Part shown: positions 1-64,000 of the stretch, in pieces
Layout of the letters: every line of letters begins with the position of its first letter
Position numbering within the stretch: position 1 is the first letter of the stretch
Origin: Thiohalospira halophila DSM 15071
GTDB taxonomy: Bacteria > Pseudomonadota > Gammaproteobacteria > Thiohalospirales > Thiohalospiraceae
Length of the DNA stretch: 64,000 nt
Reading direction: 5' to 3'
Assembly (NCBI RefSeq): GCF_900112605.1
Contig: NZ_FOMJ01000001.1
Location: 644,577-708,576, forward strand
Position numbers and translations under genes: made by a program
The notes under the pieces: model-generated
The model's input: only the letters and a program-made list of their open reading frames with translations
Databases searched by the model: none
Told to the model about the DNA's origin: nothing

Positions 1-1
1 G

Positions 2-2749
2 CTGGAGGGGGTGGCGCGGGTGAGTCAGGTGCTGCTCTGCGTCCACAATCCCTGCGAACACTACTGGGCCGATATCGTGGCCGACCGGGACCTGCTGAGG
101 GCCGCCGCCAGCCGCCACCCGCGTCGGCCCGGCATGCCGGTGGAGCTGGACGAGGCGGATCTCCATGCCCACGCCCACCCCCTGCTGGCCGCCTGGGGCA
201 AGCAGGGGCGCGACTACGTCCGCCTACTGGACGAACACGACGACCCGACGAACTACCGCGACCTGGTGGAGGCGCTGCCGCGCCAGCGTATCGACCTGTT
301 CGAGTCTCCCGGCGGGGACTGCCTCCTCCACCAGCTCCAGGACGACATCCGCGACCTGCGCCCGGTGGCCGAGAGCCGCGTGGCCTGGCCGCCGGTCCCG
401 GAGACGGACGATTCCCTGCGCTTCCACGTCTGCCACGGGCCCCAGCGCGAGGTGGAGGCCCTCCACGACCAGCTCCTGGCGCGCTTCGATGCCCAGCCCG
501 ACCTGCGCCCGCGGGACATCATCGTCATGGTCCCGGACATCGAGACCTACGCCCCCCACATCCGCGCCGTCTTCGGCCGGCTGTCGACGGAGGACCCGCG
601 CCACATCCCCTTCACCATCTCCGACCAGGGCCAGCGCGGCCGCGCCCCGGTCCTGGTCGCCCTGGAGCAGCTGCTGGAGCTCCCCCGGGCGCGCTCCGGC
701 GTGGGCGAACTCCTGGACCTGCTGGACGTGGCGGCCGTGCGCCAGCGCCTGGGGCTGGAGGCCGGGGACCTCGCCCGGCTCCACCGCTGGGCCGAGGGCG
801 CCGGGGTCCGCTGGGGCCTGGACAGCGAACAGCGCGCCGGCCTGGGCCTGCCCGAGGAGGACCGCAACACCTGGGCCTTCGGTCTGCGCCGCATGCTGCT
901 GGGCTACGCCGTGGGCGACCACGGCCCCTGGAACGGCATCGAACCCTTCGCCGAGGTCGGCGGGCTGGAGGCGGCGGCCGCCGGCCCCCTGGCGGAGCTG
1001 GTGGAGCGGCTCCGCCAATGGCGCACCCACCTGTCGCAGCCGCGGAGCCCGGCCGACTGGGGGGAGACCCTGCGCGCCCTGCTGGCCGAATTCCTGGCCC
1101 CGGTGGACGAGGATGACCGCCTGACCCTGGTTCAGCTGGAAGAGGCGCTGGCGAGCTGGGAGGGGCGCTGCCAGGAGGCCGGACTGGCCGACGAACTGCC
1201 GCTGGCGGTGGTGCGCGAGCACTGGCTGGCCGCGGTGGACGAGGGGGGGCTGGCCCAGCGCTTCCTGGCCGGGGCGGTGAACTTCGCCACCCTGATGCCC
1301 ATGCGCGCCATCCCCTTCCGGGTGGTCTGCCTCCTGGGCATGGACGATGGCGCCTACCCCCGGACCCCGGTCCCGGCGGACTTCGACCTGATGAACGGCG
1401 ACTACCGCCCCGGCGACCGCTCCCGGCGCGAGGACGACCGCTACCTCTTCCTGGAGGCGCTGCTCTCCGCCCGGGACCACCTCCATATCAGCTGGGTGGG
1501 CCGCAGCATCCGCGACGACAGCGAGCAGCCCCCCTCGGTCCTGGTGGGGCAGCTCCGCGACCACCTGGTCGCCACCCATGAACACGCGGAGGCCGACGAC
1601 CTCCTCCGGGCCCTGACCGTGGTCCATCCCCTGCAACCCTTCAGCCGCACCCTCTTCCCGGCCGACGGAACCCACCCCCGCTTTACCTACGCCCACGAGT
1701 GGGCGCCGACCGAGGCGGCGCCTGCGCCTTCGGAGGAGGCGCCCCTGCCGGCCCCCGCGGAGACCACGATTCCCGTCGGGGAGCTGGTCGCCTTCTGGAA
1801 GAATCCCGTACGCGCCCTCTTCCACGGCCGCCTGCGGACCCGCCTGGAGGAGCCGGCCGCCGCCGACGAGGATGTGGAGCCCTTCGGCCTGGACGGGCTG
1901 ACGGCGTGGCAGCTCCGACGCCAGCTGGTCGCCGCCGGGCTGGAGACGGCGGCGGACGAGGCCGCCCGGGCCGGGGCGCTGGACGAGGGCCTGGAACGGC
2001 TCGCCCGCACCGGGGAGCTCCCGGGCGGCTATCCCGGCGCGCTGGCCGCCGATGCGGTGCGCACCGATGCCGAGGGGCTCCTGGCGGTGATCGGCGACTT
2101 CACCGCCGAATGCGGCCCACCGGCGGAGGTGCCGCTGGAGATCTCCTGCACCGTCGGCAAGGTAACCGTCAGCGGCTGGCTCCCCGACCTGCGCCACCAG
2201 GAGGCCGCGGGGTCCCCGGTACGACTGGCCTGGGATGTCAGCCGCCTGGGGCAGAACAGCCCGCCCTACCGGCGCCTGGATCGGCTGGCGGAGGCCTGGA
2301 TCACCCACCTGCTGGCCTGCGCCGGCGGCACGCCACTGACCACGCTGTTCTTCTGTCCCGAGGACAAGCCCCGGCGCGGACAGACGCCCATCGCCGCCCT
2401 TCGACTCCCGCCCCTGGCGGTCAGCGAGGCCGGCACCCACCTGACGGCGCTGCTGGGGGCCTGGGAAGCGGGTCAGCAGCAGCCCCTGCCGGTGACCGCG
2501 CGCACCGCCCTGGCCGCCCTGGAGGCGGAGGAGTCGGAGAAGACCGACCCGGGGAAGGCGGCCCGCCAGGCCTACGAGGGGGATGGCTACCAGAGGCCCG
2601 GCGAACGGGACGGCGATCCCCACCTCCGCCGGACCTTCGCCGCCGCCGATGACCTGCTGGGCGAGGCCTTCGACCACTGGCGGGATGCGCTCTACCGACC
2701 GCTGGTCCGGACGGTGCGGCCCATCAGCGAGGAGGAGGGCCCCGCATGA
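2..2749 (+). CDS. recC: RecC, exonuclease V subunit gamma (5' end outside window)
   Basis: RecC is the Chi-recognition and scaffold subunit of the RecBCD helicase-nuclease that processes double-strand ends for recombination. The frame is open to the left edge, so about 915 residues of a usual ~1100 are visible and the true start lies upstream; the GTG at 11 is internal. Family features seen are the N-P-C-x-x-Y-W stretch at the left end and the conserved RAIPFRVVCLLGMDDGAYP block near base 1310. The C-terminal third corresponds to the inactive nuclease-like fold that contacts RecB and RecD. The stop overlaps the recB start by 4 bp, so translation is probably coupled. The assignment is secure from motifs and from the recB and recD neighbours. 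Confidence 0.96.
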   Translation: MEGVARVSQVLLCVHNPCEHYWADIVADRDLLRAAASRHPRRPGMPVELDEADLHAHAHPLLAAWGKQGRDYVRLLDEHDDPTNYRDLVEALPRQRIDLFESPGGDCLLHQLQDDIRDLRPVAESRVAWPPVPETDDSLRFHVCHGPQREVEALHDQLLARFDAQPDLRPRDIIVMVPDIETYAPHIRAVFGRLSTEDPRHIPFTISDQGQRGRAPVLVALEQLLELPRARSGVGELLDLLDVAAVRQRLGLEAGDLARLHRWAEGAGVRWGLDSEQRAGLGLPEEDRNTWAFGLRRMLLGYAVGDHGPWNGIEPFAEVGGLEAAAAGPLAELVERLRQWRTHLSQPRSPADWGETLRALLAEFLAPVDEDDRLTLVQLEEALASWEGRCQEAGLADELPLAVVREHWLAAVDEGGLAQRFLAGAVNFATLMPMRAIPFRVVCLLGMDDGAYPRTPVPADFDLMNGDYRPGDRSRREDDRYLFLEALLSARDHLHISWVGRSIRDDSEQPPSVLVGQLRDHLVATHEHAEADDLLRALTVVHPLQPFSRTLFPADGTHPRFTYAHEWAPTEAAPAPSEEAPLPAPAETTIPVGELVAFWKNPVRALFHGRLRTRLEEPAAADEDVEPFGLDGLTAWQLRRQLVAAGLETAADEAARAGALDEGLERLARTGELPGGYPGALAADAVRTDAEGLLAVIGDFTAECGPPAEVPLEISCTVGKVTVSGWLPDLRHQEAAGSPVRLAWDVSRLGQNSPPYRRLDRLAEAWITHLLACAGGTPLTTLFFCPEDKPRRGQTPIAALRLPPLAVSEAGTHLTALLGAWEAGQQQPLPVTARTALAALEAEESEKTDPGKAARQAYEGDGYQRPGERDGDPHLRRTFAAADDLLGEAFDHWRDALYRPLVRTVRPISEEEGPA

Positions 2750-5700
2750 GCGAGCAACAGCCGCAGTCCCACGGGGATTCTCCCCTGGACCCCCTCACCT
2801 TCCCCCTCCACGGCAGCCGCCTCATCGAGGCCAGCGCCGGGACCGGGAAGACCTGGACCATCGCCGCCCTCTACCTGCGCCTGGTCCTGGGCCACGGCGA
2901 CGAGAACGGCTTCCGGGAACCCCTGCTGCCACCGCGGATCCTGGTGGTCACCTTCACCATCGCCGCCACCCGCGAACTCCGCGATCGCATCCGCAATCGC
3001 CTGGGGGAGGCGGCGACCGCCTTTCGACAGCCGGACCGCGCCGACCCCGACGATGCCGTCCTCGCCGGCCTCCTCGCCGCCTATCCGGAGGCGGACGCAC
3101 GCGCCCGCTGCGCCCGCCGCCTGGAGGTCGCCGCCGAGTGGATGGACGAAGCGGCCATCCATACCATCCACGCCTTCAGCCAGCGCATGCTGCGCGAACA
3201 CGCCTTCCACAGCCGCCACCTCTTCCACCAGCGGCTGGAGCCGGACACCAGCGAACGGCTCCTGGAGGCGGTGCGCGACTACTGGCGCAGCCAGGTGGTC
3301 CCCCGGCCGGCCGACGAGGCCGAACTGCTCATGACCCACCTGGGCGGGGATCCCGATGCGCTCAAGGCCCGCCTCCGCCCCTGGCTGGAGCTGCCGCTGC
3401 CGCCCCCGGACGACGCCAGCCGGGATGCCCGGCTGCGCGAGGGGCTGGCGGCGCTGGAGGCGATGAAGGCCCCCCTGCGCGAGGACTTCGAGGCGGTGGC
3501 CGAGAGCTTCCACGCGGCCCTGCCCTCCCTCAACCGGCAGTCCTACAAGAAGCCGGACGACCTGCTCGCCGACCTGCGGGCATGGGCCGACCAGCCGGGA
3601 CTCCTCACCCCGCCCGGCTACGGGGCGAAGGTCTTCAACCTCCTGAGCGCCGCCGGCATGCGGGCGAAGCTGAAGAAGGGCCATTCCCTGCCCGATGACC
3701 TCCACCCGGCCCTGACCGGCCTGGAGGCGGCGGAGCGCCTGCAAAGCGACCCCACTCCCTTCCTGGAACATGCCGCCGCCTGGATCCGGGCGCGCTTCGA
3801 GGCCGCCAAGCGGGACCACGCCGAACTCGACTTCGGCGACCTGGTCACCGGCCTGCGCGCCGCCCTGGAGGGGGCCGCCGGCAAGGACCTGGCAGAGACC
3901 ATCCGGGCGCAGTACCCGGTGGCCCTCATCGACGAGTTTCAGGATACCGATCCGGCGCAGTACGCCGTCTTCGACGCCGTCTACGAGGTCGAGACCGCCC
4001 CGGCAGACCGCGGCCTCTTCCTCATCGGTGATCCCAAGCAGGCCATCTACGGCTTCCGCGGCGCCGACATCCACAGCTACCTTGCCGCCCGGCGCGCCAC
4101 CGCCGGCCGCCACTACACCCTGCCGAAGAACTACCGGGCCACCGAGGCGGCCGTGAAGGCGGTGAACCGGCTCTTCGGCCACGCCGCCGGCCACACCCGC
4201 GGCGCCTTCCTCTTCCGCGACGGCGACGATGACCCCGTCCCCTTCCATGCCGTGGACGCCCGAGGGCGCGGCGAGCGCCTCCTGCGCGACGGCGCCCCCG
4301 TCCCGGCGCTGACGCTCTGGCACCGTTGGCCGTCGGAGGCCGTCGGCATCGGCGCCTACCGCGACGAGGCGGCGGAGGCCGGGGCCACGGCCATCACCGA
4401 CCTCCTCCTCGCCGGTCGTGCTGGGGAGGCCGCCTTCTGCGAGGACGACGGCGCCACGCGGCCGGTGGAACCGGCGGACATCGCCGTCCTGGTCCGTGAC
4501 CGCCAGGAGGCGGAGGCCATCCGCGGCGCCCTGCACGCCCGCGGCGTCGCCTCCGTCTACCTCTCCCTGCAGGACTCGGTCTGGGCCAGCGAGGAGGCCG
4601 GCGACCTGCACCTGTGGCTGCGCGCCTGCGCCGAGCCGGAATCCGAGGCCGCCGTGCGCGCCGCCCTGGCCACCCCGACCCTGGGCCGCTCCCTCAACGA
4701 GCTGGAACGGCTCACCCGGGACGAGACCGCCTGGGAGCGGACCGTCCTGCGCTTCCACGACTATCGCCGGATCTGGCGCCGCCAGGGGGTGCTGCCACTG
4801 CTGCGACGGCTCCTCCACGACGAGGGGGTCCCGGCCCGGCTGCTGGCCGAGGAGAATGGCGAACGGCGGCTGACCAACCTCCTCCACCTGGGCGAGCTCC
4901 TGCAGCAGGCCGCCGCCGGGCTGGACGGCGAACACGCGCTGCTCCGCCACCTGGCCGCCGAACGCGAGACGGGAGGCAGCGGCGATGACGGCATCCTCCG
5001 CCTGGAGAGCGACGCCGATCGCGTGCGCGTGGTGACCATCCACAAGGCCAAGGGGCTGGAATACCCGCTGGTCTTCCTCCCCTTCGCCAGCGGTTTCAAG
5101 CCGCTGGATCGCAGCAAGGCGCCCCTGCGCTACCGGAATGACCAGGGCCAATGGGTCATCGACCCGGACCCCGACGAGGAGGCGGTGGCCCGCGCCGACG
5201 ACGAGCGCCTGGCCGAGGACCTGCGCCTCTTCTACGTCGCCCTCACCCGGGCACGCCACGCCACCTGGGTCGGCCTGGCGCCGGTGAGGCGCGGCAACAA
5301 GAAGGCCAACGACCTCCACCGCACCGCCCCCGGCTACCTCCTCACCGGCGGTACCCCGCTGGAGGCGAGCGATCTCCCCGAGCGGCTGCACACCCTGGCC
5401 GGGGATGAACCGGCCCTGGCCGTCTCCCCCTTCCCCGCGCCGGACGACCGGCGCCTGCCCGCCACCGACGAGGCCACGACCCACGGCGAGGCCCGGACCC
5501 CCACCCGCTCCCCCGCGGAGCGCTGGTGGATCGCCAGTTATTCCGCCCTGGCGCTGGGCCACGGCGAGTCCTCCCACCGAGCACCGGAGACGGCCACCGC
5601 CGGCCTGGTGGACGAGATGGCCGACGAGGCCACGGCCCCCGGGACCGCCGGTGGCGGCCTCCTGGACTTCCCCCGGGGGCCGGAGCCGGGCACCTTCCTC

Positions 5701-6408
5701 CACGGCCTGCTGGAATGGGCCGCCGGGGAGGGGCTGGCCGCCGTCGCCGCCGACCCGGATTGGCTGGCGACCACCGTGGCCGAGCGCTGCCGCCGCCGGG
5801 GCTGGGCCGACCACGCCCCGGCGGTGACCGACTGGCTCCAGCGCCTGCTCACCGAGCCCCTGGCGCTCTCCGGGGGCACCCCCCTGCGCCTGGCGGACCT
5901 GGAGCAGTACCAGCCGGAGCTGGAATTCTGGATCGGCGTCCACGACCTCCCGGCCGCCGAGCTGGATGCGGCGGTGCGCACCGCCACCCTGGGGGGCGAG
6001 GAGCGCCCGTCGGTGGGGCCGGCCCACCTCAACGGCCTGCTCAAGGGCTTCATCGACCTGGTCTTCGAGCACGAGGGCCGTTACTGGGTGGCCGACTACA
6101 AGTCCAACTTCCTGGGCCCGCGCCCGGCGGACTACGCCCCCGACCCCCTCCGCCGGGCGGTACTGGAGCGGCGCTACGAACTCCAGTACACCCTCTACAC
6201 CCTGGCGCTGCACCGCCAGCTCAAGGCACGGCTGCCGGACTACGACTACGACCGCCACATGGGCGGCGCCGTCTACCTCTTCCTGCGCGGGCTGGATGCC
6301 CCCGGCCAGGGGCTGCACTGCGAGCGCCCTCCGCGCGCCCTCATCGAACAGCTGGATGACCGCCTCCGCGGCCCCGGAACGAATCGGAACGGAGGAGGAA
6401 CGCCGTGA
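2746..6408 (+). CDS. recB: RecB, exonuclease V subunit beta
   Basis: RecB is the 3'-5' helicase and the only nuclease of RecBCD. The protein has 1220 residues, close to the usual ~1180. A UvrD-type Walker A motif (EASAGTGKT) lies at residues 28-36 and the Walker B/DEFQDTDP motif near residue 396. The C-terminal nuclease domain keeps Asp1104 and the D-Y-K motif (Asp1117, Lys1119), so it should be catalytically active. A conserved helicase motif VRVVTIHKAKGLEYP is near base 5025. The ATG overlaps the recC stop (ATGA) and the stop overlaps the recD start (GTGA), giving a tightly coupled three-gene operon. It is unusually rich in Asp and Glu, in line with the rest of the window. Confidence 0.97.
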   Translation: MSEQQPQSHGDSPLDPLTFPLHGSRLIEASAGTGKTWTIAALYLRLVLGHGDENGFREPLLPPRILVVTFTIAATRELRDRIRNRLGEAATAFRQPDRADPDDAVLAGLLAAYPEADARARCARRLEVAAEWMDEAAIHTIHAFSQRMLREHAFHSRHLFHQRLEPDTSERLLEAVRDYWRSQVVPRPADEAELLMTHLGGDPDALKARLRPWLELPLPPPDDASRDARLREGLAALEAMKAPLREDFEAVAESFHAALPSLNRQSYKKPDDLLADLRAWADQPGLLTPPGYGAKVFNLLSAAGMRAKLKKGHSLPDDLHPALTGLEAAERLQSDPTPFLEHAAAWIRARFEAAKRDHAELDFGDLVTGLRAALEGAAGKDLAETIRAQYPVALIDEFQDTDPAQYAVFDAVYEVETAPADRGLFLIGDPKQAIYGFRGADIHSYLAARRATAGRHYTLPKNYRATEAAVKAVNRLFGHAAGHTRGAFLFRDGDDDPVPFHAVDARGRGERLLRDGAPVPALTLWHRWPSEAVGIGAYRDEAAEAGATAITDLLLAGRAGEAAFCEDDGATRPVEPADIAVLVRDRQEAEAIRGALHARGVASVYLSLQDSVWASEEAGDLHLWLRACAEPESEAAVRAALATPTLGRSLNELERLTRDETAWERTVLRFHDYRRIWRRQGVLPLLRRLLHDEGVPARLLAEENGERRLTNLLHLGELLQQAAAGLDGEHALLRHLAAERETGGSGDDGILRLESDADRVRVVTIHKAKGLEYPLVFLPFASGFKPLDRSKAPLRYRNDQGQWVIDPDPDEEAVARADDERLAEDLRLFYVALTRARHATWVGLAPVRRGNKKANDLHRTAPGYLLTGGTPLEASDLPERLHTLAGDEPALAVSPFPAPDDRRLPATDEATTHGEARTPTRSPAERWWIASYSALALGHGESSHRAPETATAGLVDEMADEATAPGTAGGGLLDFPRGPEPGTFLHGLLEWAAGEGLAAVAADPDWLATTVAERCRRRGWADHAPAVTDWLQRLLTEPLALSGGTPLRLADLEQYQPELEFWIGVHDLPAAELDAAVRTATLGGEERPSVGPAHLNGLLKGFIDLVFEHEGRYWVADYKSNFLGPRPADYAPDPLRRAVLERRYELQYTLYTLALHRQLKARLPDYDYDRHMGGAVYLFLRGLDAPGQGLHCERPPRALIEQLDDRLRGPGTNRNGGGTP

Positions 6409-8387
6409 CACCCTCCCTGGAGAACCACGCGGCCGTGCTGGACCTCCTGGCCCGCTGGGTGGAGCAGGGCTGGTTGCGCCCCCTGGACCGGGCCCTGGCC
6501 GCCTTCCTGGGCCAGCAGTGCCCGGAGGCGGATCCCGTCGCGCTGCTCCTGACCGCTCTGGCCAGCCACCAGGCCGGCCGCGGCCATGTCTGCCTGGACC
6601 TGGCCGCCACCGCCGGCGACGCCGACGGTGCCCTGGGCCTCGCTCCCGCCGATAGCCGGCCGGTGACCGACGAGGCCGAGCCGCCCCGACCGGCTGCTTG
6701 CCTGCCCACCCGGGTCGCCGACCTCGCCGCCGCCCTGGGCGACTCGCGACTGGCCGGCCCGGGGGCAGGCACCACACCGCTGGTCCTGGAGGGGCCGCCG
6801 GAGTCGCCCCGCCTCTATCTCCGCCGCTACCGCCAGGCCGAGGTGGCCATCGCCGAGGCCGTCACCGCGCGCAGCCGGAGCACGGACGAGGCCGCCCCCG
6901 GTTCCGGCGCGGATCCGGAACGCCTGCGGCGCTGGCTGGAACCCCTTTTCGGCCCGACTCCGGAGGGTGTGGACTGGCAACGGGTCGCGGCCGCGGTGGC
7001 CGCCCGCTCCGCCTTCACCGTGATCACCGGAGGCCCGGGCACCGGCAAGACCACCACCGTGGTCCGGCTGCTGGCGCTGCTGCAGGGGGTCCGCGAGACG
7101 CAGCGCCCCCTGCGCATGGCCCTGGCCGCCCCCACGGGCAAGGCCGCCGCCCGCCTGGGCGGCACCGTGGCATCGGCGATCCACGACCTGCACCTGCCCG
7201 AGGGGGCCGAGGCGGTCCGCGCGGAGCTGCCCACCACGGTCACCACCCTCCACCGCCTGCTGGGCGGACGGCCGGACAGCCACCGCTTCCGCCACAATGC
7301 CGCCAACCCGCTCCCGGTGGACCTGCTGGTGGTGGACGAGGCCTCCATGGTCGACCTGGAGCTCATGGCCGACACCCTGGCCGCCCTGCCCCCCCGCGCA
7401 GGGCTGGTGCTGCTGGGGGACAAGGACCAGCTCGCCTCGGTGGAGGCCGGCGCCGTCCTGGGTGAGCTCTGCCATCGCGCCGAGGGCGGCCACTACACCC
7501 CGGCCACTACCGCCTGGCTGGAGGCGGCCACCGGCACCCCCATCCCGGCGGAGTACTACGACCCGGCGGGCCGGGCGCTGGATCAGCAGGTGGTCCAGCT
7601 CCGCCACAGCCATCGCTTCGGGGCGGAGAGTGGGATCGGCCAGCTGGCCGCCGCGGTCAATCGCGGCGATGCGGCCGGGGCCGGCGCCCTGCTCGCCTCC
7701 GGGCTGCCCGACCTGGCCCAGGAGCGCCCGAACGAACCCGACGCCGTCGCGCGTCTGGCCGCCGAGGGCCTTGCTCCGCTCCTGGAGCGGGTGGCGGCGG
7801 GGCCCGCCGGGGCGGATGACCCCGCCCGCGAGGCGTGGGCGGAGGCGATCCTGGCCGACCTGGGCCACTTCCAGCTCCTGGCCGCCGTCCGGCAGGGCCC
7901 GTGGGGAGTGGAGGCCCTCAATCAGCGGGTGGAGGCCCACCTGAGCGCCCGCGGCCTGCTCGCCCCCGAGGGCGAGTGGTATCCGGGCCGGCCGGTCATC
8001 GTCACCCGCAACGACCCCGGGCTGGGGCTGGCCAATGGCGATGTCGGCATCGCCCTGCCCGGCGCGGAGCCGGGAGCGCTGCGGGTCGCCTTCCCCGCGC
8101 CGGAGGGCGGTGTGCGCTGGATCAGCCCCGCCCGGCTGGAGGCGGTGGAGACGGTCTTCGCCATGACGGTCCACAAGGCCCAGGGCTCGGAGTTCCGCCA
8201 CGCGGCCCTGGTCCTGCCGGATCGGGGTTCCCCCGTCCTCACCCGAGAGCTGATCTACACCGCCATCACCCGTGCCGCCGAGCGCTTCACCCTGCTGGAG
8301 GGTGGCGGTTCGGGCCTCCTTGCCGCCGCGATCGGGGAACAGGTCCAGCGGACCTCCGGCCTGCGCGAGCGCCTGGGCGAGAAGTAA
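6405..8387 (+). CDS. recD: RecD, exonuclease V subunit alpha
   Basis: RecD is the 5'-3' superfamily 1B helicase of RecBCD and regulates nuclease and RecA-loading activity. The protein has 660 residues (usual ~610). Walker A ([10 protein letters not shown]) has its lysine at residue 215; the D-E-A-S-M-V-D Walker B motif follows near base 7335, and the C-terminal VHKAQGSEF motif is near base 8170. The GTG start at 6405 overlaps the recB stop by 4 bp and no better start is visible. An approximately 50-residue segment around bases 7480-7600 ([15 protein letters not shown] region) sits between helicase motifs, as in other gammaproteobacterial RecD proteins. No terminator is obvious in the 100 bp before the next gene. 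Confidence 0.96.
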
Positions 8388-8487
8388 TCGAAGGCGAAGG
8401 GCACCGCATCCTTCCCGCGCATTCTCGACTACGCTTGGGGGTGCTTCCTCGCATCAATCATTCCCCGCATCCGGGAGGAGAGTCCCA

Positions 8488-9069
8488 ATGAGCGATAATC
8501 AAGATGCCGTCCTGGCGGCCAACGCCGAATACGCCGCCCGCTTCGGCGGCAAGGGCGGCCTTCCCATGCCCCCGGCACGCGGCTTCGCCATCCTCACCTG
8601 CATGGATGCCCGCCTGGACCCGGCCCAGTACGCCGGACTGGCCGAGGGGGATGCCCACGTCATCCGCAACGCCGGCGGCCGGGCCAGCGACGACGCCATC
8701 CGGTCACTGGTGATCTCGCACAAGCTGCTGGGGACCCAGGAGTGGTTCGTCATCCACCACACCGACTGCGGCATGGAGACCTTCGACGACGCCACCATGG
8801 CCGGCCTGCTGGAGAAGAGTCTGGATACCGCCGCCCTGGAGGGGGGCGCCTGGAAGGATGTCGGCAACGGCCCCGGCGCCGTGGACGGCCACTACATCAA
8901 CTGGCTGACCATCGCCGATCGGGAGGGGAGCATCGTGGAGGATGTTCGCCGGGTCCGGGAACATCCCCTGGTTCCGGGGTACATCCCGATCCACGGCTAC
9001 CTCTACGACTGCAGCAACGGCCGGCTCACGGAGGTCCCCGCCGCCACCGAGGCCGGCCGGCCCCGCTGA
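8488..9069 (+). CDS. beta-class carbonic anhydrase
   Basis: This enzyme interconverts CO2 and bicarbonate with a zinc centre. It has 193 residues. The start is the ATG at 8488, preceded by GGGAGGAG at 8473-8480; longer upstream reading has no ribosome site. The zinc ligands of the beta family are visible: Cys38 in CMDARLD, then His91 and Cys94 in HHTDCG, with the Asp40/Arg42 dyad next to the first cysteine. The N-A-G-G-R stretch near residue 58 is also typical. The short form resembles the small clade of beta-carbonic anhydrases seen in many bacteria and archaea. No signal peptide, so it should be cytoplasmic. It converges with the sigma-54 activator gene, with only 4 bp between the stops. 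Confidence 0.9.
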
Positions 9070-9073
9070 CACC

Positions 9074-10027
9074 TCAGGCGATGGCGTGCTTGCGCAGGCG
9101 GTAGAGCAGCGTGTGGCGGCTGATCCCCAGCAGGCGGGCGGCGCGGCTGCGATTGCCCTCGGTCCGCGCCAGGGCCTGACGGATGAGGTCGGCCTCCACA
9201 TCCTCCAGCCGCACGCCCTCCGCAGGCAGGGCGACGGCTGCATCGGCCCCGGCGGTGGACTCGCCGGCCAGGCCGGCGGGGAGGTTGGACGCATCCACCT
9301 CTCGCCCCGGCAGGAGGATGGCAGTGCGCTCGCAGAGGTTGCGCAGCTCGCGGACGTTGCCCGGCCAGCCGTGGTCACGCAGCCGCAGCAGAGCCGCCTT
9401 CGTGAACGAGGGCCGCTCCACGCCGTGGCTGTCGGCGAGCTCCACCAGCAGTCGCCGGGCCAGGCCCGGGATGTCGCAGCGGCGCTCGCGCAGGGCCGGG
9501 ATCTCCAGGGGGACGATGTTCAGGCGGTAGAAGAGGTCGGCGCGGAAGCGACCGGCCGCCACCTCCGCCTCCAGGTCGCGATGGGTCGCCGCCACCACCC
9601 GGGCATCCGCCCGGCGCGGCGTCGCCTCCCCCACGGTCTGCACCTCCCCCGTCTCCAGGAAGCGCAGGAGCTTGGCCTGGGCCGACGGCGGCAGCTCCGC
9701 CACCTCGTCGAGGAAGAGGGTGCCGCCGCTGGCGGCGCGGATGCGGCCGGGCGCCTCGTCCACGGCGCCGGTAAAGGCCCCGCGCCGATGGCCGAAGAGC
9801 TCGGACTCCGCCAGGGAGTCGGGAATGGCGCCGCAGTTCACCGCCACCATCGGGCCGGCAGCCCGCGGACTGGCGGCATGGATGGCCTCGGCCAGCCGCC
9901 CCTTGCCGGTGCCGCTCTCCCCCAGCAGCAGGACGGTAACGTCCGACGCCGCCACCAGCGACGCCGACCGCAACACCGTCTGCAGATTGGGGGACTGGGT
10001 AGGCAGGGCCTGCTCGAAGACGTCCAT
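9074..10027 (-). CDS. orphan sigma-54-dependent transcriptional activator (AAA+ and Fis-type HTH)
   Basis: Bacterial enhancer-binding proteins open promoters held by sigma-54 RNA polymerase. This one has 317 residues and consists only of the AAA+ domain and a DNA-binding tail. Walker A GESGTGK is at residues 36-42, the sigma-54 contact loop GAFTGA at 83-88, FLDEV Walker B follows, and a Fis-type helix-turn-helix (NRSRAARLLGISRHTLLYRL) closes the protein. There is no receiver, GAF or PAS domain, so it resembles PspF in layout. I chose the ATG at 10027 because GGAGGAAC lies directly upstream; a longer frame to 10096 has no ribosome site. No partner kinase is adjacent. It may act on the sigma-54-like site at 12893-12908, which is inference. 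Confidence 0.9.
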   Translation of the reverse strand: MDVFEQALPTQSPNLQTVLRSASLVAASDVTVLLLGESGTGKGRLAEAIHAASPRAAGPMVAVNCGAIPDSLAESELFGHRRGAFTGAVDEAPGRIRAASGGTLFLDEVAELPPSAQAKLLRFLETGEVQTVGEATPRRADARVVAATHRDLEAEVAAGRFRADLFYRLNIVPLEIPALRERRCDIPGLARRLLVELADSHGVERPSFTKAALLRLRDHGWPGNVRELRNLCERTAILLPGREVDASNLPAGLAGESTAGADAAVALPAEGVRLEDVEADLIRQALARTEGNRSRAARLLGISRHTLLYRLRKHAIA

Positions 10028-10113
10028 GACCGTTCCTCCGGAACCAACTCCCCTCCATGATACCCGCACGGTGTGAACGGACAAGGCCGGCGCCACATCC
10101 CGGCCTTGCCCCC

Positions 10114-10144
10114 TTGCGCAGACCGCGGCGCTCTGGTCTAATAC
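10114..10144 (+). promoter_or_regulatory. candidate sigma-70 promoter of tRNA-Lys
   Basis: TTGCGC at 10114-10119 is followed after 17 bp by TCTAAT (10137-10142), overlapping TAATAC at 10139-10144. The -10 region ends 8-11 bp before the tRNA, which is the usual distance for a tRNA gene. The -35 element is weak, so the assignment rests mainly on position. Confidence 0.5.
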
Positions 10145-10152
10145 GCGGATTC

Positions 10153-10228
<76 letters not shown>

Positions 10229-10236
10229 GAAATATC

Positions 10237-10269
10237 AAAGGGTTACGCCTCACGGCGTAGCCCTTTTTT
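10237..10269 (+). terminator. Rho-independent terminator of tRNA-Lys
   Basis: A GGGTTACGCC / GGCGTAGCCC stem (10 bp with one G-U pair) around a TCAC loop is followed by TTTTTTC. It begins 9 bp after the tRNA CCA end. Confidence 0.9.
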
Positions 10270-10422
10270 CTTGCCCGTCTACAATCCGTCTCCGCCGCGT
10301 CTACAACTCACGGTCCGCTGTAGTCCCGCCACTTCGGATTATCCGGATCGGGCTCCTGTTGGGTAGGATCATGAGGCGCCCGAACCTATAACGAGCGGAC
10401 GCCCCTGGGGCGATCAGTCCAG

Positions 10423-10887
10423 TCAGTGCTGGTGGTGCTGGCCTCCGTGACTGTGCCCCCCGCCCTGCCGGCGGACCGGGAAGCTCACCTCGCGCGTTTC
10501 GCCATTGGCGAACTCCAGTGTCAGGGTGATGCTCTCCCCCTCCTCCACCGGCTCGTGGGGTCGCATGAGCATGAGGTGGTAGCTCCCCGGTTCCAGGGCG
10601 AGTTCACCGCCGGCGGGAACGGTCAGGCGCTCCTGCTGGATCATGCGCGCCACACCGTCCTCCTCCACCGTCCGGTGGAGTTCGATCTTCTCGAAGGCGG
10701 GGCTCGCCGCCCCCACCACGTGGCGTTCGGCCTCCCCGTCGTTGGCGAGCACGGCGTAGCCGGCCAGCATCTTCGCCGTGGGCGGCGCGGCACGCACCCA
10801 CGGGTCGTTCACCGCGACCTCGGCCGCCGCCGGGGCGGCGAGCCCCAGCAGCAGGGCCGCCAGTCCGATACGCTTGAGTTCCTTCAC
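10423..10887 (-). CDS. periplasmic copper chaperone, PCu(A)C family, with His-rich tail
   Basis: PCuAC proteins bind Cu(I) in the periplasm and deliver it, typically to cytochrome oxidase. The protein has 154 residues. An N-terminal signal peptide (hydrophobic LAALLLGLAAPAAA) ends near residue 22. The conserved methionine and histidine ligands are present: a Met in AKMLAGY, a His-x-Met-rich segment HLMLMRPHEP, and EKIELH upstream. The tail GGGHSHGGQHHQH adds five histidines, a likely extra metal site. The GTG start overlaps the stop of the TonB receptor (GTGA), so the two form an operon for copper entry across the outer membrane and capture in the periplasm. Confidence 0.9.
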   Translation of the reverse strand: MKELKRIGLAALLLGLAAPAAAEVAVNDPWVRAAPPTAKMLAGYAVLANDGEAERHVVGAASPAFEKIELHRTVEEDGVARMIQQERLTVPAGGELALEPGSYHLMLMRPHEPVEEGESITLTLEFANGETREVSFPVRRQGGGHSHGGQHHQH

Positions 10888-12848
10888 AGCATCACCTCCA
10901 TTGCGATCCAGGCCTGCCGGCCGGGCTCGTTGACCGCATCCACGTTCTCATCAAACCCGTTACCGGTCTGCAGATGCTGATGGTACGCCCGATCGAGCAC
11001 GTTGCGGACCCCGCCGGTGAGGTGCCAGCGCTCGGCCACCTGCCAGCGCCCCTCCAGGTCGAGGACGGCGTAGCCGGCGGTCTCCCCCGGATCCTGGCCG
11101 CCCGTGGTTTTATCGTGGATGCGGTCCTGCTCGCCCGCGGCGGTGAGGTGAGCGGCCACCTCCCAGGCGCGGGCCTTCCAGTCCGCAGTGAGGCGGGCCT
11201 TCAGCGGCGGGATCCGATCCAGGGGGCGCTCCTCATCCTCGTTGTGACCGTAGGTGCTCCAGGCGGTCAGCTGGAGGCCGGCGCCGGTCTCCGGCCGGTA
11301 GCCGGCCTCCCACTCGCTGCCGTAGAGGGTGGCATCGTAGTTGCCGTAGAGGGTCTCGTCGTTGGCCCCCTTGTAGCGGTCGATGTAGTCGGCGACGTCG
11401 TCGTACCAGAGGGCAGCCCGGGCCTGCCAGGGGCCCTGCCGCCAGCCCGCCCCCAGGTCGATCTGATGGTGGGTCTCGGCCTCCAGATCCGGGTTACCGA
11501 TCCAGGTGGGTGCTGCCATGAAGCGCTCGGTGGCATCCGGGGCGCGCACGCTGCGGGAGAGGCCGGTCTCGACCCAGCCGCCCTGGCCCACGGTCCATAC
11601 GGCGCGGACCACGCCGCCCACCTCGGTACTGTCCCAGTCGGTGGTGTCGGTGCCGTAGGCATCGGCATAGAGAGTGGAGGGGGTATTGTTCATCTCCACG
11701 GTCTCATCCGCCGCCCGCGCCTCGGCGCTCATGCGGTCCACGCGCAGGCCGGCGGTCCACTCGGCCCCGGCAGCAGGCCCCACCCATTCGCCGAAGGCGC
11801 CGGCGCGCTGGCGGCGGACATCGGGCCACATCCGGGCCACTTCGGTATCCGAATCCTTGTTGATCCGGCTGGCGTCCCGCTCCACCCGCAGGGCGTCCAC
11901 CCCGAGGGTCCACTCCCCGCCGCCGAGATGGCCGGTGGTGGCCAGGCGGGCATCCCGGGTCTGCGCCTCCGTGGGCGCGGCCATGCGCATGGCCGCATCA
12001 CGGTAGGTGTAATTATCCATGAGATGTTCCACGTCGGAGGCGTTGAGGCTCGCCTCCCACTTCAGGCCGGCGGCGGCCCAGTGGCCGGAGAGGCCAGCGT
12101 GCTCCCGGATGGACTCGGGAACGTCCATACCGGAGCCGGCATAGAGGACGTGGTCCTGGCGGTTCTCCTCCACGGTGACCTCCAGGCCGGTCTCGTCGTC
12201 CGGCGTCCAGCCGGCCACCGCCCCCAGGGTCCGGCTGCGCCAGGCGGAGTGGACCTCGTCGCCGTTGCCGTCCTCGTAGCTGTCGGCGTCCTTGTGCTCG
12301 CCCAGCAGGCGGAGGTAGCCGTCATCGCTGCCCACCGCCACATCGGCGTGGCCCGCCAGCGGGACCCCGTTGGTTCCCCCGGAGGCGCCGACCCGGCCGG
12401 TGACCGGGCGGTCATCGGAGACGGCCGGGGCCGTGCGCTGGAACCGGACCGTCCCACCCGGACCACCCGCGCCGGCGGTGACGCCGGTCACGCCCTTCTC
12501 CACCACCATCTCGTCGTAGAGGCCGGGACTGGCATAGGCACTGGGGGGATCCATCCGGTTGGGGCAACCGCCGAAGGCGTAGCCGTCGCCGAGCAGGACG
12601 TTGAGGCGATTGCCGGACTGACCGCGGATCACCGGGTCGATCCCGTGGCCGCCCATGCGGATGGCATCCACTCCGGGCAGCTCGCGCAGCGCCTCGCCAC
12701 CGTCGGCCGCGGTGGCCTCGGGGGTAAGGCTCATGCGGCGGGGCGGGTCGGTGGCCTCCACGCGGATGGGGGTCAGTTCTTCGGCGGTGGCGCTGCCTGC
12801 CGCCAGGGCCAGGGTCACCAGGGTGGCGATCCGGGTCGGTTGGTCCAT
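10884..12848 (-). CDS. oprC: TonB-dependent copper receptor, OprC/NosA family
   Basis: This is an outer-membrane beta-barrel receptor that should import copper with TonB energy. It has 654 residues with a signal peptide (ALAAGSATAEE cleavage region), a plug domain (RELPGVDAIRMGGHGIDP and IRGQSGNRLNVLLGD), and a barrel ending in an aromatic/hydrophobic residue set typical of outer-membrane proteins. The GGCPNRMDPPSAYASP segment near residue 93 is the Cys/Met metal-binding signature of OprC and NosA. The ATG at 12848 is preceded by GAGGAGAA. It is first in a two-gene operon with the PCuAC chaperone. The upstream region holds a sigma-54-type promoter match, unusual for this family, where copper- or Fur-type control is expected. 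Confidence 0.92.
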   Translation of the reverse strand: MDQPTRIATLVTLALAAGSATAEELTPIRVEATDPPRRMSLTPEATAADGGEALRELPGVDAIRMGGHGIDPVIRGQSGNRLNVLLGDGYAFGGCPNRMDPPSAYASPGLYDEMVVEKGVTGVTAGAGGPGGTVRFQRTAPAVSDDRPVTGRVGASGGTNGVPLAGHADVAVGSDDGYLRLLGEHKDADSYEDGNGDEVHSAWRSRTLGAVAGWTPDDETGLEVTVEENRQDHVLYAGSGMDVPESIREHAGLSGHWAAAGLKWEASLNASDVEHLMDNYTYRDAAMRMAAPTEAQTRDARLATTGHLGGGEWTLGVDALRVERDASRINKDSDTEVARMWPDVRRQRAGAFGEWVGPAAGAEWTAGLRVDRMSAEARAADETVEMNNTPSTLYADAYGTDTTDWDSTEVGGVVRAVWTVGQGGWVETGLSRSVRAPDATERFMAAPTWIGNPDLEAETHHQIDLGAGWRQGPWQARAALWYDDVADYIDRYKGANDETLYGNYDATLYGSEWEAGYRPETGAGLQLTAWSTYGHNEDEERPLDRIPPLKARLTADWKARAWEVAAHLTAAGEQDRIHDKTTGGQDPGETAGYAVLDLEGRWQVAERWHLTGGVRNVLDRAYHQHLQTGNGFDENVDAVNEPGRQAWIAMEVML

Positions 12849-12892
12849 GGGTTCTCCTCGTCGCTGGTCGGTTCTTGCTGGACGAGTTTGTA

Positions 12893-12908
12893 AACAAGAG
12901 GCGTGCCA
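12893..12908 (-). promoter_or_regulatory. candidate sigma-54 (-24/-12) promoter of the copper operon
   Basis: On the minus strand the sequence reads TGGCACGCCTCTTGTT, matching TGGCACG-N4-TTGCW except that the -12 GC is GT. The spacing between the -24 GG and the -12 element is the required 10 bp, and the site lies about 45 bp before the receptor ATG, leaving a short leader with a ribosome site. An imperfect inverted repeat, GTCT-N5-AGAC, lies just upstream at 12909-12921. It is a prediction from pattern only. Confidence 0.5.
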
Positions 12909-13062
12909 GTCTCTTAAAGACGCATTTTCAGTGGGTTAAAGGTCAGTCGGCCGCCACGGCTGCGGGAAATGCCACACCTTCCGCGCTGCTACGCGCATCC
13001 ACCCTTCCCCGGCCCCGCCAACGGTGCCATCCTGCGGACTCCCTTCCCGTTGGAGGATGGTC

Positions 13063-14427
13063 ATGCGCTCGGTCTCCCTCGCCATCATCGGTGCCGGCAC
13101 GGCAGGCATCACCGCCTACAAGGAGGCCCGCCGCCACTCGGAGGTGGTGGTCCTCATCGAGGGCGGCCCCGGTGGCACCACCTGCGCCCGCGTGGGCTGC
13201 ATGCCCTCCAAGGCCCTCATCGCCGCCGCCGAGGCGGTCCACGGCGCCGACTGGCTCCACCGCCGCGGCCTCGCCGGGCCGCCCGGGTCGGTGGACGGCG
13301 CGGCGATCCTGGAGCGGGTCCGCAGCCTGCGCGATGACTTCGCCGCCGGCCCGGCCGGGATGCTGGAGGAACTGGGCGATCGAGCCATCCGCCAGCACGC
13401 CCGCTTCCTGGAACCGGGTCTGCTGGAGCTGGCCGATGGCGAGCAGCTCCGTGCCGAGGCGGTAATCCTGGCCACGGGGAGCGAGCCGGTGGTCCCCGAC
13501 CACTGGCCGGAGCTGGGTAACCGGCTGCTGACCAGCGACACCCTCTTCGAGCAGCGGGAGCTGCCGGCACGGCTGGCAGTGGTGGGTCTGGGGGCCATCG
13601 GACTGGAGCTGGGCCAGGCGCTGGCCCGCCTGGGAGTGGCGGTTACCGGCTTCGAGATCGGCGACCGGCTGGGCGACCTCGGGGATGCCGCCGTCTCCGA
13701 GGCGGCTCGGGCGGCCCTGGCCGGGGAGATGGAGCTACGCCTCGGCCAGGCGGTGGAACCCCGGCCCGATGAGGAGGGAGTCTCCATCGAGGGGGAGCAC
13801 TATGATGCGATCCTGGTCACTGCGGGCCGGCGCCCGCACCTGGCCGGACTGGGGCTCGAGAATCTGGGCCTGGACCCGGCCGGCCCCCTGCCGGTGGACC
13901 CGGCGACCCTCCGGGTGGCCGACCTCCCCGTCTGGGCGGCCGGCGACGTGGCCGGCCTGCGGCCCATCCAGCACGAAGCGGCCGACGAAGGGCGGATCGC
14001 CGCCCACCAGGCCCTGAATACCGGCGTCAGGGCGGGCCGGCGGGTGGAACTGGCGGTGGTCTTCTCGGACCCCGGCCTCGCCCGGGTCGGGCCTCGGCCC
14101 TCACTGCTCCCCGCAGGGACCGTTACGGGGCGAGTGGAACTGGCCGGCCACGGTCGCGCCCGCATGAACGACCGCGACGCCGGCGCCATCGCCCTCCACG
14201 CCGACCCTGCCACCGGTCGCCTCCTGGGGGCGGAGCTCGCCGCCCCGGAGGCCGAGCACCTGGCCCACCTCCTGGCCTGGGCGGTGGGTACCGGCCTTAC
14301 GGTGGACGATGCCCTGACCCTGCCCTTCTATCATCCGACCCTGGAGGAGGCGCTGCGCAGCGCCCTGCAGGCGGCCCGCCGCGCCGCCGGCCATCGGCGG
14401 CAGGGACTGGACCTGCCGCAACCGTAA
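13063..14427 (+). CDS. dihydrolipoyl dehydrogenase-like flavoprotein disulfide reductase
   Basis: The protein has 454 residues and the plan of a class I pyridine nucleotide-disulfide oxidoreductase. The N-terminal FAD-binding GAGTAG motif lies at residues 10-15. The redox-active disulfide is Cys41 and Cys46 in CARVGC, a second nucleotide-binding GLGAIG motif lies near residue 175, and the C-terminal dimerization domain carries the catalytic His-x4-Glu pair in [10 protein letters not shown]. The sequence looks closest to the LPD-3-type dihydrolipoyl dehydrogenases, which are not part of an operon with E1 and E2 subunits. None of the 2-oxoacid dehydrogenase genes is nearby, so the physiological disulfide is unknown. 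The ATG at 13063 has GGAGG six bases upstream. It is divergent from the copper operon. Confidence 0.85.
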
Positions 14428-14438
14428 CCCCGACCAGC

Positions 14439-14474
14439 AAAAAGGCCCCCGCCGGACGAACCGACGGGGGCCTT
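14439..14474 (-). terminator. Rho-independent terminator of the tRNA-Arg/tRNA-His unit
   Basis: On the minus strand GGCCCCCGTCGG pairs with CCGGCGGGGGCC around a TTCGT loop and runs into TTTTT. On the plus strand the hairpin has no T-run, so it serves the tRNAs and not the flavoprotein gene. Confidence 0.9.
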
Positions 14475-14491
14475 CGGGGTGCTTCCCAATA

Positions 14492-14568
14492 TGGGGTGGA
14501 CGATGGGAATCGAACCCACGACCTCAGGAGCCACAATCCTGTGCTCTGCCGACTGAGCTACGTCCACC
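14492..14568 (-). tRNA. tRNA-His (anticodon GTG)
   Basis: The minus strand folds into a cloverleaf with anticodon loop TTGTGGC giving GTG. The extra 5' G (-1) opposite C73, the identity element of tRNA-His, is encoded. The gene ends with an encoded CCA. It lies 23 bp after tRNA-Arg and is probably co-transcribed with it. Confidence 0.97.
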
Positions 14569-14591
14569 ATTGTTTCGAGCATGCGGCATTC

Positions 14592-14668
14592 TGGCGCGCC
14601 TGGCAGGACTCGAACCTGCTACCCTCGGCTTAGAAGGCCGATGCTCTATCCGGATGAGCTACAGGCGC
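14592..14668 (-). tRNA. tRNA-Arg (anticodon TCT)
   Basis: A 77-nt cloverleaf with the acceptor stem GCGCCTG/CAGGCGC, anticodon loop CTTCTAA giving TCT, T-arm GCAGGTTCGAGTCCTGC and an encoded CCA. It reads AGA, a rare codon in this GC-rich genome. It is the first gene of the two-tRNA unit. Confidence 0.97.
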
Positions 14669-14726
14669 GTTGCAGCGGGGAATTCTACCATGCCGAAGCG
14701 CCGTGGCGTCATCCAAGGAAGGCGGC

Positions 14727-14755
14727 ATATTAAAGGCCGCCCCCGACGCCGTCAA
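14727..14755 (-). promoter_or_regulatory. sigma-70 promoter of the tRNA-Arg/tRNA-His unit
   Basis: TTGACG (14755 to 14750) is separated by exactly 17 bp from TAATAT (14732 to 14727) on the minus strand, a near-consensus pair standing out in GC-rich surroundings. It points to the tRNAs, with a predicted leader of about 50 nt. A second -10-like TAGAAT lies just before tRNA-Arg. Confidence 0.8.
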
Positions 14756-14818
14756 CGAGCGCCTTGGCCGGCCCTGCGGGGCCGTGCGAAAATGCCCGTT
14801 TTACCGGGAGAAGGGCGC

Positions 14819-15673
14819 ATGACGGCATCCATCATCGACGGGCGGCAGGTGGCCGCCGAGGTCCGCGCCGGGGTTGCCAAGCGGGTGGACGAGCGCGCCG
14901 CCGAGGGCCACCGCGCCCCGGGCCTGGCCGTGGTCCTGGTGGGCAGCGACCCGGCGTCGTCCATCTACGTGCGCAACAAGCGCCGGGCCTGCGACGAGGC
15001 CGGGATCCGCTCCTTCTCCTTCGACCTGGATGCCGACACCCCCCAGCACGAGCTGCTGGAGCGCATCGACGCCCTCAACGCCGACCCCGAGGTGGACGGG
15101 ATCCTGGTCCAGCTCCCGCTCCCGGACCACATCAATTCGGGCACGGTAATCGAGCGCATCGACCCGGCCAAGGACGTGGACGGCTTCCACCCCTACAACA
15201 TCGGCCGGCTGGCCCAGCGCATCCCGGTCCTGCGCCCCTGCACCCCGCGCGGGGTAATGAGCCTCCTCGACCACACCGGCGAGGAGATCAAGGGCCGGGA
15301 CGCCGTCATCGTCGGCGCCTCCAACATCGTCGGTCGCCCCATGGCCCTGGAACTGCTCATGGCCGGGGCCACGGTGACCGTCTGCCACCGCTTCACCCGC
15401 GATCTCGCCGAGCAGGTCGGCCGCGCCGACCTGGTGGTGGCCGCCGCCGGCAAGCCGGGGCTGGTCCAGGGCGAATGGATCCGGGAGGGGGCCATCGTCA
15501 TCGACGTAGGCATGAACCGCCTGGAGGATGGCGCCCTGTGCGGCGACGTGGGCTTCGATGCCGCCGCCGAGCGGGCCAGCTGGATCACCCCCGTCCCGGG
15601 CGGCGTGGGCCCCATGACGGTGGCCACCCTGCTCCACAACACCCTGCTGGCCGCCGAGTACCTCCAGGGCTGA
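14819..15673 (+). CDS. folD: FolD, methylenetetrahydrofolate dehydrogenase/cyclohydrolase
   Basis: FolD is the bifunctional cytoplasmic enzyme that interconverts 5,10-methylene-, methenyl- and 10-formyl-tetrahydrofolate. It has 284 residues, the normal size. Family signatures include the Y-V-R-N-K-R catalytic Lys stretch (near residue 45), the PLPDHI segment, [10 protein letters not shown], and the C-terminal [10 protein letters not shown] motif, with a GASNIVGRP nucleotide-binding loop between. The ATG at 14819 follows GGGAGAAG; the longer open frame runs back through the tRNA genes and is not coding. It faces cysS end to end, with a palindromic element between the stops. Confidence 0.97.
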
Positions 15674-15706
15674 GGTGCCAACCGGTTCGATGCTGCGCCA
15701 GCGGTA

Positions 15707-15817
15707 GCACGGACGGGGGGAGCCGGAGCGCAGGGTGTCGCGCGGCAGGGACGCCGCGCGCAAGCCTACAGGGAGGTATTCACGGCGTCCCTGCGTTCCG
15801 GCTCCCCCCGTCCGTGC
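15707..15817. repeat. nested two-hairpin palindromic element, copy 1
   Basis: Two 29-bp arms (15707-15735 and 15789-15817) are inverted copies with a single mismatch. Inside lies an 8-bp hairpin (15739-15746 with 15753-15760) and then a 27-bp unpaired core at 15761-15787. The core matches the inverted core of the element at 34162-34253 at 23 of 27 positions. The element fills the gap between the convergent folD and cysS stops, so it may end or stabilise both transcripts. It has no open frame. Confidence 0.8.
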
Positions 15818-15838
15818 GAGACAGGTGCACCGGAAACC

Positions 15839-17221
15839 CTACCCCCGCCGCCAAGTGGTCCCCTGGGGGCCGTCCTCCAGCACCACGCCCTGCTCCGCCA
15901 GCTCGTCACGGATGCGGTCGGCGGTGGCGAAGTCCTTGTCCGCCCGCGCCTGACGGCGCTGCTCGATGAGGGCCTCGACCTCCTCGGCCGTGGGGCCATC
16001 GCCACCGCCGGCCTGGAAGAAGTCCTCCGGATCCCGCTGAAGCAGGCCCAGATGGCGGCCGAGTTCGCGCAGGGTCGCCGCCGGCACCGCCGGATCGTCC
16101 CCCTGTTCCCGAGTCCGGTTGGCCTCCCGCGCCTGCTCGAAGAGCACCGCCAGCGCCTCCGGGGTGTTGAAGTCGTCGTCCATGGCCGCCTCGAAGCGCG
16201 CCACCGCATCCGCGTCCGGCTCCGCCGCCCCCGGCTCCACCCCGCGCAGGGCGGTGTAGAGGCCGGTGAGCGACTCGCGCGCCTCGTCCAGCCGGCCATC
16301 ATCATAGTTCAGCGGGCTGCGGTAGTGGCTGGCCAGGATGAGGTAGCGCACCACCTCCGGGTCGTGCTCGGCCAGGATGTCCCGCACGGTGAAGAAGTTG
16401 CCCAGGGACTTGGACATCTTCTCTTCGTTGATGCGCACGAAGCCGTTGTGCATCCAGACATTAACGAAGGTCTCGCCGGTGGCCGCCTCGCTCTGGGCGA
16501 TCTCGTTCTCGTGGTGGGGGAACTGCAGGTCCAGCCCGCCGCCGTGGATGTCGAAGTGGTGGCCCAGGCACTCGGTGGACATGGCCGAGCACTCGATGTG
16601 CCAGCCCGGACGGCCGGGGCCCCAGGGGGAGTCCCAGGCCGGCTCACCGGGCTTGGCCGCCTTCCAGAGGACGAAGTCCAGCGGGTCGTCCTTGGCCTCG
16701 TCCACCTCCACCCGGCTGCCGGCGCGCAGATCCTCCGGGTGCTTGCCGGAGAGGCGGCCGTAGCCCTCGAAGCGCGAGACGTCGTAGTAGACGTCGCCGT
16801 TGTCGGCGGCATAGGCGTAGCCGCGCTCCTCCAGGTCACGGATGAGGCCGATAATCCCCTCCATGTGACCGGTGGCCCGGGGCTCCTGGTCCGGGGGCAA
16901 CACCCCCAGGGCGGCGGCATCCTCGTGCATGGCCTGGATGAAGCGGGCCGTGAGGCCGTCGATGGCTTCCCCCGCCTCGTTGGCCCGGGCGATGATCTTG
17001 TCATCGATATCGGTGATGTTGCGCACGTAGGTGACGTGCTCCGGCCCGTAGCGATGGCGCAGCCAGCGGTAGACCAGGTCGAAGACCACCAGCACCCGGG
17101 CGTGGCCCAGATGGCACCAGTCGTAGACGGTCATGCCGCAGACGTACATCCGCACCCGCTGGGGGTCGATGGGCTGGAAGGGCTGCTTCTGCCGGGTGAG
17201 GCTGTTGTGGATGGTGAGCAT
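15839..17221 (-). CDS. cysS: CysS, cysteine-tRNA ligase
   Basis: Class I aminoacyl-tRNA synthetase that charges tRNA-Cys. It has 460 residues, equal to the usual length. The HIGH-type motif CHLGHAR is near residue 31, and the KMSKS loop (EKMSKSLGN) near residue 265. The zinc-binding cysteine/histidine set (Cys in [10 protein letters not shown], and [12 protein letters not shown]) is complete. The ATG at 17221 gives the canonical [10 protein letters not shown] start and lies 4 bp after the gltX stop; a longer frame into gltX is not needed. gltX and cysS thus form an operon of two synthetases. Confidence 0.97.
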
Positions 17222-17225
17222 GGGA

Positions 17226-18647
17226 TTACCGTTCGCTGACGTAGGGCTGGAGGCGGCGGCTGGCACGGTCGGCGCCCATCAGCGCCAGCAGCGGCCCGAT
17301 CTCCGGGCCGTGGAGGCGGCCGGTAAGGGCGGCCCGCAGCGGGCGATAGAGCGCCCGCCCCCGCACGCCGGCGCGCTCGCCGATCTCGGCGGTGACCTGC
17401 TTGAAGTCGGTACCATGCAGGGCCACCGCCTCCACGGCGGCGGTGAAGTACTCGCGCCCGGCGCCGGCCGCCTCCTCGGCGGCCTCGGGGTCCGGTTCGA
17501 TGGTACCGGCCACCACCTCGGCCCAGTGGTCGGCATCCTCGGGCAGTCGCAGGTTCTCGCGCACCGCGGCGACGAAGGCCTCCCCCTCGATACCGGCGTC
17601 GGCCAGCCGTTCGTGCACGCGGGGGCCCAGCCACGCCCAGAGGGCGGCATCTTCGGCGGCGCCCACGGCCTGGCGCTGCCAGTAGAGGAGCTGGTCGGGG
17701 TCGAAGCGGGCCGGCCCGCGGGAGAGCCGCTCCGGCCGGAAGCCGGCCGCTAGGGTCGCCAGGTCCACGAAGTCGTCGTGGTCGAAGGCGTGGCCCAGAT
17801 GGGCCAGGGTCGTGGCCACCGCCTCCGGCAGGAAGCCGGCCTCGCGCAGATCGGCCAGGGCGCGCGAGCCGGCGCGCTTGGCCAGCGGCGAGCCATCCAC
17901 CTCGGTGACCAGCCCCACATGGCCCCAGCGCGGCGCCGGCAGCCCCAGGGCCTCCAGGATGAGCTGCTGGCGCGGCGTATTGCTCAGGTGGTCCTCGCCG
18001 CGCAGGACGTGGGTCACCCCCATCAGGGCATCATCCACGGCATTGGCGAAGAGGAAGGCCGGCGAGCCATCGGCCCGGCGGATGACGAAGTCTCCCAGCG
18101 TGGCGGTATCGGTGCGCTGCTCCCCGCGCAGGAGGTCATCGAAGACCACCTCGCCGCGCCCGGCGGGCACCCGGAAGCGCAGGGTCGGCCGCCGCCCCTC
18201 GGCGACCAGCCGCTCCCGCTCGGCCGCCTCCAGGTCCCGGCAATGGCCGCCGTAACGCGGCGGCCGGCCGGCGGCCACCTGGGCGCGGCGCTCGGCGTCG
18301 AGCTCCTCGGCAGTGCAGTAGCAGGGATAGGCCGCCCCTTCGGCCTCCAGGCGGGCGAGCTGTTCGGCGTGGAGGCCGGTGCGCTCGGACTGGCGAAAGG
18401 GACCGGCGGGGTCGTCGCTGTCCGGGCCGGCATCGGGGGCCACGCCCAGCCAGGCGAGATCCCGGATCAGCGCCCGCTCGTGATCGGCCTCGCTGCGCTC
18501 GGCATCGGTGTCCTCCAGGCGCAGGAAGAAACGACCACCAGCGCCCCGGGCCAGCAGGAAGTTGAAGAGGGCCGTGCGCACGTTGCCGACGTGGAGTCGG
18601 CCCGTGGGGCTGGGGGCAAAGCGGGTAACTACGGGGGAATCCGGCAT
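17226..18647 (-). CDS. gltX: GltX, glutamate-tRNA ligase
   Basis: Class I synthetase charging tRNA-Glu, and tRNA-Gln in non-discriminating types. It has 473 residues. The N terminus [19 protein letters not shown] carries the HIGH-equivalent HVGN, and RLEDTD follows. A zinc-site CYC precedes a GGHC about 25 residues later. The KMSKS-equivalent loop reads SPLAKRAG, so the serine before Lys-Arg is Ala, a departure from the usual KLSKR/PLSKR. Another ATG nine bases upstream (18656) is possible; neither start has a clear ribosome site. The form resembles the second (GluRS2-like) type of proteobacteria, but I cannot decide the tRNA specificity. Confidence 0.92.
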
Positions 18648-18773
18648 GCGCGGCATGGTAGCCGAAGCCGACCCCGCCACCAAGGGCGGCCCTGGCCCGC
18701 TTCCGCGCGTTCGATCCCGCTCCCGCACCGGTCCGGCCTTTGCCGGCGGGGCCGGCCGGGGTAGCATGGGCGT

Positions 18774-19388
18774 ATGCGTACCATCCTGCTCGTCGGCCTG
18801 CTGCTGGCCGCCACCGTCCTGACGACCTCGGCCCTGGCCGCCCCCCGCGTAGCGGTGGAGACCTCCGAGGGCCGCTTCGTGATCGCCCTGGACACGGAGG
18901 CAGCCCCGGAGACCGTGGAGAACTTCCTCGGCTACGTGGCCAGCGATACCTTCGAGGACACCCTCTTCCACCGCGTCGTCCCGGGCTTCGTCGTTCAGGG
19001 CGGCGGTTACCGCGACGACTTCGAACCAGTGGAGACCCAGGACCCCGTCCGCAACGAGGCGGACAACGGCCTGAGCAACGAGCGCGGCACCGTGGCCATG
19101 GCGCGCGGGCAGGAACCCCACTCCGCCACCAGCCAGTTCTTCATCAACCTTACCGCCAACCCCTTCCTGGACCACCGGAACACCACCCGGCGGGGCTGGG
19201 GCTATGCCGTCTTCGGCCGCGTGGTCGAGGGAATGGAGGTGGTGGACACCATTGCCGACAGCCCCACCGGCGCCGGTGGCCCCTTCCCCCGGGATGTGCC
19301 GCTGACGCCGGTGGTCATCGAATCGGTGGAACGGCTGGACGGAGATACCGGCGAGAAGACCGACAACCAGGAGAGACAGCAGCCGTGA
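18774..19388 (+). CDS. ppiA: periplasmic peptidyl-prolyl cis-trans isomerase, cyclophilin type
   Basis: Cyclophilins isomerise Xaa-Pro bonds during folding. The 204-residue protein begins with a signal peptide (MRTILLVGLLLAATVL, cleavage near ALAA), so it should act in the periplasm. The cyclophilin core shows FHRVVPGFVVQGGG with the catalytic Arg, MARGQEPHSATSQFFINL and the PFLDH segment. A 20-residue polar tail (DGDTGEKTDNQERQQP) follows the fold. It overlaps the next gene, a cytoplasmic cyclophilin, by 4 bp. Confidence 0.94.
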   Translation: MRTILLVGLLLAATVLTTSALAAPRVAVETSEGRFVIALDTEAAPETVENFLGYVASDTFEDTLFHRVVPGFVVQGGGYRDDFEPVETQDPVRNEADNGLSNERGTVAMARGQEPHSATSQFFINLTANPFLDHRNTTRRGWGYAVFGRVVEGMEVVDTIADSPTGAGGPFPRDVPLTPVVIESVERLDGDTGEKTDNQERQQP

Positions 19389-19900
19389 CCCGCGTGACCT
19401 TCGAGACCAGCCACGGCCACTTCATTGCCGACCTGGATGACGACGCCGTGCCACGCACGGTAACCAACTTCCTGAACTACGTCCGGGAGGGCGCCTACCG
19501 CGGGAATCTCTTCCATCGCGTCATCGAGGGCTTCGTGGTCCAGGGCGGCGGGTTCGATGCCCGCATGCAGGAGCAGCCGGTCCACGGCCCCATCGTCAAC
19601 GAGGCGGCCAACGCCCGCAGCAACACCCGGGGCACCCTGGCCATGGCGCGCACCCGCGACCCGCACTCCGCCTCCCGCCAGTTCTTCGTCAACGTCGCCG
19701 ACAACGACTTCCTGGACCACCGGAGTGCTACCGACGCCGGCTACGGCTACTGCGCCTTCGGCGAGGTCGTGGAGGGCATGGAGACGGTGGACGCCATCGC
19801 GGCCCTGCCCACCACGGTGGTGGAGGGCCATACCGATGTCCCGCGGGAGCCGGTGACCATCGAGCGGGTGATCATCCACGACGACCCGGCGACCCCCTAG
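19385..19900 (+). CDS. ppiB: cytoplasmic peptidyl-prolyl cis-trans isomerase, cyclophilin type
   Basis: A 171-residue cyclophilin without signal peptide. The catalytic stretch LFHRVIEGFVVQGGGFD, the MARTRDPHSASRQFF block and the NDFLDH segment are intact. The GTG at 19385 overlaps the stop of the periplasmic paralogue (GTGA) and gives the normal N terminus VTRVTFETSHG; the longer frame in the same phase belongs to noncoding reading of the upstream gene. The two paralogues read as a coupled pair feeding both compartments. lpxH starts 2 bp after its stop. Confidence 0.94.
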   Translation: MTRVTFETSHGHFIADLDDDAVPRTVTNFLNYVREGAYRGNLFHRVIEGFVVQGGGFDARMQEQPVHGPIVNEAANARSNTRGTLAMARTRDPHSASRQFFVNVADNDFLDHRSATDAGYGYCAFGEVVEGMETVDAIAALPTTVVEGHTDVPREPVTIERVIIHDDPATP

Positions 19901-19902
19901 CC

Positions 19903-20658
19903 ATGGCCGGAACCATTCTCGCCTCCGACATGCATCTGGACGCCCAGCGGCCCGAGTCCACGGCCCTCTTTCACCATTTCCTGGACGAAGTGGCCAGCGG
20001 AGCCGACGCCCTCTATCTGCTGGGCGACCTGTTCGAGGCCTGGCTGGGGGATGACGCCATCCACCCGGCCCACGAACCCATTCTGGATCGGATGGCCGCG
20101 CTCACCGGGGCCGGCACGGCGCTGTACATCCAGCACGGCAATCGCGACTTCCTCATGGGCGAGACCCTGGCCGGGCGGCTGGGGGCGACCCTGCTGCCGG
20201 AGGAGGCCGTGGTAGAGCTGGGCGGCGCCCCCACCCTCCTCCTCCACGGCGACAGCCTCTGCACCGACGACACCGCCTATCAGGAATTCCGCGCTCAGGT
20301 CCGTGACCCGGCCTGGCAGGCACAGTTCCTGGCCCTGTCGCCCGCCGAGCGCATGGAGCAGGCGCGGCAGGCGCGGGAGGCGAGCCGGGAGGCCCAGGCC
20401 GATATCGACAGCGACATCACCGACGTGAATGCCGAGGCGGTGGCCGACGCCTTCCGTCGCCACGGCGTGGACCGGATGATCCACGGCCATACCCACCGCC
20501 CCGCCGACCACGCCCTGACAGTGGACGGGGCTACCTGCCGCCGCCTGGTCCTGCCGCAGTGGACCGACCGCGGCGGCTACATCCGCTGTGATGAGGCCGG
20601 CTGCGAACTCCTGGCCTACCCCTCCGGAGTGAGGCTGCCCACGTCCGATGGCGAGTAG
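19903..20658 (+). CDS. lpxH: LpxH, UDP-2,3-diacylglucosamine diphosphatase
   Basis: LpxH cleaves UDP-2,3-diacylglucosamine to lipid X and UMP in lipid A synthesis at the inner membrane. It has 251 residues. All metal-ligand motifs of this metallophosphatase family are present: the D-x-H motif (SDMHLD) near residue 8, GDLFEAWLGDD, HGNRDF, LLHGDSLCTDD and MIHGHTHRP. The ATG at 19903 is 2 bp beyond ppiB, a neighbour pair also found in other gammaproteobacteria. The last 43 bp overlap the 3' end of the convergent lipoprotein gene. Confidence 0.96.
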   Translation: MAGTILASDMHLDAQRPESTALFHHFLDEVASGADALYLLGDLFEAWLGDDAIHPAHEPILDRMAALTGAGTALYIQHGNRDFLMGETLAGRLGATLLPEEAVVELGGAPTLLLHGDSLCTDDTAYQEFRAQVRDPAWQAQFLALSPAERMEQARQAREASREAQADIDSDITDVNAEAVADAFRRHGVDRMIHGHTHRPADHALTVDGATCRRLVLPQWTDRGGYIRCDEAGCELLAYPSGVRLPTSDGE

Positions 20659-21365
20659 CGCTCGAAGCCCTCAGGGATGCGGAAGAGCTCCGGCTCCACT
20701 GCCTTGTCCCGTTCGTAGTCCACCAGCTCCCGCCGGGTGCCGTCGGGGTGCCACTCCATCACCGGCATGCCGGCCTCCCACTGGCGGCCGGTGGCGAAGA
20801 TGTCATCGGCCAGGTCGCAGGCCGTACGGTTCTCCGCCGGCATACGGTCCAGCACCCGGGCGTGCTCCCCGGCCATCACCGCCAGGAATTCCCCCATGGC
20901 CGCCCGCACGTCGGGGAGCAACCCGGGGACTACCAGGGTCTGGTAGCAGGTCTCCCCGCCCGCGGAGAACTCGTGGTGGCGCGCCTTCCTGCCCTCCAGG
21001 GTCGGGGCATCCTCCCCCATGGCCTCGTCACTGGCGGCCAGTTCCAGGTCGCGCGGTGGCTCGTCGGGCACCTCGCCGGACTCGATGACCAGGATGGTCT
21101 GGTCCCGCGGCACGATGTTGTAGACCGTCTCGTCCGCCCGATCCAGGAGCATGTAATCACTGGCCCCCTCGCCGAAATCGATGCGCAGCCAGCGATCGGT
21201 GACGATGGCGCGGCTGGAATAGGGCGCACGCCCCTGCTCCGACTCCGTGAACTCCACCACGGTCGCAGTAGTCTCGCTCTTCTCCTCTTTTCCGCTCCCG
21301 GACTCGCCGCAGCCGGCGAGCAGGAAGGTGGCGGCGGCAAGGGTGGTCAGGGCAATGGTCCGCAT
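20616..21365 (-). CDS. putative lipoprotein of unknown function
   Basis: The 249-residue product starts MRTIALTTLAAATFLLAGCGES, a lipoprotein signal with the lipobox LLAGC and the acylated cysteine near residue 18. The mature part is acidic, begins with a Ser/Lys/Glu/Thr linker, and has a beta-rich region (RAIVTDRWLRIDFGEGASDYMLLDRADETVYNI shows the character) with two cysteines further on that could pair. It loosely recalls periplasmic DUF4412-type proteins, which I cannot confirm. The ATG at 21365 has GGGAGAGGAA upstream and is preferred to the longer frame. The 3' end overlaps lpxH by 43 bp on the opposite strand. Confidence 0.8.
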   Translation of the reverse strand: MRTIALTTLAAATFLLAGCGESGSGKEEKSETTATVVEFTESEQGRAPYSSRAIVTDRWLRIDFGEGASDYMLLDRADETVYNIVPRDQTILVIESGEVPDEPPRDLELAASDEAMGEDAPTLEGRKARHHEFSAGGETCYQTLVVPGLLPDVRAAMGEFLAVMAGEHARVLDRMPAENRTACDLADDIFATGRQWEAGMPVMEWHPDGTRRELVDYERDKAVEPELFRIPEGFERYSPSDVGSLTPEG

Positions 21366-21409
21366 GGTTGTTCCTCTCCCGGATCTCGTGGGCATGAATG
21401 GGCGGGCAG

Positions 21410-22207
21410 TCAGGCGTGCGCCTCCAGGTAGTCCAGCTCCGCCTCGGTGAAGCCGCCGGCGAGCCGGGCCGGGCGATTCAGCGGCGGCTTCACCGGGCCG
21501 CGCAGATACTCGGCCACCAGGCCGTGATAGGTCGCCTCGGGCTCCTCGCCACGCTGGCCACAGAGATGGCGGAACCAGCGCGAACCCGCCTCCACGTGGC
21601 CTACCTCGTCGGCGAGGATGGTCTCCAGGATGGCGGCGGCGGTGGAATCCCCCACCGACGACAGTCGATCACGCATGCCAGGGGTCACGTCCAGGCCGCG
21701 CGCCTCCATCACCCGGGGGACCAGGGCCATGCGCACCAGCGGGTCGTGGTCGGTGCGCACCGCCAGCTCCCAGAGGCCGTCGTGGGCGTCGAAATCACCG
21801 TAGTCATGGCCCAGTGAAACCAGGTGGCGGCGCAGCAGGGCGAAGTGGCGGGTCTCCTCCGCGGCGATGCGCACCCAGTCGTCGTAGTAGCCAGTGGGCA
21901 GGCCGCGGAAGCGGTAGACCGCATCCCAGGCGAGATTGATGGCGTTGAACTCGATATGGCAGACGGCATGCAGCAGCGCCGCGCGGCCCTGGATGGACTG
22001 CGGCCCGCGCCGGGGCAGCTCCCGCGGCGGAACCAGCCGCGGCTGCCCCGGCCGGCCGGGCTCGGAAACCCGTTCCGGCTCTGGTCCGTCACCGGCGACC
22101 AGGTCACCACAGCGCCAGGCCGCCGCTGTTTGCCGGGTGGCATCGAGCTTGGCGTCCACGTCCGGCTCCAGGAGACAGTCGCGCGCGGCGGCGTGCAGGG
22201 ATCTCAT
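21410..22207 (-). CDS. DUF455 (ferritin-like fold) family protein
   Basis: This 265-residue protein matches the DUF455 family, predicted ferritin-like four-helix proteins with a carboxylate/histidine metal site; function unknown. Family marks are HIEFNAINLAWDAVYRF, the EETRHF helix, EARGLDVTPGM and LADEVGHV, which supply Glu/His pairs at the spacing of a di-iron centre. No signal peptide. The ATG at 22207 lies 9 bp after the glycerate kinase stop, so the two are probably co-transcribed. The order cardiolipin synthase, glycerate kinase, DUF455, lipoprotein suggests one minus-strand unit. Confidence 0.85.
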   Translation of the reverse strand: MRSLHAAARDCLLEPDVDAKLDATRQTAAAWRCGDLVAGDGPEPERVSEPGRPGQPRLVPPRELPRRGPQSIQGRAALLHAVCHIEFNAINLAWDAVYRFRGLPTGYYDDWVRIAAEETRHFALLRRHLVSLGHDYGDFDAHDGLWELAVRTDHDPLVRMALVPRVMEARGLDVTPGMRDRLSSVGDSTAAAILETILADEVGHVEAGSRWFRHLCGQRGEEPEATYHGLVAEYLRGPVKPPLNRPARLAGGFTEAELDYLEAHA

Positions 22208-22216
22208 AGGGGTATC

Positions 22217-23464
22217 CTACCCCCTTCCCGGCCCCGCCGTCAGGGACCCCTTCCGCGCCAGAACCAGATCGGCGACGTTGGTCCCCGTGGGGCCGGTCAC
22301 CACCGCCCGGCCGATGGCGGCGAAGGCGGTGCCACTGTCCGCAGCGGCCAGCACCTCGCCCGGCGCGTAACCGGCCCGGCGCAGGGCCGCCGCGGTGGCG
22401 CCATCGATCCGGGCGCCGGCGGCGACGGAGTTGCCGTCCCGACCGTCGGTCCCCGCCGCCAGCAGGGCGACATCGGAGATGCCGTCCAGCTCCCGGGCCG
22501 CCGCCAGGGCGAGATGGCTGTTCCGGCCGCCGCGACCGGGGTTCTCCGGCAGGGTCACGGTGGTCTCGCCGCCCAGGATGTGGAGCCCCGGTGGCGCCTC
22601 GTCCCGCAGCCAGCGGCCCAGCCGCGCCCCCACCTCTCCCGCCTCACCGGCCAGCCCGCCGGCGACGGTCACCGGCCAGCCCCGACGGCGGGCCGCCGCG
22701 GCTAACGCCTCCCGGGCCCGCCGGTTGTCGGCGATCACCCGGGAGCGCAGCCCGGCGAAGAGGGGATCGTCCGCCTGCGGGGCCGGCGGTGCCCGCCCCA
22801 GGGCGTGCTGTAGCCATTCCGGCAGCCCCGGCGGCCACGGACCGCCGGCCGGTTCCGGATAGAGCGGCCCCGAGGCGATGGCCGCCGGCTCCGCCTCGGG
22901 GACGTCGCTGATGAGCAGTTGCCGCGCCGGCCGCCCCCGCAGGTAACGGGCCAGTCGGCCCCCCTTCACGGCCGAGAGCCCCCGCCGGACGCGGTTCATG
23001 GCGACGATGTCCACCCCCGATCCCAGCAGCCAGTCATTGGCCCGCCGAAGGTCGCTCAGGGCGAGTCCCGGGGCCGGCACCTCGAACAGGGCCGAGCCGC
23101 CGCCGCTGAGGAGGAACCAGGGCTCGGCCTCATCGGCGGCGAGGGCCTCCAGTACGGCCCGGCCGGCCTCGAGACTGCCCTCGTCGGGGAGCGGGTGGCC
23201 GGCCCCGATGACCCGGCCCGGAAGGCCCTCCGGGGCGTGACCATGGGCGGTAATGGTGAGGCAGTCCACCGGCGGGATGCCCGCGTGATAGAGGTGGTCC
23301 AGGGCCCCGCTCAACATCACCGGGGCCGCCTTGCCGATGGCGATGAGCCGTGGGGGCCCCGTCGGTAGCGCCCGGGTGGTCAGCTCCGCCGCCGTCGCGG
23401 CGCGGCCTCCCACCGCCATCAGGGCAGTGCGGAAGAGGGAGACGAGTTCGGCATCCGGGGTCAC
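22217..23464 (-). CDS. glycerate 2-kinase, GckA/MOFRL family
   Basis: Enzymes of this family phosphorylate D-glycerate to 2-phosphoglycerate; older annotation calls them hydroxypyruvate reductase (TtuD). The protein has 415 residues. The N-terminal DUF4147 domain includes IAIGKAAPVM and GAGHPLPDEGSLEAGR with SGGGSALFE, and the C-terminal MOFRL domain includes GGETTVTLPE and GTDGRDGNSVAAGA. The GTG at 23464 is favoured because it leaves 10 bp after the cardiolipin synthase stop and has TGAGG upstream; the ATG at 23539 would overlap that gene. The product feeds enolase's substrate pool, but the genes are far apart here. Confidence 0.9.
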   Translation of the reverse strand: MTPDAELVSLFRTALMAVGGRAATAAELTTRALPTGPPRLIAIGKAAPVMLSGALDHLYHAGIPPVDCLTITAHGHAPEGLPGRVIGAGHPLPDEGSLEAGRAVLEALAADEAEPWFLLSGGGSALFEVPAPGLALSDLRRANDWLLGSGVDIVAMNRVRRGLSAVKGGRLARYLRGRPARQLLISDVPEAEPAAIASGPLYPEPAGGPWPPGLPEWLQHALGRAPPAPQADDPLFAGLRSRVIADNRRAREALAAAARRRGWPVTVAGGLAGEAGEVGARLGRWLRDEAPPGLHILGGETTVTLPENPGRGGRNSHLALAAARELDGISDVALLAAGTDGRDGNSVAAGARIDGATAAALRRAGYAPGEVLAAADSGTAFAAIGRAVVTGPTGTNVADLVLARKGSLTAGPGRG

Positions 23465-23474
23465 GGCAGGGGCC

Positions 23475-24869
23475 TCAGAGATAGGGGGAGAAGACCCAGG
23501 CGGAGGCGTCCCGCAGCCGCTCGTACCACGGGCGGCCATCGACTTCCGCCAGGTCCACGGACCGACTCTGTGCCAGGAGGCCGTCGAAGTGCGCCTGGAG
23601 CCCGGAGACGGTCTCCCGATCCCAGGTCTCCACCACCAGCTCGAAGTTCAGCCGCAGGCTGCGGGGATCCAGGTTGGCGGAGCCGACGACGGCGTACTCC
23701 CCGTCCACCAGGAAGAGCTTGCCGTGGGCGAAGGGCGGCGGCTGGTAGTGGACCCGGACACCCCACTGCAGGACCTCCCAGAGCATGTTGCGCGTGGCCC
23801 AGTGGACGTAGGGAAGATTGTTCTGCGCCGGCAGCAGCAGGTCCACCTCCAGGCCGCGCAGGGCCGCCGCCTGGAGGGCGGCGATGAGCTCCCGCGGCGG
23901 CAGGAAGTAGGGGGTCATGATGGCCACCCGGCGCTTGGCGGTGGCCACCGCCCCCACCAGCAGGAGCTTGAGCCGATCCAGGTCCTCGTTGGGGCCGTCC
24001 ACCAGCACCCGGCAGTCCGCCTCCCCCACCGGCTCGGACGGTTCCGGTGGCGGCGACTCCTCGCCGGTGACGAACTGCCAGTCCTCGGCCACCACCTCGG
24101 CCAGCTGGGCGGCCACCGGACCCTCCAGGCGGAAATGGACATCCGTCGCCCGATGGCGTGCCGCATCGCCGGTACAGTGGCGGACCGAGATATTCATGCC
24201 CCCGGTAAAGGCCACGCGGTCGTCCACGGTGAGGACCTTGCGGTGGTTGCGCAGATTCATCCAGGAGACCGGCGGCAACCAGCGGGGCGGCAGGAAGCGA
24301 GCCGCCGGGACACCGGCCGCCCGCAGCCGCGGCGTAACCCTGCGCGGCAGCGCGTAGAGCTCGCCCACCCCGTCCACCAGCACCCGAACCCGGACACCGC
24401 GGTCCACGGCCCGCGCCAGCGCCTCCACGAAGGCCTCCCCCACCCGGTCGGGGTCGAAGATGTAGCTGGAGAGCCAGATGGTCTCCCGCGCCTCTTCGAT
24501 GGCGGCGAGCATGGCCGGGAAGGCGGCCTCGCCGTCGTGGAGGACCGTCACCCGGTTTCCCGACACCAGGGGCTGCCCCGAGAGCGCCCGGCCCAGACAC
24601 TCCAGTTGCCCGTACCGCAGGTCCGCCGGTGGCGGTTGTGATACCGCCTCCACCGGTTCAGCCCCCTTGAGTCGACGAGCACGGGTACGTACCCGGTTGA
24701 CCCCCAGAAGGTAGTAGAACAGCGCCCCGATGGGGGGTAGAAGCAGGATGAAGAGCAGCCACGCCTGGGCCGATCGCGGCTGGCGCTTGAAGAAGAGGGC
24801 ATGGCGGGCCGCGGCCAGGGTCGCCGCCAGCACCAGCAGTCCGAGGAGCGTCTGCAGGATCTGTGTCAC
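23475..24869 (-). CDS. cls: cardiolipin synthase (phospholipase D superfamily)
   Basis: Cls condenses two phosphatidylglycerols, or PG with another phospholipid, to cardiolipin at the inner membrane. The 464-residue protein has two N-terminal membrane segments (QTLLGLLVLAATLAA and WLLFILLLPPIGALFYYLLG), then two PLD catalytic motifs: NHRKVLTVDDRVAFTGG and FAHGKLFLVDGEYAVVGSAN, each with His-x-Lys-x4-Asp. The GTG at 24869 (VTQILQ) follows AGGGGCGA and removes an implausible Ser/Pro-rich extension. It is divergent from the PLD-VTT fusion gene, 88 bp away. Confidence 0.95.
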   Translation of the reverse strand: MTQILQTLLGLLVLAATLAAARHALFFKRQPRSAQAWLLFILLLPPIGALFYYLLGVNRVRTRARRLKGAEPVEAVSQPPPADLRYGQLECLGRALSGQPLVSGNRVTVLHDGEAAFPAMLAAIEEARETIWLSSYIFDPDRVGEAFVEALARAVDRGVRVRVLVDGVGELYALPRRVTPRLRAAGVPAARFLPPRWLPPVSWMNLRNHRKVLTVDDRVAFTGGMNISVRHCTGDAARHRATDVHFRLEGPVAAQLAEVVAEDWQFVTGEESPPPEPSEPVGEADCRVLVDGPNEDLDRLKLLLVGAVATAKRRVAIMTPYFLPPRELIAALQAAALRGLEVDLLLPAQNNLPYVHWATRNMLWEVLQWGVRVHYQPPPFAHGKLFLVDGEYAVVGSANLDPRSLRLNFELVVETWDRETVSGLQAHFDGLLAQSRSVDLAEVDGRPWYERLRDASAWVFSPYL

Positions 24870-24957
24870 TCTCGCCCCTGTTATGCTGCAGTGGTCCCGG
24901 CCCCATGGTGGACCAGCGGGCCGCCGGGTCAATCCCGACGACCATCCGGAGGGCACC

Positions 24958-27048
24958 GTGGAAGCCGCCGACCGCCTCATCCATCCCGGGGAAAACGTCT
25001 GGCTGGAGGCCGACGTGGACCGCTGCGGCTGGGCCATCGACGGGGCCGCCTATTACCGCGCCGTCCGCGAAACGGCGCTGGCCGCGGAACAGACCCTCTA
25101 CATCCTGGGCTGGGACGTGGACAGCCGCCTGGAGCTCATCCGCGGGGGGCCGGCGGCCGATGGCCTGCCGACCGCGCTGGGCCCCTTTCTGGATGCCGTG
25201 CTCCAGCGACGGCCGGGGCTGCACATCTACCTGCTGAGCTGGGACTTCGCCCTCATCTACGCCTTCGAGCGGGAGTGGCTGCCCTACTACCGCTGGCGCT
25301 GGCGCCGCCACCCCCGGCTCCACTTCCGCCTGGACGATGCCCACCCCCTGGGCGGCTCCCAGCACCAGAAGGTGGTCGTCGCGGACGACCGGGTCGCCAT
25401 GGCCGGCGGCTTCGACCTCTCCCACTGGCGCTGGGACACCCCCGAGCACCGCGCCGACGACCCCCGTCGCCGGGACCCCCACGGCCATCCCTATCCCCCC
25501 TTCCACGACGCCGCCATGGTCGTGGCCGGCGAGGCGGCGGCGCGGCTGGGCGAGATGGCCCGACAGCGCTGGCTGGACGCCACCGGCGAGGTACCCCGGA
25601 CCCCGCAGCGGGAGCCTTCCACCCTCGCCTGGCCGGAGTCGATACCACCGACCACCGGGCCGGCCCGGGTGGCCATCGCCCGCACCCTCCCGGCCTGGGG
25701 GCAACGCCGGCCCGTGCGCGAGGTGGCCGCCCTCTACCGCGACTCCATCGCCGCCGCCCGGGCGACCATCTACATCGAGAACCAGTACTTCACCTCCACC
25801 GCCATCACCCGCGCCCTGGCCAAGCGGCTGGCCGAACCGGACGGCCCCACGGTGATCCTGGTCCTGCCCCTGCGTACCGGCGGCTGGCTGGAGCAGCACA
25901 CCATGGACGTCCTGCGCGACCGGCAGCTGGAGGCCCTGGCCGCCGCCGACCACCACGGCCGCCTGCGGGTCCTCTATCCCGACGCCCCCGGGCTGGCGAA
26001 CACGCCCATCAGCGTCCATGCCAAGATCACCATCATCGATGACCGGCTGGCGCGCATCGGCTCGGCCAATACCTCCAACCGCTCCCTGGGGCTGGATTCC
26101 GAGTGCGATCTCGCCCTTCCGGGCCGGGATGAGGAGACCAGCGCCGCCGTCGCCGGCCTGCGCCATCGACTGCTGGCCGAGCACCTGGGGACCACCGTGG
26201 ACACGGTGGCCGCCGCCGAACGGGAGCAGGGCGGAACCCTGCCGGCCCTGGAGGCGCTGAACACCGGCGAACGCTGCCTGCGCCCGCTGCCCTTCCCGGG
26301 AGCCCGGGACACCCTGGACCCGGATGCCGAACTCATCGATCCCGACGGCCCCCTGGATCCGGCCCAGCTGGCCAGTAATGTCGCTCCGCTGGCGCCGAGC
26401 CGGCTCCTGCGCCACCTCGACCGCCGACTGCAGGCCACCCTGGCCGTGGTCCTGATGGTCCTCGCCGCCTACCTCCTGGGGGGAGAGCGCCCCTGGCTTG
26501 CCGCGGCGCTGAACCCGGCACCGGGAGCGGATGAACTGGCCATCCTCACGCTGGGACTGGCGGCGGCCGGCCTGGTGGGACTGCCGATCTGGGCGGTCAC
26601 CGCGATCCTGGTGGTCGCCGCCGGCCCCCTGGCCGGCGGCGGAATCGCCTGGCTGATTACCCAGGTGGCCGCGGCGGCGGGGTTCGAGGGGGGTCGACGC
26701 CTGGGACGGCGCCGGATCCATCGACTCCTGGGCCACCGGGTGACCGCCATCGCCCGCCGCCTGGGCCGCCACGGCGCGGCCACCGTGGCCGCCCTGCGCC
26801 TGGTCCCCACGGCCCCCTTCGCCCTGGTCAATCCGGCGGCCGGGGCCGGCGGGATCAGCCGCCCCGCCTACCTCGTCGGCACGGCCCTGGGCACCGTGCC
26901 CGGTATCGCTGCCACGGTCCTGGTCACCGATAGCCTGCGCACGGCGCTGCTGGAACCGGGAGTCGTCTCGCTGGGCCTCCTCGCCGGCGTCATGGCCGCC
27001 GTGGCCGGGCTGCGCCTGACCCTGCACCACCGCGTCGGGAAGGGGTGA
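24958..27048 (+). CDS. phospholipase D-like enzyme fused to a VTT (DedA/TVP38) membrane domain
   Basis: The 696-residue product has two parts. Residues ~1-480 are a PLD-superfamily phosphodiesterase with catalytic motifs at His136 (QHQKVVVADD) and His354 (VHAKITIIDD), plus RIGSANTSNRSLGLDSE. From ~490 on, several membrane segments carry the VTT signature RLVPTAPFALVNPAAGAGG near residue 613. VTT proteins move lipids across or between membrane leaflets, so the enzyme may pair phospholipid chemistry with transport; that is inference. The GTG at 24958 has GGAGGG at 24948-24953; an upstream ATG (24883) would overlap the divergent promoter region. The stop overlaps the next gene. Confidence 0.9.
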   Translation: MEAADRLIHPGENVWLEADVDRCGWAIDGAAYYRAVRETALAAEQTLYILGWDVDSRLELIRGGPAADGLPTALGPFLDAVLQRRPGLHIYLLSWDFALIYAFEREWLPYYRWRWRRHPRLHFRLDDAHPLGGSQHQKVVVADDRVAMAGGFDLSHWRWDTPEHRADDPRRRDPHGHPYPPFHDAAMVVAGEAAARLGEMARQRWLDATGEVPRTPQREPSTLAWPESIPPTTGPARVAIARTLPAWGQRRPVREVAALYRDSIAAARATIYIENQYFTSTAITRALAKRLAEPDGPTVILVLPLRTGGWLEQHTMDVLRDRQLEALAAADHHGRLRVLYPDAPGLANTPISVHAKITIIDDRLARIGSANTSNRSLGLDSECDLALPGRDEETSAAVAGLRHRLLAEHLGTTVDTVAAAEREQGGTLPALEALNTGERCLRPLPFPGARDTLDPDAELIDPDGPLDPAQLASNVAPLAPSRLLRHLDRRLQATLAVVLMVLAAYLLGGERPWLAAALNPAPGADELAILTLGLAAAGLVGLPIWAVTAILVVAAGPLAGGGIAWLITQVAAAAGFEGGRRLGRRRIHRLLGHRVTAIARRLGRHGAATVAALRLVPTAPFALVNPAAGAGGISRPAYLVGTALGTVPGIAATVLVTDSLRTALLEPGVVSLGLLAGVMAAVAGLRLTLHHRVGKG

Positions 27049-27719
27049 TGGAGGTCCGGATTGCCTCCTGGAACATCCATGGCGCCCTCGGCGGCGATGG
27101 CCGGCACGACCCGGCCCGGACCGCCGCGGTGATCGACGAACTGGCGGCGGAGGTCATTGCCCTCCAGGAGGTGGACGGCGTCCTGCTGGGAGAGGTGGCC
27201 GCCGCCACCGGCCTGACACCGATAGCCGGCCCCACTGGCTGGCGTCGGCGGCCGGGCTACGGCAATGCCCTGCTGACCTCGGCGCGACTGGTCCGCCACG
27301 CCCTGGTGGACCTCAGTCAGCCGGGCCGGGAACCACGCGGGGCGGTGGATGCCGACCTGCTCTGCCACGGCCGGCCGGTGCGCGTCCTGGCCACCCACCT
27401 GGGCCTGCGCCCCGGCGAGCGGCGCCGCCAGACCCGCGCGCTGCTGACGCGGCTGGCCGCCACCGGGCCGTCACCGACGCTGCTCCTGGGGGATCTCAAC
27501 GAGTGGTTCCTGTGGGGCCGGCCCCTGCGCTGGCTCCGGCGCCACTTCGGCGCCACGCCCACACCGGCGACCTTCCCGGCCCGCTGGCCCCTGCTGGCCC
27601 TGGACCGGATCTGGGTGGAGCCGCGCGCGGCCCTGCGGGCGCTCTGGCGCCACGACTCCCCCCTGGCGCGCCGCGCCTCGGATCACCAGCCGCTACTGGC
27701 GCGGGTGGAACTGCCCTAG
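27048..27719 (+). CDS. endonuclease/exonuclease/phosphatase (EEP) family protein
   Basis: This 223-residue protein has the complete metal-dependent EEP active site: ASWNIHG at the N terminus, IALQEVD, TLLLGDLNEW, and the terminal SDHQPLLARVEL with the Asp-His pair. EEP enzymes cleave DNA, sugars, or phospholipid head groups such as sphingomyelin. Adjacent to the PLD-VTT gene (its ATG overlaps that stop by one base; a GTG three bases earlier is also possible), it resembles the E. coli ybhP-clsB pairing, so a lipid-linked phosphodiester is the likely substrate class. No signal peptide. Confidence 0.88.
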   Translation: MEVRIASWNIHGALGGDGRHDPARTAAVIDELAAEVIALQEVDGVLLGEVAAATGLTPIAGPTGWRRRPGYGNALLTSARLVRHALVDLSQPGREPRGAVDADLLCHGRPVRVLATHLGLRPGERRRQTRALLTRLAATGPSPTLLLGDLNEWFLWGRPLRWLRRHFGATPTPATFPARWPLLALDRIWVEPRAALRALWRHDSPLARRASDHQPLLARVELP

Positions 27720-27754
27720 GGCGGGCCCGGCTGCCCCGTCCGGGAGCTGCCCGG

Positions 27755-30583
27755 TCAGGGATGGGTACCGTTGCTGATGGGCTCCAGGCGGGGCCGCTGG
27801 AGGAGTTCACTGATGTTCCCGGCATCGGCCGGGCGCGCGAAGAGGAAGCCCTGGATGAGATCGCAGCCGTAGCGGCGCATGTAGTCGAGCTGCTCTTCCG
27901 TCTCCACGCCCTCGGCGACCGACTGGACGTCGAGGTTGTCCGCAAGGCTGAGGATGGTCCGCGTCACGGCGCCGCCACCCCGCTCCAGGTCCTGGACGAA
28001 GGAGCGGTCGATCTTGAGCGTGTTGATGGGGAAGTCGCGCAGATAGGCCAGTGAGGAGTAGCCGGTCCCGAAGTCGTCCAGGGCCACCGAGACGCCCAGT
28101 TCCTGGAGGGCGTGCAGGGTCTGGCGGACCCGGAAGATGTCGGTCATCAGCATGCTCTCGGTGATCTCCAGCTCCAGCCCACCGGGCGGCAGGCCACTGC
28201 GGTCCAGGACACGTTCGATCTCCTGAACCACGTTGGCATGCCGGAACTGGGGGGCCGCCAGGTTCACGGCGACCGTGAGATCCCGGTGCCCCTCGTCACG
28301 CCAGAGTCGGGTCTGGCGGCAGGCCTCGGCGAGGATCTGCTCGCCCACCACGCCGATGAGGCCGGTCTCCTCCAGCACCGGCACGAACTGCGCCGGCGAG
28401 ACGGTTCGCCCGTCATCGCCCTGCCAGCGCAACAGCGCCTCGTTGCCGACAATGCGACCATCGGCGGCGATCACCTTGGGCTGATAGTGGAGCGAGAAGC
28501 CCTCCCCCTTGTCCACCGAGCGGCGCAGCTCCGCCTCCAGGGCGATGCGCTCGGCCGCCATCTCGTTCATCTCCGAGGCGTAGAAGCGGAAGCCGTTCCC
28601 CCCCTCGTTCTTCGCCTGGTACATCGCCGATTCGGCGTTGCGCAGGAGCGTGGTCAGGTCCCGACCGTCGTACGGGTAGACGGCAATCCCCAGGGAGCCG
28701 GTGGCGTAGATCTCCTGGTCCCCGAGCTGGAAGGGGTGCTCCAGGGGGCGCAGCACCCGGCTGGCCGCCGCCGCCACGTCGTCGGTGTCCTCCACGCCCT
28801 CCAGCAGGACGGCGAACTCGTCCCCGGAGAGGCGCGCCAGGGTGTCCCCGGGGGCCAGCTCCTCCCCCATGCGCCGGGCCGCCTCCTGGAGCAGGGCATC
28901 CCCCAGGGCGTGGCCCAGCCCCTCGTTGATGCCCTTGAAGCGGTCCAGGTCGATGAACATCAGGGCAACCTGCTCGTTCTCCCGCTCGGCCACCTCCAGG
29001 GCGTGGTTGCTGTGCTCGTGGAACAGCTCCCGATTGGCCAGGCCGGTGAGGCCGTCGTAGTACGAGAGATAGCGCAGCCGCTCCTCGGCCTCCTTGCGAT
29101 CGGTGATGTCGAAGAAGATGCCGACGTAGTAGCGCACCTCCCCCGCCTCGTCCCGGATATTGGAGATGGAGAGCCATTCGGGGTAGACGGTTCCGTCCTT
29201 GCGCCGGTTCCAGACCTCGCCCTGCCAGCGCCCCTCGGCCTGGATGGTCGCCCACATGGACTGGTAGAAGGAGCGGCTCTGCTGCCCCGACTGGAGCATG
29301 GAGGGGTTGTTGCCCACCGCCTCCTCGGGACCGTAACCGGTGATCTCCGTGAAGGCATGGTTGGTCCGGATGATGGTCCCGTCCGGGCGGGTGATGATCA
29401 GGCCCTCGCGGAGGTTCTCGATGACCTCCTCGGAGAGCCGGAGCTGGTCGGCGGTCTCCCGGTGGCGCTCCACCTCCTCGGAGAGATCGCGCGTCCGCTC
29501 CGCCACCCGCGCCTCCAGCGTATCGTGGGCATGCTGCAGCGCCTCGTGGTTCTGCCCCAGCCGGCGGTGGAGGTGCTGGAAGTAGATGGCGGCCACGGTC
29601 ATGAAGAGGAAGAGCGCGGCCAGGGCGGAGACGACCTTCCAGTGGCGCTGCAGGAGGTCCCAGAGGGCGACGGGCACCGGCTTCCAGGGACCCATCCGGA
29701 GTTCCTGCATGAGCTCGCGGACGGGCTGGTAATCCACCGGTACCGCCCAGGAGGGCGCACGGCCCGCCCAGGTCGTCCAGCCCTCCGGCTCCATGGCCAG
29801 CAGGCTCAGCGTGACATCCCGGGCGAGCCCCTCATCGGTCCCGGGGAGGCGCGCCAGGGGCCATTCCGGATAGAGGCGGGTACTGTGGATGAGGGGGAAA
29901 CCGGGAACCGGCTGGTATTCCGGCGGCCGTAGGATGCGCAGCCGCTCCAGCTCCACGGCCCCCTCGGTCGCCATCCGTTCGAGGGTGTCACTGCGAACGA
30001 CGCCGACTTCGGCCCCGCCCTCCAGGACCGCGTCGACCACGGCGTCGTGGTTGCCGGTCCAGTCCAGGTTCGCGAAGTCCCGGGGTTGGATGCCGTGTTC
30101 CTCCAGCAGGCGGCGGACCATGAGCCAGCCGCCCAGGGATTTGCGGTCCACCGCCATCACCCGGGCACCTCGCAGGTCCTCCAGCTCGCGGATATCGGTC
30201 TCCTCCCGGGTAAAGAGGACGCCGCCGAAGCGGGCGAGGCGAGTCTCGCCCCAGTCGTGCTCCACGGTCAGAAGCCGCGTGGCCCCGAAACGCTGCTCGA
30301 ACTCCACGTAGAGGTAGGGATTGGTGATGACGAAGTCCACCTGCCCCCGCTCGACCACGTCCCAGAGATCATCGAAACCCAGCGGCTCCAGGTGGACGGC
30401 GCGGTCGGGAAAGCGGTTATCCAGGTAGTCGACGGTGGGCTGCCAGAGTTCACGGGCCGCCTCCGGGCCACGCTTGGCCAGTACGCCGATGGTTACCGGC
30501 GCAGCGGCCCCCTCTTCCTGCGCGGCAACCACCCCCGGAACGAGGAGGGCCGCCAGGAGCAGGGAGAGCAGGAGCTGCTTCAA
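27755..30583 (-). CDS. membrane-bound PhnD-PAS-GGDEF-EAL cyclic-di-GMP signalling protein
   Basis: The 942-residue protein starts with a signal peptide, then a PhnD-like periplasmic binding domain (residues ~30-310), one membrane segment near 320-340, a coiled-coil linker, a PAS domain (~395-510), a GGDEF domain with SGDEF at ~588 and an EAL domain from ~714. SGDEF is a tolerated GGDEF variant. The EAL half keeps the EAL motif, DDFGTGYSSL and EGVET, so phosphodiesterase activity is likely and cyclase activity possible. The sensor half should bind an oxyanion or organic ligand. The TTG start overlaps the metZ stop (TTGA), linking expression to methionine synthesis. The stop lies 36 bp from the convergent EEP gene. 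Confidence 0.92.
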   Translation of the reverse strand: MKQLLLSLLLAALLVPGVVAAQEEGAAAPVTIGVLAKRGPEAARELWQPTVDYLDNRFPDRAVHLEPLGFDDLWDVVERGQVDFVITNPYLYVEFEQRFGATRLLTVEHDWGETRLARFGGVLFTREETDIRELEDLRGARVMAVDRKSLGGWLMVRRLLEEHGIQPRDFANLDWTGNHDAVVDAVLEGGAEVGVVRSDTLERMATEGAVELERLRILRPPEYQPVPGFPLIHSTRLYPEWPLARLPGTDEGLARDVTLSLLAMEPEGWTTWAGRAPSWAVPVDYQPVRELMQELRMGPWKPVPVALWDLLQRHWKVVSALAALFLFMTVAAIYFQHLHRRLGQNHEALQHAHDTLEARVAERTRDLSEEVERHRETADQLRLSEEVIENLREGLIITRPDGTIIRTNHAFTEITGYGPEEAVGNNPSMLQSGQQSRSFYQSMWATIQAEGRWQGEVWNRRKDGTVYPEWLSISNIRDEAGEVRYYVGIFFDITDRKEAEERLRYLSYYDGLTGLANRELFHEHSNHALEVAERENEQVALMFIDLDRFKGINEGLGHALGDALLQEAARRMGEELAPGDTLARLSGDEFAVLLEGVEDTDDVAAAASRVLRPLEHPFQLGDQEIYATGSLGIAVYPYDGRDLTTLLRNAESAMYQAKNEGGNGFRFYASEMNEMAAERIALEAELRRSVDKGEGFSLHYQPKVIAADGRIVGNEALLRWQGDDGRTVSPAQFVPVLEETGLIGVVGEQILAEACRQTRLWRDEGHRDLTVAVNLAAPQFRHANVVQEIERVLDRSGLPPGGLELEITESMLMTDIFRVRQTLHALQELGVSVALDDFGTGYSSLAYLRDFPINTLKIDRSFVQDLERGGGAVTRTILSLADNLDVQSVAEGVETEEQLDYMRRYGCDLIQGFLFARPADAGNISELLQRPRLEPISNGTHP

Positions 30584-31785
30584 GGGGCGACTCCCGTCGC
30601 CGCTTCGAGGCCGCGCTGGAGATCGGCGCGCAGGTCGGCTACCGTCTCCAGCCCCACGGCGATGCGGACCAGCCCTTCAGTGATCCCGGCCTCCTCCCGC
30701 TGCTCCGGGGTCATCCGGCTATGGGTGGTGGTCGCGGGATGGGTCACCGTGGTCTTGGCATCCCCCAGGTTGGCCGTGATGGAGGCGATCTCCAGGGCAT
30801 CGATGAAGGCCCAGGCGGCGGCCCGCCCCCCTTCCAGCTCGAAGGCCAGCAGGCCCCCGGGGGCGCTCTGCTGCCGGGCGGCGAGGTCATGCCCCGGATG
30901 GGCGGCGAGCCCCGGATAGTGGACCCGGGCGATCCCCGGCTGTCCCTCGAGCCACGCCGCCAGCTCGCCGGCCGCGGCACTGTGGGCGCGCATGCGCAGG
31001 CTCAGGGTCTCCAGCCCCTTGAGGAAGATCCAGGCGTTGAAGGGGCTCATGGTGGGGCCGGCGGAGCGCAGGAAATTGTAGACCGCCCCCATCTCCGCCT
31101 CGCTCCCCACCACGGCGCCGCCCAGGGCCCGCCCCTGGCCGTCGATGTACTTGGTCGCCGAGTGGATCACGATATCCGCCCCCAGCTCCAGCGGGCGCTG
31201 CAGCGCCGGGGTGCAGAGGCAGTTGTCCACGGCCAGCCAGGCCCCGTGGGCGTGGGCCACCTCGGCGATGGCGGCGATATCCGCGATCTCCAGCAGCGGA
31301 TTGGAGGGCGTCTCCAGGAAGAAGAGCTTGGTCGCCGGGGTGGTCGCCGCCGCCCAGGCGTCCGGGTCAGTGGCGTCCACGAAGGTGGTGGTGATGCCGA
31401 AGCGGCTGAAGTGGTTGGCGAACAGCCCCACCGTGGAGCCGAAGAGCTGGCGACCGGCCACGATATGGTCGCCCTGGCTGAGCAGGCCCAGCCCCGTGGC
31501 GAGGATGGCCGACATCCCCGAGGCGGTGGCCACGCAGCGCTCGCCCCCCTCCATGGCGGCCAGGCGCTCCTGGAAGGTGCGGACCGTGGGATTGGTGAAG
31601 CGGGAGTAGATGTTCCCCGGCTCCTCGCCGGAGAAGCGGGCCGCCGCCTGGGCGGCGCTCTCGTAGACGAAGCTGGAGGTAGCAAAGATGGGTTCGGACT
31701 GCTCCGCCTCGGCCGTCCGGTGCTGGCCGGCGCGGACCGCGAGGGTCTCCGGGCCCAGTGGTGGACCTTTGGGATCGTTCGTCAC
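30580..31785 (-). CDS. metZ: MetZ, O-succinylhomoserine sulfhydrylase
   Basis: A PLP enzyme of the Cys/Met metabolism family that makes homocysteine directly from O-succinylhomoserine and sulfide, bypassing cystathionine. It has 401 residues. The PLP lysine lies in HSATKYIDGQGRALGG; the ASGMSAI, YSRFTNPT and THPATTTHSRM motifs are intact. Position directly after purF, as in Pseudomonas, supports MetZ over the related MetB or MetY. The ATG at 31785 has a weak GAGG-type site upstream. The stop overlaps the start of the GGDEF-EAL gene. Confidence 0.93.
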   Translation of the reverse strand: MTNDPKGPPLGPETLAVRAGQHRTAEAEQSEPIFATSSFVYESAAQAAARFSGEEPGNIYSRFTNPTVRTFQERLAAMEGGERCVATASGMSAILATGLGLLSQGDHIVAGRQLFGSTVGLFANHFSRFGITTTFVDATDPDAWAAATTPATKLFFLETPSNPLLEIADIAAIAEVAHAHGAWLAVDNCLCTPALQRPLELGADIVIHSATKYIDGQGRALGGAVVGSEAEMGAVYNFLRSAGPTMSPFNAWIFLKGLETLSLRMRAHSAAAGELAAWLEGQPGIARVHYPGLAAHPGHDLAARQQSAPGGLLAFELEGGRAAAWAFIDALEIASITANLGDAKTTVTHPATTTHSRMTPEQREEAGITEGLVRIAVGLETVADLRADLQRGLEAATGVAP

Positions 31786-31996
31786 TGCTCACCTCGGGTT
31801 TTTACGGTTCCTGCGGCACTGTCCCCCTCCCTGGAGTCCATCCCTCGTCGGAATCGCCGACTCGCCCTGCGCGGCAGGACGGCCCAGTCATGATCCATTT
31901 GGCCACAATACTAGCAACTCCCGCGCACCGTGTCCGGACTCCATCCCGTTCTGCCCATCTCGCTCCCGGACTGCCCCTACACGGATGCCGCCCGGT

Positions 31997-33514
31997 TCAG
32001 GCGTCGTTGTGCAGATCGACGATGGCGTTGTGGTTCAGCGACTCCTTGCCGGAGCGCGCCTCATCGTTGCGTGCCGCCTCCAGCTCGGTGAGGTACTCCG
32101 GGGTGATGTCCCCGGTGACATAATCACCGCAGAAGCAGGAGGCGTCGAAGCGGTGGATGTCGGGATTACCCTCGCGGGCGGACTCCTCCAGGTCGGCCAG
32201 ATCCTGATACACCAGCCAGTCGGCGCCGATGGCCTCGCCAATGGCTTCCTCATCACGATCATGGCCGATGAGTTCCGTGACCGCCGGCATGTCGATGCCG
32301 TAGACGTTGGGGTAGCGCACCGGCGGCGCGGCGGAGGCGAAGTACACATTGCGCGCCCCACTGTCCCGGGCCATCTGCACGATCTGCTGGGAGGTGGTCC
32401 CGCGGACGATGGAGTCGTCCACCAGGAGGACGTTCTTGCCGCGGAACTCCAGTTCGATGGCGTTGAGCTTCTGCCGCACCGACTTCTTGCGCTGGGTCTG
32501 CCCCGGCATGATGAAGGTCCGGCCGATGTAGCGGTTCTTGATGAAGCCCTCGCGGTAGGTCAGCCCCAGGTGGTTGCAGAGCTCCAGGGCCGAGGTCCGG
32601 CTGGTATCGGGGATGGGAATGACCACGTCGATATCGTGATCCGGGTGTTCCCGGGCGATCTTCGCCGCCAGCTTCTCCCCCATGCGCAGGCGCGACTTGT
32701 AGACCGAGACGCCGTCGATCATGGAGTCCGGCCGGGCAAAGTAGACCTGCTCGAAGATGCAGGGGGAGAGCTGCGGGTTCTCGGCGCACTGGCGGGTGTG
32801 CAGCTGGCCGTCGGTGGTGATGACCACCGCTTCGCCCGGGGCGACATCGCGCACCATCTCGAAGCCGAGGACATCCACCGCCACCGACTCCGAGGCGACG
32901 ATGTACTCCTCGCCCCCGTCCTCGGTGGTTCGCCGGCCGAAGACCAGCGGCCGGATCCCGTTGGGGTCGCGGAAGGCGATCACGCCGAAACCGGTGATCA
33001 TGGAAACCGCCGCGTAGGCGCCGGAGCAGCGCCGATGGACGGCTCCGATGGCGTCGAAGACATCCTCCGGCTCCAGCGCTAGCTTGCCGCGCGCCTGGAG
33101 CTCGTGGGCGAAGACGTTGAGCAGGACCTCGGAATCGGAGTCGGTATTGATGTGGCGCTGGTCCTCCAGGAAGAGCTCCTCCTTGAGGGACTCCATGTTG
33201 GTAAGGTTGCCGTTGTGCGCCAGGGTGATGCCGTACGGGCTGTTGACGTAGAAGGGCTGCGCCTCGGCCGACGAGGCATTGCCCGCCGTGGGATAGCGCA
33301 CGTGGCCGATCCCCATGGTGCCGGTGAGCCGCACCATGTGCCGGGTGTGGAAGACATCCCGCACCAGCCCGTTATCCTTGCGCAGGAAGAGCCGGTCACC
33401 ATCGCAGGTGACGATGCCGGCGGCATCCTGACCGCGATGCTGGAGGACGGTGAGGCCGTCGAAGAGCGCCTGATTCACCGGCGCCTGGCCCACGATACCG
33501 ATTACGCCACACAT
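31997..33514 (-). CDS. purF: PurF, amidophosphoribosyltransferase
   Basis: First committed enzyme of purine synthesis: converts PRPP and glutamine to phosphoribosylamine. The 505-residue protein is the unprocessed gammaproteobacterial type, starting MCGVIGIVG, so Cys2 becomes the glutaminase nucleophile after Met removal. [10 protein letters not shown], the NGNLTN substrate loop and the PRPP-binding [14 protein letters not shown] motif are all present. It follows cvpA (38 bp) and precedes metZ (211 bp), the usual order. The downstream interval to metZ has no gene. Confidence 0.97.
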
Positions 33515-33552
33515 GGTCGGTTGCTTACCTCAGTGGTCGAAGGGGAAGTTCG

Positions 33553-34044
33553 TCAGGGGAAGCGGAAATGGTCCGCCAGATCCGGCGGCAGCCAGTCGCG
33601 CATCCAGTGGAGGACCGGTTCCATGTGGTCGATGAAGAGCGACTCGCCCCACCAGGCATCCTCGGGCAGGGGCGTCAGCCCCGCCAGGAACAGCAGCACG
33701 GCGGCCAGCACCACGCCGCGGCCGACACCGAAAAGGATGCCCACGGCGCGGTCGGTCCCGGTGAGCCCGGTACGCTGGACCAGCTGCCCCATGAGATTGT
33801 TCACCAGCCCCCCCAGGATGAGGGTGGTAATGAAGAGGATGAGGAAGGCCACGGAGAGCCGCGCCGAGGGCAGGGAGATGTAGGCGGTAAGCCAGCTCGC
33901 CAGCGGTTCGGCGAAGGAGAGCGCGATCCAGAAGGCGAGCACCCAGGCGGCCAGGGAGATCGACTCGCGGACGAAGCCGCGGGCGACGCTGATGAACGCA
34001 GAGACGGCGACGACCAGCAGAATGGCGTAATCGGCCCAGATCAT
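33553..34044 (-). CDS. cvpA: CvpA family inner-membrane protein
   Basis: The 163-residue protein has four predicted membrane segments, starting WADYAILLVVAVSAFISV, and the CvpA signature R-G-F-V-R-E-S-I-S-L-A-A-W near residue 25. CvpA is needed for colicin V export and envelope stress tolerance in E. coli; the molecular role is not settled. It stands directly before purF, a conserved gammaproteobacterial pair that is usually co-transcribed. The region upstream, towards dedD, holds a palindromic element. Confidence 0.93.
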   Translation of the reverse strand: MIWADYAILLVVAVSAFISVARGFVRESISLAAWVLAFWIALSFAEPLASWLTAYISLPSARLSVAFLILFITTLILGGLVNNLMGQLVQRTGLTGTDRAVGILFGVGRGVVLAAVLLFLAGLTPLPEDAWWGESLFIDHMEPVLHWMRDWLPPDLADHFRFP

Positions 34045-34161
34045 GGCGCGGGTTCCGCAGCCCCGAAGAATTCAAAGCGGCATGGTAACACGGTGGTCAC
34101 TTCCGGTTCACGCGGCGAGGTCGGCTCCTTCAAGATTGGGGGCTCTTCGGGGGTGGGCGGA

Positions 34162-34253
34162 GCGAGTCCCGGGTGCCAGGTACGCCGTGAAGACGTCCCT
34201 GTCGGCTCGACGGCAGCATCCCTGCTGCCGACGACCTGGCACCCGGAACTCGC
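34162..34253. repeat. nested two-hairpin palindromic element, copy 2
   Basis: Outer arms of 20 bp (34162-34181 and 34234-34253) pair with one mismatch that would be G-U in RNA. Inside lies the 27-bp core (34183-34209, inverted relative to the copy at 15707-15817) and a perfect 8-bp hairpin CGGCAGCA/TGCTGCCG with a TCCC loop at 34211-34230. The arms differ in sequence from those of copy 1 while the core is shared. It lies 48 bp downstream of the dedD stop and upstream of cvpA. Confidence 0.78.
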
Positions 34254-34301
34254 ACCACCCGCTGACCCTGCCCCGGCGGGCTCTCCCCGCAAAGTACGCC
34301 A

Positions 34302-34955
34302 TTAGCCCTGATCCAGACCGTGGCGGACCACCATGCCGCGCACCCCGCCCTCCTGGCGCAGTGCCTCCTGCAGCGTCCGGGCCGCGGCGCGGTCCGGCTC
34401 CGGGCCCACGCGCACGCGGTAGACCTCGTCCTCGCCACTGCGATAACGCTCGACGTAGGCGGCGAAGTCCTGGCCGCGCAGGCGATCGCGCAGGGTCATG
34501 GCATTGCCGCGATCCCGGAAGCTCCCCACCTGGACCGACCAGGCGCGCATGCCTTCACCGGCATCCCCCGACCCGGCGTTCGCCTCGCCGGGGGGGGCAT
34601 CGGGATCGGCCCCGGAACCCTGCTCCTCGGTCGGGGTCGTCTCCTCCCCGCCGTCGCCCTCCGCCGGCGCGGGGACCTTCGCCCCCAGCCGGGGCGGCGG
34701 CATGGCATCGCTCTCTGCCGTGTATTCGTCGACGATGGCCGGGGTCTCCGGCGTCTCCGGCCGCGGCGGGGGCTCCTCATCCAGGTCGATGACCTCGCGC
34801 CGGCTGCGATCCGCCGGCCGCTCGGGGATGTTGTCCTCCATGACCAGCTGGTCCAGCGGATCGGGGCCCGAGAGGAGCATGGGGACGAAGATCACGGCGA
34901 GGGCCACCAGGACGGCCGCCCCTACCAGGCGCTGCTTCAGACGGTCGGCTTCCAT
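34302..34955 (-). CDS. dedD: SPOR-domain cell division protein, DedD-like
   Basis: The 217-residue protein has a short cytoplasmic N terminus, one membrane segment (VGAAVLVALAVIFVPMLLSG), a long acidic and proline-rich periplasmic linker, and a C-terminal SPOR domain (AWSVQVGSFRDRGNAMTLRDRL to the end) that binds denuded peptidoglycan strands at the septum. This plan and its place between folC and cvpA fit DedD. The ATG at 34955 gives the charged N terminus MEADRLKQR. The nested palindromic element lies downstream of its stop. Confidence 0.9.
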   Translation of the reverse strand: MEADRLKQRLVGAAVLVALAVIFVPMLLSGPDPLDQLVMEDNIPERPADRSRREVIDLDEEPPPRPETPETPAIVDEYTAESDAMPPPRLGAKVPAPAEGDGGEETTPTEEQGSGADPDAPPGEANAGSGDAGEGMRAWSVQVGSFRDRGNAMTLRDRLRGQDFAAYVERYRSGEDEVYRVRVGPEPDRAAARTLQEALRQEGGVRGMVVRHGLDQG

Positions 34956-35022
34956 GACGCCTCCGCGGACTGGCTACCGGTGGCGGGCGCTCCCCGCCGC
35001 GACGACTGTAGCACGCTGCCCC

Positions 35023-36294
35023 TCAGGCCTCCGCCGGGGCCACCGCGGCCACGGTCTGGAAGGAGCCGAAGACCAGGATGCGGTCGCCGGTCCCCGCCGC
35101 CTGGCGCGCTGCTGCCAGGGCCGCCGCCGGATCGGGATAGACCCCGGCCACCGCGCCCCCGGCATCCACCACCGCCGCGGCCATGGATTCGCCATCCCGC
35201 CCCCGTTCCCCACCCAGGGCGGCGGGATACCAGGCATCCACCTGCTGGCTCAGGGGGTTCAGGGCGGCAGCGGCATCCTTGTCGGCGAGCATGGCGACCA
35301 CGGCGTGGGTCCGGCCGATACAGGGGTGGCGCGCCAGGTTGCGTGCCAGGGCGCTGGTGGCCTGGCCGTTGTGGGCGACATCCAGGATGAGCGGGACATC
35401 ACCGGGGAGCACCTGGAAGCGGGCCGGCAGCCGCACCTCCTCCAGGCCGCGGCGGATGGCCTGCTGCCCCAGCGGCAGCCGCGGCGCCAGGACCTCCACC
35501 ACGGCCAGGGCGGTGGCGGCGTTTTCCAGCTGCCCCTCCCCGCGCAGTGCCGGGGGCGGCAGACCGCGTCGCACCCGGCCGCCACGGCCGATCCAGTGCC
35601 ACCCCCCGGGGGCCGCCTCGACATCGAAATCCATGCCGCGCTGCCAGATCTCCGCTCCCTGGGCGGTGCTGGCGATGCTCGCGGGGGGTTCCGGGTCGCC
35701 CACCACCAGCGGCCGTCCCGGGCGGGCAATGCCGGCCTTCTCGGCGCCGATGGCCTCGCGGTCGTCACCCAGCCAGGCCTGATGGTCCAGATCGATGGTG
35801 GTGATGACGGCGACATCCGGCTCGGTAACATTGACCGCATCCAGTCGACCGCCGAGCCCCACCTCCAGGAAGACCGCATCCGGGCCGGCGTCCCCGAACA
35901 GGACCAGGGCCGCCAGGGTGGTGAATTCGAAATAGGTCAGGGTGATCTCGCCCCGGGCCCGGTCCACCCGCTCGAAGGCGGCCAGTAGCGCATCGTCCCC
36001 CACCTCGGCCCCGTCGAAACGGATACGCTCGTTGAAGCGGTGGATGTGGGGGGAACTGAAGGCGCCGGTACGATACCCGCCGGCCCGATAGCAGGCCTCC
36101 AGAAGGGCGACGGTGGAGCCCTTGCCGTTGGTACCCGCGACGCTGACGACCACGGAGGGCAGGCGCATCACCCCCAGCTCGGCGGCGACCACGGCCACCC
36201 GCTCCACGCCCAGGTCCCAGCTGCGCGGATGGAGGCCCTCCAGCCACTGCAGCCGGTTGGCGACGGTCCGGGCGGCGTCCCCCTCAGGCGGCAT
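35023..36294 (-). CDS. folC: FolC, folylpolyglutamate/dihydrofolate synthase
   Basis: Bifunctional Mur-ligase-family enzyme that makes dihydrofolate from dihydropteroate and glutamate and extends the polyglutamate tail. It has 423 residues. The ATP loop [11 protein letters not shown] is near residue 50, with [11 protein letters not shown] and [12 protein letters not shown] following. The ATG at 36294 overlaps the accD 3' end by 11 bp; a later start would leave the protein short at the N terminus. It lies in the accD-folC-dedD-cvpA order normal for the group. Confidence 0.95.
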
Positions 36295-37153
36295 GGGGGC
36301 TCGGCTGATGGCGCAGGATGGTCAGCAGGCCGGAGAGGCGATCGCGCAGCTCCCGGCGATCACAGATGAGATCCACGGCGCCGTGCTCCACCAGGAACTC
36401 CGAGCGCTGGAAGCCCTCGGGCAGGGTCTCGCGCACCGTCTGCTCGATGACCCGGGGGCCGGCGAAGCCGATGAGCGCCTCCGGCTCGGCCACGTGGATG
36501 TCACCGAGCATGGCCAGACTGGCGGAAACGCCGCCCATGGTGGGGTCGGTGAGAACGGAGATGTAGGGCAGTCGCCGCCGGCGCAACCGGCCCAGGGCGG
36601 CGGAGGTCTTGGCCATCTGCATCAGGGAGAGCAGCGCCTCCTGCATGCGGGCGCCCCCGCTGGCGGTAAAGCAGACCAGCGGGCAGTCGTGCTCGATGGC
36701 GGCCTCCACGGCGCGGACGAAACGCTCGCCCACCACCGACCCCATGGACCCGCCCATGAAGCCGAATTCGAAGGCGGCGGCGACCACCGGCCGCTGGTGG
36801 AGCGTCCCGCGCTGGACCACCAGGGCGTCCTTCTCCCGGGTCTGCTTCTGGGCCTGGGCCAGCCGGTCCTTGTACTTCTTGCTGTCGCGGAAACGCAGGG
36901 CGTCCACCGGCTCCAGCTCGGCACCGATCTCCTCGCGCCCCTCGGCATCCAGGAAGAGGTCCAGGCGCTTGCGCGCCCCGATGCGCATGTGGTGCCCGCA
37001 CTTGGGGCAGACCTCCTGATTGCGGTCCAGCTCCGGGCGGTAGAGCGTGGCGCTGCACCCGGGGCACTGGGTCCAGATCCCCTCCGGGACCTGGGCCTTC
37101 TTGCCGGCGCTGTCGGTGCGGATGCGCGAGGCGAGATTGCGGAACCAGCTCAT
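36284..37153 (-). CDS. accD: AccD, acetyl-CoA carboxylase carboxyltransferase subunit beta
   Basis: Beta half of the carboxyltransferase that makes malonyl-CoA for fatty acid synthesis; it pairs with AccA, whose gene end lies at the right of this window. The protein has 289 residues. The N-terminal four-cysteine zinc ribbon is intact (Cys30, Cys33, Cys49, Cys52). The crotonase-fold core shows [11 protein letters not shown], and [13 protein letters not shown] near the C terminus. The ATG overlaps the trpA stop (ATGA). Confidence 0.97.
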
Positions 37154-38003
37154 TTCGAAGCCTCCTGATTCGTGTCCGGTGCGGCCGGATTCTCCAGCCC
37201 GTCCAGGGCGGCGCGCATGGCGGTGATCTCCCCGGCCACTGCCGCGGGGATGGAGGCCGGATCGTTGACCAGCGCCTCCATGCGTGCCACCAGGGCGCTT
37301 CCGACGACCACGGCATCGGCCACCTGACCCACGGCGGCGGCGGTCTCCGCATCCTTGATGCCGAAACCGACCCCCACCGGCAGCGCGGTGGCGGCGCGGA
37401 CCGAGGCCACCCGCTCGCCCAGGCCGCCGAGATCGGGCCCGGCGCCACCGGTGACGCCCTTGATGGCCACGTAGTAGATAAAGCCCCTGCCCTGGCGGCA
37501 GACGGTCTCCATGCGCGCCGGGGTCGTGGTGGGCGAGACCAGGAAGATGGGTGCCAGACCGGCGGCGTGGAAGGCCGGAAGGGCATCGTCCTCCGCCTCT
37601 TCCGGCGGCAGATCCACCGTGAGCACCCCGTCCACGCCGGCGGCGGTGGCCGCCTCGGCAAAGGCGGCGTAGCCCATGGCCTCCACCGGATTGAGATAGC
37701 CCATGAGGACCACCGGCGTCGCCGTATCCTGGCGGCGGAATTCGGCCACCATCTCCAGAACCCGGCGCAGCCCGGTACCACCGGCCTGGGCACGCTCGTG
37801 GGCGCGCTGGATCACCGGCCCGTCGGCCATGGGGTCGGAGAAGGGGATACCCACCTCCAGCAGGTCGGCCCCGGCGGCCACCAGCTCGTGCATCAGCGGG
37901 ACCGTGGTCCCGGCGGTCGGGTCCCCGGCCGTGATATAGGGGACCAGGGCGCGCCGGCCGGCCGCGGCCCGCTCGGCGAATCGCTGCTCGATGCGCTCGG
38001 CGG

Positions 38004-38007
<4 letters not shown>
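37150..38007 (-). CDS. trpA: TrpA, tryptophan synthase alpha chain
   Basis: Cleaves indole-3-glycerol phosphate to indole, which is channelled to TrpB. It has 285 residues. The catalytic Glu lies in [11 protein letters not shown] and the Asp in the [10 protein letters not shown] motif just after; [17 protein letters not shown] and the phosphate-binding VGFGIKD are all present. The ATG at 38007 overlaps the trpB stop (ATGA). The Glu/Asn/Ser-rich tail is short. No trpC, trpD or trpE is in the window, so the pathway genes are split, as is usual in Pseudomonas-like genomes. Confidence 0.97.
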
Positions 38008-39210
<1,203 letters not shown>

Positions 39211-39227
<17 letters not shown>

Positions 39228-39837
39228 GTTGAACCTCGCTGATGAAGGCCTGCATGCGGGCCGGGTCCTTCCGGCCGGGGAGGGATTCCACACCGGAGCT
39301 GACATCCACGGCCCAGGGGGCAACCCGTTGCACCGCCATCGCCACGTTGTCCGGTTCCAGGCCGCCGGCCAGGATGATGGGCCGCGGTCGCTGGCTCGGA
39401 ACCCGGTCCCAGTCGAAGGCCTCGCCGGTGCCGCCGGCGCGATCCGGCCGCCAGGCGTCCAGGAGGAAGCCGCTGGCGGCGGGATGGGCGGCCATTACGG
39501 CCGCCAGGTCGATATCGGCGCGCATGCGCACCGCCTTGATGTAGGGCCGGCCGAAGGCGCGACAGAGCGCCTCCGGCTCGTCACCGTGAAACTGCAGCCG
39601 ATCCAGCGGGACCTGCTGCATCACCGTCTCCACCGCCGCCGGCTCGGGGTCCACGAACAGCCCCACCACCGTCACGAAGGGCGGCAGGGCGGCGACGATG
39701 GCCGCGGCGGCCTCGGGCTCCACCGCCCGCGGGCTCGGGTCGTGGAAGACCAGTCCGATGGCGTCGGCCCCGGCGGCCACCGCCGCGGCGGCATCGTCGG
39801 GAGTGGTCAGGCCGCAGATCTTGGTGCGTACGCGCAT
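39211..39837 (-). CDS. trpF: TrpF, phosphoribosylanthranilate isomerase
   Basis: Amadori isomerase of tryptophan synthesis with a TIM-barrel fold. The 208-residue protein starts [13 protein letters not shown] with the catalytic Cys near residue 8. VGLFVDP, LQFHGDE and the terminal [19 protein letters not shown] phosphate sites, including the catalytic Asp, are present. The frame runs on to overlap the trpB start. It lies 12 bp after the truA stop. Confidence 0.96.
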
Positions 39838-39849
39838 GATCGAGCAAGC

Positions 39850-40632
39850 CTACCAGAGGCCGGGATCCCCGGAAAGCTCCGGCAGGCCGAACTCGTCGGG
39901 GTAGCGGACCGCCGTGAGATAGAGGCCGCCGGGTCGGGCGGTCATGCCGGCCACCCTCCGATCCCGCGCCTCCAGGACCCGTCGGGGCCAGTCCTCGTCC
40001 GCCTCCCCGGCCCCCACGGCCATCAGCGTCCCGGCGAAGGTCCGGATCATGTGGTGGAGAAAGGCGTTGGCCTCCACGTCGATATGGATGAACGCCCCCC
40101 GGCGCTGGACGGTGAATTCGTGGACGGTCCGCACCGGGCTCTTCGCCTGGCAGGCCACCGCCCGGTAGGAGGTGAAGTCGTGGGTGCCCATGAGGGGGGC
40201 CGCCGCCCGCGCCATGGCCTCGGCGTCCAGGGGGCGGCGGTCCCAGACCACGCGCCGGTGGAGAATGGCCGGGCGGACATCGCGGTTGGCGATGATGTAG
40301 CGGTAGCGCCGGGCCACGGCGGAGAAGCGGGCATTGAAGTCATCGGCCACCGGCCGCGCCCAGCGTATCGAGATCGAGGGCGGCAGATTGGCATTGCCGC
40401 CGAAGACCCAGGCCCGCTCCTCGCGGTCGGCGTCGGTATCGAAGTGGATGACCTGGCCGGTGGCGTGGACGCCGGTATCGGTCCGCCCGGCGCACTGTAC
40501 CGCCACCGGCCGGTCGGCGACCTTCGACAGCGCCGCCTCTACCTCGGCCTGTACCGAGGGCTGCCCGTCCTGGATCTGCCAGCCGCAGTAGGGCGAGCCG
40601 TCGTACTCCACTGCCGCTGCCCAGCGCGTCAT
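39850..40632 (-). CDS. truA: TruA, tRNA pseudouridine(38-40) synthase
   Basis: Isomerises uridines 38, 39 and 40 in the anticodon arm of many tRNAs. It has 260 residues, the usual size. The catalytic Asp lies in the AGRTDTGVHA motif near residue 55; the N terminus AVEYDGSPYCGWQ and the HHMIRTFAGTLM stretch are typical. The ATG at 40632 has GGGAG upstream. Its place before trpF is classical, but a membrane protein gene separates it from fimV. Confidence 0.96.
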   Translation of the reverse strand: MTRWAAAVEYDGSPYCGWQIQDGQPSVQAEVEAALSKVADRPVAVQCAGRTDTGVHATGQVIHFDTDADREERAWVFGGNANLPPSISIRWARPVADDFNARFSAVARRYRYIIANRDVRPAILHRRVVWDRRPLDAEAMARAAAPLMGTHDFTSYRAVACQAKSPVRTVHEFTVQRRGAFIHIDVEANAFLHHMIRTFAGTLMAVGAGEADEDWPRRVLEARDRRVAGMTARPGGLYLTAVRYPDEFGLPELSGDPGLW

Positions 40633-40695
40633 GCTCTGCTCCCGCCTGAATGGAATCGCGGATCCTCGACCACGCCGGCCCGGGGTGCAACCGCC

Positions 40696-41364
40696 TCAGG
40701 GGAAGGCCAGCAGGGCCGCCGTAATCAGGACCAGCGCCCCCAGTGGCCAGCCCCACTGTCGCAGCGGCGGCCAGTCCGTCGCCGGCAGCGTCCACGGGGT
40801 CGCCGGCCCGGTCTCGGCCCACGCCAGGGTCTCGCGCAGGTGGGCGATGGCCAGCTCGGCCGCGCGGGCGACGCGGCCGGTGGCGGTGACCGTCGGCAGC
40901 GGCCGCTGGCGCAGGGCCGTCGCCCACTCCATGACCAGGACCAGGCGCAGGGCGAGGCGATCGCGTTCCAGCCCCAGCCCCTGCAACGGGGTGGCGAGCC
41001 AGGCGATGGCCGCCACGAGGGAGGCGGTGGCGGTGGTCTCCATGAGCAGGCCAGCGCCGACGGCGACGCTGGCCAGGCCAGCCAGGCGGATGGCCGCCTC
41101 GGTCAGCCCCTCGACGGTGGGCGACCAGCCGCCAAGGGCCGGCAGAAGGAGGTGGCCCGGGGAGCCCCAGGCATAGAAGATCGCCAGGGCCAGGGCGACC
41201 CACTTGAGGCGCATAAGGGGGCGCAGGACCGGCCGCGGCGCTGGCCGGGCGGCAAGGAGACCCGCGGCCACCAGGGCCGCGGCGGCAAACACCGCCGCCG
41301 TCCGGCCGCTGGCGGCGCCGGCCGCGACCACCAGAAAGGTGAGGATACGGATGACCGGGTCCAA
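40696..41364 (-). CDS. putative CbiQ/EcfT-like integral membrane protein
   Basis: The 222-residue protein has about five to six hydrophobic segments, such as LTFLVVAAGAASGRTAAVFAAA and WVALALAIFYAWG, and ends in a terminal anchor WPLGALVLITAALLAF. The pattern R-P-L-M-R-L-K-W, then hydrophobic, then ATASLVAAIAWLATPLQGLG and a 'L-R-L-V-L-V-M-E' stretch, recalls the T (CbiQ) component of ECF transporters, though the cytoplasmic Ala-Arg-Gly coupling motifs are not seen. No ATPase or substrate-binding S component is nearby. The TTG at 41364 follows GAGG and lies just after the fimV stop; ATG codons upstream would fall inside fimV. Confidence 0.6.
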   Translation of the reverse strand: MDPVIRILTFLVVAAGAASGRTAAVFAAAALVAAGLLAARPAPRPVLRPLMRLKWVALALAIFYAWGSPGHLLLPALGGWSPTVEGLTEAAIRLAGLASVAVGAGLLMETTATASLVAAIAWLATPLQGLGLERDRLALRLVLVMEWATALRQRPLPTVTATGRVARAAELAIAHLRETLAWAETGPATPWTLPATDWPPLRQWGWPLGALVLITAALLAFP

Positions 41365-41368
41365 GGCC

Positions 41369-44035
41369 TCAGCCCTGGCTCTGGTCGAGGAGCGACCGCG
41401 CCTCCTGCTGCTGCTCCTCGCTGCCCTCCTCCACCACCTCTTCGAGGATCCCGCGGGCGCCCTCGGCATCGCCCATGTCGATGTAGGCCCGAGCGAGATC
41501 CAGCTTGGTGCCCACCTCGTCGACATCGTTGAGGAGGTCGGCGACGTCGTCCTCGAACTCGTCCCAGGCGGCACTCTCGTCCGCCTCCAGCGGATGCAGT
41601 CCCTCGGGCGCTTCGTCCTCGGCGGGACCGGCCTCGGGTGCGGCGGGCCGTTCGGATTCGGGGCCCGGGGTTGGTGCCGGCTCCGGCTCGGGCTCGGGCT
41701 CGGGCTCGGGTTCAGGTTCAGGTTCCGGCTCTGCCGTGGCCTCCGCGGCCTCGTCGGCCATCAGGTCGTTATAGGCCGTCTCCAGCTCGTCGGCATCCAT
41801 GGGGACAGCCGCTTCCCCGGAGCCCCTCCCGGACGCCTCTCCCTCCTCGGGCTCGGCGAGGTCGATAATCGGAGACTCGGCCTCGCCCTCCGCGGCGGCT
41901 TCCGAGCTGGCCGTCGCCTCCTCGGCATGGGCAAAGGCGTTCTCCGGCGTCTCCTCCACCCAGTCCTCGGCCAGGTCGAGATCGACCACCGGGATCTCCT
42001 CCAGTTCGGTCTGCTCCGTGGCGGCCGGCTCACCCGCACCCGTCGGCCCGGGCTCCGTAGTACCGGGGCCGGCCACCTCCTCGTCCTTCTCCGTGTCCAG
42101 CTCGATGGGCGCCGCCTCGTCGACCTCGCCGGACGGGCTCTCCGGCTCCTCCGCGGAGGTCGCTTCCGGCATCGGCTCGGGGGAGGTCTCCACCCCGGTC
42201 AGGGTCTCGTCCCACTCCGCCTGATGGTCACCCTCGCCCATGAGCTCGGCGAATTCGTCTTCCAGGCTGGCGTCGATGCGCTCTTCGTCCCCATCGCCCT
42301 CGTCTTCCCGGCCCGGCTCGGAGCCGACGGGCGCGGACGGCGCCTCGGAGACCGGTTCGGCCCCGGAGTCCGCCTCGGCGGCCGTGGCCGGTTCGGGGTC
42401 GCTGTCCGGCTGGGCAAAGAGGGGATCGTCCGGGGCCATGGTCGCCCCCAGGGCCGCAACCCGGGCCCACTCCATGGGGGCGCTCTCCCCCAGATCCTGG
42501 CGCATGGAACGCGCCTCGCGCAGGAAGGCCTCGCGATTGCCGTGGGCGTGGTGGAGTTCGGCCAGCCGGCGCCGGTACTCGGCGTGGCGCGGATGGTGGG
42601 CCACCGCCTTCTCCAGGACCTCCACCGCCTCGGCGTAGCGCCCCATGGAGAAGTAGATGTCGGCCTCGGTCACCGGGTCCTCGGACCGGGGGGCCTGCGC
42701 TTCGGCCTCGGCATGCTCTTCCTCGGAACGTACCCGACGCGGGCGGGGCTCGGCTTCCGCCTCGCCACTGCCTCCGGAATGGCGCCGGGCGGCGACCCAG
42801 ACCAGGGCCAGTAGCAGGATGAAGAGGCCGCCGGCCACCCCGACCCACTGCGGGTGGCGGTTGAGCAGGTCCAGGAAGAGCGCCAGCTCGTCCGTCGTCG
42901 CCTCCTCGTCCCGGCCCTCCTGCAGGGCGGCAAGCTCGGAGCTGTCGAACTCCAGCAGCCGCTCCATGGACTGGAGCTGCTCCTCCATGGCGGCCAGGCG
43001 TTCGCGCAGCGCCTCGTTGCCCTCGCGGCGCTCCTCCGCCTCGGCCAGCGCGGCATCCAGCTCGTCCTGCAGCTCCTGGACCCGGGCATCACCGGCGGCC
43101 TCGTCCTCTCCACCGCGGGGCATCTCCGACTCGCCCGAGGCCATGGCCTCGGGTCCCTCCAGAGTCAGACCGCCGGGGGCGCGCTGCCCTTCGGTGGCAT
43201 CGCCCGCCTCGGCCGCACCCTCACCGGCTTGCGCCGACTCCCCGGCCGAAGCGTCGCTCTCCCGGGAGGGTCGCCGGGTAGCCTGTCCGGCGCGCTCCTG
43301 CCGAAAATCCTGCCAGGCCCGGTACTGACGCCAGAACTCCGTCTCGGCCTCCTCGGCACCGACCCCGCGGATGGAATCGGCTTCGTCGATCCGCAGGACG
43401 TAGCCGGCCATGAGCCGGTTGACGTTCCCGCCCTGGAAGGCTTCGGGGTTGTCCCGGAGCAGCGCCATGGCCACCTGCTCCGTAGTGACCTCCTCCTCGA
43501 TGCGCTGGCGCAGCTCCTGGGCGATGGTCCAGAGACGATCCCCCTCCTCGACCCGGCCGTATTCCAGGGTCGTTGCTCCACGGCCCTCGCTGGCAGCCTC
43601 CGAAGAAGCCGCGGGCGCATCCACTGCGGCCGGCTCTTCATCGGTCGTATCGGGGGGATCCAGCAGGACCGTGTAGCCGCGCACCTGACGGCCCGCCGGC
43701 CACTCCAATTCCACCAGGAAGTCCAGGAAGCTCCGGGTCACCGGGCGGGAGGTAGTCACCCGGAGATGGGCGCTGCCATCCTCCCAGACCGGTTCGAAGT
43801 CCAGCGCCCGCGCGCTGGGCGTACGCTCCATGCCGGCAGCGCGGAAACTCGCCTCAGGCGCAAGGCGGGCACGGAGCCGGTCGAACTCATCACGCCCGAC
43901 GTCGTGCAGTTCGATCCGGCCCTCGAAGGGTTCGTCGATGTAGGAGTCGAGTTCGATCTCGCCGAGCTCGACCCCCGCGGCGGCCAGTGGGGTCAGGAGC
44001 CCCACCAGCGCCAGGATTGCCGCGCTTGCCCTCAC
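41369..44035 (-). CDS. fimV: FimV/HubP-type peptidoglycan-associated pole-organising protein
   Basis: FimV/HubP proteins anchor the polar machinery for type IV pili and chemotaxis. The 888-residue protein has a signal peptide (ILALVGLLTPLAAAG), a periplasmic domain ending in a LysM-like segment (YGRVEEGDRLWTIAQELR, residues ~165-215), a coiled coil near residues 325-365, one membrane segment (GVAGGLFILLLALVWVA, ~400-416), a tetratricopeptide-like region (~450-510), a long acidic domain, and the C-terminal FimV motif TKLDLARAYIDMGDAEGARG. A run of Glu-Pro dipeptides lies near residues 766-786. The GTG at 44035 follows GGAGG. Confidence 0.93.
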   Translation of the reverse strand: MRASAAILALVGLLTPLAAAGVELGEIELDSYIDEPFEGRIELHDVGRDEFDRLRARLAPEASFRAAGMERTPSARALDFEPVWEDGSAHLRVTTSRPVTRSFLDFLVELEWPAGRQVRGYTVLLDPPDTTDEEPAAVDAPAASSEAASEGRGATTLEYGRVEEGDRLWTIAQELRQRIEEEVTTEQVAMALLRDNPEAFQGGNVNRLMAGYVLRIDEADSIRGVGAEEAETEFWRQYRAWQDFRQERAGQATRRPSRESDASAGESAQAGEGAAEAGDATEGQRAPGGLTLEGPEAMASGESEMPRGGEDEAAGDARVQELQDELDAALAEAEERREGNEALRERLAAMEEQLQSMERLLEFDSSELAALQEGRDEEATTDELALFLDLLNRHPQWVGVAGGLFILLLALVWVAARRHSGGSGEAEAEPRPRRVRSEEEHAEAEAQAPRSEDPVTEADIYFSMGRYAEAVEVLEKAVAHHPRHAEYRRRLAELHHAHGNREAFLREARSMRQDLGESAPMEWARVAALGATMAPDDPLFAQPDSDPEPATAAEADSGAEPVSEAPSAPVGSEPGREDEGDGDEERIDASLEDEFAELMGEGDHQAEWDETLTGVETSPEPMPEATSAEEPESPSGEVDEAAPIELDTEKDEEVAGPGTTEPGPTGAGEPAATEQTELEEIPVVDLDLAEDWVEETPENAFAHAEEATASSEAAAEGEAESPIIDLAEPEEGEASGRGSGEAAVPMDADELETAYNDLMADEAAEATAEPEPEPEPEPEPEPEPEPAPTPGPESERPAAPEAGPAEDEAPEGLHPLEADESAAWDEFEDDVADLLNDVDEVGTKLDLARAYIDMGDAEGARGILEEVVEEGSEEQQQEARSLLDQSQG
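41677..41736 (-). repeat. Glu-Pro coding microsatellite in fimV
   Basis: About ten tandem Pro-Glu codon pairs (6-bp units, CCCGAG/CCTGAA type) form a rigid acidic stalk between the cytoplasmic acidic region and the terminal FimV motif. The unit length preserves the frame, so copy changes would alter stalk length without breaking the gene. Confidence 0.75.
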
Positions 44036-44163
44036 GTTGCCTCCTTTCCCTGTCGAGCGAGGCCCTCTTTCAGCAGTTTACGTCCATGTTCTGCGAAAGG
44101 ACCTCGGGAATCTCCGCTAACTATATCCGACGCGGGCACCCGGGGCCAAACCCGGAACTCCCC

Positions 44164-45186
44164 TCAATCCAGGAGTTCTCGCGCCAGCAGCGCGACCACA
44201 GCCAGGGCCGAGGCGGCCACCAGACCCTTGACCGGATCGGCCACGGCCCAGAGGGCAAGGCGACGGGAATCGTCAGGGGCCGTACGCAGCCGTCCGACGT
44301 GGATCCCGCCCCCCTCGCCCACGGTCCTCGGATCCGGACCCAGCGGGCCGGCGGCGGCAGTGATGCCGGCCTCGCGCAGGACCTCCGCAGCGCCCTCCGG
44401 GCTCAGGGGTTCGTCCAGGGTGAGGTGGAGCGCCAGTCCGTCGCCGTGGAAGACCGGAACCCGCACGGCCGACGCCGTTACCGGCAGGGTCTCGGTCTCC
44501 AGCAGCCGGCGCACCGTCTCCGCCATGGCCGCCTCGACGCCGGCAGAGCCGTCATCCAGGCCCGGCTCCGGCAGGAGGTTGAAGGCGATGGGGGCATCGA
44601 AGTACTCCGGCTCGCGCTCCTGGGCGTTGAGCAGGCCGGCCGTCTGCCCGGCCAGCTCCTCCACCGCGGCACCGCCGAAGGCCCCCATGCCGCGCAGGGC
44701 GGTGGCATCCACCGCGTGCAGCCCGCCCGCCCGATGGAGCGGCACCAGCAGGCGGGCGAGCAGCGCCGCCGGGGCCGGCGGGACCGCCACGAGGCCGGAA
44801 TCGATGGCATCGGCCAGGACGCCTTCCACGTCGAGCCCGGCCACCGCCAGCGGCACCTCCTGGCGCTCGGCCAGGAGGCCGGTGGCCTCGATGACCGAGC
44901 AGCCGGCCTCGGCCGCGGGAGCAGCGAAGGCCTCGGCACAGGCCGGGTCGTCCACGAAGATGGCGATATCGGCGACGGAGAAGTCGAAGTCCGCCACCGG
45001 GGTGACGTCGACGCTGCGGCCACCGCCGGCCAGGGTCGCTCCGGGCTCCGGGTTCGCGGCAAGCACCTCGATGCGCTCGGGGGTCCAGCCGGTCTCCGCC
45101 AGCCCCTCCAGGATGGCCTCGGCGGCGGGGCCATCCCCCACCAGCGCCAGGGTCCCGCCGGTGATGGGTTCGGCCCGTGCGCTCAT
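44164..45186 (-). CDS. usg: USG-1 protein, aspartate-semialdehyde dehydrogenase paralogue
   Basis: The 340-residue protein has the dehydrogenase fold: an N-terminal nucleotide-binding domain ([17 protein letters not shown]) and a C-terminal part ([45 protein letters not shown]) matching E. coli UsG. The Asn-Cys catalytic motif of true Asd is replaced by a Pro-rich, Cys-free stretch (VPPAPAALL), so the dehydrogenase reaction is unlikely. The ATG overlaps the asd stop (ATGA). The role of usg proteins is not known; the coupling suggests a regulatory or scaffolding partner of Asd. Confidence 0.88.
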
Positions 45187-46298
45187 TCGGCCTCCAGGAG
45201 GATACGCAGGGTCCGGCGCAGGGGCTCGGCGGCGCCCCACAGGAGCTGGTCGCCGGCGGTGAAGGCGGAGAGGTACTCGCCCCCCATGGAGAGCTTCCGC
45301 AGCCGGCCCACCGGCACGTCCAGGGTGCCGGTGACCGCCGCGGGAGTGAGCCGGCTCAGGCTCGCCTCCTTCTCGTTGGGAACCACGGAGACCCAGTCGT
45401 TGGCCTCCCCCAGGATGGCCTCGACCTCGTCCAGCGGCGCATCCCGGGTAAGCTTGATGGTCAGCGCCTGGCTGTGGGAACGCATGGCCCCCACCCGCAC
45501 GCAGAGGCCGTCGATGGGGATGGGATCGCCCTGGCGGCCGAGGATCTTGTTGGTCTCCACCTCGGCCTTCCACTCCTCCTTGCTCTGGCCGGAGGCCATC
45601 TCGGCATCCAGCCAGGGCAGCAGGCTGCCGGCCAGGGGGAAGCCCCAGTTCTCGGTGGGCAGCGCATCGCTGCGCAGGGTGTCGGTGACCTGGCGGTCGA
45701 TGGCAAGGATGGCACTGGCCGGATCGGCGAGCTCGTCGGCCACGGCGCCGTGGAGCGCCCCCATCTGCTCCAGCAGCTCGCGCATGTGGCGGGCGCCGGA
45801 GCCAGAGGCGGCCTGGTAGGTCATGGGGCTCACCCACTCCACCAGGCCCTGGCGGAAGAGGCCGCCGATGGCCATGAGCATGAGGCTGACGGTGCAGTTG
45901 CCGCCGACGAAGTCGCGCACCCCGTTGTGGATACCCTGCTCGATCACGTCGCGGTTCACCGGGTCGAGGACGATGAGGCTCTCCTCGGCCATGCGCAGGG
46001 TGGAGGCGGCGTCGATCCAGTGGCCCTTCCAGCCCGCCTGGCGCAGCGCCCGATGCAGGGTCGTGGTGTAGTCCCCACCCTGGGTGGTGACGATGATATC
46101 CATGGCCGCCAGGGCGTCGACGTCGTTGGCGTCGGCCACCGGCGGGGTCTCCCGGCCGATGTCCGGCCCGGTACCGCCGGCCCGGGAGGTGGAGAAGAAG
46201 ACCGGCTCGAAGTGGTCAAAGTCGCCCTCGGCGCGCATGCGCTCGGTGAGGACCGAACCCACCATGCCGCGCCAGCCCACGATGCCTACGCGCTTCAT
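45183..46298 (-). CDS. asd: Asd, aspartate-semialdehyde dehydrogenase
   Basis: Reduces aspartyl phosphate to the semialdehyde, the branch point to lysine, diaminopimelate, methionine and threonine. The 371-residue protein begins [20 protein letters not shown] (NADP site), and the catalytic Cys lies in GGNCTVSLM, with SGSGARHM and the WGAAEPLRR end typical of the long gammaproteobacterial form. The ATG at 46298 has AAGGAGAC upstream; the in-frame GTG at 46313 lies in that ribosome site. It sits between leuB and usg. Confidence 0.96.
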
Positions 46299-46309
46299 GT
46301 CCGTCTCCT

Positions 46310-47389
46310 TCACTGCTTGAGCTCCGCCACCACGGCATCACCCATCTCGGCGGTGGTGGCGCGCGTGGTGCCGGCGTAGTGGATGTCCGGGGTCCGCAGA
46401 CCGCCGTCCAGGACCCGGCCCACGGCGGCCTCGACGGCGTCGGCCAGTGCCGGCGCGCCCAGGGAGTGGCGCAGCATCATGGCCACGGAGAGGATGGTGG
46501 CCAGGGGATTGGCCGCACCCTGACCGGCGATGTCCGGCGCCGAGCCGTGGATGGGCTCGTACATGCCGGTACCATCGGCGTTCAGGGAGGCCGAGGGCAG
46601 CATGCCGATGGAGCCGGTGAGCTGGGCGGCGGCATCGGAGAGGATGTCGCCGAACATGTTGGAGGTGACCACCACGTCGAACTGCTTGGGCTCGCGCACC
46701 AGCTGCATGGCGGCGTTGTCCACGTACATGTGGGAGAGCTCCACGTCGGGATACTCGGCGTGCAGTTCGGTGATCACCTGGCGCCAGAGCTCGGTGGCCT
46801 CCAGGACGTTGGCCTTGTCCACGGAGCAGAGCCGGCCGCCCCGGCGCCGCGCCGTCTCGAAGGCGACCCGGCCGATGCGCCGGATCTCCGACTCGCTGTA
46901 GACGAAGGTGTTGTAGCCCTCGCGCTCGCCCGCGGCGTTAGTCCGCACGCCCCGCGGCTGACCGAAGTAGATCCCGCCGGTGAGCTCGCGGACGATGATG
47001 ATGTCCAGCCCGGCCACCACCTCCGGCTTGAGGGTGGAGGCCTCGGCGAGCTGGGGATAGAGGATGGCGGGCCGGAGATTGGCGAAGAGCTCGAGCTCCG
47101 AGCGCAGCCCCAGCAGGCCCTGCTCCGGGCGCAGGGGGCGGTCCAGGGCCTCCCACTGCGGGCCGCCCACCGCGCCCAGGAGCACCGCGTTCGACTCGCG
47201 CGCCATCTGCAGGGTCTCCTCGGGCAGCGGGTGGCCCTCGGCCTCGTAGGCGGCGCCGCCCACCAGCCCCTCCACGGTGGTGATGTCCAGGCCGTGGCGA
47301 TCGCGGAGGGCGTCCAGGACCTTCACCGCCTCGGTGACGATCTCGGGGCCGATACCATCCCCGGGCAGGACCAGGATCTGTTGCGTCAT
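46310..47389 (-). CDS. leuB: LeuB, 3-isopropylmalate dehydrogenase
   Basis: Oxidative decarboxylase of leucine synthesis. The protein has 359 residues. [10 protein letters not shown] opens it; [14 protein letters not shown], the ELTGGIYFG catalytic stretch, [10 protein letters not shown], the metal-binding [13 protein letters not shown] and [12 protein letters not shown] with the cofactor-selecting residues follow. The ATG at 47389 has GGGAGATC upstream. It is third in leuC-leuD-leuB and lies 11 bp before asd. Confidence 0.97.
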
Positions 47390-47400
47390 GGGATCTCCCG

Positions 47401-48057
47401 TTAACCGTTGTCGCGAATGCCGGCGAAGAGCCAGGGCGCCTCTTCCCGCCGGCGCGCCTCGTAGGCGCGGATGGCGTCGGCGTATTCCAGGGTCAGGCCG
47501 ATGTCGTCCAGCCCCTCCAGCAGACGGCGCTTGCGCGCCGGGTCCACCTCGAAGGGGATGGCCTCGCCACCGGGGGTGGTGACGGTCTGCGCCGCCAGGT
47601 CCACCGTCAGCTCGTAGCCCTCGGTGGCCGCGGTCTCGCGGAAGAGCCGGTCCACCGTCTCCGCGTCCAGGACCACCGGCAGCAGGCCGTTCTTGAAGCA
47701 GTTGTTGTAGAAGATGTCGGCGAAGCTCGGGGCGATGATCACCCGGAAGCCGTAGTCGGCCAGCGCCCAGGGGGCGTGTTCCCGGGAACTGCCGCAGCCA
47801 AAGTTCTCCCGCGCCAGGAGGATGGATGCCCCCCGATAGCGCGGCTGGTTGAGAACGAAGTCCGGGTTCTCCCGGCGCTGGCTGTGGTCCTGGCCCGGCT
47901 CGCCGTGGTCCAGATAGCGCCACTCGTCGAAGAGATTGGGGCCGAAACCGGTGCGCTTCACCGACTTCAGAAACTGCTTCGGGATGATGGCGTCGGTATC
48001 CACGTTGGCGCGGTCCAGCGGGGCCACGAGCCCCTGGTGGTGGGTCAGGGCCTCCAT
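47401..48057 (-). CDS. leuD: LeuD, 3-isopropylmalate dehydratase small subunit
   Basis: Small (swivel domain) subunit of isopropylmalate isomerase, partner of LeuC. The 218-residue protein shows [20 protein letters not shown] at its N terminus and [20 protein letters not shown], the swivelling-domain signature that holds the catalytic Ser. The ATG at 48057 stands one base after the leuC stop. Confidence 0.97.
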
Positions 48058-48058
48058 C

Positions 48059-49462
48059 CTACAGCTCCCTCACGTCGACGAAGTGGCCGAAGACCGCCGC
48101 GGCGGCGGCCATGGCCGGGCTCACCAGGTGGGTCCGCCCCCCCTGGCCCTGCCGGCCCTCGAAATTGCGGTTGGAGGTGGAGGCGCAGCGCTCCCCCGGC
48201 TCCAGCCGATCGGCATTCATGGCCAGGCACATGGAGCAGCCCGGGGCGCGCCACTCGAAGCCGGCCTCGGTGAAGATCCGGTCCAGCCCCTCGGCCTCCG
48301 CCTGCTGCTTCACCAGCCCGGAGCCGGGGACCACCATGGCCTGGGTGACGGAGTCGGCCACCCGCCGGCCGCGCACCACCTCGGCGGCGGCACGCAGGTC
48401 CTCGATGCGGGAGTTGGTGCAGGAGCCGATGAAGATCCGGTCCGGGCGGATGGCGGTGATCGGCGTACCGGGCTCCAGCGCCATGTATTCCAGGGCGCGC
48501 TGCCAGCCGTCGCGCTGAACGGCGTCGGCGGCGTCGGCCGGATCGGGCACCACCCCGTCGACACCGGCGACCATCTCCGGCGAGGTCCCCCAGGAGACCT
48601 GGGGCTCGATGGCGGCAGCATCAATGCGCACCACCCGATCGAACTCGGCATCCGGGTCGCTGTGCAGGTCCCGCCAGGCGGCCACCGCCTGGTCCCACTG
48701 CTCGCCGGCGGGCGCATAGGGCCGATCGCGGAAGTAGTCGATGGTCTTGTCGTCCACCGCCACCATGCCGGCCCGGGCGCCGGCCTCGATGGCCATGTTG
48801 CAGACGGTCATCCGGCCCTCCACGGAGAGGTCCTGGATGGCCTCGCCCGCGAACTCGATGGCCGAGCCGGTCCCGCCCGCAGTACCGATGGTGCCGATGA
48901 TGTGGAGGACGATGTCCTTGGCGGTGACGCCCGGGCCCACGTGGCCCTCCACCCGCACCTGCATGTTCTTCGACTTGGACTGCCACAGGCACTGGGTGGC
49001 CAGGACATGCTCCACCTCGGAGGTGCCGATACCGTGGGCCAGGCAGCCGAAGGCGCCGTGAGTGGAGGTGTGGGAGTCGCCGCAGACCACGGTCATGCCG
49101 GGGAGCGTGGCGCCCTCCTCCGGACCGATAACGTGGACGATGCCCTGACGGATATCGTCCATCCGGAATTCGGTGATGCCGTATTCGGCGCAGTTGTCAT
49201 CCAGCGTCTCCACCTGGATCCGCGAGGTGGCGTCGGTGATTCCCTGCGCCCGGTCGGTAGTGGGGACGTTGTGGTCCGGGGTCGCCAGGACACTCTCCGC
49301 GTGCCACGGCCGCCGCCCCGCCAGGCGCAGACCCTCGAAGGCCTGGGGCGAGGTGACCTCGTGGACCAGGTGGCGGTCGATATAGAGAAGCGCGGTGCCA
49401 TCCGGGTCGGTGGCCACCACGTGGGCGTCCCAGAGCTTGTCGTAGAGGGTCTTGCCGGCCAT
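48059..49462 (-). CDS. leuC: LeuC, 3-isopropylmalate dehydratase large subunit
   Basis: Large aconitase-family subunit of isopropylmalate isomerase, holding a [4Fe-4S] cluster. It has 467 residues. The cluster cysteines lie in IGSCTNSR and [19 protein letters not shown] is also intact. The ATG at 49462 gives [14 protein letters not shown], the standard N terminus; the longer frame is not needed. It is the first gene of the leuC-leuD-leuB-asd-usg unit. The 70 bp to the downstream-facing polysaccharide gene hold nothing I recognise. Confidence 0.97.
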
Positions 49463-49532
49463 TTCGCTCTCCGCGGTCGAACCCCCCGATCCTACGCTGT
49501 CAGGGGGCGGGGCCGCTACCCCGCGGCGGCGA

Positions 49533-51980
49533 TCAGGCGGCGTCACGCCAGGCGGTAAGGCGGGCCACCCCGGGGGGCAGCTCCTCGCCCCCGGACCCCG
49601 TCCGTCGCCCTCCGGAGTTCCCTTCGAACCAGCGCCGCTGGAAGGCGGCCGCAAAGTAGACCGACGCCACCAGGGCCACCAGGGCACGCCCGGGCGTGGC
49701 GTGGATCTGGACCGACAGCAGCAGCAGCGCCCCGAGACTGCCACTCACGCCGAGTATGGCGACCACCCAGACTGCCGCCCACAGGCGATGGCGGGCCATC
49801 AGGACGGCATCGCGGAGGAGCACGCCCACCAGCAGCAGGAAGAGGACCAGGCCCACGAGGCCGAAGTCCAGGGCAATGCTCCCGTAGGCGGACTGGAGAT
49901 GCACGTAGCCCTCTTCCGCCGTGAAGGGGCCCGCCTCGGCAGGACCCAGCCAGGGGGCCCGGGATACGGCCTCGACCGTGCGCTCCCAGATGGTCAGTCG
50001 CTCGGCCACCGCCGGGTAGAGTTCGGTAGCCGCGGCCTTCTCGCCCTCGATGTGGAGGCCGGCGGCGGCCACGGAGTTGGCCAGGCCGCCGCTGCCATCC
50101 CCTTCCGACGCCCCTACCACCGACCAGGTGGCAACGACCACTCCCACGGCCAGGGCGGTGCCCCCGGCCAGGCCCATCCAGTGGCGCCGGTTCAGGCCGT
50201 AGAGGACGGCAGCCACCGCCATGGTCAGGACGCCCGCCAGGGCCGCCAGCCACGCGGTGGTGTAGCCGGTGCCGGCCAGCACCACCAGGGCACTGACAGT
50301 CACGCCGCCGAAGACCACCAGCATCGCCGTCGGCCGCCAGCCGCAGCCCAGCCGCTGGAAGGCGGAGACCATCGCCCCCAGCAGCGCCACGGCAAGCAGC
50401 GCGGCCAGGGAGCCGATGACGGCGGGGGACCCCCACTCCAGGGGATTGGCGAGGTCACCCACCATGAGCGCCGCCCAGTCGGCCTGGAGGGCGAAGGCCG
50501 CCGACCAGCCGGCTACCAGGACCAGGAAGAGCGGCAGCCAGTGCCAGCGCGCCCCGGCCAGCCACCAGCCCACCGGCAGGGCGGCGAGGCCGCTGATCCA
50601 GAGGTACTCGCTCCACACCAGCTGCGAGCTCTCCCCGAAGAGGCCACCGCGCAGGGTGATGTAGACCGACAGGCCCAGCACCAGCCAGGCCACCGGAAGC
50701 CGCCGCAGGTCCGCGGCAAACGTGGGCAGACTGGCGAGGGTGGCTGCGGCCAGGGCGGCGAAACCCACCTCCAGCCCGGTCTCGTGGAAGGGCAGGGAGA
50801 AGAGCATGACGTAGAGACCGCCCAGCGCGAGCCAGCGCCGCCAGCCGGTGACCGGCGGGACGGCGCACGAGGTCTCGGCACCGTCGGCACAGCGCACCGG
50901 CCAGGTCATGGGGGCGGAGCCCGACCACTGGTGGAGCCGACGCAGGGCGCGGGCCGTCCGCCAGGCGCGGCGGATGAAGACCAGATGGCCGACGACCAGG
51001 CCCAGGAGGCCGGCGTAGAGGATTGGATCGGGCACCCCGACCACCGATCCCATGATCCCGATCCCGCCGAGCACCACGGTAAGCAGCAGCAGCAGCGCAC
51101 TGGTCTCGCCCACGGTATAACCGGCGCGCAGGAAGATGTGGTGGAGGTGCTCGCGGTCGGCGCGAAACGGGCTCTGGTCCTTGAGGACCCGGCGGATCAT
51201 GAGGCTCAGGGTATCCACCGCCGGGAGCGCCAGGACCCATGCCATGCCGGCCGGCGACACTGCCCGCCCCGGCGCCATGAGAACCTCCAGAGCCAGCCAG
51301 CCGATGGCCAGCCCCAGCGCCATGCTCCCGGCATCCCCGAGGAAGATGGAGGCCCGCGGCCGTCCCGGGTGGCGCATGTTGAACAGCAGAAAGCCGACCA
51401 CCGCGGCGGCCAGGGTGGCCGCCACCGCCGTGGTCACCGGGAGGCCGGAAAGATGCGCGGCCACCACCAGCCAGCCCAGCATGGCCAGGGAGATGCCGCC
51501 GGCCAGGCCGTCCGCCCCGTCCATCATGTTCAGGGCATTGATGAAACCGACCATGGCGAAGAGCGTCAGGGGAATGGCCCAGGCGGAGAGTTCCAGCCGC
51601 TCGCCGGGGATGAAGACGCCGAGATCACTGATGACCAGGCCACCCCACCCCACTACCAGCGCCGCCGCGACGAACTGCAGCATCAGCTTGGTGGTGCTGC
51701 GCATATCCTGGGCATCATCCACCAGCCCGGTAACCAGCAGCAGACCGAGGCCGGCGAACAGGGCGGCGTAATCCCGCAACGGCCCGTCCACCAGGAGCAC
51801 CCCGCCGGCGAAGGCAATGACCACCGCCAGCCCCCCGATGAGCGGCACCGGCTCCGCATGCTTCTTGCGTCCCCCGGGGCGGTCCACCAGACCCAGCTCC
51901 CGCGCGGGCTCATCCAGGGCGAGGATGAGCGCCACCGCGAGGGCCAGGCTGATCAGTGGTGGAATGATGTAGGCGTCCAC
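49533..51980 (-). CDS. WecA-type glycosyltransferase fused to an O-antigen-ligase-like membrane domain
   Basis: The 815-residue, wholly membrane-embedded protein has two parts. Residues ~1-330 are a WecA/MraY-family sugar-phosphate transferase with the DDAQD motif near residue 90, NMMDGADGL near 153, FLGDAGSM near 220 and HLHHIF near 278, which load a HexNAc-phosphate on undecaprenyl phosphate. A short soluble linker (~335-385) leads to a second polytopic half that ends in an extracytoplasmic loop ([15 protein letters not shown]) and [21 protein letters not shown], the layout of WaaL/Wzy-type enzymes. Start and final transfer steps of a glycan in one chain is unusual. The ATG at 51980 is preceded by AAGGA. 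ElyC-like and galE genes lie next to it. Confidence 0.82.
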
Positions 51981-52162
51981 GAGTCCTTCCTATGCGCTGA
52001 ACCGCCCCCGGGCGGCCCCCCTCCAGGAGACACGCCCGACTCCCTCCGAGGGTTCCATGGGTCCGGCCATTACTGACATTCGTTAATGGAATGATACGGG
52101 AGGTCGAAGATTCGCACGAGGACCGGAACTGACCGGCGGGAAAGGAGGACGGCGAATCGGGC

Positions 52163-52915
52163 TCAATCGAGATCCCCGCGCAGCCAGGACCAGGCCAGCC
52201 CGAGATATTCGTAGAAGGCGCGCTCGCTGGTATGCAGCCCACGGGCCTGGGGGCGCAGATAGCGTGCCCGCCAGCGATCCGCCTCCCGCGGGGCCCGATA
52301 GCGGGTGGGCGCGGCCACGGGGTCCAGTCCGGCTCCCTGGAAAAGGGCCATGGCCCGGGGCATGTGCGAGGCCGAGGTCACCAGCACCAGGCGCCGGCTG
52401 TCCAGTTCCGCCGCCGCCCGGACCGCCTCGTCCCGGGTATTCACCGTTCCCGGCAGAAGCACCAGGTCCTCCGCCGCGACTCCCAGCGCCCGGGCCACTG
52501 CCCCGCTGGTAACCGCGCTGGGTGCCGGCTCACCGCCTCCGGACAGGACCAGACGACTCCCCGGCAGGGCACGCTGCAGCCGTATCCCCTCCACCAGGCG
52601 GGCCGTAGCGGTGGCCGGGAGCTGCGCGGTCACCGGCAGCCCCGGCTCGGGATCGTGGCCCGCCCCCAGGACCATGACGTACTCGATACCGGCCAATCGC
52701 TCGGTCTCAGTTACCGGCGGATAGGCGCGCTCCAGCGGCGCCACCAGCCACCCGGAAACGGGCCGGGAGCCCAGCGCCAGCAGCAGAGCCACCGCACCCA
52801 CCATTACCAGCGCACCCGCCCGGCCCCGGCCGCGCCAGGCCAGGAACGCCCCGACCAGCCCCAGCAGGGCTACCAGGGAGACCGGTAGCAGAAAGGATGC
52901 AACGAACTGGGCCAT
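52163..52915 (-). CDS. elyC: ElyC/SanA-like YdcF (DUF218) family membrane protein
   Basis: The 250-residue protein has two N-terminal membrane segments (LLPVSLVALLGLVGAFLAW and GALVMVGAVALLLALG) and a periplasmic DUF218 domain with VMVLGAGHD, the R-L-V-E-G-I stretch, LVLSGGG, and VTSASHMPRAMALFQ. This architecture matches ElyC, an E. coli factor needed for peptidoglycan synthesis and lipid carrier use at low temperature. Its proximity to an undecaprenyl-phosphate-using fusion gene supports a lipid-carrier role. The ATG at 52915 has GGGAGGGG upstream, and a 20-bp palindrome precedes that. Confidence 0.86.
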   Translation of the reverse strand: MAQFVASFLLPVSLVALLGLVGAFLAWRGRGRAGALVMVGAVALLLALGSRPVSGWLVAPLERAYPPVTETERLAGIEYVMVLGAGHDPEPGLPVTAQLPATATARLVEGIRLQRALPGSRLVLSGGGEPAPSAVTSGAVARALGVAAEDLVLLPGTVNTRDEAVRAAAELDSRRLVLVTSASHMPRAMALFQGAGLDPVAAPTRYRAPREADRWRARYLRPQARGLHTSERAFYEYLGLAWSWLRGDLD

Positions 52916-52928
52916 GGCCCCTCCCGTT

Positions 52929-52948
52929 CAATGGGCGAGCGCCCATTG
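52929..52948. promoter_or_regulatory. 20-bp palindrome before the ElyC-like gene, possible operator
   Basis: CAATGGGCG and CGCCCATTG are perfect 9-bp inverted arms around an AG centre. The site lies 13 bp upstream of the start codon of the minus-strand gene, just before its ribosome site, and in the divergent region shared with galE. It could be an operator or a leader hairpin. No known regulator matches it in my view. Confidence 0.5.
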
Positions 52949-53116
52949 TCCCACGTCCCCGCCCGCCCCTTGCACCATATCTGGCCATATCACGCCGTTT
53001 TCGGCAGCCGGCAGGCCACCACCGGACGGTGAATGAGCGAACGCACCCTCGCCCCCTCCCCGCCCCATCCGCGCTCTCCGATACTCGGCCCATTCCCCAA
53101 CCACCCGGAGGCAATC

Positions 53117-54184
53117 GTGACCATCCTCGTTACCGGCGGTACCGGCTACATCGGCTCCCACACCTGCGTGGAACTGATGGAGGCAGGGCACGACGTGGTG
53201 GTAGTGGACAACTTCAGCAACTCCCACCGGGAGGTGGCCGGTCGCGTGGAGCAGATCACGGGCCACCCCCTGCCGGTGTTCGAGCTGGACCTACGTAACC
53301 GTGACGCCCTCACCGCCCTCTTCTCCGCCCACCGCATCGACGCCGTCATCCACTTCGCCGGCCTCAAGGCGGTGGGGGAATCGGTCGCGATGCCGCTGAC
53401 CTATTTCGATGCCAACATCGGCTCCACCCTGGTCCTCGCCGAGGTCATGGCGGAGTTCGGCGTCAAGAATCTGGTCTTCTCCTCCTCGGCCACCGTCTAC
53501 GGCGACCCCGACGAGCTCCCCATTCCGGAGACCGCGCCGCTGAAGCGGCCCACCAACCCCTACGGCCGCTCCAAGCTCTTCATCGAGGAGAGCCTGCGCG
53601 ATCTGCGCGTGGCCGACCCCGACTGGCGGGTGGGGCTGCTGCGCTACTTCAATCCGGTCGGCGCCCATCCCAGCGGCCTCATCGGCGAGGACCCCCTGGG
53701 GATGCCCAACAACCTCATGCCCATCGTCGCGGCCACCGCCGTGGGCCGGCGGGAGTCGGTAAGCGTCTTCGGAGATGACTACCCTACCGCCGACGGCACC
53801 GGGGTCCGCGACTACATCCACGTGGTCGACCTCGCCCGCGCCCACGTCGCCGCCCTGGACTACCTCCGCAACCAACCCCGCGGCGAGGAGCTGACGGTGA
53901 ACCTGGGTACCGGCCGCGGCTACTCGGTGCTGGAGGTCATTCGCGCCTTCGAGACGGCCAGCGGCCGGCCCGTCCCCTGCACCATGGCCGAGCGCCGTCC
54001 GGGGGATGTTGCCGCCTGCTACGCCGATCCCGGCCTGGCCCACCGGCTCCTGGGCTGGCGTGCGGAATTCGGACTGGACCGGATGTGCGAGGACGTATGG
54101 CGCTGGCAGTCGCAGCATCCCGACGGCCTGCAGCGCGTCCAGGAAGCGACCTCGGAGCAGCCGCTATCGGCGGTCTCGGCCTAG
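53117..54184 (+). CDS. galE: GalE, UDP-glucose 4-epimerase
   Basis: Interconverts UDP-glucose and UDP-galactose for surface glycans. The 355-residue protein is a short-chain dehydrogenase-type enzyme with the NAD loop TGGTGYIGSH at its N terminus, the active-site Ser in FSSSATVYG and the Y-x3-K in YGRSKLFIEE, followed by GVRDYIHVVDLARAHVAA. The GTG at 53117 has CGGAGG five bases upstream and removes a Pro-rich false extension. It is divergent from elyC and near the WecA-ligase fusion, so a shared role in a surface polysaccharide is plausible. Confidence 0.95.
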   Translation: MTILVTGGTGYIGSHTCVELMEAGHDVVVVDNFSNSHREVAGRVEQITGHPLPVFELDLRNRDALTALFSAHRIDAVIHFAGLKAVGESVAMPLTYFDANIGSTLVLAEVMAEFGVKNLVFSSSATVYGDPDELPIPETAPLKRPTNPYGRSKLFIEESLRDLRVADPDWRVGLLRYFNPVGAHPSGLIGEDPLGMPNNLMPIVAATAVGRRESVSVFGDDYPTADGTGVRDYIHVVDLARAHVAALDYLRNQPRGEELTVNLGTGRGYSVLEVIRAFETASGRPVPCTMAERRPGDVAACYADPGLAHRLLGWRAEFGLDRMCEDVWRWQSQHPDGLQRVQEATSEQPLSAVSA

Positions 54185-54213
54185 TCGCGGGGAAGGGAAA
54201 AGGGAGAGGAAGG

Positions 54214-54242
54214 TAAAAGACCCGCCGCCGGGCGGCGGCGGG
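54214..54242 (-). terminator. Rho-independent terminator of the methyltransferase gene
   Basis: On the minus strand CCCGCCGCC pairs with GGCGGCGGG around a short GC loop and is followed by TCTTTTACC. It is 11 bp past the methyltransferase stop and 30 bp past the galE stop; the plus strand lacks a T-run. Confidence 0.8.
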
Positions 54243-54252
54243 CACCAGGATC

Positions 54253-55014
54253 CTAGCCGCGGCGGCGCAGGACCCAGATCTCCAGCAGGGACCAGTCCTC
54301 ACCGGGGTAGTTCTCCTGCTCCAGCTCGGACATGCGGCGATGGCGCGAGGCCATGCTGCCGACGAAGTCCAGCTTCTCCAGCAGCGCCCGCTTGGTCTCG
54401 TCGGTCTTTTCCAGAGCGAAGGGGTTCAGGAAGTTCACCAGCATGTAGCCCTCGCCCTTGCCCCGGGCGAAGGCGTCCACCAGCCAGTTCACCGTCTCCG
54501 CGTCGAGGTAGACCAGGGAGGCGGTGGAGATGACCACGTCGGCGTTCTCCATGGCCGAGTCCACCGCCTGGCGATCCTCCGCCGAGGGGGCGTTGAGGTC
54601 GGAGACGATGGCCTCGTCAAACAGACCGCAGGACTGGCCGTAGGCCATGGCGTTGCCGGAGATGTCGATGCCGGTGGTATGCGCCGGGAAGCGGCGGTCG
54701 GCATCGACCCGCTGGCAGGCCTGCTCGTCGCGCCAGTTGGCGCGGATGGCCTGGTAGTCCATGCCGTTGAGCGTGGCCATGGTGGTATTGCCGAAGCAGG
54801 CGCAGAGATCGACGAAGTTGACGGGGCTGCCGTCCGCCGTCTTCTCCTTCACCCAGGGGAGGATGAGGCGGTCGAAGGTCTGGCGGTTGAAGTCGTCGGA
54901 GACGTACTGCAGCTCGTCCAGGATCCGCTCCTTGAACGGCACCGGCGTCTCGGCGACGTAGATGTCATCGAAGTGCTGCTTCTTTTCGTCGGTCTTGACC
55001 TGCGACTGGGTCAT
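54253..55014 (-). CDS. class I SAM-dependent methyltransferase of unknown substrate
   Basis: The 253-residue protein has a Rossmann methyltransferase fold: motif I VDLCACFGNTT near residue 67, an acidic TTGIDISGNAMAYG stretch as motif II, then NADVVISTASLVYLD and a GYMLVNFLNPF strand. Motif I is unusual, with Cys-Ala-Cys in place of the Gly-x-Gly usually seen. I do not recognise the subfamily; two-cysteine motif and the Asp/Glu-rich N terminus with Gln and Lys set it apart from neighbours. It is a single-gene unit, with its own terminator, between galE and truD. The ATG at 55014 has AGAGAGCG upstream; a TTG at 55038 is a possible alternative. Confidence 0.75.
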   Translation of the reverse strand: MTQSQVKTDEKKQHFDDIYVAETPVPFKERILDELQYVSDDFNRQTFDRLILPWVKEKTADGSPVNFVDLCACFGNTTMATLNGMDYQAIRANWRDEQACQRVDADRRFPAHTTGIDISGNAMAYGQSCGLFDEAIVSDLNAPSAEDRQAVDSAMENADVVISTASLVYLDAETVNWLVDAFARGKGEGYMLVNFLNPFALEKTDETKRALLEKLDFVGSMASRHRRMSELEQENYPGEDWSLLEIWVLRRRG

Positions 55015-55090
55015 GGATTCGCTCTCTTGGCTGAACAAGTTTCCGATCTTCGGCCGCCCGGGGTGTCCGGGTCAAGCCGGAGCCGCGCAT

Positions 55091-56113
55091 TCAGAGCGCG
55101 GCGTCGGTCTCCGCCAGCTCCCGGACCACGGTGGTGGCGAAGGCGCCCCGGGGTAGCGAAAAGGCCATCCGCCAGGTGCCCGCCTCCTCCTCGGCGGCCT
55201 CCAGGTCGGGGACCATCAACCGCAGCGCCCGGCGCTCCGCCTTCAGCCCCGCCTGCTCCAGGCCTGCCGTGAGATCCTCGGCATCGGCCACCAGGGCGCG
55301 CTCGGCCTCGGTGATGGGTGCCCCGCCCCGGCCCCAGAGCGGGCCGGAGGGGTGGAGATCGCCCCGGGCCAGGCGGTCGCGGACATCGGCATCGCCGGCC
55401 TCGGGGACGAAGAAACTGCCGCTGCCGGCGAGCAGCACCGGCTCCTCCGTACGCGTGGCCTCCCACTCCCCCGCCGCCACCCGGGCGGCGAGGATCCGGT
55501 TGAAGAGCCAGGAGCGGGCGGCGGAGAGGAGGATGTCCCGCGGCCCGCGGCGCTCGCCGCCGGCCAGCCAGGCGCGGGCGGCGGCGACGTTGTCGCCGTC
55601 CCGGCCGAAGCGCTGGGGGCCGAAGTAGTTGGGCACCCCGCGCCGCGCCACCTCGGCGGCCCGGGCCGCCAGGGCGTCGGTATCGCCGGCGACCTCGCGC
55701 AGGCGCAGTTCGAAGCGGTTGGCGGCGTGGGTGCCCCGGCGGAGCTTGCGGCCGTGGCGGGTGGCGACGAGCAGGCGCACCCCCTCCGGGAGGGCGGCGG
55801 CCCAGTCGGGCTCGGGACGGCCGGCGAGGTCCAGGGAGTACCACTGGGTGGTGATGGCGTGGCGGTCCTTGCGACCGGACCAGCTCACCGCCCGGGGCGG
55901 CAGGCCGGCGGCGCGGGCGAGCTGCTTGCCCAGCCATTCGGTGTTGGTCCCGGTCTTCTCGATCCGCAGCCAGGCGTGCTGGCCGCTGCCGTCGGGCTCG
56001 AAGCCCAGCACCTCGTCCACCCGGAAATCCGCCGGCTCCGCGCGCAGGGTGGCGGTCACCGGCGGCTCGCCCAGGGCGCGGGGGCCGAGGAGCGCCTCGC
56101 CCTCCCCGCTCAC
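55091..56113 (-). CDS. truD: TruD, tRNA pseudouridine(13) synthase
   Basis: Makes pseudouridine 13 in tRNA-Glu and some others. The 340-residue protein carries the catalytic Asp in GRKDRHA near residue 82, the N-terminal [14 protein letters not shown] motif and the [13 protein letters not shown] block. The ATG overlaps the ispF stop (ATGA). In E. coli surE follows truD; here the order breaks off and an orphan methyltransferase takes that place. Confidence 0.96.
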
Positions 56114-56583
56114 GCCGGCCCCAGCAGGGCGACAGCGTGGGCGGCGACGCCCTCCTCCCGGCCGGTATAGCCCAGCCGTTCAGTGGTGGTCGCCTTGACG
56201 TTGGCCGCCCCGGCGGCCAGCCCCAGGTCGGCGGCGATGTTGGCCGCCATGGCCTCGACGTGAGGGCCGATCCGGGGGCGCTGGGCGATGAGGGTAGTGT
56301 CGACGTTCACCGGCAGCCAGCCGGCCGCCGCCACGGCATCCCGGCAGTGGCGCAGGAGCTGCCGGCTGTCGGCGCCGGCCCAGGCCGGATCGTCATCGGG
56401 GAAGTGGCGGCCGATGTCGCCGAGCCCGGCGGCACCCAGGAGGGCATCGCAGAGGGCGTGGAGGAGTACATCACCGTCGGAGTGGGCCACCAGGCCCCGT
56501 TCATGGGGGATGGTAACCCCGCCCAGGACCACGTGGTCGCCCTCGCCGAAGCGGTGGACGTCGAAGCCGTGGCCGATGCGCAT
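56110..56583 (-). CDS. ispF: IspF, 2-C-methyl-D-erythritol 2,4-cyclodiphosphate synthase
   Basis: Fifth enzyme of the MEP isoprenoid pathway, a zinc-dependent trimer. The 157-residue protein begins [12 protein letters not shown], with zinc ligands Asp8 and His10, and [20 protein letters not shown] supplying His near residue 42. The [14 protein letters not shown] substrate loop ends the protein. The ATG at 56583 shares one base with the ispD stop. It is translationally coupled to both neighbours. Confidence 0.97.
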
Positions 56584-57296
56584 CACGCCGTCTCCTGCTG
56601 GTGGCCGAGGTAGAGGGCGGCCAGGGCCAGGTCCTCGGGCCGGGTGATCTTCACGTTGTCCGCGGAGCCCTCGACCATCCGCGGTCGATGACCGGCCCAC
56701 TCCACCGCCGAGGCCTCGTCGGTAACTGGCACCCCGGCCGCCAGGGCCTCGCCCAGTGCCGTCCGCAGCGGGCCCAGCCGGAACATCTGCGGGGTCAGTG
56801 CCCGCCAGAGGCCGCTGCGGTCCACGGTGGCATCCACCACGCCGTCGGTATCCGCATGCTTCACGGTATCCACCACCGGGATCCCCAGCAGGCCGCCCAC
56901 CGGCTCGTCCGCCAGCGTGGTCAGCAGATGGTCGAGGTCATCGGTCCGCAGACAGGGTCGGGCGGCATCGTGGACCAGGACCCAGTCGTCGGCGGCGGCA
57001 TGGCCGGCCAGGTGGTCCAGGGCGGCGAGGACCGAGTCGGCCCGCTCCGCCCCGCCGGTGACACGGTGGACCGGGCCGGGGAGATCGGCGGCCAGGGCGT
57101 CGAAGCGCTCATCGGCGGCATCCACGGCGATGACGATCCCGCGCAGACCGGGCTGGGCGGCCAGGCGGGCCACCGTGTGGTGGAGCACGGCCCGGCCGTG
57201 GATCTCCAGGTACTGCTTGGGGGTGGCGGAGCCCATGCGTCGGCCGGCGCCGGCGGCGGGGACCACGGCCCAGAAGGGAACGGGGTTGGTGCTCAC
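56583..57296 (-). CDS. ispD: IspD, 2-C-methyl-D-erythritol 4-phosphate cytidylyltransferase
   Basis: Third enzyme of the MEP pathway; activates MEP with CTP. The 237-residue protein begins [21 protein letters not shown], the nucleotide-binding loop with catalytic Arg and Lys, followed by [11 protein letters not shown] and VLVHDAARP. The ATG at 57296 overlaps the ftsB stop (ATGA). The ftsB-ispD-ispF-truD run is typical for gammaproteobacteria. Confidence 0.97.
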
Positions 57297-57568
57297 TTGT
57301 CGTCCACCAGCAGGAAGAAGGTCTCGCCCTCCCGGATCATGCCCAGCTCACTGCGGGCGCGCTCCTCGATGGCGTCCAGACCGCGCTTGAGGTCCTCCAC
57401 CTCAGCCCGCAGGGCGCGGTTACGCTCGGCCAGCTCGGCATTGGCGGCGCCCTGCTCGGCCACCGCCGCCTCCAGGCGCCAGACCTCGGGCAGACCGCCC
57501 TCGTCGGACCACAGCCGGAACTGCAGGCCGACCAGCAGCAGCGCCAGCAGGCCGGCGACCCAGCGCAT
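57293..57568 (-). CDS. ftsB: FtsB, cell division protein
   Basis: A bitopic inner-membrane protein of the FtsQLB complex that triggers septal peptidoglycan synthesis. The 91-residue product has a membrane segment (VAGLLALLLVGLQFRLW), then a coiled coil (LEAAVAEQGAANAELAERNR) and a short tail with RSELGMIREGETFFL, the conserved ending. It lies 5 bp after eno and overlaps ispD, as in E. coli. Confidence 0.95.
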   Translation of the reverse strand: MRWVAGLLALLLVGLQFRLWSDEGGLPEVWRLEAAVAEQGAANAELAERNRALRAEVEDLKRGLDAIEERARSELGMIREGETFFLLVDDK

Positions 57569-57573
57569 GGTCC

Positions 57574-61876
<4,303 letters not shown>

Positions 61877-61880
<4 letters not shown>

Positions 61881-62278
61881 TCGTGCTGGATACCCACGCC
61901 CTGCTGTGGTGGGTCAACGGCACTCCGCGGCTCTCGCAACCGGCACTCGAGGCCATCGAGCAGGAGTTGCAGGCGGATGACGGCGAGATCCTGATCCCGG
62001 CCATCTCGGCCTGGGAGATCGCGCTGCTGGTGGAGAAGGGGCGGCTCGCCCTCTCCATGAATACCGATGACTGGCTGGAGACGGTGGACGAGATCGAGGG
62101 GATCCGCTTCGCGCCCCTGGATGCCGCGACGGCCGTGGAAGCGACCCGACTCCCGGGGGAATTCCACAAGGACCCGGCTGACCGGATGATCGTGGCACTG
62201 GCCCGGCGCTTCAATGCGGTCCTGGTTACGGCGGATGAGAAGATCACCGCCTATCGATACGTCCGTACCGTCTGGTAG
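61877..62278 (+). CDS. PIN-domain toxin, VapC-like
   Basis: PIN toxins are magnesium-dependent ribonucleases, often cutting tRNA or rRNA. The 133-residue protein begins MIVLDTHALLWWV with metal ligand Asp5, has Glu47 in SAWEIALL, and the two late acidic ligands in HKDPADRMIVA and TADEKI. The TTG start overlaps the antitoxin stop by 4 bp, so production of toxin depends on antitoxin translation. The 'Phd antitoxin plus PIN toxin' combination is a known type II arrangement. Confidence 0.9.
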
Positions 62279-62383
62279 GCGGGCCGAGGCCCGCAATCCC
62301 CCATGAAGCGGGCACGGGGCGATCCGGGTTCCCCGGCCACCCCCTCACTCATTATCTTATCCCGGGCATTATCCGGGGTCGGC

Positions 62384-63679
62384 CTATACGCCGCCGGGGA
62401 TGACCCGGGGGCGGAACGCGAGGTGCCAGCCGGTCTCCCCGGGGGCGGCGGCCGAGGTCGGGGCCACGGCAATACCGGCCAGCGCGACGGCCTCGCCCCC
62501 CACCCGGATCACCGGCCAGTGGGAGCGCCACCAGGGGGCGATACCGGCGGCGCGCAGGAGCTCACTGATCCGCTGACGGCCGCCGGGACCGGGCAGGCGC
62601 TCCCCCGGCACGGGCGGACCTACTGTGATGGTCCCGGTGAGCGCCGAGGCCGCTACGCCCTCCCCCATGGTCCGTTCCGCCGTGAGGCGGCCGGCGGGCA
62701 GGTCCAGCGGCTCCCCCGGTTGCCACGGCCGTTCCGGCGGCGGCTCCGGTAGCGGGGGCAGCAGGAAGAGGGCACCACGGTGGCGACGAGCCTGGGCGCC
62801 GGGCCAGACCACCCGGGGGTCGGCGTCGGCGCGGGCCGCGGCCACCTCGGTGAGGATGCGGTCGGTACGGTTCGCGTCCGGGACCGGCAGGCCGCGGGCG
62901 GTGGCCGCGCGGTGCAGCGCCGCCCCGGCCCGTTCCCGGGGCAGGCGCAGCAGATCGGCGACCGCCAGGCCGCCCGCGGAGGTCTCCAGGGCCCGGCGAT
63001 CCGCCTCGGCGCGCTCCGCTTCGGCCTCCGCCGCGGAGGCCACCAGGCGGGCGCTGCGACCCATGGCACCCAGGGTGCCGGGGCGGCGCTGGATGAGCCG
63101 GGGCAGGATCTCGTGGCGGAGGAAGTTGCGCTCCGGGTCCGGGGCGGCGTTGGAGGGATCCTCCACCCAGGGCAGGCCGGCAGCGACCACGTGCTCCCGG
63201 AGTTCGGCGGCGGTGGCCTCCAGCAGCGGTCGGGCGAGCCAGCCGGCCCCCAGGGGGCGCACCGCCGGCATGCCGGCAAGGCCGCGGGCCCCGGCGCCGC
63301 GCAGGAGCTGGAGCAGGACCGTCTCGGCCTGGTCGTCGGCGTGGTGGCCCGTGGTCAGGACCTCGCCGGGGTGCAGGGCCGCGGTGAGCGCGGCGTAACG
63401 GGCGCGGCGGGCGGCCTCTTCCGGACTCTCCCGACCCCGGGGTCGGGCGTCCACGGTGAGTACTTCGCAGGGGACACCGAGATCGGCGGCGATGCGCCGG
63501 CAGTGGTCGGCCCAGGCGTCGGCCTCGGGCTGGAGGCCGTGGTGAACGTGGAGGGCCCGCAACGGGGCCGCCGGGGCTTCGGTGGCCAGGGCGTGGAGGA
63601 GCGCGGTGGAGTCGCCGCCACCGCTGAAGGCAACGGCGATGCCGCGGCCGGCCGGAAGCGCCTCGCGCAGCGGCCGCAC
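62384..63679 (-). CDS. tilS: TilS, tRNA(Ile)-lysidine synthase
   Basis: Adds lysine to C34 of the AUA-reading tRNA-Ile, switching it from Met to Ile decoding. The 431-residue protein has the PP-loop SGGGDSTALLHAL near residue 19, TTGHHADDQAETVLLQLLRGAGARGL, and ERNFLRHEILPRL, followed by the C-terminal tRNA-binding domains. The GTG at 63679 is the start of the frame and has only a weak ribosome site; it lies 7 bp after the accA stop, so it is likely coupled to accA. The extended frame beyond this is not open. Confidence 0.95.
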   Translation of the reverse strand: MRPLREALPAGRGIAVAFSGGGDSTALLHALATEAPAAPLRALHVHHGLQPEADAWADHCRRIAADLGVPCEVLTVDARPRGRESPEEAARRARYAALTAALHPGEVLTTGHHADDQAETVLLQLLRGAGARGLAGMPAVRPLGAGWLARPLLEATAAELREHVVAAGLPWVEDPSNAAPDPERNFLRHEILPRLIQRRPGTLGAMGRSARLVASAAEAEAERAEADRRALETSAGGLAVADLLRLPRERAGAALHRAATARGLPVPDANRTDRILTEVAAARADADPRVVWPGAQARRHRGALFLLPPLPEPPPERPWQPGEPLDLPAGRLTAERTMGEGVAASALTGTITVGPPVPGERLPGPGGRQRISELLRAAGIAPWWRSHWPVIRVGGEAVALAGIAVAPTSAAAPGETGWHLAFRPRVIPGGV

Positions 63680-63686
63680 CGGCGGA

Positions 63687-64000
63687 TCAGCCCTCGTGGT
63701 AGCGGCCGTAGCCGGCGATGCGCTCCTGGCGCCGGTCGATGAGTTCGTCGAGGTTCATCCCCTGGAGATGGTCCAGGCTCTCGGTGAGGCTGTTGGCCAG
63801 GCGGCGGGCGGCGGCATCGTAGTCCCGGTGGGCGCCGCCCAGGGGCTCGTCGATGATGCCGTCCACCAGGCCCAGCTCCTTCAGGCGCGGGGCGGTGATA
63901 CCCAGGGCCTCGGCCGCCTCGCCGGCCTTGTCCTGGCTCTTCCAGAGGATGGAGGCACAGCCCTCGGGGGAGATCACCGAGTAGGTGGTGTACTGCATCA
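63687..64000 (-). CDS. accA: AccA, acetyl-CoA carboxylase carboxyltransferase subunit alpha (3' end only)
   Basis: Only the last ~104 residues are inside the window; the 5' part lies to the right. The visible part includes the conserved [16 protein letters not shown] block and the terminal [10 protein letters not shown] motif, ending in a helix-rich tail. AccA pairs with AccD (36284-37153) for malonyl-CoA production. The ATG at 63998 is internal. Its stop lies 7 bp before tilS. Confidence 0.96.

Follow-up and report, generated by a model that had tools for sequence, protein, structure and literature searches.

A WecA-type initiating transferase fused to an O-antigen-ligase-like domain lacking conserved catalytic residues

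Results

In the 64,000-nucleotide stretch of the Thiohalospira halophila DSM 15071 genome that we analyzed (hereafter, the window), we identified a single gene that joins a WecA-type phosphoglycosyl transferase, very likely an active enzyme initiating glycan assembly, to a complete protein of the O-antigen-ligase family. The fusion recurs at full length in eight other genomes, and in all nine proteins the ligase-like half lacks the residues equivalent to the catalytic His338 and the essential Arg215 of Escherichia coli WaaL. Since these two residues are absent, the C-terminal half most likely no longer transfers glycan, and our preferred reading, which we hold somewhat above even, is that an active initiator is tethered to a non-catalytic WaaL-fold module with a scaffolding, docking, or feedback role.

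One gene encodes both halves

Reading of the open frames demonstrated one uninterrupted 815-codon frame that fills positions 49533-51980 on the minus strand, running from 51980 to 49533, with a GTG start codon at 51980, a TGA stop codon at 49535-49533, and a product of 815 aa. A strong ribosome-binding site, AGGAAGGA, is located 3 bases upstream of this GTG, and G+C by codon position is coding-like across both halves of the gene. The uninterrupted 815-residue frame described in the first-pass annotation was thus exact in its coordinates, with only the minus strand omitted. Alignment and composition place a linker after the WecA half, whose end is rich in Arg and probably lies in the cytoplasm. 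The features of this region are as follows:

49533..51980, minus strand: fusion gene, WecA-type phosphoglycosyl transferase plus O-antigen-ligase-like domain, 815 aa (open frame; both Pfam matches above cut-off; architecture in 8 other genomes)
51984..51991, minus strand: ribosome-binding site AGGAAGGA (sequence read)
50931..51980, minus strand: WecA/MraY half, residues 1-350 (PF00953, E 5.4e-37; TIGR02380; invariant Asp/His motifs)
51285-51764, minus strand: Glycos_transf_4 match, residues 73-232 (PF00953)
50841..50930, minus strand: linker, residues 351-380, Pro/Ala/Ser-rich (alignment and composition)
49611..50840, minus strand: O-antigen-ligase-like half, residues 381-790 (hhalign to 28 stand-alone proteins; fold match 7tpg on a low-confidence model)
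49836..50300, minus strand: Wzy_C match, residues 561-715 (PF04932, E 4.9e-9, 36.6 bits, cut-off 31.7)
50259..50261, minus strand: codon of T574, position of WaaL Arg215, lost (alignment column)
49998..50000, minus strand: codon of R661, position of WaaL Arg288, kept (alignment column)
49893..49895, minus strand: codon of Q696, position of the WaaL catalytic His338, lost (alignment column and spacing of 11 to Gly707)
52163..52915, minus strand: ElyC-like protein (DUF218), upstream neighbour (PF02698, E 7e-25; PRK10494 155 bits, below the 205-bit cut-off)
53033-54184: galE-like gene, divergent
about 48059-49462: leuC, downstream of the fusion and named from the sequence, with leuD- and leuB-family genes next

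The N-terminal half very probably initiates glycan assembly

Pfam searches of the protein returned both Glycos_transf_4 and Wzy_C above their cut-offs, which bears out the first-pass placing of WecA/MraY motifs in the first ~330 residues and of a ligase-like domain in the second half. The Glycos_transf_4 match scores 127.7 bits, against a cut-off of 27, and the DD, NxxxMxDGxDG, FxGD, and HxHH motifs are all kept, with D88, D89, D154, D157, D216, H278, H280, and H281 invariant in all nine full-length fusions and a total of 15 invariant Asp, His, or Lys residues in this half. The fusion therefore has the same domain as WecA (TIGR02380/PF00953) and all of its conserved Asp and His motifs. The NCBIfam ECA_wecA model, TIGR02380, gives the N-terminal half 223 bits over residues 15-348, below its cut-off of 326.05 bits, and so we name this half WecA-type and not WecA, the sugar specificity of the fusion not being fixed by this match. 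Within this family, the window genome contains two PF00953 proteins, the fusion and a 361-aa protein that is probably MraY, judging from its size and weak similarity. Based on the invariant motifs, and since the only other PF00953 protein in the genome is MraY-like, we consider it very likely that the N-terminal half is active and initiates glycan assembly.

A 2024 summary table enters polytopic phosphoglycosyl transferases as "PGT only", as opposed to monotopic enzymes with accessory domains (PMC10942596), whereas here a second polytopic domain of ~430 residues is fused to a polytopic transferase. Monotopic enzymes with extra domains, i.e., Bi-PGTs and Lg-PGTs such as WbaP, likewise combine an initiating transferase with an additional domain, which in Lg-PGTs is of uncharacterised function, but their transferase superfamily is unrelated and their added domain is not a ligase-family protein (PMC10942596).

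The C-terminal half belongs to the WaaL/Wzy_C family

The Wzy_C match (PF04932) listed above, 36.6 bits against a gathering cut-off of 31.7 with the whole protein, rises to 37.8 bits when the C-terminal half is scanned alone. In a whole-genome scan, 6 of the 9 full-length fusions pass this cut-off and 3 fall below it; the fusion of genome G212 is likewise below the cut-off when scanned as a whole protein. We compared a profile built from window residues 366-815 and the matching parts of the eight relatives with one built from 28 stand-alone proteins, namely E. coli WaaL and 27 Wzy_C proteins encoded in these genomes, and hhalign aligned the two with Prob 99.2 and E 6e-20 over 387 columns; the homology is therefore not confined to the loop. 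Two structure models were predicted from a five-row alignment, with pLDDT of 52-57, and the fold is used as support only: the best fold match of the C-half model was WaaL, 7tpg (Foldseek probability 0.89; VIA-align Z 9.7 over 324 residues; pLDDT only 57), with RodA and FtsW, which share their fold with WaaL, among the next rows. A PDB sequence search with the C-terminal half alone gave no match. The C-terminal half, as judged by profile alignment, is a complete O-antigen-ligase-family protein, homologous along its full length to a family that also contains PglL/PglS and MagA, so that the lack of any ligase or polymerase match, which the first-pass annotation had named as a refutation, did not come about. 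It differs from that family in being joined to an initiating enzyme, in carrying a lineage-specific loop segment, and in the residues described below.

Catalytic residues of the ligase family are lost in all nine full-length fusions

E. coli WaaL needs R215, R288, and H338 for its ligase function, and these residues are conserved in PglL (PMC3643930); His338 has been proposed to act as the catalytic base and likened to Asp262 of RodA (PMC10449877). Work on PglS employs the H324A variant as a control without activity (PMC12800693). For MagA, a Wzy_C polymerase, function is abolished by R290A and by H323A and severely impaired by G308A (PMC3485256).

Examination of these positions in one alignment of the 28 stand-alone proteins and the nine full-length fusions demonstrated that only one of the three WaaL residues is retained. 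The R288 column contains Arg in 28 of 28 stand-alone proteins and in 9 of 9 fusions (R661 in the window). The R215 column contains Arg in 27 of 28 stand-alone proteins and in none of the nine fusions (T, T, T, T, A, A, Q, Q, Q; T574 in the window), and the H338 column contains His in 27 of 28 stand-alone proteins and, again, in none of the fusions (Q, N, Q, Q, K, G, Q, R, R; Q696 in the window). Fisher's exact test gives 8e-8 for each of these two contrasts, with sequences that are related and not independent. In WaaL the spacing from the catalytic His to the conserved Gly349 is 11 residues, and the window has the same spacing from Gln696 to Gly707, so that the loss at H338 does not rest on the aligner alone, and the sequence HLQSAY in the window takes the place of the canonical HNxYL, with Gln at the His position. 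The positions of P303, G306, and G349 are kept in all nine fusions. The R265 column, Arg in 25 of 28 stand-alone proteins, is aligned in no fusion, with four fusions having an Arg one position off. The C-terminal half of the nine full-length fusions contains no invariant Asp, Glu, His, Lys, or Cys. We considered His694 of the window as a shifted catalytic His and rejected it, as the other fusions do not conserve a His at that position.

One stand-alone Wzy_C protein (genome G410, L119) has Lys at the R215 position and Phe at the H338 position; no other stand-alone member of the panel differs at both positions.

In these alignments, structural residues persist and catalytic ones are lost, which is the pattern of a pseudoenzyme. 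In the K57 and K62 types, natural MagA homologues carry Asp where the His would be (PMC3485256), showing that the active site is somewhat plastic and that residue loss is not proof of inactivity.

Canonical ligase-family enzymes are present in the same genomes

In the window genome, two Wzy_C proteins stand alone, and each retains the canonical residues of the R215, R288, and H338 columns; the genome also encodes two Wzz-family proteins, and at least one canonical Wzy_C protein above the cut-off is present in each of the eight other genomes with a full-length fusion. The first-pass annotation had suggested a compact pathway, with one polypeptide both initiating and ligating or O-glycosylating; this proposal was not supported, given the absence of the catalytic His and one essential Arg from all nine fusions and the two canonical Wzy_C proteins encoded elsewhere in the genome. 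The same annotation linked the fusion with the ElyC-like protein and galE beside it, and both genes are indeed present in the window, but they are not a conserved context. For example, we found Wzz genes next to the fusion in G212, G418, and G420, NusG/RfaH-like genes in G212 and G420, and genes for an NAD-dependent sugar epimerase in G420, a mannose-1-phosphate guanylyltransferase in G407, and a UDP-sugar dehydrogenase in G414. Co-occurrence with Wzz was uninformative as a link to the fusion, since most genomes with a stand-alone WecA also have Wzz, leaving only the adjacency in the three genomes named.

An alternative, which we judge unlikely, is that the C-terminal half is still active, as a ligase, polymerase, or O-oligosaccharyltransferase whose chemistry has changed, and that one protein both primes and transfers. 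In its favour, the half has the sequence of a complete ligase-family protein and, on a low-confidence model, the fold, the R288 equivalent and the loop Gly/Pro residues are kept in all nine fusions, the loop segment is constrained, and full-length fusions are found next to Wzz, RfaH-like, and nucleotide-sugar genes; against this, R215 and H338 are gone in every full-length fusion, the window also lacks the R265 column residue, and no substitute acidic or His residue is invariant. In addition, canonical enzymes are present in every genome with a full-length fusion, and the shortened homologues described below drop the loop and keep the rest.

Other observations were made in these regions. In G414 (L133, 1719-2933 and 7204-8400), two similar-looking Wzy_C-type proteins are encoded a few kilobases apart beside the fusion, apparently a duplicated polymerase/ligase gene. 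In the window, a 131-aa ORF at 61883-62278 on the plus strand, between CTP synthase and tilS, resembles by eye a PIN-domain toxin, and a 253-aa ORF at 54253-55014 on the minus strand, between galE and truD, has coding-like codon-position G+C; a slightly longer reading of this second ORF gave no Pfam match.

The fusion recurs as a single clade with full-length and shortened forms

A search for the same architecture identified full-length fusions of 770-840 aa in 8 other genomes (G212, G413, G381, G388, G407, G418, G414, and G420) and shortened fusions of 666-701 aa, five genes in four genomes (G427, G424, G422 twice, and G426), the recurrence that the first-pass annotation had named as support. 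The fusion is rare in broad samples: among 369 genomes sampled across the class, two have a fusion-length match (the window and G212, 796 aa), and only the window matches at fusion length, with E <= 1e-110, among 398 genomes sampled across the phylum. The genomes listed above come from a search of 54 genomes of the order to which G212 belongs, where ten further genomes matched with stand-alone WecA-sized frames only and an eleventh match, in G396, has an internal stop codon. The other searched members of the window genome's own order, which is small and different from that of G212, do not have the fusion. Public MAG records with the label Spiribacter or Ectothiorhodospiraceae also contain four of the shortened genes. 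A rough-type LPS has been reported for Spiribacter salinus (PMC5923411).

In a 57-row tree of the WecA half, all 14 fused sequences form one group with support of 99/96, values that are rough as the bootstrap is not fully settled, and the shortened fusions nest inside this clade beside full-length ones. The fusion thus has a single origin in our sample, with later loss of the Wzy_C core in one lineage. None of the four shortened forms scanned matches Wzy_C, the core being deleted or unrecognisable in the Spiribacter lineage; these forms are without the loop, and ~300 polytopic residues still match the fused C-half profile (hhalign, E 1e-24 over 295 columns).

Several long WecA-like proteins proved not to be fusions of this kind. 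The frames in G081 (663 aa) and G070 (623 aa) have no Wzy_C. WecA-like proteins of ~555 aa in genomes of the window's family were considered as degenerate fusions and rejected, as hhalign detects no relation between their extension and the ligase half (Prob 0.6 and 2.9); these are 552-565-aa proteins with an unrelated polytopic C-terminal extension, at L003 1036-2703 and L008 1036-2709, and in L003 the gene adjoins an ORF resembling by eye a CpsD-like tyrosine kinase. In a Spiribacter-type MAG (L023, 3379-5073), the shortened fusion lies ~700 bases from an ORF that resembles by eye an exosortase-CAAX protease fusion.

The C-terminal half is constrained in full-length fusions

In the full-length pair tested, G414/G420, the C-terminal half is under purifying selection, with dN/dS of ~0.29 compared to 0.26 for the N-terminal half; in two shortened pairs, the values for the C- and N-terminal halves are 0.32 vs. 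0.19 and 0.66 vs. 0.29. These ratios are rough, dS being 0.7-1.5 overall and 1.3-1.5 in G414/G420. A loop segment, PxQAxxLYxGGExxxA...R..W, is common to the full-length fusions, its PxQAxxLYxGGExxxA part lying ahead of the retained Arg, with L642, G646, and A651 invariant, and invariant Trp, Gly, and Arg residues are present in the C-terminal half.

These data bear on the proposal that the C-terminal half is a functionless, decaying remnant, carried along since the attached WecA half is needed, which we consider unlikely. The loss of catalytic residues, the missing Wzy_C core of the Spiribacter lineage, the faster change of the C-terminal half in one shortened pair (0.66), and its lower conservation (mean identity 34%, vs. 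50% for the N-terminal half) would all be expected of such a remnant, but the open frame and roughly 430 residues are retained at full length across several genera, the C-half ratio of the full-length pair is low, Trp, Gly, and Arg are invariant, and even the shortened forms retain their ~300 polytopic residues. Constraint in the full-length forms together with decay in one lineage would fit a non-catalytic role that can be further reduced. An assembly or frame error joining two adjacent genes, which the first-pass annotation had held up as a possible refutation, is rejected, since the same single frame recurs in 12 other genomes (8 full-length, 4 shortened) with one origin in the tree, and codon-position G+C is coding-like through both halves; a chance frame is likewise excluded.

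Discussion

We propose, with slightly more confidence than doubt, that these genes encode an active WecA-type primer tethered to a non-catalytic WaaL-fold module that serves in scaffolding, docking, or feedback. The N-terminal half, given its conserved motifs, would start Und-PP-linked glycans on the cytoplasmic face of the membrane, and the WaaL-fold membrane domain would be a pseudo-ligase permanently tethered to this initiator, with separate canonical Wzy_C enzymes presumably carrying out polymerisation and ligation. On the periplasmic side, the C-terminal half may bind Und-PP or its glycan-linked form, and the retained Arg (R661) fits such a contact with Und-PP. It may dock the initiator to the flippase, polymerase, or Wzz machinery, or may instead feed the level of product back to the initiator. 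A more specific and distinctly tentative version is that a WaaL-fold domain turned non-catalytic module senses or holds periplasmic Und-PP-glycan, so that a single polypeptide links the initial step in the cytoplasm to late ones in the periplasm.

Each half is of a known family, and neither their combination nor the consistent loss of catalytic residues was found in the literature we searched; finding no description of a WecA-ligase fusion there is not proof that none exists. The fusion also serves as a warning for annotation, in that domain searches would label it a bifunctional WecA/O-antigen ligase, a label that the conserved losses speak against. How competing glycan pathways share Und-P, and whether the early and late steps of these pathways are physically coupled, are open questions. 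A natural initiator joined to a ligase fold that appears to be without its active site would allow control or scaffolding of the first step by the fold of a late step to be tested.
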